Shown here one piece after another: positions 1 through 44,796 of a DNA stretch of 44,796 nt; positions within the stretch are counted from its first letter, which is position 1; each line of letters opens with the position of its first letter. The DNA lies in assembly GCA_003021235.1 (NCBI GenBank), contig PXQR01000050.1:1-44796 (forward strand), read 5' to 3'. The stretch is from Halobacteriales archaeon QH_6_64_20. GTDB lineage: Archaea > Halobacteriota > Halobacteria > Halobacteriales > Halococcaceae. The position numbers and the translations under genes were made by a program. The notes under the pieces are model-generated. The model saw nothing but the letters and a program-made list of their open reading frames with translations, was not told where the DNA came from and searched no databases.

Positions 1-678
1 GTCAAGTTCCTGCATGAGGTCATCGACTTCTTGATCGTCGGTGACCTGCCGATTGCTTCGAAGCGGGCCGATCCAGTCCTTGTAGTAGGATTCGAGATGG
101 CCGATGAGGTCGGAATCGTGTGTGAACCACGAATCGAAGAGGTAGGTGTCCGCAGGTACACCTACCTCTTCTTCGAGTTCGGTAACGATCTCCCTGGCGA
201 GATCGTACTTGCTCTCGTCGTGTTTATTATCTTCGTAGAGGCAGAAGGTAAGCGGGTAGGCGGTTTTGTGATCGGCATAGAAGGCGTAGACGACGTTTTG
301 ACCCCAGACAGTGTCACCTTCGGCGTGACCGTAGAATCGACCGACGCCGGGGACTCCGTCCCCGGTTTTCTGGTTGATCGTGTCGTTGAGGATGGCGTAG
401 CCATCTTGTGACCAGCGTGTCTCACCGCGTCGCTGGAGTTCTTCGAGCCGTTCGTGGTTGAGTTGCTCTTCATCCCAGTCGTACTCGGTGAGGAACTTGT
501 TGAGCGCCCGGTCGCTCTTTGCTGGAAGAACCTCGCGTGCGATGCCCGTCACGGTCTTATTGCTGGCCGCAACAAGACCGGTGACGTAGGTTTTCGCATG
601 ATAGCGTTGAGTCGGTGACAGCGACTCGAACCCGTCGAGCACCTCCGTACACGATAGAAAGTCCGTGATCGGCATCAT
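1..678 (-). mobile_element. IS701-like DDE transposase, N-terminal part (continues past left edge)
   Basis: Reverse strand open from ATG at 678 to position 1 (226 codons, not in the ORF track): MMPITDFLSCTEVLDGFESLSPTQRYHAKTYVTGLVAASNKTVTGIAREVLPAKSDRALNKFL...GYAILNDTINQKTGDGVPGVGRFYGHAEGDTVWGQNVVYAFYADHKTAYPLTFCLY...YLFDSWFTHDSDL; the NDT and FDSWF motifs fit the first two DDE acidic positions of IS701-type transposases. Confidence 0.8.
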
Positions 679-755
679 CGGCCGTTGCCAGCCTCTACGT
701 CACGTACCTACTTCAACATGCAAAGCTGAGTTACATATAGAAACGCTTAGCGACG

Positions 756-764
756 CTATAAATA
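756..764 (+). promoter_or_regulatory. TATA box for the HTH gene (ctataaata), about 27 bp upstream of ATG 791; leaderless arrangement
   Basis: AT-rich box in GC-rich DNA at the archaeal TATA spacing from a start codon. Confidence 0.5.
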
Positions 765-790
765 CGCTCTCGCCAGTGGTCGAATCGTGT

Positions 791-1066
791 ATGGAAGCCG
801 ACCTCTGGTACGTGCTCGCCGGAACGAGTGGCGGGACGAACCGGGTGCGAGTGATCCGGTTGCTCGACGAGCGACCGCGAAACGCGGGTCGGGTCGCGGA
901 AGCCCTCGATCTCGATTATAAGACGGTCTGCCGTCACCTCGGCGTACTCACCGAATACGGAATCGTCGAGCGCGCCGAGGAGGACCACGGCGTACACTAT
1001 CGACTGACCGAGGAAGCAATCGAACGCCGAGGTACCCTCGATGCTGTGCTGGAGACGGTCGGCTGA
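791..1066 (+). CDS. winged-helix (ArsR-like) HTH transcriptional regulator
   Basis: MEADLWYVLAGTSGGTNRVRVIRLLDERPRNAGRVAEALDLDYKTVCRHLGVLTEYGIVERAEEDHGVHYRLTEEA; internal start preferred over 665 because of the TATA box. Confidence 0.8.
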   Translation: MEADLWYVLAGTSGGTNRVRVIRLLDERPRNAGRVAEALDLDYKTVCRHLGVLTEYGIVERAEEDHGVHYRLTEEAIERRGTLDAVLETVG

Positions 1067-1099
1067 GCGGTAGCGGGACCGACGAACGCTGCACGCGCG

Positions 1100-1130
1100 A
1101 GCGAACCGCTCGCGGTTCGTTCGGGTTTTT
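1100..1130 (+). terminator. hairpin plus T-run downstream of HTH gene
   Basis: agcgaaccg-ctcg-cggttcgtt stem followed by ggttttt. Confidence 0.45.
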
Positions 1131-1222
1131 GATGCAACGGTTGTTCCCGTTCGCTCCTTGCAGTCGCTCACCTCCCACTCCCCGCTCTCGTTCGCTCGTT
1201 TCACTCGCTCACGAGAACAGAT

Positions 1223-1271
1223 TTTTACCGGGTCCTCACTCATGGTTCGAGAGAGCGAGGACCCGGCAAAA
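1223..1271. terminator. bidirectional terminator-like inverted repeat
   Basis: ttttaccgggtcctc ... gaggacccggcaaaa: 15-bp arms with one mismatch; T-run on both strands; at the 3' end of the minus-strand gene 1279-1992. Confidence 0.6.
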
Positions 1272-1278
1272 ATGTGCG

Positions 1279-1992
1279 TTAGAAGGCCCCGAGGCTCGCC
1301 TGTCGATCCCGGGTCGACTCGGCGGCGATCTCGTAGCCGACCAATTCACGCAGGTCCGTCGCGTAGGTCGTCCCGGCTCGTTCGAGCACCAGTATTCGGC
1401 CTTTCGTGCCGAGGACGATACCGGTCGCAAGGCGTTCGGCGACCGGTCGTTCGGGGAGCGCGAACCCGTAGTCGAACTCGAAGGTCTCGATCGGCGCGTG
1501 TTCTTCGAGCAGGGCCTCCCAGGCGTCGTGATCGACCGTCGCGGCCAACCCCTCGATCTTCGTTTCGACGCGGACCGCTTCGGGGATCTCGGCGGCGATC
1601 TCGCGCTCGACGCCGCGGGCGATCGGTCCCGACGAGACGGTGTGGATGTGGGCGGCGCGGTCGGCACCCTGCTCGCGCAGGCGAGTATCGAGACGCCATG
1701 AGCGGGTGATGCCGACCTTGAACATCGCAGGGGCGAACGCGGCGAGGTAGATCGCGTGCTCCTCGTCTGCGTAGGTGGGTGCCCACTCGTGAGTATGGCG
1801 ATCACAATAGGGAGCCGGCTCCCGATCGCAGGGGTAGTGGGTTCCGTCATCGATAACACCGGCACAGTGGCGCTCGCCGAGCGGGTAGGCGAGTTCTACG
1901 CTCGGCTCTAAGGACACGCGCTCGACGCTTCCGTCAGCGGCGAGCAGGAGCGCCGGGTCGTCCGGTCCGGTGCGGTAGCCGGCGATCTGCAC
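1279..1992 (-). CDS. DUF2797-family protein
   Basis: MQIAGYRTGPDDPALLL...ERHCAGVIDDGTHYPCDREPAPYCDRHTHEWAPTY...HAIYLAAFAPAMFKVGITRSWRLDTRLREQGADRA. Confidence 0.75.
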   Translation of the reverse strand: MQIAGYRTGPDDPALLLAADGSVERVSLEPSVELAYPLGERHCAGVIDDGTHYPCDREPAPYCDRHTHEWAPTYADEEHAIYLAAFAPAMFKVGITRSWRLDTRLREQGADRAAHIHTVSSGPIARGVEREIAAEIPEAVRVETKIEGLAATVDHDAWEALLEEHAPIETFEFDYGFALPERPVAERLATGIVLGTKGRILVLERAGTTYATDLRELVGYEIAAESTRDRQASLGAF

Positions 1993-2147
1993 AACTCCCG
2001 TACGGTCGGTCCGGTGAAAGGTGTAGCGCTCTCCCGACGAAGCTAACCCGAGCGAACCCTCTCGGGACCGGTGATCAGATCCGCCGTCGTAACCAACGAG
2101 GGACGTCCTCGAGATCGGCTTTTGTGTACTCGTTCCCTTGTCCCCCT

Positions 2148-2522
2148 ATGGCGCTTCACGGCGACCTCGAAACGGCGATCGAAGACGACGGCGTGTACTT
2201 CCGGTTCGAGGTCACGAACGATGGGAACAGCGCTGAGGAGATCGCCTTCCGGGACGCTGGAAGGGTGGATGTCGCCGTCGAGCGCAAGAGCATGGGGGAG
2301 CGCGAGAGCGACGAGGGACGTGAGGTACACTGGCGTTACAGCGACGATCGGGGTTTCGCCCAGGTAATCGAGACCGAACGGCTCGATCCGGGCAAGTCGG
2401 CGACCTACGAGTGTCGATGGCCGTCACCCGATCCCGGCACCTACGTCGCTCGAGCGACGCTTCGCGCGTACGATTGCGATCTCGAAGCCGAATGTGAGTT
2501 CTCGGTCGACGAACAGGTGTGA
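2148..2522 (+). CDS. BsuPI-type putative proteinase inhibitor domain protein
   Basis: MALHGDLETAIEDDGVYFRFEVTNDGNSAEEIAFRDAGRVDVAVE...ERLDPGKSATYECRWPSPDPGTYVARATLRA; Ig-like BsuPI pattern. Confidence 0.6.
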   Translation: MALHGDLETAIEDDGVYFRFEVTNDGNSAEEIAFRDAGRVDVAVERKSMGERESDEGREVHWRYSDDRGFAQVIETERLDPGKSATYECRWPSPDPGTYVARATLRAYDCDLEAECEFSVDEQV

Positions 2523-2615
2523 ACGTCAGCGAAAGAGTCGGAAGATTCCGGCGGCGATCGTGGATGTCGACGGTCTGATATCAGCGTTCGATCGCCCGCG
2601 TCGAATCGTCGGAGT

Positions 2616-3416
2616 TCAGTCGTCGAGGTGGGCCTGTTCGAACGGGCGAGGCGGCAGTCGGAGTTCGTTGAGGCCGGGCAGGTGTTTGACGTTGTAGATG
2701 ACCTGCATCTCGTCGGTGACCGGGATACCGTTACACGACAGGCGGATACCGCTGTCGATCATCCCGGGCGGGAGGATGTTGTTGACCGGCATCGCCATCT
2801 CGCCGCTGACGACCGCGACCGCACAGTTCGCACACGCCCCACCCCGGCAGGCATATGGCCAAGCGAACCCGCGGTTCTCGGCGGCTTCGAGCAACGATTC
2901 GTCGGGTTGGACCAGGATACGGCCGTAGTCCATCGGATCGAGGTCCGCCTCGGAGGCTTTCTCGAAGAGGTCCTCGTCGCCGATATCCCATCCGTGATCG
3001 TCGAGCACCTCGTAGTTGAGGTACTCGACCCGCGATACCTCCCGTTCGGGCTCGTCTTCGGCGTCTCCGTTGCTTTCCGTGGCGTTCTCGCGTCCGTTTT
3101 CGGCCGCTTTGCCGTCGCCGATGTCCGCGCGCGCATCGTCCCATTCCCCGTTTCGGTAGCCCGCCTTGATCTCCTCGTAGGCCGTCCGGACTAACAGGAA
3201 CTCCTCGGCGGATCCGCCCTGATCGGGATGGGTCTCTTTCGCTCGTCGTCTGTACGCTCGTTTTATTTCCTCTTCGTTCGAACCCGGATCGATCCGCAGA
3301 ACGTCGAAGGGCGAGTCCACTGAGTATTGGTAGGGGATCGAGTAGCAAAAGCGTTCCCGATCGGGAAATCCGCCGGACGGCCGGGAGCCGGAACTCGAAG
3401 GCGAAGCGTCGATCAC
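2616..3416 (-). CDS. J-domain / plant-type [2Fe-2S] ferredoxin fusion protein
   Basis: N-terminal SPFDVLRIDPGSNEEEIKRAYRRRAKETHPDQGG (HPD motif) and C-terminal PYACRGGACANCAVAVVSGEM...IRLSCNG (CX4CX2C...C cluster ligands). Confidence 0.85.
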   Translation of the reverse strand: MIDASPSSSGSRPSGGFPDRERFCYSIPYQYSVDSPFDVLRIDPGSNEEEIKRAYRRRAKETHPDQGGSAEEFLLVRTAYEEIKAGYRNGEWDDARADIGDGKAAENGRENATESNGDAEDEPEREVSRVEYLNYEVLDDHGWDIGDEDLFEKASEADLDPMDYGRILVQPDESLLEAAENRGFAWPYACRGGACANCAVAVVSGEMAMPVNNILPPGMIDSGIRLSCNGIPVTDEMQVIYNVKHLPGLNELRLPPRPFEQAHLDD

Positions 3417-3449
3417 GAGATAGCGAGAAACGGTGCTCAGTGGACGGAG

Positions 3450-4382
3450 CTACTGGCGCTCGGCGACGAGTTCGCGCGTCGCCCGGCGAACGGCATCGTC
3501 GCTCGACTCTCGGGGATGCCACCCGAGAGCGTCGAGTTTCTCGATCGAAAGGCGCATTCGAGGAACGTCGCCGGTCCAGCCCTGCGACCCGCCAGTGAAC
3601 TCGAATTCGGGATCGAGATCCAACTCGTCGGCGACGATCTCGCCGATCCGCGTCACGGAGGTCGTCGTCCGCGTTCCCAGGTTGTAGGTGTTGACCGGAG
3701 CGTCCGCGTGTGTAATCACGTGACACATCGCGTCGATGCACTCGGTGACGTGCATATACGACTTCTCCTGGCGGCCGTCGCCGAGGATCTCTAACCTACT
3801 CGGATCGTCGTCGAGTTTCGCGATGAAATCCGGAACGACGGCACCGAGCTGGAGGCGCGGGCCGACGATATTCGCGAACCGGAAGTTCCAAGCGGTAAAA
3901 CCGTAGCTGTGGGCGTAGACCGAGACCAGTGCTTCCGAAGCGAGTTTCGAGGCGCCGTACATCGAGATGGGTTCGAGCGGCGCGAAGTCCTCGGGCGTGG
4001 GTCGAGGGGCGTTGCCATAGACCGTCGAGGAGGAAGTGAAGGCGAGGTTCGTGACGTCGACCGCTCGCATCCGGGCGAGCACGCGCTCGGTTATTTCGTT
4101 GTTGCGCGCGAACTGGGCGTTCGGATCCTCCGCGTCGACGGCCTTGTCGGCGGCGAAGTGAAAGACCGCGTCGAGATCGGTGGTGATCGCCTTCTCGACC
4201 ACGGCGGGGTCGGTGAGGTCGCCCTCGATGAGGTCTACCCCCTCGGGCACCCAGTCGGGCGAACTGTTCGAGAAGCGATCGACGACGCGGACCTCGTTGT
4301 CGTCCACGAGTCGTTCGGCGAGATGTGAGCCGACGAAGCCCGCACCGCCGGTGATGAGAAGACGCTCATCGGAGAGCTGCAT
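3450..4382 (-). CDS. NAD-dependent epimerase/dehydratase (extended SDR, nucleotide-sugar type)
   Basis: MQLSDERLLITGGAGFVGSHLAERL... (GGxGFxG), SSSTVYG, YGASK. Confidence 0.85.
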   Translation of the reverse strand: MQLSDERLLITGGAGFVGSHLAERLVDDNEVRVVDRFSNSSPDWVPEGVDLIEGDLTDPAVVEKAITTDLDAVFHFAADKAVDAEDPNAQFARNNEITERVLARMRAVDVTNLAFTSSSTVYGNAPRPTPEDFAPLEPISMYGASKLASEALVSVYAHSYGFTAWNFRFANIVGPRLQLGAVVPDFIAKLDDDPSRLEILGDGRQEKSYMHVTECIDAMCHVITHADAPVNTYNLGTRTTTSVTRIGEIVADELDLDPEFEFTGGSQGWTGDVPRMRLSIEKLDALGWHPRESSDDAVRRATRELVAERQ

Positions 4383-4610
4383 ATCCACTCGTTCGCTTCC
4401 CGGAACATGCGTCTTCTGGTCGGATCGTCGTCGCCGGTCACGCTCTCCGATCTTCGATCGGCCTCCCTCGTTCTCCCCTTGCTCGACGATTTCGAACGCG
4501 GTGACACCGGCCCTATCGAGCGAGTCGACCGGCGTCACGAAGCGCCGAGCGCGGCGTTGTCGCTTCGGACCGGCACAAACGCTTTGTTCCGGTGTGCTGA
4601 AACGACGGCG

Positions 4611-4994
4611 ATGGGTCGCGTGACGCGCTCTGCCGTCGGGTACGGACTTTTGTTCGCGGCTCCTCCCGGAATCGGAACCGGGATATTCGTCTCCCGGCTC
4701 CAGGCGGGTTCGCTCGTGCTCGGAACCGCATTCGGTACCTTGCTATCGGTTTCGCTGTTCGTGTTGGTCGTCTACGCGGCGAGCACCGGCACGCCCGATA
4801 TCGACCGTGGTGAGACGAACGACGGTGAGGCGAGCAACGACGCGGCTGGTGACGGCACAGTCGGCGGCGAGATCGAAAGCGGGGAACCTGCCGACGACCC
4901 GAACCAAGGCGATTCGATCGAACCGAACGAGGTCGGACCGGACGGGATCAACGACGAGAGGGAAGCAGGCGGCGATGGAAACGAAACCACCTAA
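4611..4994 (+). CDS. small haloarchaeal membrane protein with acidic tail
   Basis: MGRVTRSAVGYGLLFAAPPGIGTGIFVSRLQAGSLVLGTAFGTLLSVSLFVLVVYAAS + acidic C-terminus. Confidence 0.55.
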   Translation: MGRVTRSAVGYGLLFAAPPGIGTGIFVSRLQAGSLVLGTAFGTLLSVSLFVLVVYAASTGTPDIDRGETNDGEASNDAAGDGTVGGEIESGEPADDPNQGDSIEPNEVGPDGINDEREAGGDGNETT

Positions 4995-5018
4995 CGACCG
5001 CCACGAGTTCGATCCGGT

Positions 5019-5558
5019 ATGCAGGGTTCACCCGAGGTCGCCGTGCTCCGGTTGGGTCATCGGCCGGGTCGCGACGAGCGGATGACGACCCACGTCGGAC
5101 TGACGGCGCGTGCGCTCGGTGCCGACTGCGTTCTTTTCGAGCGAACGGCGGCGGGTGCGGAGGAGACGGCCGCGGAGGTCACCGACCGGTTCGGCGGACC
5201 GTTCGAAGCACAAGTAACCGATTCGCCCGGCACGGTTCTCCGCGAGTGGGAGGGGGCGATCTGCCATCTCACGATGTACGGCCTGCCGATCGAGGACGTC
5301 GAAACGGAGATTCGGACGACCCACCGCGAGAACCCTCTCCTGGTGGTCGTCGGCGCGGAGAAGGTCGCCTTCTCGGTCTACGAGCGCGCGGACTGGAACC
5401 TCGGGGTTACGAACCAGCCCCACTCGGAGGTCGCGGCGCTCGCGGTTTTCCTTGATCGGCTCTTCGAGGGCCGGGAACTCTCCCGCGAGTGGAAGAACGC
5501 GAGCCGGCGAGTCGTCCCCGAGACGACCGGAAAGACCGTCGAGTCCGTCGAGGAGTGA
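5019..5558 (+). CDS. tRNA (cytidine(56)-2'-O)-methyltransferase (aTrm56)
   Basis: VAVLRLGHRPGRDERMTTHVGLTARALGADCV...HLTMYGLPI...LLVVVGAEKVAFSVYERADWNLGVTNQPHSEVAALAVFLDRLFEG (SPOUT-type C-terminal knot). Confidence 0.85.
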   Translation: MQGSPEVAVLRLGHRPGRDERMTTHVGLTARALGADCVLFERTAAGAEETAAEVTDRFGGPFEAQVTDSPGTVLREWEGAICHLTMYGLPIEDVETEIRTTHRENPLLVVVGAEKVAFSVYERADWNLGVTNQPHSEVAALAVFLDRLFEGRELSREWKNASRRVVPETTGKTVESVEE

Positions 5559-5592
5559 CGACCGTTACGTGCTTCGAGAAACGGCCGAGCGA

Positions 5593-6189
5593 TTACGGAC
5601 GGATCGTCGACTGTCCCGCCGCGAGTGCGTCGCTCCACCGCTCGTGTGATCTGGCCTCCGCGATCGAGAGCGGCGGCTCGGGGTCGGACGGGCGGTCGTC
5701 GAGCGATCTCTCCCACCACTCGACGTCGTGCCACGCGCCGTTCTTGTGACCGACCTCTTCGAAGACACCGATCGACTCGAACCCCAGCGACTCGTGGAGC
5801 TCGACCGTCGCCGGGTTCGGCGGCGTCGTCCCCGCGTACGCATTGTAAAATCCCTGGAGGCGACAGATCGCCAAGAGCGACTCGTAGAGTCCGTGCGCGA
5901 CCCCCTGTCGACGGTGCTCGGCGTCAACGTAGACCGAGGTCTCGACCGACCACTGGTATGCGCCCCGCGCCCGATGGGGGCTCGCGTACGCGTAGCCGAC
6001 GACCTCCCCGTCGTGCTCGCAGACCAGCCAGGGGTGACTCTCGATCGTCGCGGTGATACGCTCCGCCATCTCCTCGACGGTCGGTACCGTCAGTTCGAAC
6101 GATGTCGCCGATCCGCGGATATGTGGTGTGTAGATTGCGTGGATTCGCTCCCCATCGCTCTCGTCGGCGAGCCTGATCGTCGGTGTCAT
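5593..6189 (-). CDS. GNAT family N-acetyltransferase (phosphinothricin acetyltransferase-like)
   Basis: MTPTIRLADESDGERIHAIYTPHIRGSATSFELTVPTVEEMAERI...VETSVYVDAEHRRQGVAHGLYESLL. Confidence 0.85.
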   Translation of the reverse strand: MTPTIRLADESDGERIHAIYTPHIRGSATSFELTVPTVEEMAERITATIESHPWLVCEHDGEVVGYAYASPHRARGAYQWSVETSVYVDAEHRRQGVAHGLYESLLAICRLQGFYNAYAGTTPPNPATVELHESLGFESIGVFEEVGHKNGAWHDVEWWERSLDDRPSDPEPPLSIAEARSHERWSDALAAGQSTIRP

Positions 6190-6306
6190 GATCCAGGTAT
6201 CGACCCGAGCAGTGACTCGGAGGCCGCTTAAAAACCAGGCATTCGGCGGGCGTGCGGATCGGTTTCGATGCGGTCTCGATGGCGGCCCGCGAGCGCAGGG
6301 AGACGG

Positions 6307-7086
6307 TTACACCTCGTACAACTCGGCGTGTGCGTCACAGAAGTCGGGTTCGCGCAGTTGCGCTTCGACGACTTCGGGCTGACGATGGGCGTTGTAGAGC
6401 CGACAGCGTTCGTCCTCGCAAAAGGCTTCGCCGGTGGTCCAGAAGTGTATCGCCTGCAGGACGTATCCCTTGAGCGCTTCGGTCGTCCGGGGGTCGTCTT
6501 CGACGAGGAAATCGCCCTCGATCTCGCTTTCGAGTACTTCCCGGGGCGGCGGGTCGCCCGAGACAAGGGCGTGGCGCTGTCGAGCCTTGTAGTAGCTCTC
6601 GGGTTTCGCGGGCGCTTCGAACAGCCCGGGCACCGAGACCAGTGCGGGCTGACCCAATACGTTTACCCGCTTGTGCCACCGGCCGTCGTGCTCGCCCCAC
6701 GTGCCCAAGACACGATCGAACAGGACGATGTGTAGCCGCTCGCGGGCCTCCGTCTCGGGGAGACGAGCGTTGAGCGCACGCTGGAGCGCAAGCCCGTCGT
6801 AGAGCACGCCTCCTGCCCGATTGGGGTGGTCGAGGGCGCGCTGTTCGTACCTGCGGATTCCGAGCATACCGGCACCGGTCTCGCGCTCGTAAGGTCCGCG
6901 TACGCGCGCCGCGGCGAACGCCTCAGGGAGGTCCTCGTCGGTGTACAGATCGAGGTATCGATCCCGAACCTCGACCTCGCGATCGATCCGCTCGCGGAGC
7001 CAGGCCGCGATCCCCTCTACGTCAACGACGGTCGTCGGCGCGCGATAGAGCGTGAGGCGGTCGACCATATCGGGCAGTGGTATCAC
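6307..7086 (-). CDS. conserved haloarchaeal protein of unknown function
   Basis: Long ORF with protein-like composition and C-terminal CEDERCRLYNAHRQPEVVEAQLREPDFCDAHAELYE Cys/His pattern; possibly a DUF6775-type putative metallopeptidase (name from memory, low confidence). Confidence 0.6.
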   Translation of the reverse strand: MIPLPDMVDRLTLYRAPTTVVDVEGIAAWLRERIDREVEVRDRYLDLYTDEDLPEAFAAARVRGPYERETGAGMLGIRRYEQRALDHPNRAGGVLYDGLALQRALNARLPETEARERLHIVLFDRVLGTWGEHDGRWHKRVNVLGQPALVSVPGLFEAPAKPESYYKARQRHALVSGDPPPREVLESEIEGDFLVEDDPRTTEALKGYVLQAIHFWTTGEAFCEDERCRLYNAHRQPEVVEAQLREPDFCDAHAELYEV

Positions 7087-7600
7087 TCGCTCAAATCCCT
7101 TCGGGCCCTCTTCCCGAAATCGAGCTCTCGACGTACCGCTGTGAGGGAAACGTTAGCCGGTCGCCGGAACGACCGAGCGAGCTATCAGACGCTCCGATAC
7201 GTTCCACGGGTGAGGCCGACGACGTCGCCGGGGTTCGCGTACCCACTCATCAGTAGTGGCACTTGCGTTTCGTAGTGAAGTCGAACGAAAATCCCCACCA
7301 CCGATTCCTGACGAGCATCCGAGCGCCATCGGCGCGAGGTTCACCGGACGCTCACTCCGTTCGCGTCCGATCTTTTCGCCCCAAGTTTTTGCGAGGAGTG
7401 GTGCCCACAGTCGTTCGAAACGGCGATAGTACTAGTCGCAACCTGTGGGTGCTGCTGAGAGTGGCTCAGACGTGAGACATACTGAGACGACAATCAGCAG
7501 CTGAAGGCCGTACTCAAAGGTTGGGTCGATCACTAAAGCAGGACACCCGACGTGGTTCGAAAGACGCCTTTGCCGTCTCGTAGCAAGGAAAAAGTGGGAC

Positions 7601-8578
7601 TTAGTCGTCGGCGGGCGACGCCCGCGTCGTCATCTCGACGGGATCGGCGTCGACGCCGAGTTCGTCGATCGCGACCTGGGCGGCGCGTTTCCCCGAGAGC
7701 AACATCGCGCCGAAGGTCGGGCCCATCCGCGGCAGACCGTAGGTCGTCGCGACGGCCATCCCCGTGGCGATCAGGCCAGGGTGGACGAGACCGGTGTGTT
7801 CGACGACCGCGTCTTCGGACTTTCCGACCCACATCGAGTCGTGGCCCGGCGAGTCGTGACCCGGAGCGCCGTAGCTGTCCGCGTCGGTCGCGTCCATGCC
7901 GGTACTGTTCGCGTCCGCACTGCCGAGTCCCGGCGCGTCGAGCACGCCGCGTTCGTGCAGTTTCGAGACGGCCATCGCGTCGTGGCCGGTCGCGTCGATC
8001 ACGAGGGTCCCTTCGATAGCGACCGGATCGACGCAGGTGATCTCCCGAGGCAGGGAGTGCACCGGCGTCCAGTTCATGACGATCCCGCCCACCCGATGGT
8101 CCTCGCGGATCACGATGTCGGTGAACTCCGTCATATTTTGAATCTTCGCGCCCGCGTCACACGCGGCTTTGATCAGCGCCGAGCAGGCGTGCGGACCGTT
8201 CGCGACGTAGAGGCCCTCGGTGTCCTTCGCCCGCTTGTACTCGACGTCTAGATCCTCTAAGACCGATTGGGCAGGCGAACGCACCGTCACTTTGTTCATC
8301 AGGAAGCCGCCGAGCCAGAACCCACCCCCCAGGTAGTTGTTCTTCTCGACGACCATCGCCTGGACGCCGCGTTCTGCGAGTTCGGTCGCCGCCATCAGCC
8401 CCGACGGGCCGCCGCCGACGATGATGACGTCGCTGTCGGAAAAGTCCATGAAGTCGGCGGTCCACTCCTGGCCGATCGCTCGGGTGACCTCGGCCTCGCC
8501 GACGTCACTGAACGGCTCGAATTCGGCCTCGGCGTCGGTACCAGTATCAGTATCGCTGTCGGTATCGGTTTCGCTCAT
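7601..8578 (-). CDS. thi4: thiazole biosynthesis enzyme Thi4
   Basis: [96 protein letters not shown]. Confidence 0.9.
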
Positions 8579-8599
8579 ACCACCGCGCGGTAGTAGTTG

Positions 8600-8610
8600 G
8601 TGATATAAAG
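8600..8610 (-). promoter_or_regulatory. TATA box of thi4 (tttatatcacc on minus strand)
   Basis: Lies about 25-30 bp upstream of the ATG at 8578; leaderless arrangement. Confidence 0.5.
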
Positions 8611-8826
8611 TCCTTGGCGTCGTGCGTGGTCCTCGGGGGCCGTCCTCGATACGCAGCCATCGGAGGACGGTTGGGCCGGACCCGGCTCCGCTACGAACGG
8701 GTACAGCGTGTATCGATCCCGGAGAACGGCCGACGCGCGAACTGAGACGAAGACGAGCAGCAACGGGGACGAGCGAGAGAGCGAGTGTCGAAGGGTTTAA
8801 CCGGGAGAATCGCCCTTTTCGAGCTA

Positions 8827-9348
8827 ATGGCGTTCGAGGAGCTACTCGAAGACCCGGTCGTCCAGACGTACCTCCACGAGCTCGTCGGCCCCCGCGGGAT
8901 GCCCGTCGCCGCCGCGCCGCCCGACGGCGAGGTGACCGACGAGGAGCTGGCCGAGGACTTGGATCTCGAACTCAACGACGTACGCCGCGCGCTGTTCATC
9001 CTCTACGAGAACGATCTCGCGAGCTATCGCCGCCTGCGCGACGAGGATTCGGGGTGGTTGACCTACCTCTGGACGTTCGAGTACGGGAAGGTCCCCGAGC
9101 AGTTAGAAGGGGAGATGCACAAGCTCGTCGACGCGCTCGAAGCGCGCCGCGAATACGAACGCGACAACGAGTTCTACCTCTGTGAAGGGGAAGGCGTTCG
9201 CTACGAGTTCGCCGAAGCGATGGATTTCGGCTTCGAGTGTCCCGACGGCTCGCCGATGGAACCGATGGACAACGGTCACCTGGTCGAAGCGATCGACCGA
9301 CGGCTCGCCGAACTCAGGAACGAACTCAACGTCGAAATCGAGGCATAG
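8827..9348 (+). CDS. tfe: transcription initiation factor E alpha subunit (TFE) with degenerate zinc ribbon
   Basis: [82 protein letters not shown]...[34 protein letters not shown]. Confidence 0.9.
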
Positions 9349-9355
9349 AGGCTAC

Positions 9356-10021
9356 ATGGTCGTTCTCGCAACGAAGGTCTACGTCGATGGCGACGCCCGC
9401 GAGCGCGCGCTGACATCGCTCGGCGCACAGGTCGACAACGCCCTCGGGGACTTAGAGGTCGACTACGAGATCGGCCTCCGTCACGACGACTTCCCGGCAG
9501 TGACGATCGAGGGTCCCGACGCGGTCGTCGCCCGGAACGTCCTCGCCGAAGAGTGGGGTCAGATCACGACCGACTTCGAGGCCGGCCGCGAGTACGTCGG
9601 CACGCTCGAATCCTGGGACGAGGATTCGATTACGCTCGACGCCGGTCGGGAGGTCGAGATCGCAACTACTGAATTCGGTCTCGGTCCCGGCACCCCCGAG
9701 CAGATAAGAACGCGATACGGCCTGGTCCAGCATCTGCCCATGCGATTCGTCTACGACGAACGGCCGCGGCTCGCCGACGCCGAGCGCGATCGCCTGTACG
9801 AGTGGTCCCGGGGCGACGGTCGAGTGAACTACAATAGCGCGACCCGGAGCGAGGTCCGAGCGACGGTAAACCGGGCGGGTCATGCGGAGGACGTCGTCAC
9901 GATCGAACGCTGTGGGGCGCTCGAAGGAAGCGTCGTCTGTCGGGAGGGCACCGACCCGCCGGGATTGCTCGCGTCGATCGGCCGGCATCTGCGCGCCGAA
10001 CTGCTCTGTGTCCTGCCATGA
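9356..10021 (+). CDS. DUF2110 family protein
   Basis: MVVLATKVYVDGDARERALTSLGAQVDNALGDLEVDYEIGLRHDDFPAVTIEGPDAVVARNVLAEEWG...; located directly after TFE as expected in haloarchaea. Confidence 0.75.
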   Translation: MVVLATKVYVDGDARERALTSLGAQVDNALGDLEVDYEIGLRHDDFPAVTIEGPDAVVARNVLAEEWGQITTDFEAGREYVGTLESWDEDSITLDAGREVEIATTEFGLGPGTPEQIRTRYGLVQHLPMRFVYDERPRLADAERDRLYEWSRGDGRVNYNSATRSEVRATVNRAGHAEDVVTIERCGALEGSVVCREGTDPPGLLASIGRHLRAELLCVLP

Positions 10022-10202
10022 CCGCGACTGACGACCGTCGAGAACGCACGGCGACGGGCGATCGGAGCCGGCGTCGAGGTCGTATCGCTGAGGGCGGCCG
10101 AAGCAACGACCGGAACCCGAGCCCGGAGTCGAAACCGGCGCGAGACCGAACGCCGAACGGGTGCGAAGAGCGTGTCTACCGTGACGGAGGGACTCGACGC
10201 GG

Positions 10203-10928
10203 ATGAGACGACAGCTGCTCGCGTTCGTCCTATTAGGACTGTTGACGATGAGTGCCGGCTGTACCGGGCTGTTCGGTCCGGGAGGGGTCGACGAGGAACG
10301 TCTCACCCAGGAGTTCGACTACGACTGGAACACCGACGCGAAGGTGACCATCAATGTCACCGGCGAACAGTACCACGCGGTCTACGACCTGAAGAATCGC
10401 TCGCGGCTCGTTGTCAACACGCGTGATTTCACTGGCGACCAGCCGCTCAGCGTCGCTGCACTCCAGTACCGATACCCGAACGGCACCGTCACGCAGATCC
10501 CCGCCTCACAGGTCGAGCGTAAACAGGAACAAACGGTCATCTCGCTTCCCGCCAGACGGGGGAAGGTCGCCTTCACTGCACCGGCGGGCAGCAAACAGGT
10601 CCGGGTGCCGACGTTCGTCGACGGCTCCTACGAAGTGATCCTCCCCGAGAACATGCGCGTCGACGCCCCGATCCTCTCGCAGGTCCGACCCGGTGCCGAC
10701 AGTCAGGCGATCGAGAACAGCCGCGTCCACATCCGGTGGGAGAACGTCGAAGCCGACGCCGTGCGGGTGAGTTATTATCTCGCGCGTGACCTCTGGATCT
10801 TCGGCGGGGTGCTCGCGCTGTTCGTTCTCGTTGGGATCGGCGGACTCGCGTACTACGTGCTCCAGATCCGCCAGCTCGAACAACGACGGGAGGAGACCGG
10901 CCTCGATATGGACGACGGAAGCGGATAG
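10203..10928 (+). CDS. membrane-anchored lipoprotein, DUF5803-like
   Basis: MRRQLLAFVLLGLLTMSAGCTGLFG (lipobox) and C-terminal TM helix LWIFGGVLALFVLVGIGGLAYYVL. Confidence 0.7.
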   Translation: MRRQLLAFVLLGLLTMSAGCTGLFGPGGVDEERLTQEFDYDWNTDAKVTINVTGEQYHAVYDLKNRSRLVVNTRDFTGDQPLSVAALQYRYPNGTVTQIPASQVERKQEQTVISLPARRGKVAFTAPAGSKQVRVPTFVDGSYEVILPENMRVDAPILSQVRPGADSQAIENSRVHIRWENVEADAVRVSYYLARDLWIFGGVLALFVLVGIGGLAYYVLQIRQLEQRREETGLDMDDGSG

Positions 10929-11047
10929 TGTCAGGTTCTCCGCGGACGGGCTACCAGGTCGCCCGCCTCGACCGACCACCGCGAGCGACGAGCAACGACA
11001 CCTCCTCGCGCGCTTTACTGTACCGAGGACACCGAGGCCGGCAGTAC

Positions 11048-13711
11048 TCACCGCGTCGCGTTCGAGTCGCTTCGACTCCTCTCGGTGGCCGATTCCGAGC
11101 GCGGCTCCGATCGATCACGGTCGACGGCGTAGATCGTCACGGCCTCGTTGCGGAAGGCGACGTCGAGCCCGCGTAGGCCCTCGAAGCCCAGTTCCGGCCC
11201 GTAGCGCTCGCGCTCGACCGGGCCGACGTAGATATACCGGACGTCGTACTCGCTCAAGAGTCGTGCCTGCTGGCTCGGGGTACCAGTGTAGATCCGGTCG
11301 ACATCCGCGACGCGCTCGCGGAAAGCCTCAGACCCACGGTAGCCGATCTCGTGGGACCAGCCGACGACCGTCGGTACTCCGGTGAGACTGGATGGCGCGT
11401 TGGTCCAGCTGTAGATGTCGGTGCCCGGCGCGGAGACGATGTTCGGCTGGCGACCTCGTGTAGTTCCATCGAGCCACCGGATCGCGGGTGCCTCCTCGGA
11501 GTGGGTCGCCGAGACGAACGCCAGGGCGTCGATCGTCGGGCCGTCGCTCCCCGCGAGTTCGGGATCGGAGAAGTGATCGGCGAGGGCGATCCCGGCGTAC
11601 AGCGACGTCGAGCACACGAGCACGGCGACCAAGACAACTGTACCGCGCCGGGCCAGTCCGGCGCGTCGGCCGACCGGATCGGATGCGAGCAGCCGCGCGA
11701 GAATCACACCTACTGCGACGGCGAAGAGCACCCATACCTGCATGTAGGTCTTGAAGACGGTGTTGTACCGGCCCGGCCCGGCCTGTGCGTCGACGTACGC
11801 GAACTCGACGAGTACGACGAGGCCGATACCCGCCAACACGAGCACCGTCTCGTAGCCGACGTCGGCCAAACCGCCGTAATCAGCGATGTTCTCGACGCCG
11901 TTAGTGTCGGTATCGGTGTCGGTGCCGGCGGTGTCGGCGTCGGTGGGTCCGATACCGGCGGCTTCGGTACCGGCGGTCTCCGTGTCCGTCGTTTCGGTGC
12001 TACCGGTGGGGTTTCGCTCGTCGATACCGGTTCCGGTTCCCTCGATCCCGTCGGTGTCGCTCGAATCGGGCGGCTCCTCCACGTCGTAGCCGCCGGAGGT
12101 CATCAGTCGTTTCGATTCCTCTCCCGAGAGCCGGGATCGAGCGGGGACGACGCTGTCGCCGCGTAGGAGTAACCACGCGACGATCAGGAGCGGACCGAAC
12201 ACCCCGAGCGCCGCGAACCCGCCGGCCAGCGCCAGACCCAGGATCAAGAGGACGGCGACGCCCGCCCGGAATCGGTCGCCAAGGGAGGGTCTGGCTCGGT
12301 CGAACAGGTAGGGCACGAAGACCGCGAGGAACGCGCCGTACACCAACAGCAAGGAAAGTAGTCCGCTCCGGTCGGGCACGAACGCAACCCCGCGACCGCT
12401 CGCGCTCGTAAGCCAGAAGGGCAGTGACCACGCGAGCGCGCCGGCGAGCACGCCGAGCGCGACGAGCAGAGCACCACCGGTTCGAGCGACCTCCCGGCGG
12501 AGGATCGACCCCTCGACGACGAGCAGGCGGTCGGCGACCCGGGCAGGGAGCAACGTCGCGGGGTGAGCCGACGCGAAGGTGAGCGCGAGCCACGTTACTC
12601 CGATCGCAGTGGGTACCGACCAGGTGTTCACGACCGCGAGCAGGCCGACGAGCGGGGGGAGCGCCCCGAAAACCGCCCACCGACGACGGCGTCGGTCGGT
12701 CGCCGGCGCACGGGTGTAGGCGTAGGCGATCGCCGCGAGAAGCAGGAGAAAGGGCGTGCTCATCATGTGGGCGTGGAGATCGCCGTTGAGCCAGGCGAAC
12801 AGCGGGAACTCGTTGATCGTCCCCTCGATGACTCTGCTGGCCGTCCAGTACGAGTACTCCCCGGGGGGCCTGAGCAGGGCGTCGGTCGAGAGGGCGCTCC
12901 GGTCGGCGACACCGTTGGCGATCGGGGTTGCAAGCGAGGCGGGAAGCACCCACAAAAGGGCGTACAGCGCCGTAACGAGGTTCGACGCGAGTCCGACGAA
13001 AAACGCACCTAAGAGAGCGCCCGCTCGCCGCGACGCGCCCCCCTCGGCCGCGATCGATCCCGCGAGACCGTAGGCGGCGGTCACGAGGAGGGCATAGAAG
13101 GTCGCGAGCGCGAGGTTGTACGCATAACGCGGGGCGATACCCGTGAGGCGAGCCAGCAACGAGCTCGTAAGGTGGCCGCCGTAGTAGTACTGTACCGACG
13201 CGCCGGCGAACCACATGTCCTCGGGCGGGAGGGCGGACGCCCGGAGCAACGAGGCGAGCAACCCGAAGTCGAGGAACTTCTCGCCGCCGCCCGGATGGAC
13301 CGCGGGATCGACTGCACGGATCGCGAGCAACAGCGAAAACGAGAGCAGAAAGACCGCGGCGCTCTCGACGGCGGATACCGGAACGTCGTCGATCGAGAGA
13401 TCTCGAACCGCGAACCCCGAATCCGATTCCGATTCCGATTCTGAATCCCGATCGCGTCCGCGGACGACGCGCCGAACGCAAAGCCCCGATGCGACGAACA
13501 GTACGAGAACGCCGGCGAGGGTTCCGAGAACGATCGAGATATGTCCGACCCAGTAGACGACGATCGTTAGCACCACCAACGCGACCGGGAGCGCGAAGGC
13601 CGCGCCGCGATCGGGGGTTCGGGGAAGCAGGGTCGCCGCGAGCGGCCACCCGGCGGCCGCCAGTACCGCACAGGCGAGCAGCCAGATCGCGATTGGCCCG
13701 ACCTCCATCAT
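11048..13711 (-). CDS. DUF2298-type polytopic membrane protein
   Basis: About 20 hydrophobic segments; GGEKFLDFGLLASLLRASALPPEDMWFAGASVQYYYGGHLTSSLLARLTG...FPLFAWLNGDLHAHMMSTPF; C-terminal soluble part. Confidence 0.85.
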   Translation of the reverse strand: MMEVGPIAIWLLACAVLAAAGWPLAATLLPRTPDRGAAFALPVALVVLTIVVYWVGHISIVLGTLAGVLVLFVASGLCVRRVVRGRDRDSESESESDSGFAVRDLSIDDVPVSAVESAAVFLLSFSLLLAIRAVDPAVHPGGGEKFLDFGLLASLLRASALPPEDMWFAGASVQYYYGGHLTSSLLARLTGIAPRYAYNLALATFYALLVTAAYGLAGSIAAEGGASRRAGALLGAFFVGLASNLVTALYALLWVLPASLATPIANGVADRSALSTDALLRPPGEYSYWTASRVIEGTINEFPLFAWLNGDLHAHMMSTPFLLLLAAIAYAYTRAPATDRRRRRWAVFGALPPLVGLLAVVNTWSVPTAIGVTWLALTFASAHPATLLPARVADRLLVVEGSILRREVARTGGALLVALGVLAGALAWSLPFWLTSASGRGVAFVPDRSGLLSLLLVYGAFLAVFVPYLFDRARPSLGDRFRAGVAVLLILGLALAGGFAALGVFGPLLIVAWLLLRGDSVVPARSRLSGEESKRLMTSGGYDVEEPPDSSDTDGIEGTGTGIDERNPTGSTETTDTETAGTEAAGIGPTDADTAGTDTDTDTNGVENIADYGGLADVGYETVLVLAGIGLVVLVEFAYVDAQAGPGRYNTVFKTYMQVWVLFAVAVGVILARLLASDPVGRRAGLARRGTVVLVAVLVCSTSLYAGIALADHFSDPELAGSDGPTIDALAFVSATHSEEAPAIRWLDGTTRGRQPNIVSAPGTDIYSWTNAPSSLTGVPTVVGWSHEIGYRGSEAFRERVADVDRIYTGTPSQQARLLSEYDVRYIYVGPVERERYGPELGFEGLRGLDVAFRNEAVTIYAVDRDRSEPRSESATERSRSDSNATR

Positions 13712-14072
13712 TGGAATCGGGTTCTTCGAGAGCTATACGTCTTCTGAACGATCCGATCGTTCGCCCCCGCTCATCCCGACCGGCCCGTAGGAGCCGTCGT
13801 TAGGGCAGACGCCGCCGGCGTTGCGATCGGCGAAACCGGCGTTGCGATCGGCGACGGCGGGAGATAACACGGTCACAACGCCGGTCGACGTCAGGGACCG
13901 AACGGGCGTTTCGGCCCGATGGCGTCGTCGTTCCCGCACTGTGGGTTCGGAAACACCGACGCGACGCCGTGTCGTCGGCTCGACACGGAGGGTGTCGGAT
14001 CGGCTTCGACGGGTTCACTTCGGTTTCGGCTCCGGTGACGGGCGCGTCTCTCGTTTACGACGCGGTGTCGCC

Positions 14073-14456
14073 TCTAACGAGGCGGTTGTATCGCCGGGAG
14101 CGTGTACTCTCCATCGCTGGACGCTTTCGCTCCGATTCCACGCGGCCGCGGACGCCACGGCCTTTCAGCGGGCGTGCAACGAGGAGGGGATCGCGCTCGA
14201 TATCACCACCGTTCACGAACTCCGGCGATCGGAGGCAGGTGCCGATTCCGAGTTGGCGGGCGCGACGCTGACCGCGCCACAGCGCGGGGTATTGGTCGCC
14301 GCGGTCGAGGAGGGCTACTTCGCGGTCCCGCGCCGGACGACGCTCGTCGAGATCGCCGAGGGCATCAGGGTCTCCGATCAGGCCGTCTCCGAGCGGCTCC
14401 GTCGGGCGCTACTGAAACCGAGTACGCCGGCCGTCGGTTCCGACACTGACGAATAG
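14073..14456 (+). pseudogene. bacterio-opsin-activator-type HTH (HTH_10) protein, apparently N-terminally degraded
   Basis: RWTLSLRFHAAADATAFQRACNEEGIALDITTVHEL...LTAPQRGVLVAAVEEGYFAVPRRTTLVEIAEGIRVSDQAVSERLRRALL is a clear HTH_10 C-terminus; upstream codons of ORF 13821-14456 are Arg-rich and do not resemble the usual N-terminal half. Confidence 0.55.
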
Positions 14457-14604
14457 CGCCCGCCCAACGGGCGACGATCTTCTTTCCTCTTTTTCCTCCG
14501 TGCACTCCCTCCACTACGTCCCCGGTTCGGAGTTCTCGGGGAAATTTCGCGCCACCGCCGCCGGAACGAAACGGTTTTTGTCCCTTGCCTACCGAGGCAA
14601 ACCC

Positions 14605-15495
14605 GTGAGGTCGCTGGGAATCGTCGTGCCGGCGTACCGGCCCGACGTCGATCGGCTCCGATCGTACGTGCGGGCGCTCGACGAGCGGGTAGCCCCCTCG
14701 CAAATCCTGATCGAGCTCGACGCGCCGCGTCCGGGCGCCGTCGAAGCACTAAACCGACTGCCCGCGACGGTCGCCGCCGCCCCGAACCGACGCGGCAAAG
14801 GCGTGGCGATCGCCGCCGGGTTCGACCGTCTCGTCGGGGCGACGACGGCTCGTCGCCGGTTCGATTCGACCGACGGCGACACCAATACCCACGGGGACAA
14901 CGGAGCCAGGAGAGACGGCAGTGTCGAAGGTGACGGCCGCGACACGAGCGAAACGACCCCCGAATCGCCGGTCGACGTGCTCGCCTTTTTCGATGCTGAC
15001 GCGAGCACGCCGCCCGCCTCGGCCGCGGCGGTCGTCGCTCCGGTTCTCAGGGGGGAATACGACCTCGCGGTGGGGTCGCGACGGCACCCCGAGGCTGAGG
15101 TCGGACGCCACCAGACCTTCGGACGACGCCGACTCGGCGACGCGTTCGCGTGGACCTGCCGCCGCCTCGTCGAGCCCTCGCTGTTCGACTACCAGTGTGG
15201 CGCGAAGGCGCTCTCAGCGGCGGTCTGGTGGCGAGCGCGCGAGTACCTCCGCGAACCCGGGTTCGGCTGGGATCTGGACTTCCTCGTGACCGCGGCGGCG
15301 CTCGGCTACGAAATAGGAGAGATACCGATCACCTGGTACGATCGGCCTCGATCGACCGTCCCGCCCGCGCGGACGGCCGTTGCCCTCGCGCGCGGGTTGT
15401 ATCGCGCCCGTGGACGGATGCGTCGCCTCGACGCGCCGATCGGTGGCCCGGCGATCGACAGGAAGCGGGGAACCGAAGCGGCGAGCGAACGATAG
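14605..15495 (+). CDS. glycosyltransferase family 2
   Basis: VRSLGIVVPAYRPDVDRLRSYV...GKGVAIAAGFDRL...VDVLAFFDADASTPPAS...RRLVEPSLFDYQCGAKALS...GFGWDLDFLVTAAALGYEIGEIPITW. Confidence 0.8.
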   Translation: MRSLGIVVPAYRPDVDRLRSYVRALDERVAPSQILIELDAPRPGAVEALNRLPATVAAAPNRRGKGVAIAAGFDRLVGATTARRRFDSTDGDTNTHGDNGARRDGSVEGDGRDTSETTPESPVDVLAFFDADASTPPASAAAVVAPVLRGEYDLAVGSRRHPEAEVGRHQTFGRRRLGDAFAWTCRRLVEPSLFDYQCGAKALSAAVWWRAREYLREPGFGWDLDFLVTAAALGYEIGEIPITWYDRPRSTVPPARTAVALARGLYRARGRMRRLDAPIGGPAIDRKRGTEAASER

Positions 15496-15567
15496 AATCC
15501 CGGTCGGCAAGCCGTTCCCGTCGTCCGGATCACAACCCTTAACAGGCGAAAAGGGATACTGAAGAAT

Positions 15568-15642
15568 AGCGGGATGGGATAGTCAGGAGATTCCGTGGGG
15601 CTCATAACCCTGAGACCGGTGGTTCAAATCCACCTCCCGCTA
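15568..15642 (+). tRNA. initiator tRNA-Met (anticodon CAT at 15603-15605)
   Basis: agcggga...tcccgct acceptor stem, loop CTCATAA closed by three G-C pairs, T arm ggtggTTCAAATccacc. Confidence 0.9.
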
Positions 15643-15760
15643 CTTGTTCTCTCACGATTGCAAGTGAATAGCGGCGAGCAGTAGAACGGAACGCCGAGTT
15701 CGCCGAGTTCTCACGAACCGCCCGGGAACGAAAGCGAGAAGCCACGTCGGGCGAGTCGTG

Positions 15761-15958
15761 CTAACTCGATCCATAGAGGTACGCCACGAGGACGGCTCCC
15801 AGTACGATGCCGCCGAGGACTGCGCCTACGAACTGGAACGCCGTTGGCTCGGCCTGCAACGAGATGAGTCCGGCCGAGACGCCGATGAGCGCTACGAACC
15901 CGGCCTGTAGTTGCCGGTACCCGGAACGGCGGTCCTCGTCCGATAGCGGGCCGACCAT
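15761..15958 (-). CDS. small two-TM membrane protein
   Basis: MVGPLSDEDRRSGYRQLQAGFVALIGVSAGLISLQAEPTAFQFVGAVLGGIVLGAVLVAYLYGSS. Confidence 0.6.
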   Translation of the reverse strand: MVGPLSDEDRRSGYRQLQAGFVALIGVSAGLISLQAEPTAFQFVGAVLGGIVLGAVLVAYLYGSS

Positions 15959-16438
15959 CTACGACTCCGATCGGCTGACGTGCATCGAGACGAACCGCCA
16001 GTTCGCCGGGGGGCCATCGTCGCCGTTGGCGTCGCTATCGCCATCGGTGTCGGCGTCGCCGTGGTTCTCGCCGCCGTTGTCTTCCTGACGTTCGAGCGTT
16101 CCGCTCCAGCGCGTCTCGTAGTCGTGGCGCTCGCCGGTCGCCGTGTCGGTCCAGGCCATCGACACCCTGTCACCGAACCAGGCGTGGGCGTCGCGCTCGC
16201 CGACGACCAGTCCGTGGCTCTCGATATGCCAGTCGGTCGTCGTCTCGGTCTGGCTCCGCAGGCCTGCGGCGATCTCCTCGTAGCCGTCCAGGTGCTCGGT
16301 AATGCCGAACTTCACCGCGTTCGGGTCCGTAGCGAAATACGGCGACAGGGCCTCGCCCGCCCGAAGCGTCTCGTAGTACTCACGGATCGTCGCGGCCGGA
16401 CCTGCCTCGCGTCTCGACGTGTGTTCGGAGTCCGTCAT
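15959..16438 (-). CDS. SnoaL/NTF2-like domain protein
   Basis: AATIREYYETLRAGEALSPYFATDPNAVKFGITEHLDGYEEIAAGLRSQTETTTDWHIESHGLVVGERDAHAWFGDRVSMAW. Confidence 0.7.
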   Translation of the reverse strand: MTDSEHTSRREAGPAATIREYYETLRAGEALSPYFATDPNAVKFGITEHLDGYEEIAAGLRSQTETTTDWHIESHGLVVGERDAHAWFGDRVSMAWTDTATGERHDYETRWSGTLERQEDNGGENHGDADTDGDSDANGDDGPPANWRFVSMHVSRSES

Positions 16439-16446
16439 TCGAGTCC

Positions 16447-16995
16447 TCACTCGAACCCGCGGTTGACCTCGTCCTCGTCGACGAGGTCGTCGAGTTCGGC
16501 GTCGAGGACCTTCTCCGCTTCCTCGAAGGTCCCGGCCAGTCCCGTTAGCGGTTCCGAGCGGTCGTACTCGTCGTAGGAAAGCGGCCCGTAAGCGGGGCTA
16601 TCGAGCGCGCCCATCACGTCCTCGAAGAGCGCTTCGGGGGACGTCGGGGCGTCGGCGTGTGCTTCGAGGACGCTCTCTACGTTCTTGCCCACTTCCTCGG
16701 CCTCGTCCTCGCTCTCGACCGGCGACTGGACGCCGAAGTGCCCGCTACCCTCGGCGGGAAACAGCGGTTGAACCTCGTCGTCTACCTGTCGAGCGACCTG
16801 CGTGCCGACGCCGCGCACCTCGAAGGGGTTCTTCGCGTAGGTCTTGAGCTGGTAGACGCCGACCGCCGGGTGGCCGAGATAGAGGTCCTCGCCGATACCG
16901 GAAGAACGGTCGCCTCCGACCGCCCGCCACTCGCTCGGGTCGGCGTCGCTTTCGGTGACGTCCTCGAGAACCGCTCGCCAGTCACGTACGCGCAT
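16447..16995 (-). CDS. conserved haloarchaeal hypothetical protein
   Basis: MRVRDWRAVLEDVTESDADPSEWRAVGGDRSSGIGEDLYLGHPAVGVYQLKTYAKNPFEVRGVG; internal start chosen over 17154 by composition. Confidence 0.6.
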   Translation of the reverse strand: MRVRDWRAVLEDVTESDADPSEWRAVGGDRSSGIGEDLYLGHPAVGVYQLKTYAKNPFEVRGVGTQVARQVDDEVQPLFPAEGSGHFGVQSPVESEDEAEEVGKNVESVLEAHADAPTSPEALFEDVMGALDSPAYGPLSYDEYDRSEPLTGLAGTFEEAEKVLDAELDDLVDEDEVNRGFE

Positions 16996-17105
16996 ACCGC
17001 TCGTTGGCTCAGGAGTCGAATCAACGTATCGGTCGGCTCCGGCGTCCAACCCATCGCCTCGGCGATCACCGAACCTCGGTCCGTGATCTCGGGTTACGAT
17101 CCGCC

Positions 17106-17129
17106 GTTCGCGGACCTCGCTCCGCGAAC
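17106..17129. repeat. perfect 9-bp inverted repeat, 6-nt loop
   Basis: gttcgcgga-cctcgc-tccgcgaac in the 16995-17240 intergenic region. Confidence 0.6.
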
Positions 17130-17239
17130 TCCCGGCCTGCGAACCGGCGATCACTGCATACGACCCGCTCCGAACCCGTTCTCGCTCCCGGTATCGAAAG
17201 AGTAACTTGGGTCTGTGGGGTTAGCACAGTCGTGTTCCG

Positions 17240-19240
17240 GTGATGGCGGCGAGACGACGAGTCGAGCGATCGATTTCGACAACTCTCGCCGCCGCTTCGG
17301 CCGCCTTCGTGGCCGTCCTCGCGTACTACGAAGTGCTTTCGTACTGGTTCACGGGCACGGATACGATTCCGCTGATCGAGACGAGTCGCGTGTCGACGCT
17401 CGGCGGAGTAGTGGAGATCTTCGCCGGGCCGTTGATGGAGGGCAGTCACTTCACCGATCGCGCGCTCTTTTACCGGCCGGTCGCCAGCCTATCGTACGCC
17501 GTCGACTACTGGCTGTGGGGGCTCGATCCGTTCGGCTATCACCTCACCGATCTGCTGGCCCACGCCACCGCGGCCGCCCTCGTCGTCTGGTTAGTGTATG
17601 AAATCCTCGGCGACCGGCTCACCGCGGCGCTTGCAGGCTGGATCTTCGCGCTCCATCCCCTCTCGGTCGAGGTGGTCCCGACCCCCGCACGCCGCCATGA
17701 CGTGCTCGCGACCGTCTTCGCGCTGGGTGCGCTCTGTCTGTTCGTCCGTGCATTGAAGACGACGATAGGCACGGATACGGACGCCGACGAAGGCAAGCAA
17801 ACGGGCGCGAGCGGGGAAGCCACCCAGGGATCGGCGACATCGAGACGACGCTGGCTACTGCTCGCCGGCTCGCTTCTGTCTTATTTGCTCGCGGTCGGCT
17901 CGAAGGAGATCGGGATACTCGTCCCGGCGCTGGTCGGCACGTGGTTTCTCGTGAGCGTCTACGGTCGACGCTTACCCCTTCGACGCGCGCTCCGAGGCGG
18001 CGTGGCTCTGCTCGGTCCCTACGCGGTCGCGACGGCGGCATACCTGGGGCTTCGGCTCGTCGTGCTCGGGGGACTCGGCGGCTACGACCGTCCCGCCGGG
18101 AGCACCTCGGGCGAACCGATCGCGGTGACCGTCTCCCGATACGTCCTCAGTCTCGTCTACCCCGTCGACTTCGTCGGCGCGCTCTCGGGACTGGAGCTCC
18201 AGTTGATCCCGAACGGTCTCTACGTCGTGCTCGCGGGTACCTCGGTGCTGGTCGTCCACGACTTCTCGCGAACCCGCGAGAACCGATCGGTGCTCGCGGA
18301 TCCGCGAGGACGCCTGTTCGCGCTCGCGGGCGTCTGGTTCGCGGTGCCGGTCTGGCTGTTCGTCCGCACCGGCCGTTACACGCTCCGTAGCGGGTACGTC
18401 TCGATCGTCCCGGTCGCCGCCGTGCTCGCCGTCCTGGTCGTCACAGCGGCCCGGAACGCGCGGGCGCGACGCCGCGACGCGAACGACGATGGAGGAGACC
18501 ACGAGCGCGCCCACGTCGATGATCGAACGGGCGAACCCAGGCCGAAATCGAGGTCGAAACCGGGCTCCGGATCGAACTCGGGCGTGCGGTCGGGATCGAA
18601 TCCGGGACCTGGACCGGGACCGAGATCGGGGTTGAGGTCGAGGTCAGGGCCGGGCCTCGCAACGCTCGCGGTCGTCTGCGTGCTGGTCGCGTCGCTCGTG
18701 GCCGGATCGGCGCTCGTCAATCCATACGGTGAGTGGAAGCGCGCTGGAGAGGTCTCGGAGGACACCTTGGAAGCGATCTCCGAGGGCGTCGCGGGGACAC
18801 CGGCGAACGCGACGGTTGACGTCGCGCCGATCCCCCATCCCCGTAGCGCCCGCCGGATGAGCTCGTTCCCTCACGCCCAGTCGGTGACGTTCGTCTGGGG
18901 GAACACGATCGAGTCCTGGCTCCGGCTCCGGGGACAGGCCGGCGAGCGCGACGTCTACATGAACGATACGGTCGTCCTCTCCGAGATGCCCGAGACGACG
19001 ACGGCGACCACTGAGCGCCGGGACGGACGCGTTAATCTCACTATCCACTACGATCGCCGTTCGGAGCCGTCCTCCGAGGACGACGGCGAAGCTACGAACG
19101 GAACCGTTGGCCCGGACGCTTCGGCGACGAGCTCGGTCGCGACAGCCCGTGTAGGTGTAGAAGATCCGAGGGCAGCGAAGCGAGTCACGACCGTAGCGAG
19201 AGCGAGGGCCGGGACGCCGCTCGAGCCGTTAGGCCGATGA
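17240..19240 (+). CDS. GT-C-type polytopic membrane glycosyltransferase (TMTC/PMT-like), paralog 1
   Basis: LFYRPVASLSYAVDYWLWGLDPFGYHLTDLLAHATAAALVVWLVYEILG...ALHPLSVEVVPTPARRHDVLATVFALGALCLFVRAL resembles the TMTC core. Confidence 0.65.
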   Translation: MMAARRRVERSISTTLAAASAAFVAVLAYYEVLSYWFTGTDTIPLIETSRVSTLGGVVEIFAGPLMEGSHFTDRALFYRPVASLSYAVDYWLWGLDPFGYHLTDLLAHATAAALVVWLVYEILGDRLTAALAGWIFALHPLSVEVVPTPARRHDVLATVFALGALCLFVRALKTTIGTDTDADEGKQTGASGEATQGSATSRRRWLLLAGSLLSYLLAVGSKEIGILVPALVGTWFLVSVYGRRLPLRRALRGGVALLGPYAVATAAYLGLRLVVLGGLGGYDRPAGSTSGEPIAVTVSRYVLSLVYPVDFVGALSGLELQLIPNGLYVVLAGTSVLVVHDFSRTRENRSVLADPRGRLFALAGVWFAVPVWLFVRTGRYTLRSGYVSIVPVAAVLAVLVVTAARNARARRRDANDDGGDHERAHVDDRTGEPRPKSRSKPGSGSNSGVRSGSNPGPGPGPRSGLRSRSGPGLATLAVVCVLVASLVAGSALVNPYGEWKRAGEVSEDTLEAISEGVAGTPANATVDVAPIPHPRSARRMSSFPHAQSVTFVWGNTIESWLRLRGQAGERDVYMNDTVVLSEMPETTTATTERRDGRVNLTIHYDRRSEPSSEDDGEATNGTVGPDASATSSVATARVGVEDPRAAKRVTTVARARAGTPLEPLGR

Positions 19241-21102
19241 ACGAGCGGTCGTCGGCCGATCGATCGGTTGGGAACCACGGTCGAAGACGGGTCACGATCC
19301 TCGGAGCGGCGGTGGCGTTCGCGCTGGCGCTCGCGACCCACTACGAGGTCTTGACCTACTGGTTCACGGGGCCGGACACGCTCACACTGATCGAGACGAG
19401 CCGGATCACGGACTCGCCGAGCGCGATCGACACGCTCACCAAGCCGCTCATGCACGGGACGAACTTCGTGGCCCTCACCGGCAAGTTCTACCGACCGATA
19501 GCGAGCCTCTCGTATGCGGTCGAGTACTGGGTGTGGGGACTCGATCCCTTTGGCTATCACCTCACCGATCTGCTGTTACATGCCGTCGCGGCCGCCCTCG
19601 TCGTTGTCCTCCTCGTCGAACAGTGGGGTCGATCCGGCGCGAGCGGACGGCCGGGATCGGCCACCTCTCGGGCCTGGACGGTCGGTCTCCTCGCGGCGGC
19701 GCTCGCCGGCGGCCTCTTCGCTACCCATCCGCTTACCGCCGAGGTGGTGCCGGTTCCCGCGCGTCGGCACGACGTGCTCGCGACCGTCTTCGTGCTCGCG
19801 TCGCTGTGGACGCTCGGGCGGGGACTGAACGAAAGCCGGCCCGGTTCGAAGCTCCGCTACCTCGCGCTCTCGCTCGGTGCTTACGCACTCGGACTTGGCT
19901 CGAAGGAAGTCGCCGTTGTCCTTCCTTTTCTCGCGGTGACGTGGACGGCCCTCGATACGTATGGCTGGAGCGGCCGGGTAGCCCGAACCGTCAGGGAAAC
20001 CGTTCTCGTCGGGATCGGCTACGCCGTCGTCTCGCTGGGGTACCTCGGGCTCCGGGTGAGCCTGCTCGGCGGGATCGGCGGGTACGTTGGGCCCTTTGGC
20101 GGCGTCAAGGACGCTTCAATCCAACTGATCGTCTCCCAGTATCTGTTGAGCCTTCTGTACCCGGTCGACGTCCTGGGTTTCGGCGAGGCGGTCACGTACG
20201 TCCCGACCACGATCTATGTCGTCGGTGCCGTCTGGGCCGGCCTAGGACTGCTCGCGCTCGTCGCCGCGGACGGACTCCGGCCGTTTCTCCGCGGGACGAT
20301 CGGCTGCCTTGGGGTCTTTTACACTGCTTGGTTGCTCGTCCCGCTCCCCCTGATCGTCAGGGTCGGCGAGTACTCGCCCTGGACGGGGTACATCGCGCTC
20401 GTCCCCGTCGCCGCGCTCGGTGCTCTCATTACTGCGGCCGCCGCCGGAGGACTCTACCGTGCGCTCACCGAACTGGCCAGCGACGGTGAGGACCGGTACC
20501 GGGGACGAACCGGAAGTATCGGAATACTCCGTGCCGGTCTCAGCGTCGGTGGAAACCTCACGGCGCTCGCGCTCGCGGCCGCGCTCGCATGCTCGCTCGT
20601 CGCCGGCTCGCCGCTCGTCCAGCCCTACGACGGCTGGGAACACGCCGGTAACGTCACCGAGGAAGCGCTCGTCGAGGCCGAGCGCGAGGCGCAGAGCCTC
20701 CCACCCAAGGCCTTGCTCAAAGTCGAGGGTCTGCCGAACGTCGTGACCCTCGGGCCGCCGACGGCAGAACCGCGAGTGAAGTCCTTGCGGTACTTCTGGG
20801 CGCATACCGTCCGCTCGTGGCTCCGTTTGCGAAACCCCGATAGCGCAGTCTCGACGTTCACCCACGGGCTGACGGTGCCGGTCGGAGACGGGTCGGTCGA
20901 CGTCCGAGTTCGGATACGACCGCGGCAGAACGCCCCGACGGTGATGCGCTTTCGCTACGAGTCAGAAACAGCATCGAACCAGAACCGGCACACGACGACG
21001 CTCGGAGTGAACACGTCAATTAGCGCTTCGACGGCCGTCGAGCGACCGGAACCGACCGTGATTGCTGATCACCGAGCGTGTATACACCCGTTGGCTCCAT
21101 AG
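19237..21102 (+). CDS. GT-C-type polytopic membrane glycosyltransferase (TMTC/PMT-like), paralog 2
   Basis: FYRPIASLSYAVEYWVWGLDPFGYHLTDLLLHAVAAALVVVLL...ATHPLTAEVVPVPARRHDVLATVFVLASLWTLGRGL; ATGA overlap with paralog 1. Confidence 0.65.
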   Translation: MNERSSADRSVGNHGRRRVTILGAAVAFALALATHYEVLTYWFTGPDTLTLIETSRITDSPSAIDTLTKPLMHGTNFVALTGKFYRPIASLSYAVEYWVWGLDPFGYHLTDLLLHAVAAALVVVLLVEQWGRSGASGRPGSATSRAWTVGLLAAALAGGLFATHPLTAEVVPVPARRHDVLATVFVLASLWTLGRGLNESRPGSKLRYLALSLGAYALGLGSKEVAVVLPFLAVTWTALDTYGWSGRVARTVRETVLVGIGYAVVSLGYLGLRVSLLGGIGGYVGPFGGVKDASIQLIVSQYLLSLLYPVDVLGFGEAVTYVPTTIYVVGAVWAGLGLLALVAADGLRPFLRGTIGCLGVFYTAWLLVPLPLIVRVGEYSPWTGYIALVPVAALGALITAAAAGGLYRALTELASDGEDRYRGRTGSIGILRAGLSVGGNLTALALAAALACSLVAGSPLVQPYDGWEHAGNVTEEALVEAEREAQSLPPKALLKVEGLPNVVTLGPPTAEPRVKSLRYFWAHTVRSWLRLRNPDSAVSTFTHGLTVPVGDGSVDVRVRIRPRQNAPTVMRFRYESETASNQNRHTTTLGVNTSISASTAVERPEPTVIADHRACIHPLAP

Positions 21103-21242
21103 GACCGAGGGGTCAATGAATCGACGAGATCGACAGGGACACGAGTTCAACCGCCGACGAAACCAATGGCAATGACAGTGTTCGATTAAGCGCGAAGGCC
21201 ATCACGGACCGTTTCGGGTGGGACTGGAAGGGGCCGGTCGCT

Positions 21243-21310
21243 CGGCGAACCCCGGCGAACCACGGTCCTCGGCCTTCGGCCTGCGGTCCTTACTTCGCCG
21301 GGGTTCGCCG
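21243..21310. repeat. large perfect 17-bp inverted repeat (cruciform-capable)
   Basis: cggcgaaccccggcgaa ... ttcgccggggttcgccg with inner ggccttcggcc hairpin. Confidence 0.8.
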
Positions 21311-21491
21311 TCTCGTCATCACGAAAGGTGCTCCGCGCCTTTCGAACGACAACGAGTCGCGGAAGCCGAGCGGCCGGGGGCTTCCAAAGCGGTTTCAGCG
21401 GCTCTTTCCTACAAAGCTACTGAACTGAACACCGCTGATCGCAATCAGCACAAACGTTAGGCATCGCCGTATCGTGATAGCAAGCGTCTCT

Positions 21492-21970
21492 ATGTTCGAA
21501 AACCGTCTCGCGGCGGGCGAGCGACTCGGCGAACGACTGGCCGAGCGCGACTTCGGGGCCGACGTCGTGCTCGGGATTCCACGTGGGGGGCTCCCGGTCG
21601 CCCGGCCCGTCGCTGACGCGCTCGGAGTACCCTTGGACGTCGTTGTTGCGTCGAAGATCGGCGCGCCGGGAAACCCCGAACTCGCGCTCGGAGCAATCAC
21701 CGCGGACGGTAGCGTCTGTCTTAACAACACGTTAATCGACCGACGGCGGTCGCCTGCCTACGCCAACTCCAGGAGGCGGGAGCCGAGCACGTGGTGTTCG
21801 CCGCGCCGGTCGGCTCACAGAGCGCGCTCTCGCGCACGGAGCGCGACGCCGACGAGGTGGTCTGTCTCGATACACCCGCGAACTTCGGCGCGGTCGGGCA
21901 GTTCTATCGCTCGTTCGACCAAGTGCCCGACGAGGAGGCGCTTCGCTACCTCGATCGGGATCGGGATTAG
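21492..21970 (+). pseudogene. phosphoribosyltransferase, internally deleted and frameshifted
   Basis: MFENRLAAGERLGERLAERDFGADVVLGIPRGGLPVARPVADALGVPLDVVVASKIGAPGNPELALGAITADGSVCLNNTLIDR, then in another frame TAVACLRQLQEAGAEHVVFAAPVGSQSALSRTERDADEVVCLDTPANFGAVGQFYRSFDQVPDEEALRYL; PRPP-binding segment is missing. Confidence 0.85.
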
Positions 21971-22065
21971 ACATCGGGACTCGGTCCGGCGTTCACGGCC
22001 GAAGCTCATGGAGTACGTGGCGTCGCGTGCGACACTCGACCGACGGGCTATCGTTTTATTATCGT

Positions 22066-23364
22066 TCACTTTTCGACGCCACACCAGTCGATAGCCGTCA
22101 ACGCGAGCGTCCGTGCCGTCTCGACCAGCGAGTCGATCTCGACGTACTCGTCGGCACCGTGGATGTGTGCGCCGCGCGGGCCGACGGACGGACACGGGAT
22201 GTCGTAGTACAGATTATAGAAGCGCTCGTCGTTCCCGCCGCTCCCGCCGCCGAAGGTAGTCTCCTCGCCAGTGACGGTCTCGGCGTGGTCCCGCGCGAGC
22301 CGGACGACTTCCTCGTCGGTGTCGAGTTCGTGGGGAGCGGCGTTCCACCCGAACCACTCGATCTCGGGCGGGTGCTCGGCAAGCCACTCGTCGCCCTCGG
22401 CGGCCTCTTTCACGGTCGTCTCCACTTCCGCACGGACGTCCTCACGCGTCTCGCCGGGCGGCCACCCGATGCGACACTCCAGCCGTGCTTCGGAGGGCAC
22501 CGTCGAGGGCCAGTCGCCGCTCTCGATGGAGCCGACGTTGAGGTTGGTCTCGTGGCCCTCCAACTGGGGGTTCTGCCGAAACGCCGGTTCGTAGGCGATC
22601 CGTGCTTTTCGCTCGCGGTCGAGTTCGTCGAGCGCCCGGTAAAGCGTCGATGCCTTGCCGATCGCGTTGACGCCCTCGTAGCCCCGAGCGGCGTGTGCTG
22701 ACCGCCCGGGGACGGTGAGACGGAAGTACATCACGCCGGCGCTCGCCATTCCGATGTCGGGGAGGCCGGACGGTTCGGGGATGACGGCGGCGTCGGGCCG
22801 GTAGCCGCGTTCGAGCGCCGAAAGCACGCCGCCGGGGCCGCCGGCTTCCTCCTCGATGGTCGTCTGAAGCGTGAGATCGCCCGACAGGTCGACGCCGAGT
22901 TCACGGAGCGCGTCGTAGGCGACGAGGATCGAAGCGACGCCGCCGAGCATGTCGTTGCTCCCACGCCCGTAGAGACGATCGTCCTCGACAGTGGCGTCCC
23001 AGGGGTCGTGGCTCCACTCGTCCTCGTCGACCGGGACGACATCGACGTGGCCGCTAAGGGCCAGTGACCGGCCGTCACCAGCGCCGTCGTCGGTCGCCGC
23101 GACGTTCGGGCGACCCTCGTAGCCGTATTCGGCGTACGAGGACGTCTCGAAGAAGCCCGGATGGCTCCCGAGTTCGTCGGCGTCCGGTTCCCACGTATCG
23201 ACGTCGAGACCGCACGATTCCAGCCGCGAGCAAACGACCTCCTGGGCGGGCTTTTTGTTACCGATGACGGGCTCTTGAGCGATGAGGTCGCTCAGGAGGG
23301 AAACGAGGTCGTCGCGTTTGTCCTCGATGCACTCGCAGATGGCTTTGCCGTCCTGTGCGGACAT
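22066..23364 (-). CDS. M20 family amidohydrolase/peptidase (ArgE/DapE-like)
   Basis: LALSGHVDVVPVDEDEWSHDPWDATVEDDRLYGRGSNDMLGGVAS...TTIEEEAGGPGGVLSALERGY...HAARGYEGVNAIGK. Confidence 0.9.
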   Translation of the reverse strand: MSAQDGKAICECIEDKRDDLVSLLSDLIAQEPVIGNKKPAQEVVCSRLESCGLDVDTWEPDADELGSHPGFFETSSYAEYGYEGRPNVAATDDGAGDGRSLALSGHVDVVPVDEDEWSHDPWDATVEDDRLYGRGSNDMLGGVASILVAYDALRELGVDLSGDLTLQTTIEEEAGGPGGVLSALERGYRPDAAVIPEPSGLPDIGMASAGVMYFRLTVPGRSAHAARGYEGVNAIGKASTLYRALDELDRERKARIAYEPAFRQNPQLEGHETNLNVGSIESGDWPSTVPSEARLECRIGWPPGETREDVRAEVETTVKEAAEGDEWLAEHPPEIEWFGWNAAPHELDTDEEVVRLARDHAETVTGEETTFGGGSGGNDERFYNLYYDIPCPSVGPRGAHIHGADEYVEIDSLVETARTLALTAIDWCGVEK

Positions 23365-23465
23365 ATACCGGGAGACGACGGAGCGTATTAGTAAATCAGT
23401 TCCGTCGAACTCTCACGGTCCGATCGGCATCCCGGCGTTCGACTTCGCGAGGTTGCTGAACCCGC

Positions 23466-24215
23466 TCAGTGAACGGTACGCTCGTCGTTCGTATCGATCT
23501 CCTCGCGCGGATCGGTGTTCCCGTAGCTCGGCTCGGGGGACTCGTCGACGGGTGTTGCCCAGTCGCAGGCGTTAGCGAGGACTTGCCGTATCGCCCCGTC
23601 GTGGTAGATCGGATACGTCTCGTGGCCCGGTCGGAAATAGAACACCTTGCCGCTTCCGCGATGATAGCAACATCCGGAGCGGAATACCTCCCCGCCCTCG
23701 AACCAGGAGGTGAACACGAGCGTGTCGGGTCGGGGGACGTCGAACCGCTCGCCGTACATCTCGGCTTCGGGCAGTTCGATGCACTCGTCGATCCCCGAAG
23801 CGATCGGGTGGCTCGGTTCGACGACCCAGAGACGCTCGCGCTCGGCCGCTTCGCGCCACTTCAGGCTACAAGAGGTCCCCATCAGTCGCTGAAAGACCTT
23901 CGAGTAGTGACCCGAATGAAGCACGATCAGTCCCATTCCGTCGAGCACCCGTTCGTGGACGCGCTCGACGATCCGGTCTTCGACCGCGTCGTGAGCGGCG
24001 TGGCCCCACCACGTGAGGACGTCGGTCTCGTCGAGGACGTCCTCGGTGAGGCCGTGTTCGGGGTCGTCCAACGTCGCGGTTCGTGTCTCGAATCCATGCT
24101 GGTCGAGCGCGCTCGCGATGGTCGTGTGGATCCCGTCGGGGTAGACCTCCGCGACGTCGGGGTTCTCTCGTTCGTGGACGAACTCGTTCCAGATCGTGAC
24201 CCTCGTCGATGGCAT
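23466..24215 (-). CDS. ThuA-domain (trehalose-utilization-like, class I glutamine amidotransferase fold) protein
   Basis: [37 protein letters not shown]...[16 protein letters not shown]...[50 protein letters not shown]...[26 protein letters not shown]. Confidence 0.85.
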
Positions 24216-24485
24216 ACTACCGTTCCCGCGGGGAAGGGATATACCGGTTTCCGAACGACTCCCCGTTCGTGGCATACGAGCCGAGTGGCCGATCGAACCG
24301 CTCGCACCCCTTCGCAGTCCAGCAAAACCGCGTTCGCACGACGGGCGTTCGAATGTTACTGCCGGAGTGGCAGTACGGTAGCCGATGGACGGTGAAATCC
24401 GTGTCCTGTATCGAGGAGAGCCGATCGGAGACTCGGCCGGCTCTACTCTCGCGAACTCGCTCGATAGTACCCTCGGGACGTGCTG

Positions 24486-24866
24486 TTAGTCATCGAGCGA
24501 TGCGACGACCTCGATCTCGACACCGATATCGATCGGGAGGTCGTCCACCTCGACGGCGCTTCGAGCGGGGTACGGTACCGTCATGTACTCGCCGTACACC
24601 TCGTTGATCTCGTCGTAGTATCGCATGTCCCGGACGAACACTGTTGACTTCACTACGTCGTCGAGCGACGACTCGGCCGCTTCGAGTACGGCCGCGATGT
24701 TCTCCAGTACCCGTTCGGTCTGTGCTTCGATGTCCTCGCTAACGACGTCGCCGGACTCGGGGTCGACCGGCCCCTGTCCGGAGACGTAGACGGTGTCTCG
24801 GTCCACGATCCCTTGTGAGTACGGCCCGAGGCTAGCCGGTGCATCGTCGGTTTCGATCTCGTACAT
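24486..24866 (-). CDS. RidA family protein
   Basis: MYEIETDDAPASLGPYSQGIVDRDTVYVSGQGPVDPESGDVVSEDIEAQTERVLENIAAVLEAAESSLDDVVKSTVFVRDMRYYDEINEVYGEYM...ARSAVEVDDLPIDIGVEIEVVA. Confidence 0.9.
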   Translation of the reverse strand: MYEIETDDAPASLGPYSQGIVDRDTVYVSGQGPVDPESGDVVSEDIEAQTERVLENIAAVLEAAESSLDDVVKSTVFVRDMRYYDEINEVYGEYMTVPYPARSAVEVDDLPIDIGVEIEVVASLDD

Positions 24867-25088
24867 CCACACGGCAGGTCGGGAAGTAACAACGAAAACG
24901 TTGTGACCAACCGAGCGCTTTCAGGGGAACGTCGGAGCTAGTAGGATCGACGCGCCCGGTACTCCGTCTACCCACCCGATCACGTGATCGGCCATATCGA
25001 TCGTTAGTACACGGTAAGGTGATCCGACAACCCACCGACGCGGGACCGAGACCGCAATCCATAGCACGCCGGACCTCGTCCGGGTCGT

Positions 25089-26381
25089 ATGATCCCCTCG
25101 CCGCGGTCGCTGGTCTCGGTGTCGAACCCGCGGCAGATCTGGCTCATCACCGGCGCGCACGCCATCAACGAGTTCTACAGCGTCGCCCTGCCGCCGTTGC
25201 TTCCCCTGCTCGTCGCGGACTTTTCAGTCTCGTACGCGAGGGCCGGCGCGCTGGTGACCGTCTTTTACGTCGTCTATTCGATCTTTCAGTTGCCCGCGGG
25301 CCTGCTCGCCGACCGGATCGGCCAGCGGGGGCTGTTAGCCGGCGGGATGGTCGTCCTCGCCGCCGGCATCGGGCTGGCGAGCGTCGCCCCCGACTACCGA
25401 ACGCTCGTCGTCGCCCAGGCGCTGGCGGGACTCGGCGGAAGTACCTACCATCCGACAGGAATGTCGCTCGTCAGCGACTTCGAGACCGGCGGTACCGAGG
25501 GCCGCGCGATGGGCATCCACGGGCTCGGCGGCATCGTCGGCACCGCCCTGGCCCCGGCGCTGATCGGCGGGGTAGCCGCGCTGTATGGCTGGCGGATCGC
25601 GCTCCAGGTCGGCGCGCTGGTCGGCGTCCTCTACGCCGGCGTGTTTGCGGTGCTCTACGCTCCACCGGCCAGCTACAGCGAAAACCGGAGCGAGAGCCGG
25701 ATCGAAAGCGGGGAAGGCGGGGAAACCGAAGGCATCAACGCCGACTCCGAACGCCTCGACACCGACGGCGGCGTCGATTCGCGCTCGCGCGACGGGCTAT
25801 TAGCCCGGCTGAGCCGGCTGTTCAACGTGCCCTTAGCGTGGTGGGTCGTCGTGTTGTTCCTCGCGGATTTTTTGGTATCGTTCGAGATCGGAGCCGTCCG
25901 CACGTACGCCACCTCGTATCTCTTTCAGCGGGTCGGCGAGTCGACGGCGACCGCCAATGGTGTTTTCTTCGCCATGCTCGTCGGCGGCGGGGTCGCCTCG
26001 CTCGGTGCCGGCCATCTCGCCGATCGACTCGACCGCGTCTCGCTGAGCGTCGGCGTCCTCGCGCTGTCGGCGGGCGGGCTGATCGCGACCGCCCTCGTCC
26101 CGGCGTCAGTGGTGGTTTTGTACGGGTGGTTCCTGCTTCTCGGCGTGGTCGTCTACGCGATCTTCCCGGCACTGAACGCGCTCACCACCGAGTACTCCGA
26201 AAAGGAGTTCAGCGGGAGCCTGTTCGGCTTGATGCTTACCGCCGCGTCGCTCGGCGGCGCGGCCGGGCCGCTGGCCTTCGGCTGGCTGGCCGAGGCGGTC
26301 GGAATCCGAACGGCGTTTCCGGCGATCGCTGCGGTTGCACTGCTGGCGATCCCGGCCTTTCTCCTCCTGCGTCGACTCTGA
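25089..26381 (+). CDS. MFS transporter
   Basis: 12-TM pattern; GLLADRIGQRGLLAGG loop; LVPASVVVLYGWFLLLG. Confidence 0.85.
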   Translation: MIPSPRSLVSVSNPRQIWLITGAHAINEFYSVALPPLLPLLVADFSVSYARAGALVTVFYVVYSIFQLPAGLLADRIGQRGLLAGGMVVLAAGIGLASVAPDYRTLVVAQALAGLGGSTYHPTGMSLVSDFETGGTEGRAMGIHGLGGIVGTALAPALIGGVAALYGWRIALQVGALVGVLYAGVFAVLYAPPASYSENRSESRIESGEGGETEGINADSERLDTDGGVDSRSRDGLLARLSRLFNVPLAWWVVVLFLADFLVSFEIGAVRTYATSYLFQRVGESTATANGVFFAMLVGGGVASLGAGHLADRLDRVSLSVGVLALSAGGLIATALVPASVVVLYGWFLLLGVVVYAIFPALNALTTEYSEKEFSGSLFGLMLTAASLGGAAGPLAFGWLAEAVGIRTAFPAIAAVALLAIPAFLLLRRL

Positions 26382-26427
26382 TCGGTTTCGCCGTCAGCGG
26401 CGTCGGTCCCATCGGTCGTATTATCGG

Positions 26428-27690
26428 TTAATCCGTCGGGGAGGGAGACGACCCCTCTACCTCGCCGGAGAGAACTGTCTCTTCGACCTGCGTGTAGACG
26501 ATGACGACGCCGATAGCGGCCAGCACCGCGCCGAAAGCGAAGGGGGGGACGAAGCCATACCGAACCAGGTAGCCGGTCGCAAGCTGACCGGACGAGATCC
26601 CGAGCCCGAACGCCACCGTCAGTACCGACAGTTGCGCGCCGGATTGGTCCGACCTCGCGAGATCGCCGGCCAGCGCGAGCGCGGGCGCGAACACCATCGC
26701 GGCCGTCGCCCCTTGAAGCAATCGCGCGACGATCATCTGCCACGGCGTAACGACCAGGCCCTGCACAACCGTCGTCGGGATCAATAACCCGAGCCCGACG
26801 ATGATGAACGTCCGTCTACCGTAGCGATCGCTCACCCGACCGACCAGCGGCTGAACGAGCGCGAGCGTGGCGATCAGCGCTGCGAACTCGATGCCGAACA
26901 GCGTCGGTCCCTGCTCTAAGCGAGTATTGATCCGCGGTTCGATCGGCGCGATCAACGCGATACACATCGCCATAAACAGCGTTGCGATCCCGAGCGCGAA
27001 GACCGGATCGAGCAGGCCCTCGCCGCGCGCTCGGATCGCGAGCGCGAGATCGTCGGTCGTCGCCGTCGTCTCGGCCGGGTCGTGGACGAAGACGCCCACG
27101 AGCGCGATACTGACGAGCGCAGACAGCGTCGCGATGTAAAACGCGGCGTTGAACCCGGTCAGTTCGCCGAAAATCGGGAGCGTGTACGGACCGGCGGCGA
27201 TGACGACGCCGGCGGCGAGCGGACCACTGCCGAAGCCGACGAGCCGGAGCGAGTTGTACGTCCCCATGTTGCTACCGCGGTTCTCGGTCGCGCTGATCTC
27301 GTTGACGAGCGCGATCGAGGCCGTGATCGTCAACGCACCGCCGATCCCCTGGAGTACGCGGATTACCAGGAGCCCGACGTAATCGCCGGTGAGCGAGAAC
27401 GCGAAGTTCGAGACCGCGAGCAACCCCAATCCGGCGATGACGAACGCTTTGCGTCTGCCGGCACGATCGGAGAGCCGACCGGCGATCGGCTGGGCGGCGC
27501 TACTGGCCAGGCTGAACAGCGCGAGTACGAGTCCCGTGATCAGCGCCTCGGTGAGCCCGAACCCGCTACCGGCGACGTTGGGGCTGGCGATGTACAGCGG
27601 GAGAACGACGATGAGAAACGAGTTGCCGAGCGCGTCGGCCATCCGGGCGATGCCCAGGACGATGACCCGCCCGTCGGTACCCGAGGCCAC
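26428..27690 (-). CDS. MFS transporter
   Basis: QPIAGRLSDRAGRRKAF and GRVSDRYGRRTFIIVGLGLL MFS motif A copies. Confidence 0.9.
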   Translation of the reverse strand: MASGTDGRVIVLGIARMADALGNSFLIVVLPLYIASPNVAGSGFGLTEALITGLVLALFSLASSAAQPIAGRLSDRAGRRKAFVIAGLGLLAVSNFAFSLTGDYVGLLVIRVLQGIGGALTITASIALVNEISATENRGSNMGTYNSLRLVGFGSGPLAAGVVIAAGPYTLPIFGELTGFNAAFYIATLSALVSIALVGVFVHDPAETTATTDDLALAIRARGEGLLDPVFALGIATLFMAMCIALIAPIEPRINTRLEQGPTLFGIEFAALIATLALVQPLVGRVSDRYGRRTFIIVGLGLLIPTTVVQGLVVTPWQMIVARLLQGATAAMVFAPALALAGDLARSDQSGAQLSVLTVAFGLGISSGQLATGYLVRYGFVPPFAFGAVLAAIGVVIVYTQVEETVLSGEVEGSSPSPTD

Positions 27691-27951
27691 TCAGAGTCCT
27701 CCGGACAGCGATGTCATGCGTCGACGTTCGGTCTCGTCGTTCGTAGGTATGTTGCCTCCGGAACGTCGAGCGATAGAAACCGCCGGCTATGTGTCGGCGG
27801 AACGGTCGCCTCGTGTGATCGGACGGTGGCCTTCGATCGCACCGTCGCGTCGATCGCAGCCCGTAACGGCGACTGCAACACCGAGTGGGGACGGATCCTG
27901 ACAGGTAGCACGTAGTGGTCCGTTTTCGAGGTTACGTTGCGGTGAGAAAGG

Positions 27952-28488
27952 CTATCCCTCCTCGAAGCACGAGTCATCACGCTCGTGATACTCGTCCCGG
28001 ACGTTGTCGAAGTCGACCCCGACGGCGAAGTCCTTCGGGTCCTCTAACTGCGAGGGAACGATGCCGGTGAGTTGCTCGACTCTGGGGACTCGAACTCGGG
28101 GGTACGATCCGATATGGATGTGTTCCTCGTCGCCGACGACTTCGACGCGGTTCTCCGCGCCGCCGGGGAGGTAGACGACGTCGCTGGGCCCGGCCTCGAT
28201 CGACTGCTCTTCGCCGTCGTTGTCCTTGTAATACCAGACACATTCGCCCTTGATCGTCGTGAGGATTTGATACATCTCGGGCATATGCGAATGGATCGGA
28301 AAGGAGTCGCCCGGTTCGCCGGTGGTCCAGGTGACGTACATATCGTTAGTGAGCATCACCGAGTGAACGGTCTGAAGGTCCGTGCCGCCGCCCTCGACGA
28401 GCGTCGGCGCGTCCGGCGCGTGAACTTTGAACGCTTGTTGTTTCGGTAGCACCGAGTAGTCCTTTTTCTGCACAGGGTTGTCTGTCAC
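27952..28488 (-). CDS. cupin-domain protein
   Basis: GEPGDSFPIHSHMPEMYQILTTIKGECVWYYKDNDGEEQSIEAGPSDVVYLPGGAENRVEVVGDEEHIHIG. Confidence 0.8.
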   Translation of the reverse strand: MTDNPVQKKDYSVLPKQQAFKVHAPDAPTLVEGGGTDLQTVHSVMLTNDMYVTWTTGEPGDSFPIHSHMPEMYQILTTIKGECVWYYKDNDGEEQSIEAGPSDVVYLPGGAENRVEVVGDEEHIHIGSYPRVRVPRVEQLTGIVPSQLEDPKDFAVGVDFDNVRDEYHERDDSCFEEG

Positions 28489-28834
28489 ACGTTATCTCTC
28501 ACCGCACGGCGTCATAATCCCACCGTTCGGCACGAGGACGCTCGGCGAGCGTGAAGCTGGCGGCGTGAAATCGGAGCTAGGCGTATATATCACACCGCTC
28601 GCATCGTCCGACGACGCCACACGGGTCTCTCGAACCGAAGACGGTCGATCGGGAGACGAAGTAGCACCGCCGACCCGGCGTCGTCCGTCCACACGGTACC
28701 GAGAGAAGCACTTCAGGACGGTGTGGTGTTCCCGAATCGGGCCGGCCGTCGTCGACCCGGCGACCGAACTCGTGAAACCGTCGTCGAATCGTGAGTGTGA
28801 AGCACAGACGGGGCGCGTATCGGTTGTACAAACC

Positions 28835-29959
28835 ATGAACACGGAGTTACTGTGGGGAGAGACGGAGACTCGGGACGGGGCCGCTGTCTTCGGACCGCAC
28901 GGCGTCTCGGCCGCGTCGAGAACACGTCCAGGGACGTCTTCGGGGGTCTATCTCATCCGTAGCGGCGATGAAGCCCTGCTCGTCGATACGGGCCGCCGAA
29001 CGGCACCGGAGTACCCGACCGGGGTCCTCGACACGATCTGTGACGTGATCGACGAACGCGACGTCCGTCTGCGATACGTCGTACAGACGCATTTTCACTA
29101 CGATCACGTCGGCAATACACAGCATCTCAAGGACCGCTACGGGGCGACGGTGCTCTGTCACGCACAGGATCGACCCGTGATCGAAGACCCCACGATCCTG
29201 GCGAGCACGGAGTACATCGAATCCATGGGCGGCGATCCGGCGACGATCGCGGCGGAGTTGACCCTAGACGACCCGTCGGACATCACCGCTTCGAAAGCCC
29301 TGGTCCGCGAGCACTGGAACCATCCGGTCGAGGTGGACCGGACGGTCGAGGACGGTGACACCGTTACACTGGGCGAACTGGAGCTACGGGTGCTACACAC
29401 GCCGGGGCATACGCCCGGTCACCTTTCGGTCTACAACCCGTCGTCGAACAGCCTCTACCTCGCGGACGTCATGTACTGGCCGACGCCGCTACACCCCTAT
29501 CCGATGGGGAACGTCGCGGAGCAGATCGCCAGCGTCGAGAAGTGTCTGACGCTCGAAGCCGACTCCCTCTTTTCAGGGCACGGGCTTCCGCGGTTCGGGG
29601 CCGACGCCGTCGAGGACTACCTGCGGGAGCTACTGCTCAGAGGGCGCCAGCTCGAAGAGCGGATCCTCGTACTCTTGAGCCGACACGGGGAGCTAACGAT
29701 TCCGGATCTCCACGCCGAGACGTTCGTGATCAAGGAACGCTACGACTACGCGAACGACGGCTGGTTCGCCAACAGTATGAACTGCATTCACGCTCACCTG
29801 CGGAGATTGTTAGAAGCGAAGGAAGTCAGGAGAGTAGAGCGCGAGAACGGGACGGTCGCCTGGGAAGTCACGGAAGACGGCCAGCGCCCGGCAGAAGAGA
29901 CGGGCGTCGAAGGGGCATACGAGCGGACGAAGACGTTAGCCGACATCCCACGAACCTGA
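28835..29959 (+). CDS. MBL-fold metallo-hydrolase with C-terminal winged-helix-like segment
   Basis: LLVDTGRRTAPEYPTGV...VQTHFHYDHVGN...LRVLHTPGHTPGHLSVYNPSSNSLYLADVMYW...LFSGHG; start at ATG 28835 rather than 28478. Confidence 0.85.
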   Translation: MNTELLWGETETRDGAAVFGPHGVSAASRTRPGTSSGVYLIRSGDEALLVDTGRRTAPEYPTGVLDTICDVIDERDVRLRYVVQTHFHYDHVGNTQHLKDRYGATVLCHAQDRPVIEDPTILASTEYIESMGGDPATIAAELTLDDPSDITASKALVREHWNHPVEVDRTVEDGDTVTLGELELRVLHTPGHTPGHLSVYNPSSNSLYLADVMYWPTPLHPYPMGNVAEQIASVEKCLTLEADSLFSGHGLPRFGADAVEDYLRELLLRGRQLEERILVLLSRHGELTIPDLHAETFVIKERYDYANDGWFANSMNCIHAHLRRLLEAKEVRRVERENGTVAWEVTEDGQRPAEETGVEGAYERTKTLADIPRT

Positions 29960-30050
29960 CGGCGTTCAACATCCCAGTCACCGGCTATCAGCTTCCGACG
30001 AGGGCGGGAGGGCAGAACGGGCCGAGGTAGCCGAGGTAGGTCCGATTAGA

Positions 30051-30896
30051 CTACTGCGAGATCCCGTACACATCGCCGGTCCAGTCCCTGGCGGGGGTGT
30101 CGTAGATCGGCTGGTCACGGTCGAGTTCGTCGATACGTTGGCGATCCGCGCTGTCCAGTTCCCAGTCGAACAGCGCGACGTTCCCGCGGATATGCTCGCC
30201 GGAGGTGGACTTCGGAAGCACGACGACGTCCTTTTCGACCGCCCACCGGAGAACGACCTGAGCGGGCGTCTTGTCGTATTCTTCGGCCACCTCCCGGACG
30301 GTCTCGTCGCCGAGGACCTCCGTTCGGGCGAGCGGCGCGGCCGCCTCGATAGCCGTACCCGTCTCCCGACAGTACTCGACCAGCTTCGGGCGCTGGAACC
30401 ACGGGTGGAACTCGATCTGATTGACCGCGATCGGCACGTCCGAGACGTGGTGGGCGCAACTGAGCTGGAAGGCACTGAAGTTCGAAACCCCGACGTTCCG
30501 GACTTTCCCCCGGTCGTGTAGCCGTTCCATCGCGTGTAAGGTCTCGCGCAACGAGATCGCGGGATTAGGCCAGTGGATCAAGTACAGATCCAGGTAGTCG
30601 GTGCCCAGCCGATCCAGCGAGGCATCACATGATTCGATGACCGAATCGTACGCGAGGTTCGACGGGAGGACCTTCGAGGTGAGGAACAACTCCTGGCGAT
30701 CGCGGTCGTGATCGGCCAGCACCTCGCCGATCTCGCCTTCGTTCATGTACCCCTCGGCGGTATCGATGTGGGTATAGCCGGCGTCGAGAGCGACGCGAAC
30801 GGACTCGCGGACGGTCTCGTCACCGATGTCCCACGTGCCGGAGCCGACGATGGGTATCGAGTCCCCGCTCCGGAGAGCGACGGACGGCACTGTCAT
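30051..30896 (-). CDS. aldo/keto reductase
   Basis: MTVPSVALRSGDSIPIVGSGTWDIGDETVRESVRVALDAGYTHIDTAEGYMNEGEIGEVL...LTSKVLPSNLAYDSVIESCDASLDRLGTDYLDLYLIHWPNP; start at ATG 30896, not 31850. Confidence 0.9.
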   Translation of the reverse strand: MTVPSVALRSGDSIPIVGSGTWDIGDETVRESVRVALDAGYTHIDTAEGYMNEGEIGEVLADHDRDRQELFLTSKVLPSNLAYDSVIESCDASLDRLGTDYLDLYLIHWPNPAISLRETLHAMERLHDRGKVRNVGVSNFSAFQLSCAHHVSDVPIAVNQIEFHPWFQRPKLVEYCRETGTAIEAAAPLARTEVLGDETVREVAEEYDKTPAQVVLRWAVEKDVVVLPKSTSGEHIRGNVALFDWELDSADRQRIDELDRDQPIYDTPARDWTGDVYGISQ

Positions 30897-31045
30897 CGTA
30901 TCACGCACGGAATTGAGCCCTGTGGTTCTTAAGCGTGGAGGATTCGTCGGCCCGAGCCACGCCGTGGCGGTCGACTCGACTGAGAGAAGCCGATCCAAGC
31001 GTGGCGACGGGCCGCCTCCGTCGGAGCGAGAACACGATATCGCCC

Positions 31046-33812
31046 TCAGCCCTCGGCATCGACGCCGGGAATCGCTTCGCTCCGCCCGTCGTCGATCGAC
31101 TCCAGGACCCGTTCGTGGAACTCCTGTAGCACGCGACTCTCGTCCTCGGCGAGCACGACGTCGCTGGCCATGAGCGTCGCGAGTCCGAAGGCCCGCGGCG
31201 TCGGCGAGGAAAGCCGCTGGCTCCGGACCTCGATTTTCCCGGTCTCGACGTCGGCTACTACGTCCTCGATCGCGCCGACGTCGAGTTTGTCCTCTAACAA
31301 CTCGCGATAGGTCTCCTCGATCACGGCAAAGTTCTCTAACTCCTCGGCGAAACCCAGTAGCATCTCGCTCGAGACCTGTTGCTGGCTGGCGGATTTCTCG
31401 TAGCCCTTGTAGCGCTTGAGGATCATCAGTGCCCGCGTCGCATCGATCCGGAAGTACCGCTTGAGGAGGTCGGTGCCGTCGAGGCTCGCTCGTAGGTCCG
31501 CCCGCACCGCCTCGGGATCGATGTCCTCGATGATCCCCACGAGGTCGAGCTTCCGATTGAGCGGCATCGCGAGCGAGAAGCCGTTGTCCGCGACCGCCAC
31601 TGCGACGTTCGCGTTCGCCTCCTGTGCGCAGTGGTAGGCGAGCAGCCGCGAAAACCCGTCGTTGAATCGTCTCCCGTAGTTCGAGTGGACGTAATACCGG
31701 CGTTTGTACTCGCCGTGATCGGTTTCTTCTTCGACGGCGAGCCTCGTGGGTGTACTGACGCTCTCGCTCCCGGCGTACCTGACCTGCTCGTCGAACATCC
31801 GGGTCAGTGCCCGTAGCGCCGCCTCGTCGACCGGAAACTCCCGGAGCCACCGCCGTACGGCCGGCGGCCCACCCTCCTCTAAGCAGGCGAGTAACTCACC
31901 CTGGAAGGCGAGGATCTCGCGGCCGAGATCGTACGACAGCGGCAGGCGTTCTGCGAACCACGACGGGACGGTGGGCCGGGCACCCGTCGGATCGACGTAG
32001 ACCTTCGATCCCCGTCGGTACCGGAACTCGTAGTGACTCCCGCCGAGGACGAACACGTCGCCCTTTTCGAGCGTATCGAGGTAGTTCTCGTCCAACTGCC
32101 CGACGCGCTCGTTCCCGCCCCGGACGAACACCGAACAGGAAAACGAGTCGGGGATCGTCCCGATGTTCGTCATGTAGATCACGCGGGCGAGCCGACCGCG
32201 TTTGCCGATCAGTGCCTCGCCGACGTCGAAGTCGGGGTAGTGATGTTCGCCGTCGGGTGCGTCGTTGCTGTCGCGCCAGATCTTCGCATAGACGTTTTTG
32301 TCCTCCAAGCCCTCGTAGTCGGCGGTCAGATAGGAAAAGAGGGTCTCGAAGTCGGCGTCGGCGAACTCTCGGTAGGGATATGCACGCCGGAGGATGCCTG
32401 TTGCTTCCTTTTCAGGGCGGACGGCGTTGATCGCCATGCCGTAGACCTGCTGGGCGGCGACGTCGTGACACCCCTCGGGAACGAACACCCGATCGACGAA
32501 GTTCTCTTCGGCTTTCCGGAGCATGACCGCACACTCGACGAGTTCGTCCCGGTCGAGGACCAGCACCCGACCTTTGACCGTCTGACCGAGCCGATGGCCC
32601 GCCCGCCCGACGCGCTGGGACGTGTGGCATGTCGATCCCGAGTTCGAGGCTCGTCGAGGTGGTGACGACATCGAGACTGCCCTCTTTGAGTTTCCCCTCT
32701 ACTTCCTGGCGGCGTTCCTTCGAGAGGCTCCCGTGGTGACAGCCCGAGTCCTCCTCGGTGAAGCCGTACTGTTCACGGAGGGTGTGGAGGACCCGTTCGG
32801 CCCCCGAGCGGGTGTTGGTGAACACGAGCGTGTTCGTATGTGCCTCGATCAGTTCGGCCAGTTCGTCGTAGAAACGCCCTTTGACTACCTCACGAGGCGT
32901 GTCGATGAGGTCGGCGGCCGGACAGGACAGTTCCAAATCGAACTCCCGGGCGAAGCGGGCGTCGACGATCTCGTACTCGCGCGGCGGGCCGCCGGGCGAC
33001 TCGCGGCCGACGAGGAATTCCGCGATCGTCTCCAAGGGTTCGACGGTCGCCGAACAGCCGATTCTCGTCGGCGAGGTCTCACACATCGCTTCGAGGCGTT
33101 CGAGCGAAACCGAAAGGTGGGTGCCCCGTTTGTTCGCCGCGACGCTGTGGATCTCGTCGACGATGACGTACTCCACGGTCGAGAGCTTCTCCTTGAACTT
33201 CGGCGAGTTGAGGAGGATGGCGAGCGTCTCGGGAGTGGTGTTGAGGATGTGGGGGGTCTCTTTCAACATCCGCTGGCGGTCGGCACTGCTCGTATCGCCG
33301 TGACGGATGGCGTGGCGGATATCGATCCCGTCGCCGTCACCGTCACCGTCGCCGTCGCTGTCGTGCCCTTGGTCCTCGACACCCGGATTCGACTCCTCGG
33401 CGGCGATCTCGGCGATCTCTCCGAGGGGGACTTCGAGGTTGCGATGGATGTCGTTCGCGAGCGATTTGAGCGGCGAGATATAGAGGCAGTACACCGAGTT
33501 CTCCAGGCCGTCGTCGCGCTCGCGGCGATACAGCTCGTCGACGATCGAGGCGAAGGCAGCTTGGGTCTTCCCGCTTCCCGTCGGCGCGCAGACGAGCGTG
33601 TTCGTCCCCCGTTCGACGAGCGGGATCGCGCCGCGCTGTGGCGGGGTGAAAAACCCGCCGTTCTCGGGGACGTACTGGCCGAACTGACGCACCCACCACT
33701 CTCGCGTTACGGGTTCGAACGAGGCGAGCACGTCCTCGTCGGCGATCGCTACCTCCCGAGGATCGAAGCCCAAATCGGCGTCGAGACCACGGAGCAACTC
33801 GCGTCCGCTCAT
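31046..33812 (-). pseudogene. lhr: Lhr-type DEAD/DEAH-box superfamily 2 helicase, split by an internal frameshifting deletion near 32618
   Basis: N-part (ORF 32412-33839): FTPPQRGAIPLVERGTNTLVCAPTGSGKTQAAFASIVDEL...YVIVDEIHSVA...TSTSLELGIDMPHV; C-part in another frame (ORF 31046-32671): QRVGRAGHRLGQTVKGRVLVLDRDELVECAVMLRKAEENFVDRVFVPEGCHDVAAQQ... Confidence 0.85.
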
Positions 33813-33988
33813 TACGTACGCTCGCTCGCCCAACGGCAAGTCGGTTCGGACGGCGGCAGTACGGGACGGCCGGCGGGCTGCCCGGACTGCGCGTTCGGAT
33901 TGGCCGTTCTGTCACCTCCGAGCGGGTTCGGTTTCGAGCGATCCGGCGAAAGCCGGAAAACTAACGCGATCGCGGGCGAAGAACGGGT

Positions 33989-34657
33989 ATGACTCAGCGT
34001 GAGCGAGCGGACACGGGGCGAGCGGAGGGCGCGATCGACGGCCACCCGATCTTCGCCGCCGCCTACGACCGTCTGGGTGGCATCGGGGAGGACTTCTTAC
34101 GCGAGCACCGCCGGTATCTCGCGCGCGACCTACACGGGTCGGTACTCGACCTCGGAGCCGGTACCGGGGACATGTTCCCGGTCCTCGCGCGTACGGCCGA
34201 GAGTAGTGGTGAACTCTCGATTCACGGGATCGAACCCGACCCACACATGGAAAAGCGCGCCGAGCGGGCGGCGAGGGAGGAAGCCCTCGACATCGACCTC
34301 CGACTCGCCCGCGCGGAATCGTTGCCCTATCCCGACGAGTCGTTCGACACCGTGATCGCCTCGCTCGTCTTCTGTACGATCGCCGATCCCGAGCGCGCGT
34401 TCGAGGAAGTTCATCGGGTTCTGCGTCCCGGCGGCGAGCTACGACTGCTCGAACACGTCCGCGCTTCGGGGTTTCTCGGACGCGCTCAGGACTTCCTCGC
34501 GCCGGCCTGGAAGGTCGTCGGGGCGGGCTGTCACCTGAACCGCAACAGCGAAGCCCTCCTGGCCGCCGCTCGGTTAGAGATGACCGAGATGGAGACGATC
34601 CGAGCGCCGCCGCCGGCGACGCCGATGATCCGCGGGACGGCTGTCAAGCGGTCCTGA
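33989..34657 (+). CDS. class I SAM-dependent methyltransferase
   Basis: LHGSVLDLGAGTGDMFPVLA...IHGIEPDPHMEKRA...ESLPYPDESFDTVIASLVFCTIADPERAFEEVHRVLRPGGELRLLEHVRASG. Confidence 0.9.
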   Translation: MTQRERADTGRAEGAIDGHPIFAAAYDRLGGIGEDFLREHRRYLARDLHGSVLDLGAGTGDMFPVLARTAESSGELSIHGIEPDPHMEKRAERAAREEALDIDLRLARAESLPYPDESFDTVIASLVFCTIADPERAFEEVHRVLRPGGELRLLEHVRASGFLGRAQDFLAPAWKVVGAGCHLNRNSEALLAAARLEMTEMETIRAPPPATPMIRGTAVKRS

Positions 34658-34839
34658 CCGCCTGTCGGTACTGTTACCGTATCGCTACCGCTCTCGCCGC
34701 CGTGGTCGCGGGAAACGTACCTCGGTCACGGGACTCGCGTCCGGTCCCGGTCGCGGTTCGTCCGCCCGCTCGGCGATCGGAGTCGAGACAGGTCAGCGAA
34801 AGCAATCGCTTTAATCTCTCGGAGCGTATGGGAGTTGAT

Positions 34840-35205
34840 ATGGTAGCAAGCGAAATCAGTGCGATCATCGGATTCGTCGTGGCGTTGCTCGTCGGTGCCG
34901 CCGGCATCTACGTCGGCGCGCGGGTCATCACGGACACGGACAGCTACGTGTATGCGATCATCACCGCGTTGATCGGGTCGGCGATCTGGTTCGTCGTATC
35001 GTTTTTCGTCGGGTTCATTCCGTTGATCGGACCCGTCTTGGCGTTGCTCGCCTACCTCGGCGTTATCAACTGGCGCTATCCCGGCGGGTGGCTCGCTGCG
35101 GCCGGAATCGCGCTTATCGCGTGGATCGCCGTGTTCGTAATCGTCTACCTGCTCGCGATCATCGGGCTCGTCACGCCGGATGCGGTCGGCATTCCGGCTA
35201 TCTGA
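34840..35205 (+). CDS. small 4-TM membrane protein, paralog A
   Basis: MVASEISAIIGFVVALLVGAAGIYVGARVITDTDSYVYAIITALIGSAIWFVVSFFVGFIPLIGPVLALLAYLGVINWRYPGGWLAAAGIALIAWIAVFVIVYLL. Confidence 0.8.
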   Translation: MVASEISAIIGFVVALLVGAAGIYVGARVITDTDSYVYAIITALIGSAIWFVVSFFVGFIPLIGPVLALLAYLGVINWRYPGGWLAAAGIALIAWIAVFVIVYLLAIIGLVTPDAVGIPAI

Positions 35206-35464
35206 GCCGACACCTCGGGGGACGATCGGGTCCGACGGTATGATAGTTCGCCGGCCAACCGCGATCGACGGCCGGCACTGGAGTCACGGATCGGGACTCC
35301 CGACCGATCGGCATGCGAGCACGACCTGCGCGATAGTTCGATGAGCGACCGTTCGGTACGTTTCTCGGGAATCGGCGGTACGCTGCCCGGCGGTGAGCAT
35401 GTCCTGACTCGGTCACTGCTCGAAGACGGTTGGTTTAGGCTCTCGGAACCTCAAGTGGTATGGC

Positions 35465-35869
35465 ATGGTAGAAGCCGGATTCATCGGTCCGATAATCGCG
35501 TTCGTCGTTAGCTTGCTCATCAGCGCCTTCGGGATCTACGCGGGTGGGCGCGTGATCACCGACGCGAGCAGTTACGCCTACGCCCTCGTCACGGCGTTGA
35601 TCGGCGCGGCCGTCTGGGCGGTCGTCGTGTTGTTCGTCGGAGCGATTCCACTACTGGGTGTTCTCGCGCCGCTGCTCGCGCTTATCGCGCTGATCTGGGT
35701 CATCAACTGGCGCTATCCCGGCGGGTGGCTCGCGGCGATCGGGATCGCGCTCGTGGGGTGGCTGGCGATCCTCGCCGTTCGATTCGTATTGGGTCTACTT
35801 GGCCTCATTACGTTCGGTATGGGTGGCATAAGCGGCATGGGAGGTATGGGCGGCATGGGACTGTTCTGA
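35465..35869 (+). CDS. small 4-TM membrane protein, paralog B, Gly/Met-rich tail
   Basis: MVEAGFIGPIIAFVVSLLISAFGIYAGGRVITDASSYAYALVTALIGAAVWAVVVLFVGAIPLLGVLAPLLALIALIWVINWRYPGGWLAAIGIALVGW...FGMGGISGMGGMGGMGLF. Confidence 0.8.
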   Translation: MVEAGFIGPIIAFVVSLLISAFGIYAGGRVITDASSYAYALVTALIGAAVWAVVVLFVGAIPLLGVLAPLLALIALIWVINWRYPGGWLAAIGIALVGWLAILAVRFVLGLLGLITFGMGGISGMGGMGGMGLF

Positions 35870-35950
35870 ACGGGGCCCGGCTCGACGCGACGAGGAGTTT
35901 TGAGGGCGGCGGGCGATCGGAGGGTATGCAACGGTGTTGGAGGGACACGG

Positions 35951-36817
35951 ATGAGCGTTGATCTCTCGGTGACCTTTCTCGGGACGGGAAGCGCGATGCC
36001 TGACGGCGAGCGTGCTCAGACCGGACTGTTGCTCGAAAGCGACACCGATAGCGTCGACGGTAACGACGGTGCCGGTAGTAGCGATAGCGCCGATGGTGGT
36101 AATACCGGAACCGTACTCGTCGATTGCGGGAGCGGCGTCTTGCGTAATCTCGCACGGACCGACCCGGGCTACGAAGGAGTCTCGGCGCTTCTGCTTACTC
36201 ACCACCATCTCGATCACGTCGCCGACCTCATGCCGCTGTGTAAGGCTAAATGGCTCGCCGGTACCGAGGAACTCGACGTCGTCGGTCCGGCGGGCACTGA
36301 AACCCTCGTCGAGAGCCTGTTCGACGTTCACGACTACATGGAAGGCCGGCTCGACGTTTCGGTGCGCGAGATCGGCCCAGGCGACTTCGAGGTCGGCGGG
36401 TTCGCGGTTCGCGCGATCGAGCCCTGCCATTCGATGGACTGTCTGGCCTACCGCTTCGAAGCTCTCGGCGAAGACGCCGACACGAACGACCGGGTAACCG
36501 ACGACGGAAACGAAAGGTCGGCGTTTACCTACAGCGGCGACAGCGAAGCCTTCCGGGAGCTGTGTGAACTCGCCGACGGCGGAACGTTGGCACACGACTG
36601 TTCGTTCCCCGATAGCGTAGACGTCTCGAACCACCCGACACCGACGCAGTTGGGCGACGCGCTTGCGAGCGCCGACGGCGAAATCGATCGGGTCTACCTC
36701 ACGCATCTGTACCCTCACACGAGGGGGCACCACGAGGAGATGGCCGAGTCGATCGCCGAACGCTACGACGGCGACGTTCGGTTCGCACGCGACGGCCTGA
36801 CGATCGAGATCGGGTGA
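35951..36817 (+). CDS. MBL-fold hydrolase, RNase Z-like
   Basis: MSVDLSVTFLGTGSAMPDGERAQTGLLLES...VLVDCGSGVLRNL...LLLTHHHLDHVADLMPL...FTYSGDSEAFRELCELADGGTLAHDCSF...VYLTHLYPH. Confidence 0.85.
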   Translation: MSVDLSVTFLGTGSAMPDGERAQTGLLLESDTDSVDGNDGAGSSDSADGGNTGTVLVDCGSGVLRNLARTDPGYEGVSALLLTHHHLDHVADLMPLCKAKWLAGTEELDVVGPAGTETLVESLFDVHDYMEGRLDVSVREIGPGDFEVGGFAVRAIEPCHSMDCLAYRFEALGEDADTNDRVTDDGNERSAFTYSGDSEAFRELCELADGGTLAHDCSFPDSVDVSNHPTPTQLGDALASADGEIDRVYLTHLYPHTRGHHEEMAESIAERYDGDVRFARDGLTIEIG

Positions 36818-36920
36818 CGACCGCTCGGATCCGTGACTGCGAAGCGACTCGTTCCCGACCGGTGGGTTCGACCGCAGGGATGCGAGTGCCCGATTCGACA
36901 CCCGATTTCGTGAGCGACGG

Positions 36921-38150
36921 TCAAGGGCGACCGGGGGCCGGACTCGGATCGGGGTCGGGCGTCGGGCGCGCGCCGGGCAGCCGGTCGAGCCGATAGAGCG
37001 CACAGAGCCCGACGAGAACGACGCCCAATCCGAGCGCGCCGGCCCGAAAGACCGTCTCGAAGCCCACGCCCGCGCCGACGAGCGCTCCGGTCACGGCACT
37101 GCCCGTCGCTTCGGTGAACAGGGCTCCACCGGAGTACACCGCATACCCGCTCGCGTCCGCGTCGGTGGGTAGCGCTCCCAGCAGGAAGGCGTCGAGCGCC
37201 GGAAAGAGGCTGTGGATCGCATAGCCCATACAGACGGTAACGACGACGAGTCCCAGCACGGACGAGGTGTAGGTGAGCACGAACAGCGATCCCGCGAACC
37301 CGGCGATGATCGAAAGGACGTAGGGCACCTGGGGGAGCGAGTCGGCCAATCGCCCGCCGAACCAAAATCCCGGAACGCCGGCGGCGAAGGCGACGGTGAG
37401 AAGCGCGTTCGCCAGACCCGGCGAGAGACCTTTGGCGCGGATCAGGTAGGTGGGATAGAAGTTGAACACGCCCTGCCAGACGAACCCGGCGGCGGCGACG
37501 AAGACGATCGCGGTCGCGAGCAACGGCCAGTAGCCACGAACGGCGTCGCTGAAGGCCCGATCGGGGGTCCGGGCACTCGACGCGGGGGCTTCGTCGATAG
37601 TGTACCGGAGGACGAGCGTCGTACAGAGGGTCCCGACGGCGAGCGCCCAGAACACCCCTCGCCAGGAGCCGACCGCGAGCACCGCAACCGCGAGCGTCGG
37701 CGCGGCGACGGCGGCGAGTTGGGTCGCAGTTCCATGAATCCCGACGGCGCGACCGACGCGGTCGGGGTACAATCGGCTGATCAACGGCACTGCGGCGACG
37801 AAATATACCCCGGTCGCGAGCCCTATTACGAGAGCGCCGCCCGCGAGCACCGGTATCGAGGATGCGCTCGCAGCCACCACAGCGCCGACGGCGAGCAGTC
37901 CGCCCGCGGCGAGGACGACGCGACGCCGGGAGACCCGTGTGAGGAGATAGCCCGTTGGAATCCGCGCGCTGGCGGTGGCGAGCCAGACGAGCGTGATCAC
38001 CGCACCGAGGGTCGCCTCCTCGACCGCGAAGGCGCTCATGAGCGGTTCGACGAGCGGTGCGAAGACCACCCGCCCGAGATTGACGAGAAAGACCAGCCCA
38101 CAGAGCGTGCCGAAGAGCCGACGGGTCACGACGGAACGAAGGTCCCCCAT
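36921..38150 (-). CDS. MFS transporter
   Basis: 12-TM pattern; VVFAPLVEPLMSAFAVEEATLGAVITLVWLATASARIPTGYLLTRVSRRRVVLAAGG. Confidence 0.85.
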   Translation of the reverse strand: MGDLRSVVTRRLFGTLCGLVFLVNLGRVVFAPLVEPLMSAFAVEEATLGAVITLVWLATASARIPTGYLLTRVSRRRVVLAAGGLLAVGAVVAASASSIPVLAGGALVIGLATGVYFVAAVPLISRLYPDRVGRAVGIHGTATQLAAVAAPTLAVAVLAVGSWRGVFWALAVGTLCTTLVLRYTIDEAPASSARTPDRAFSDAVRGYWPLLATAIVFVAAAGFVWQGVFNFYPTYLIRAKGLSPGLANALLTVAFAAGVPGFWFGGRLADSLPQVPYVLSIIAGFAGSLFVLTYTSSVLGLVVVTVCMGYAIHSLFPALDAFLLGALPTDADASGYAVYSGGALFTEATGSAVTGALVGAGVGFETVFRAGALGLGVVLVGLCALYRLDRLPGARPTPDPDPSPAPGRP

Positions 38151-38295
38151 CTGTCAAGCCTTCCGAAACGGTCGCACATCGGATCGAATTCCGGGGCCGA
38201 ATCGGAAGCGACACGGGACGTGATCGAGGTCATACCGACGACGATCACACGGTCGAGACGGATCCGTTCGACCTCGCCGTTTCGCTCGGCTTCGG

Positions 38296-40242
38296 TCAGG
38301 AGGTATCGAGACGCGAGAGCAGTTCTCCGACGGACAGCACGTCCTCGCCGAGACCAAGGACTGACGCCGCCCGCGTCGCAACCGGTATCGTGACCCCGGC
38401 GCGCTCGATCGCCGCCCGATCCGAGTCGAAGACCGCTCGCGGCGGCCCGTCAGCGATCACCGCGCCGTCGGCGAGCACGACGAGGCGATCGGCGTGTTCG
38501 GCGGCGAACCCGACGTCGTGGGTAACGAGCACGACGAGGCGACCGGCACTGCGGCAGTCGTCGACGATGTCGCCGACGATCGAGACGCCACTCGAATCCT
38601 GGCCGCCTGTCGGTTCGTCGAGAACGACCGCGGGGGTGTCCATCGCGAGCACCGAGGCGATCGCCACCCGCCCGCGCTGTGCTCGCCCCAGATCGTAGGT
38701 ATCGGTGTCGCGAACGGCGTCGAGACCCGAGACGGCGAGGGCCTCTTCGACTAACTCGTCGACGCGTGCTTCGTCGTAGCCCAGTCGTTCGGGGCCGAAT
38801 CGGAGTTCGGATTCGACCGTCGGGCGAAACAGCTGGTCGTCCGGGTTCTGGAAACAGAGCCCGACCTCCCGAGCGAGCCTCGCAACGGGGGCCTCGCTGG
38901 TGTCACGCCCCGCGATCCGTACCGTGCCGCTCGTGGGCGTCAGGAGTCCGTTGAGCTGTTTCGCGAGCGTCGTCTTCCCGGCACCGTTGTGCCCGAGAAT
39001 CGCAACACAGCCGCCGTCCATGCTCAACGAGACGTCCGCTAGCGCGTCGGTCCCGCTCGCGTAGGTATGCGAGGCGTTCTCGACGTCGATCAACGGTGGG
39101 TCGTCGCTCGAAGCCGAGGCCGGGGGCGAAGCCGAATCCGACGGATCCGAGTTCGGCGGGTTCGCTTCCGACACGGCCGACTCCGGCGTGTTCGATCCCG
39201 ATGTGCCCGATTCCGACTCCGGTGGAACCGCCGCGGCCGAGTTCGATGGCGCCGACGCCGCTGGGGTCGTCGCCTCGCCGCTCGAAGCGCGGCGAGCGTT
39301 CGTCGATCGGAGTGCTTCGATGTCGGTTCCCACCTCCAGTTCGGCGACGGTCAGCGGCAGGTCGCCGTCGAACAGGCCGCGCTCGCGGAGTGCTCGGCCG
39401 ATCCGAAGCGTACCGGGAATCGTCACGGAGCCGTTGGACTCATTGGCCTCACTGGCCTCCTCGATCGCGGTGAGGACGGTTCGGGGATCGTCGTCGTAGC
39501 GAAGCCGGCCGTCCCCGAGGACGAGCAGGCGGTCGGCCCGCGGAGCCAATCGGTGCAGATCCTGGCTGACGAGGCAGATCGTGTACCCGGCCTCGTGCAT
39601 CGATTCGGCGAGATCGAAGACGGCCTCGGTGCCCGCCGGATCGAGCTGGGAGGTCGGCTCGTCGAGAACCAAGATACCCGGATCGAGCGCGAGCACCGAG
39701 GCGATCGCGAGGCGCTGGAGTTGCCCTCCGGAAAGCGTCCCCGGGTCGCGATCAGCAAGGGCTTCGATCCCGACGCGATCGAGACACTCGCGGGCGCGCG
39801 GCTCGATGTCCTCGCGGGGGGTTCCGATCCGCTCGAGGCCGAAGGCGACCTCCTCTAACACGGTGGTCGCCGCCCCGGTCAACTGGTCGAACGGGTCCTC
39901 GAAGACGTATCCGACGGTTTCGCCGAGTTCGCCGATCGACGACTCCGGGACGTCCGTGCCGGCGATCGATACGCTTCCGTCGAGATCGCCGTCGAAGAAG
40001 TGCGGAACGAACCCCGAGAGGCATCGACAAAAGGTGCTCTTGCCGGCGTCGCTCGGCCCCGTGATCCCGACGAACGTTCCTGCCTCGACCTGACAGTCGA
40101 CATCGATCAAGGCGGGCCGGGCGGAGTCGGCCTCCGACCCGGCGCTACTGCTACTGTCGCTATCGTCACTGTCGTTGCTATCGACGCCGCTCTTGTAACG
40201 AAAGGTGACGCCTTCGAAGCGGATGTCAGCCGAGGTCGTCAT
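38296..40242 (-). CDS. energy-coupling factor (ECF) transporter, two fused ATPase domains (EcfA-EcfA')
   Basis: Domain 1: GPSDAGKST, TLSGGQLQRLAIASVLALDPGILVLDEPTS; domain 2: GHNGAGKTTLAKQLNG, CFQNPDDQLF, YDLGRAQRGRVAIASVLAMDTPAVVLDEPTGG, VTHDVG; start at ATG 40242, 4-bp overlap with EcfT. Confidence 0.9.
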   Translation of the reverse strand: MTTSADIRFEGVTFRYKSGVDSNDSDDSDSSSSAGSEADSARPALIDVDCQVEAGTFVGITGPSDAGKSTFCRCLSGFVPHFFDGDLDGSVSIAGTDVPESSIGELGETVGYVFEDPFDQLTGAATTVLEEVAFGLERIGTPREDIEPRARECLDRVGIEALADRDPGTLSGGQLQRLAIASVLALDPGILVLDEPTSQLDPAGTEAVFDLAESMHEAGYTICLVSQDLHRLAPRADRLLVLGDGRLRYDDDPRTVLTAIEEASEANESNGSVTIPGTLRIGRALRERGLFDGDLPLTVAELEVGTDIEALRSTNARRASSGEATTPAASAPSNSAAAVPPESESGTSGSNTPESAVSEANPPNSDPSDSASPPASASSDDPPLIDVENASHTYASGTDALADVSLSMDGGCVAILGHNGAGKTTLAKQLNGLLTPTSGTVRIAGRDTSEAPVARLAREVGLCFQNPDDQLFRPTVESELRFGPERLGYDEARVDELVEEALAVSGLDAVRDTDTYDLGRAQRGRVAIASVLAMDTPAVVLDEPTGGQDSSGVSIVGDIVDDCRSAGRLVVLVTHDVGFAAEHADRLVVLADGAVIADGPPRAVFDSDRAAIERAGVTIPVATRAASVLGLGEDVLSVGELLSRLDTS

Positions 40243-41015
40243 GCGAGAACGCGCCACCCGGCGGTCACGAGCACGCCGACGACGGCGAACGCTTGTAAGA
40301 GGCGTTCGGCGGGCGGTTCGCTCACCTGGTAGAGGTGGGTTCGCGGTCCCTGCCCGGAAAAGCCCCGGGCTTCGAGCGCGAGCGAGCGCGTCTGTGCGGA
40401 GACGAGCGCCCCGATGAGAAGCGGGCTCGCGAGCGCGACGAACGCCCGAAAACGATCGGTGAGCCCGCCGCTCACGTCCAATCCGCGGGACTGCTGGGCG
40501 TCCAGGATACGGCGGGCACGCGCTTGGAGATCGGGGACCAACTGCAAGGAAGCCAGAAAGACGTAGCTCACGTTCTCCGGGACGCCGCGCTCGATCAGCG
40601 CAGTTGTCAGCCGTTTGGGGTGGGTCGTCGCGACGAAGGTGAGCGCAACGACGACGAACGTCGCGAGGATCACGAGCGTCCGGAGCCCGAGGACGAGCCC
40701 GCCCTGCCAGACGGTAAGCGGGCCGAGCGTCGCCAGCGGAACCCGCCCTGCCGGGGTAAAGAGTCCGTGCAGAACGACGAGCCCGACCGCGAGCGGTGCC
40801 AGTACTGTCGCGGCCGTTCGGACTACGCTTCGCCCGACACCGCCGACGAAAGCGCTCAGCACCGCCAGCCCTAACGTGACGAGGAGTCCACCCCATCCCG
40901 GGAGGGCAAATGTCACGAGCACTAACGCGGCGCCACAGACGAGTTTCGTGACCGGGCTGAGAGCGTGGATCGGGCTATCGGCGGGCTGATAAGTGAAGAA
41001 ACCCGTGCCGTTCAT
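40239..41015 (-). CDS. ecfT: ECF transporter transmembrane component EcfT
   Basis: SPIHALSPVTKLVCGAALVLVTFALPGW...FLASLQLVPDLQARARRILDAQQSRGLD...AQTRSLALEARGF. Confidence 0.85.
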   Translation of the reverse strand: MNGTGFFTYQPADSPIHALSPVTKLVCGAALVLVTFALPGWGGLLVTLGLAVLSAFVGGVGRSVVRTAATVLAPLAVGLVVLHGLFTPAGRVPLATLGPLTVWQGGLVLGLRTLVILATFVVVALTFVATTHPKRLTTALIERGVPENVSYVFLASLQLVPDLQARARRILDAQQSRGLDVSGGLTDRFRAFVALASPLLIGALVSAQTRSLALEARGFSGQGPRTHLYQVSEPPAERLLQAFAVVGVLVTAGWRVLA

Positions 41016-41707
41016 CCCCGTAGCGACCGGAACCGCTCGGAGAGCCGGCCCGCTTTATCGAGTACCGGCGCGGCGGTCGACGGCCGGTATCGCTCGGGAA
41101 CGCGTTTCGCGATGAGCGCGGCGAGTACCGCCGTAATGACCTTGTCGACCGGTTCGACGACGATCGTCTGTCCGATCACCGCCCCCCACAGCTCCGATCC
41201 GGTGGCGAGGAAAAATCCCGTCACGGCGTCCGATCCGGTGCCCGTGACTCCGCCGAAGACGGTGACCGTGATAGGCGCGCCCAGCGCGATCGAGAGAAAG
41301 GCGACGACGAGCCCGACACCTACGATCCGTCCGTAGGTCCGAAACCAACCACGATTGGCCATGTAGCCCGCGGCGAGGCCGAAGGCGACCTGGAGCGGCG
41401 TGTAGGGGATAAAGGTCGGATTGACGAGCACGCCCTCGACGAGGTTGACGAACAGCCCCGTGAGCGCCGCCGCCCACGGCCCGACGAGCACCGCGATCAG
41501 CAGTGTCCCGAGCGCGTCGAGGTAGATCGGGAGCCGAAGCGCGTTCACGAAGAAGGCCGCGACGACACTGATCGCGACGCCGATCGGGATGAGCACCCAC
41601 GTCTGTGTCGTGAACTCCCCCCGGATCCCGTCGAGCACCGAGCCACCCTCGGCCGTCGTCTCGCTCATGTACGGATCCACCCCGTGTTCGAAGTCATTGA
41701 AATTCAT
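41012..41707 (-). CDS. ECF transporter substrate-binding S component
   Basis: FFVNALRLPIYLDALGTLLIAVLVGPWAAALTGLFVNLVEGVLVNPTFIPYTPLQVAFGLAAGYMANRGWF; 4-bp overlap with ecfT; SD-like ggaggtg just upstream on the minus strand. Confidence 0.8.
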   Translation of the reverse strand: MNFNDFEHGVDPYMSETTAEGGSVLDGIRGEFTTQTWVLIPIGVAISVVAAFFVNALRLPIYLDALGTLLIAVLVGPWAAALTGLFVNLVEGVLVNPTFIPYTPLQVAFGLAAGYMANRGWFRTYGRIVGVGLVVAFLSIALGAPITVTVFGGVTGTGSDAVTGFFLATGSELWGAVIGQTIVVEPVDKVITAVLAALIAKRVPERYRPSTAAPVLDKAGRLSERFRSLRG

Positions 41708-41728
41708 CTACACCTCCGATCTGAAGAT

Positions 41729-41747
41729 TGAAGAACATTCCTCTTCA
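41729..41747. promoter_or_regulatory. small palindrome upstream of the ECF operon (tgaaga-N7-tcttca)
   Basis: Perfect 6-bp arms 22-40 bp upstream of the S-component ATG. Confidence 0.35.
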
Positions 41748-41912
41748 TCGCTTCGATCCGCCGTGTCCTCGGTCCGTCGTGTCTCCGGCGGTTCCGGGCA
41801 GTGGCAATAACGCTCACCGAACAGGCACCGAACAGAGACGTTTCGTCGTTTTCACGCCCTCATGCTCTCGCATCCTCGTTTCTCGTGATCCGGTTTTCCG
41901 TGTTCCGTCTTC

Positions 41913-43283
41913 TCAGCACGACTCGTCGCGGGCGAGCGCTACCGTTCGATCGGCGAGCGTCGAGATCCGGGGGGTTGCGTACCCGCTGAGAGCCGTCTCG
42001 ACGCGGCCGGAAAGCGGTGCCGTCCATCGCTCGTCGAGTGCTTCCCGACCGCGGCGTAATCCGACGATCGAGCCGACCGTCGCGCCATTACAGTCGGTAT
42101 CGAAGCCCGCCTCGACCGCCCGGCAGATCGCATCGCCGAACCCCTCGCCCCACAGGAGCGAGATCGCGACGATCCGGGCGTTGCTGATCGCGTGGAATTT
42201 GCCGTAGAGGGTACTTTCGTCCCACCGGTCGCCGACGACTGCAACGGCCTCGTCGTAGGTGAGGCCGCGCTCGTACTGGTCGAGGACGTCCTCGATTGCC
42301 TCTGCGAGCCGTGAGGCCGCCGGGATCTGTACGAGTCCGGCCAGAAGGAGTCGTTCCCTGCTCGCTACCACTGGCGCGGCCGCGAGCATCGCCGCGACCC
42401 ACATCGCCCCGTAGATCCCGTTACGAACGTGACTGAGCCGCGCGTCGCGCCAAGCGAGTGTGGCGGCGAGCGTCGGTTGCCCGGGGGTGATCCACCCGTA
42501 GAGGTCGGCCCGGATCCCCGCCCCGATGAACTCCCGGTAGGGGTTCCGGGCGGTGGCCGTCGCCGGTGGCTCGTAACCGTTACAGACGTTCCGGTACGCG
42601 ACGCGTTCTGCGGTGTAAAGTCTCCCAACTGGAAAGCCCTCGATCCAGGTGTCGGAGACGTCGCTCGTCGTGAACTCGCGCCCGCACCGCTCTACCGTAT
42701 CGAGCGCCGCGATCGTGAAGTCGACGTCGTCGTCGCGGGGCATGCCGTCGGTCTCGTCAACGAACCCGGTCGTCGCATTCATCGGGTAGCGCTCGGCGAC
42801 CGCGCTGGGAACATCCGACGAGAGGTAGCCCTCAAGCGGGTAGCGATCGGTCTCGCGGAGGAATCCTTCGATCGTCTCGCCGTCCCACAGCTCGACGGGT
42901 TTGCCGAGCAGACACCCGGCACAGCGACCCGCCCACGCGCCGGCGATCCGGCCGTTGAGGTCGGCGGCAGTGGAACCGGCAACGTCCTCGGAGTCGAGAC
43001 CGCCAGCATCGTCGAGCGACGGGGCATCGACCGGTCGCGCCGCTCGGATCGCGTCGAGGTCGTTCGGCTCGTTGTACTCGTACCCCGACCGCTGGGGAAG
43101 CGTCGCGGCCTCGTCGAGGAGGTCCTCGGCAGCCGTCCGCCAGTCGGTAGTCCCGGTCGCATCGGCTTCGATCAGTGTATCGAACTCCGCGTCGAGCGTC
43201 TCGACCGCTCGCCCGGCGTCGGCGAGCTGTCGGCGCTCGGTGGCGAGGTCGGCCGGGCCGAGCTGTAGGTACTCGATCGTCAT
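41913..43283 (-). CDS. ADP-ribosylglycohydrolase family protein
   Basis: GRIAGAWAGRCAGCLLGKPVELWDGETIEGFL...GMPRDDDVDFTIAALDTVER...GFDTDCNGATVGSIVGLRRG. Confidence 0.85.
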   Translation of the reverse strand: MTIEYLQLGPADLATERRQLADAGRAVETLDAEFDTLIEADATGTTDWRTAAEDLLDEAATLPQRSGYEYNEPNDLDAIRAARPVDAPSLDDAGGLDSEDVAGSTAADLNGRIAGAWAGRCAGCLLGKPVELWDGETIEGFLRETDRYPLEGYLSSDVPSAVAERYPMNATTGFVDETDGMPRDDDVDFTIAALDTVERCGREFTTSDVSDTWIEGFPVGRLYTAERVAYRNVCNGYEPPATATARNPYREFIGAGIRADLYGWITPGQPTLAATLAWRDARLSHVRNGIYGAMWVAAMLAAAPVVASRERLLLAGLVQIPAASRLAEAIEDVLDQYERGLTYDEAVAVVGDRWDESTLYGKFHAISNARIVAISLLWGEGFGDAICRAVEAGFDTDCNGATVGSIVGLRRGREALDERWTAPLSGRVETALSGYATPRISTLADRTVALARDESC

Positions 43284-43435
43284 ACGGGAACTCGGGGAGC
43301 CAAGCGGTTATACCGACCGGCAATGTACAGCGGTTCGAGGGGGACTCGTCCGGCGAAGGAGAGATACGGATACCGAGCGGAGTTCGAAGAGAACGATGAC
43401 ATGGGAAGAGCGCGAGCTAGCTACTCGACTCCTCT

Positions 43436-43457
43436 CGTTGCTGGGACGTTAGCAACG
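43436..43457. repeat. short hairpin cgttgct-N8-agcaacg
   Basis: Perfect 7-bp arms in the unexplained 43300-43627 intergenic region. Confidence 0.5.
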
Positions 43458-43627
43458 ATCACTGAAGAACTAATTCAACGAAGGGAAGAGAGCGCCAGAC
43501 CCCAAGGATCTGAAGCAGGTAGCTGTCCAGGGTGCTGTGCCGATCGATGAAGGAGTAGTAGACAGGTTCAGCGCACTCGGAACCTACCGAACTCTAACGG
43601 GCTAGTGAGGTGGAAAACCTGAAATCC

Positions 43628-44698
43628 CTACTCTAAGCGGTATCGCAACAGCGCCGCGATCCCGCCCAGGCTATTCAGCTGATCGCCGGGGGCGAACTCG
43701 CTCGAAAACACGGTGACGGAGCCGCCTTGATGTTCGGTGTTCTCGATGATCGTATCGACGTCGTGTTCCCAGTCGCCCCCGCCGGCGCGCTCGGCGCGCA
43801 GGCGTTCGTCGAGAATCAGCAACTGCTCTATCGCGCCGAACTCCGCGGCCTTCGAAACGGCGTCGACGCCGTAGGTCGCGGGCTCCTCGCGGGCGATCCG
43901 GCCGGTCAGCTCGTCGATCAGCTCGGCTTCCTCGGCGATCCGGGTTTCGGCCTGGATCTCGTCGACTGCGCCACGCTTGAGCACTTCGTGGACCCCGCGA
44001 TCGCCGATCGCGCTCGTGTCCACCGTAGTCGTGATTTCCCGTGCGACCTCGGGATGCTCGCGTTCGAAGTGTTTGAGCGCGTCTCCCTTAGTGAAGCCCG
44101 GGCCGGCGAGCAAGATCGCGTCGGCGTCCACGTGGCTGAGTACCGAGGCGAGTTCGCCGAATAGCTCCGAGCGGTCGCGGGCGTACTCGCCTTTCCCCGT
44201 GGGACCGGACAGCGAGACGCGTTCTTCGGCCCCGTACTGCGCTACGGTATGGACCGCCGCCGCACCTTCCTCGACCGTAGCGATCACCACGTCGGGCGCG
44301 TCGGTCGCCTCGATGGCCTCTTCGAGGCGTTGGGTCTGATCGGGTTTCCAGTGCTTTTCGATCTCGATCTCGGTGCGTTCCTCGATATTTAAACTGTGAT
44401 GTGCGCCGATCTGGTCCTCGCGGGAGGCCCACGTGATCACGCCCGAGACCCGCAAGCGGTTCGCGAACTTGTCGAATTCGGCCGATTCGGCGTCGAGGGT
44501 CACTCCCATGGGTTCGCGCTCGCCGCCGGTGTCCCGAACCCGGTCGTCGGCGCGCTGGATCCGCCGAGTGGTGTCGCCTGAGACGAGGTCTCCAGGTTCG
44601 ATGAGATAGGTGAGATGCCAGAGGTCGTCGAGGCTCTCGGGAACGAGCGTGACCCGCTCGCGCCCGCCCTCGACGTGCGTCCGGCCGTTTTCTCGCAT
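43628..44698 (-). CDS. pelA: mRNA surveillance protein pelota (Dom34 homolog)
   Basis: [78 protein letters not shown]...[16 protein letters not shown]; start at ATG 44698. Confidence 0.95.
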
Positions 44699-44796
44699 AA
44701 CGGTAGTAGAGAGCCCGGCGGTAAGTTCCTGGCTGTTTCCGGTGGCGAACGGTCGGCCGACTCCTCGTACCCGATTCACGCGCGGCGGATGATCGG

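Follow-up and report, generated by a model that had tools for sequence, protein, structure and literature searches.

The question raised by this locus is whether an ECF importer can run on a single catalytic ATP site. ABC exporters with one degenerate site are well known. In the 44,796-nucleotide stretch of contig PXQR01000050.1 from Halobacteriales archaeon QH_6_64_20 that we analyzed (the window), a fused ECF ATPase was described in a preliminary description as apparently having one canonical and one degenerate ATP site, an asymmetry which was not known to its author from ECF importers. We compared the two domains of this protein (NBD1 and NBD2, referred to as A1 and A2 where relatives are included) with solved ECF chains and with orthologs, as had been proposed there, and analyzed the genes around them.

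The ATPase gene is the last of an operon with the gene order S-T-A, and its two domains are joined head to tail in one chain (Table 1). The ATG of the ATPase at 40242 shares 4 bp with the stop of the T gene, and the S and T genes also overlap by 4 bp. The T protein was recognized as a CbiQ/EcfT-type transmembrane subunit by PF02361 (97 bits, cut-off 25), and its two X-Arg-X coupling-helix motifs, through which EcfT grips both ATPases, are conserved in the homologs, as is typical of ECF systems. The S component scored just under the cut-off of PF12822 and under that of NF045596, and its gene adjoins the T and A genes in nearly all loci. The fused ATPase matched TIGR04521 with 367 bits (cut-off 330) and TIGR04520 with 363 bits (cut-off 315), each summed over the two domains. 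The Q-helix of ECF ATPases has the consensus X-P-D/E-X-Q-hydrophobic (PMC6828968); NPDDQL of NBD2 fits it, and DPFDQL of NBD1 has F at the acidic position. Judged from these sequence matches, the operon most likely encodes a dedicated, group I-like ECF importer, for which ATP-driven uptake by toppling of the S component is predicted.

Table 1. Genes of the ECF operon and ATPase motifs in the window
Feature	Position	Strand	Remarks
ADP-ribosylglycohydrolase family enzyme	41913..43283	-	Upstream of the S, T and A genes, same strand
S component, distant CD3073-like	41012..41707	-	NF045596 121 bits (E 3.8e-35, cut-off 180); PF12822 30.6 bits (cut-off 30.7)
EcfT (CbiQ family) subunit	40239..41015	-	Coupling motifs QQSRGLD and LEARGF both kept
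Fused ECF ATPase, EcfA1-like NBD1 and EcfA2-like NBD2	38296..40242	-	648 aa
NBD1 Walker A GPSDAGKS, residues 62-69	40036..40059	-	Fourth G to D; Lys68 and Ser69 kept; site I
NBD1 Q-loop FEDPFDQL, residues 114-121	39880..39903	-	Q to E115; site I
NBD1 signature LSGGQ, residues 170-174	39721..39735	-	Invariant; canonical site II
NBD1 Walker B ILVLDEP, residues 190-196	39655..39675	-	Asp194 and catalytic Glu195 present; site I
NBD1 H-loop VSQD	39559..39570	-	H to Q227; site I
NBD2 Walker A GHNGAGKT, residues 417-424	38971..38994	-	Canonical site II
NBD2 Q-loop FQNPDDQ, residues 464-470	38833..38853	-	Canonical site II
NBD2 signature LGRAQ, residues 518-522	38677..38691	-	Replaces LSGGQ; predicted degenerate site I
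NBD2 Walker B AVVLDEP	38611..38631	-	Catalytic Glu543; canonical site II
NBD2 D-loop Q548-D549	38596..38601	-	L to Q, shared by all 34 homologs; facing site I
NBD2 H-loop VTHD	38515..38526	-	H575; canonical site II

In the composite arrangement, site I is formed by the Walker A, Q-loop, Walker B and H-loop of A1 together with the signature and D-loop of A2, and site II by the same four motifs of A2 together with the signature and D-loop of A1. NBD1 and NBD2 were aligned residue by residue with solved EcfA1, EcfA2 and CbiO chains, and no shift in the motif assignments was found. The closest solved ECF chains were EcfA1 from L. delbrueckii and L. brevis for NBD1 and EcfA2/CbiO for NBD2. The readings first given for both domains, including the Q-to-E and H-to-Q changes of NBD1 and the non-LSGGQ signature of NBD2, are therefore as quoted and in register. 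The statement that NBD1 keeps its Walker A is right for the Lys and Ser but not for the fourth residue, which is Asp in place of Gly. A further change lies in the D-loop of NBD2, which reads GGQDS where the consensus is xGLDx. Because these two additional deviations also fall in site I, the case for a one-sided loss is stronger than it was originally made. The catalytic Glu of site I is not replaced in this protein. Given the losses in the signature, Q-loop and H-loop, we infer that site I of the QH_6_64_20 ATPase is degenerate.

These composite sites would be different if the two halves did not form an intramolecular dimer and the fused protein paired with another ATPase, and the QH_6_64_20 genome does encode many other ABC ATPases (95 matches). 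We consider such a partnership very improbable. The AlphaFold2 model (21-sequence alignment; mean pLDDT 80.8, pTM 0.74), in which the interdomain linker at about residues 306-378 is disordered, has full-length matches to two fused NBD proteins of M. tuberculosis, OppD and DppD, and the two halves taken singly match CbiO and EcfA2. In addition, an A2-A2 pairing would leave no signature at all. The losses in A1 and A2 are complementary even where the two are encoded by adjacent separate genes, a pattern that a heterodimer would be expected to show.

Orthologs of the S component were gathered blind to the ATPase sequence. They were present in 11 of the 394 genomes of the class, QH_6_64_20 included, and an alignment-based scan of public genomes yielded 32 loci, unlike a single-sequence scan of genome contigs, which gave no match. 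In a search across the phylum with the family NF045596, the QH_6_64_20 genome was the sole match. We scored 34 distinct complete A1/A2 pairs, fused or encoded by separate genes, from haloarchaea, Arthrobacter, Acidimicrobiia and Chloroflexi, using 13 residues per site (Gly4, Lys and Ser/Thr of Walker A, the Q-loop Gln, Asp and Glu of Walker B, the H-loop His, S-G-G-Q of the signature and L-D of the D-loop). Loci whose A genes are incomplete or broken (L025, L041, L048, L055, L057, L058 and L062), the duplicates L039 (identical to L026) and L050 (identical to L030) and the solitary S gene of L067 were left out. Over the 34 pairs, site I had 241 deviations and site II had 0. The one-sidedness is thus conserved among orthologs and exceeds chance, and the scoring agrees with the alignments to solved chains in placing every deviation in one composite site and leaving the other canonical. 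The Q-loop Glu of A1 and the D-loop Gln of A2 are invariant in the 21 fused proteins, suggesting that the altered state has been selected and is not drifting. As controls, all 36 other domains of the same class that match the ECF_ATPase_2 profile were canonical, and another type of fused EcfA was canonical in its catalytic residues in 9 of 9 genomes of the class.

The QH_6_64_20 genome consists of 152 contigs and is about 90% complete, and private drift, a pseudogene or an assembly error might be suspected as the source of the unusual motifs. We regard this as practically negligible, since 33 further complete pairs, drawn from isolates as well as metagenomes of several phyla, show the same pattern, and no stop interrupts the 648-aa reading frame within the overlapping operon. 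The ortholog comparison thus rules out the private drift or sequencing error that the preliminary description had named as a possible refutation. Two of the excluded loci deserve a mention of their own. Genome G331 carries an EcfA ORF with an apparent frameshift in NBD1 (L025:6493-8993) and, in a second system of haloarchaeal clade 2 (L033), an intact one. A Dorea homolog of the S component (L067:5965-6582) has no ECF-type EcfA gene nearby, which is consistent with its relying on a shared group II module.

In the phylogenetic tree, the A1 domains form one group (SH-aLRT 94) and the A2 domains another (SH-aLRT 99). A2 groups with EcfA2/CbiO, and A1 groups weakly with EcfA1 (SH-aLRT 68). A concatenated A1/A2 tree, built after removal of the motif columns, requires at least 19 character changes, all of them in site I. 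Two changes in A2, the loss of its signature glycine and the L-to-Q change of its D-loop, are single ancestral events on this tree. The Q-loop Gln was replaced by Glu or Asp once, the Walker B Asp was lost once and the Walker A Ser/Thr became Ala once, and changes occurred repeatedly at the catalytic Glu (three times), the Walker A Gly (four times) and the H-loop His (five times). In most Chloroflexi, A1 is canonical or nearly so, and only the A2 signature (LSPTW) and D-loop are changed. The A1 domains of Acidimicrobiia-like bacteria read FDNP, LDDP and VAQD, and those of haloarchaea read FENP with mostly GPSDAGK and VSQ. In haloarchaeal clade 2 (L033, L034, L059, L066 and L068), both the Walker B Asp and the catalytic Glu of A1 are lost (LQQP or LRQP), and four of the five loci also have GKA in the A1 Walker A, with Ala for the Mg-binding Ser/Thr, next to a perfect site II. 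The family therefore offers a graded natural series, from loss of the signature only in most Chloroflexi to what appears to be a fully dead site in clade 2.

A1 and A2 are separate neighboring genes in Chloroflexi and Acidimicrobiia and are fused in haloarchaea and Arthrobacter. Since the separate-gene pairs share the one-sidedness, the fusion is not the origin of the asymmetry, and the other type of fused EcfA is free of it. An example of the latter is the second fused double EcfA of the QH_6_64_20 genome (L036:4689-6782), which we take to be of the YkoD/ThiX-like type. It likewise has two EcfA domains beside a CbiQ-type T gene and is 34% identical to the degenerate-site ATPase over the full length. 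However, it carries the catalytic residues in both sites (GASGGGKS/Q/LSGGQ/DE/H in the first domain and GxNGSGKT/Q/[LF]SKGQ/DE/H in the second).

What the altered site might do can be considered from the residues that are left. The A-loop Tyr of A1 is kept in 32 of 32 scorable proteins and the P-loop Lys in 34 of 34, so that site I probably still binds nucleotide. Because Lys68, Ser69, Asp194 and Glu195 are intact in the QH_6_64_20 protein, residual or slow hydrolysis there is possible. We think it probable that in this importer site II is built for hydrolysis and that site I holds ATP with little or no hydrolysis. In analogy with known ECF transporters, ATP binding would close the NBDs, move EcfT and expel the S component. 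Site I, with its ATP bound, would hold the domains together, and the hydrolysis of one ATP per cycle at site II, where the motifs of NBD2 meet LSGGQ of NBD1, would reset the transporter. We know of no experimental precedent for a one-site ECF cycle.

The best-suited comparison is the group II module of L. delbrueckii ECF-FolT2 (EcfA/EcfA'/T; PDB 8BMP-8BMS). It is similar to the present system in that NBD1 resembles EcfA1, NBD2 is of the EcfA2 type and the coupling motifs of T are kept, but it is composed of separate subunits common to many S components, has canonical sequences in both sites and depends on both of its catalytic Glu residues. Either substitution, EcfA E169Q or EcfA' E'171Q, abolishes ATPase activity and folate transport, and the structure under turnover contains ATP in EcfA and ADP in EcfA' (PMC10368641). 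By counting in the alignment of 8BMR chain A, E169 is the EcfA1 position. The degenerate site of the present family thus corresponds to the EcfA1 site, which kept ATP in the turnover structure. By this analogy, the best reading may be that the family has fixed the asymmetry of L. delbrueckii turnover, with ATP held at site I and hydrolyzed at site II. For the family as a whole, we lean slightly towards a multi-phylum group of ECF nucleoside importers with a single hydrolytic site, in which the EcfA1 site would be a permanent ATP-holding clamp.

It could also be argued that both sites hydrolyze ATP and that the signature, Q-loop and H-loop variants tune its rate or coupling, with site I not abolished. 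The Lys and Ser of Walker A and the Asp and Glu of Walker B are in place in NBD1 of QH_6_64_20, most Chloroflexi pairs differ in the A2 signature and D-loop only, and the L. delbrueckii transporter requires two catalytic sites. Nevertheless, we consider this explanation unlikely, because the altered signature, Q-loop and H-loop all converge on one site, and because the five haloarchaeal relatives of clade 2 have QQ or RQ for the DE of Walker B, four of them also with the Ala described above, and retain a perfect site II. What speaks against a single hydrolytic site is that the QH_6_64_20 protein has not undergone the loss of its catalytic Glu, which has been named as the hallmark of degeneracy (PMC7544095); such a replacement is found in A1 of 9 of the 34 pairs. 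If the reading with a single hydrolytic site is true, a single hydrolysis event is enough for the ECF cycle, and evolution has fixed a transient asymmetry of group II ECF modules. A candidate for a natural one-site ECF motor bears on the number of ATP consumed per substrate and on the equivalence of the two sites, and the conserved loss at the EcfA1 site contrasts with the tested ECF module, in which both catalytic glutamates are required.

Outside the ECF transporters, the exporters or channels TAP, TM287/288, BmrCD and CFTR/MRP have the same distribution of deviations, in one site formed by the Walker, Q- and H-motifs of NBD1 and the signature of NBD2. They differ in having fused transmembrane domains, and degenerate-site exporters have usually lost the catalytic Glu, a loss seen in only some members of the present family. 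In exporters, the degenerate site has been described as using ATP as glue and staying closed over several cycles (PMC7756269). Among importers, the B. subtilis proteins RbsA and NupO are fused NBD pairs of which one ATP site has been reported to be degenerate (PMC11466899), and their substrates, ribose and guanosine, are of the kind predicted below for the QH_6_64_20 importer. However, they are not ECF transporters and rely on substrate-binding proteins. In addition, it is their second Walker A that has no Lys, whereas in the QH_6_64_20 ATPase the motifs of the first domain deviate and the Lys is kept. We infer that the likeness is convergent rather than shared. In the open-access literature searched, no description of an ECF transporter with one degenerate site was found, and an earlier mention elsewhere is possible. 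The view that the asymmetry was undescribed thus holds for ECF transporters within that literature but not for importers in general; what appears to be new is the degenerate site in an ECF system, since exporters with one degenerate site and the importers RbsA and NupO were already known.

The substrate was approached through the neighboring genes. Of 42 loci, 32 have the gene of one of three enzymes next to the operon, an IU nucleoside hydrolase in 21, an ADP-ribosylglycohydrolase in 7 and an amidohydrolase in 4, and PfkB kinases are found near the operon in Chloroflexi. This neighborhood suggests that the importer takes up nucleosides. The QH_6_64_20 genome (about 90% complete) encodes one IU nucleoside hydrolase, away from the operon, and no Bmp-type nucleoside-binding protein was found in it. 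The ADP-ribosylglycohydrolase gene is a conserved neighbor in the subclade of the QH_6_64_20 locus. This PF03747 enzyme sits, in the window and in L025, L026, L027, L040, L041 and L042, where other loci have the IU nucleoside hydrolase, and nucleosides or related ribosides may be its substrates.

Queuosine salvage is another case in which a nucleoside hydrolase accompanies an ECF S component. It was set aside as the function of the present system, because haloarchaea make archaeosine and the neighbors include ribokinase-like PfkB and phosphorylase-superfamily enzymes. In the open-access literature searched, we found no description of nucleosides, the substrate class predicted here, as the substrate of an ECF importer.

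Several loci have further genes of their own. In the Acidimicrobiia-like operons L049:8561-10156, L051, L054 and L055, in which the Walker B of A1 is LDDP, genes for a PF01048 protein of the phosphorylase superfamily and for an amidohydrolase follow those of the transporter; the PF01048 assignment was confirmed in L049, and the protein clusters with ORFs of the other three loci. The five clade-2 loci carry two nucleoside hydrolase genes each, together with conserved genes for an epimerase, an MR_MLE enzyme and an FAA hydrolase, which would fit sugar catabolism after cleavage, as if for an oxidative breakdown of ribose. Several of them also contain a universal stress protein gene.

Elsewhere in the window, on the same strand as the operon, a helicase-like gene (31046-33839, Lhr-type by eye) is present as two ORFs (32412-33839 and 31046-32671) that overlap in different frames, and the split appears to be a frameshift or an assembly error. 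Two other ORFs on this strand were judged by eye: the one at 2616-3416 combines a DnaJ-like N terminus with a 2Fe-2S ferredoxin-like C terminus, and the one at 7601-8578 resembles Thi4-type thiazole synthase.
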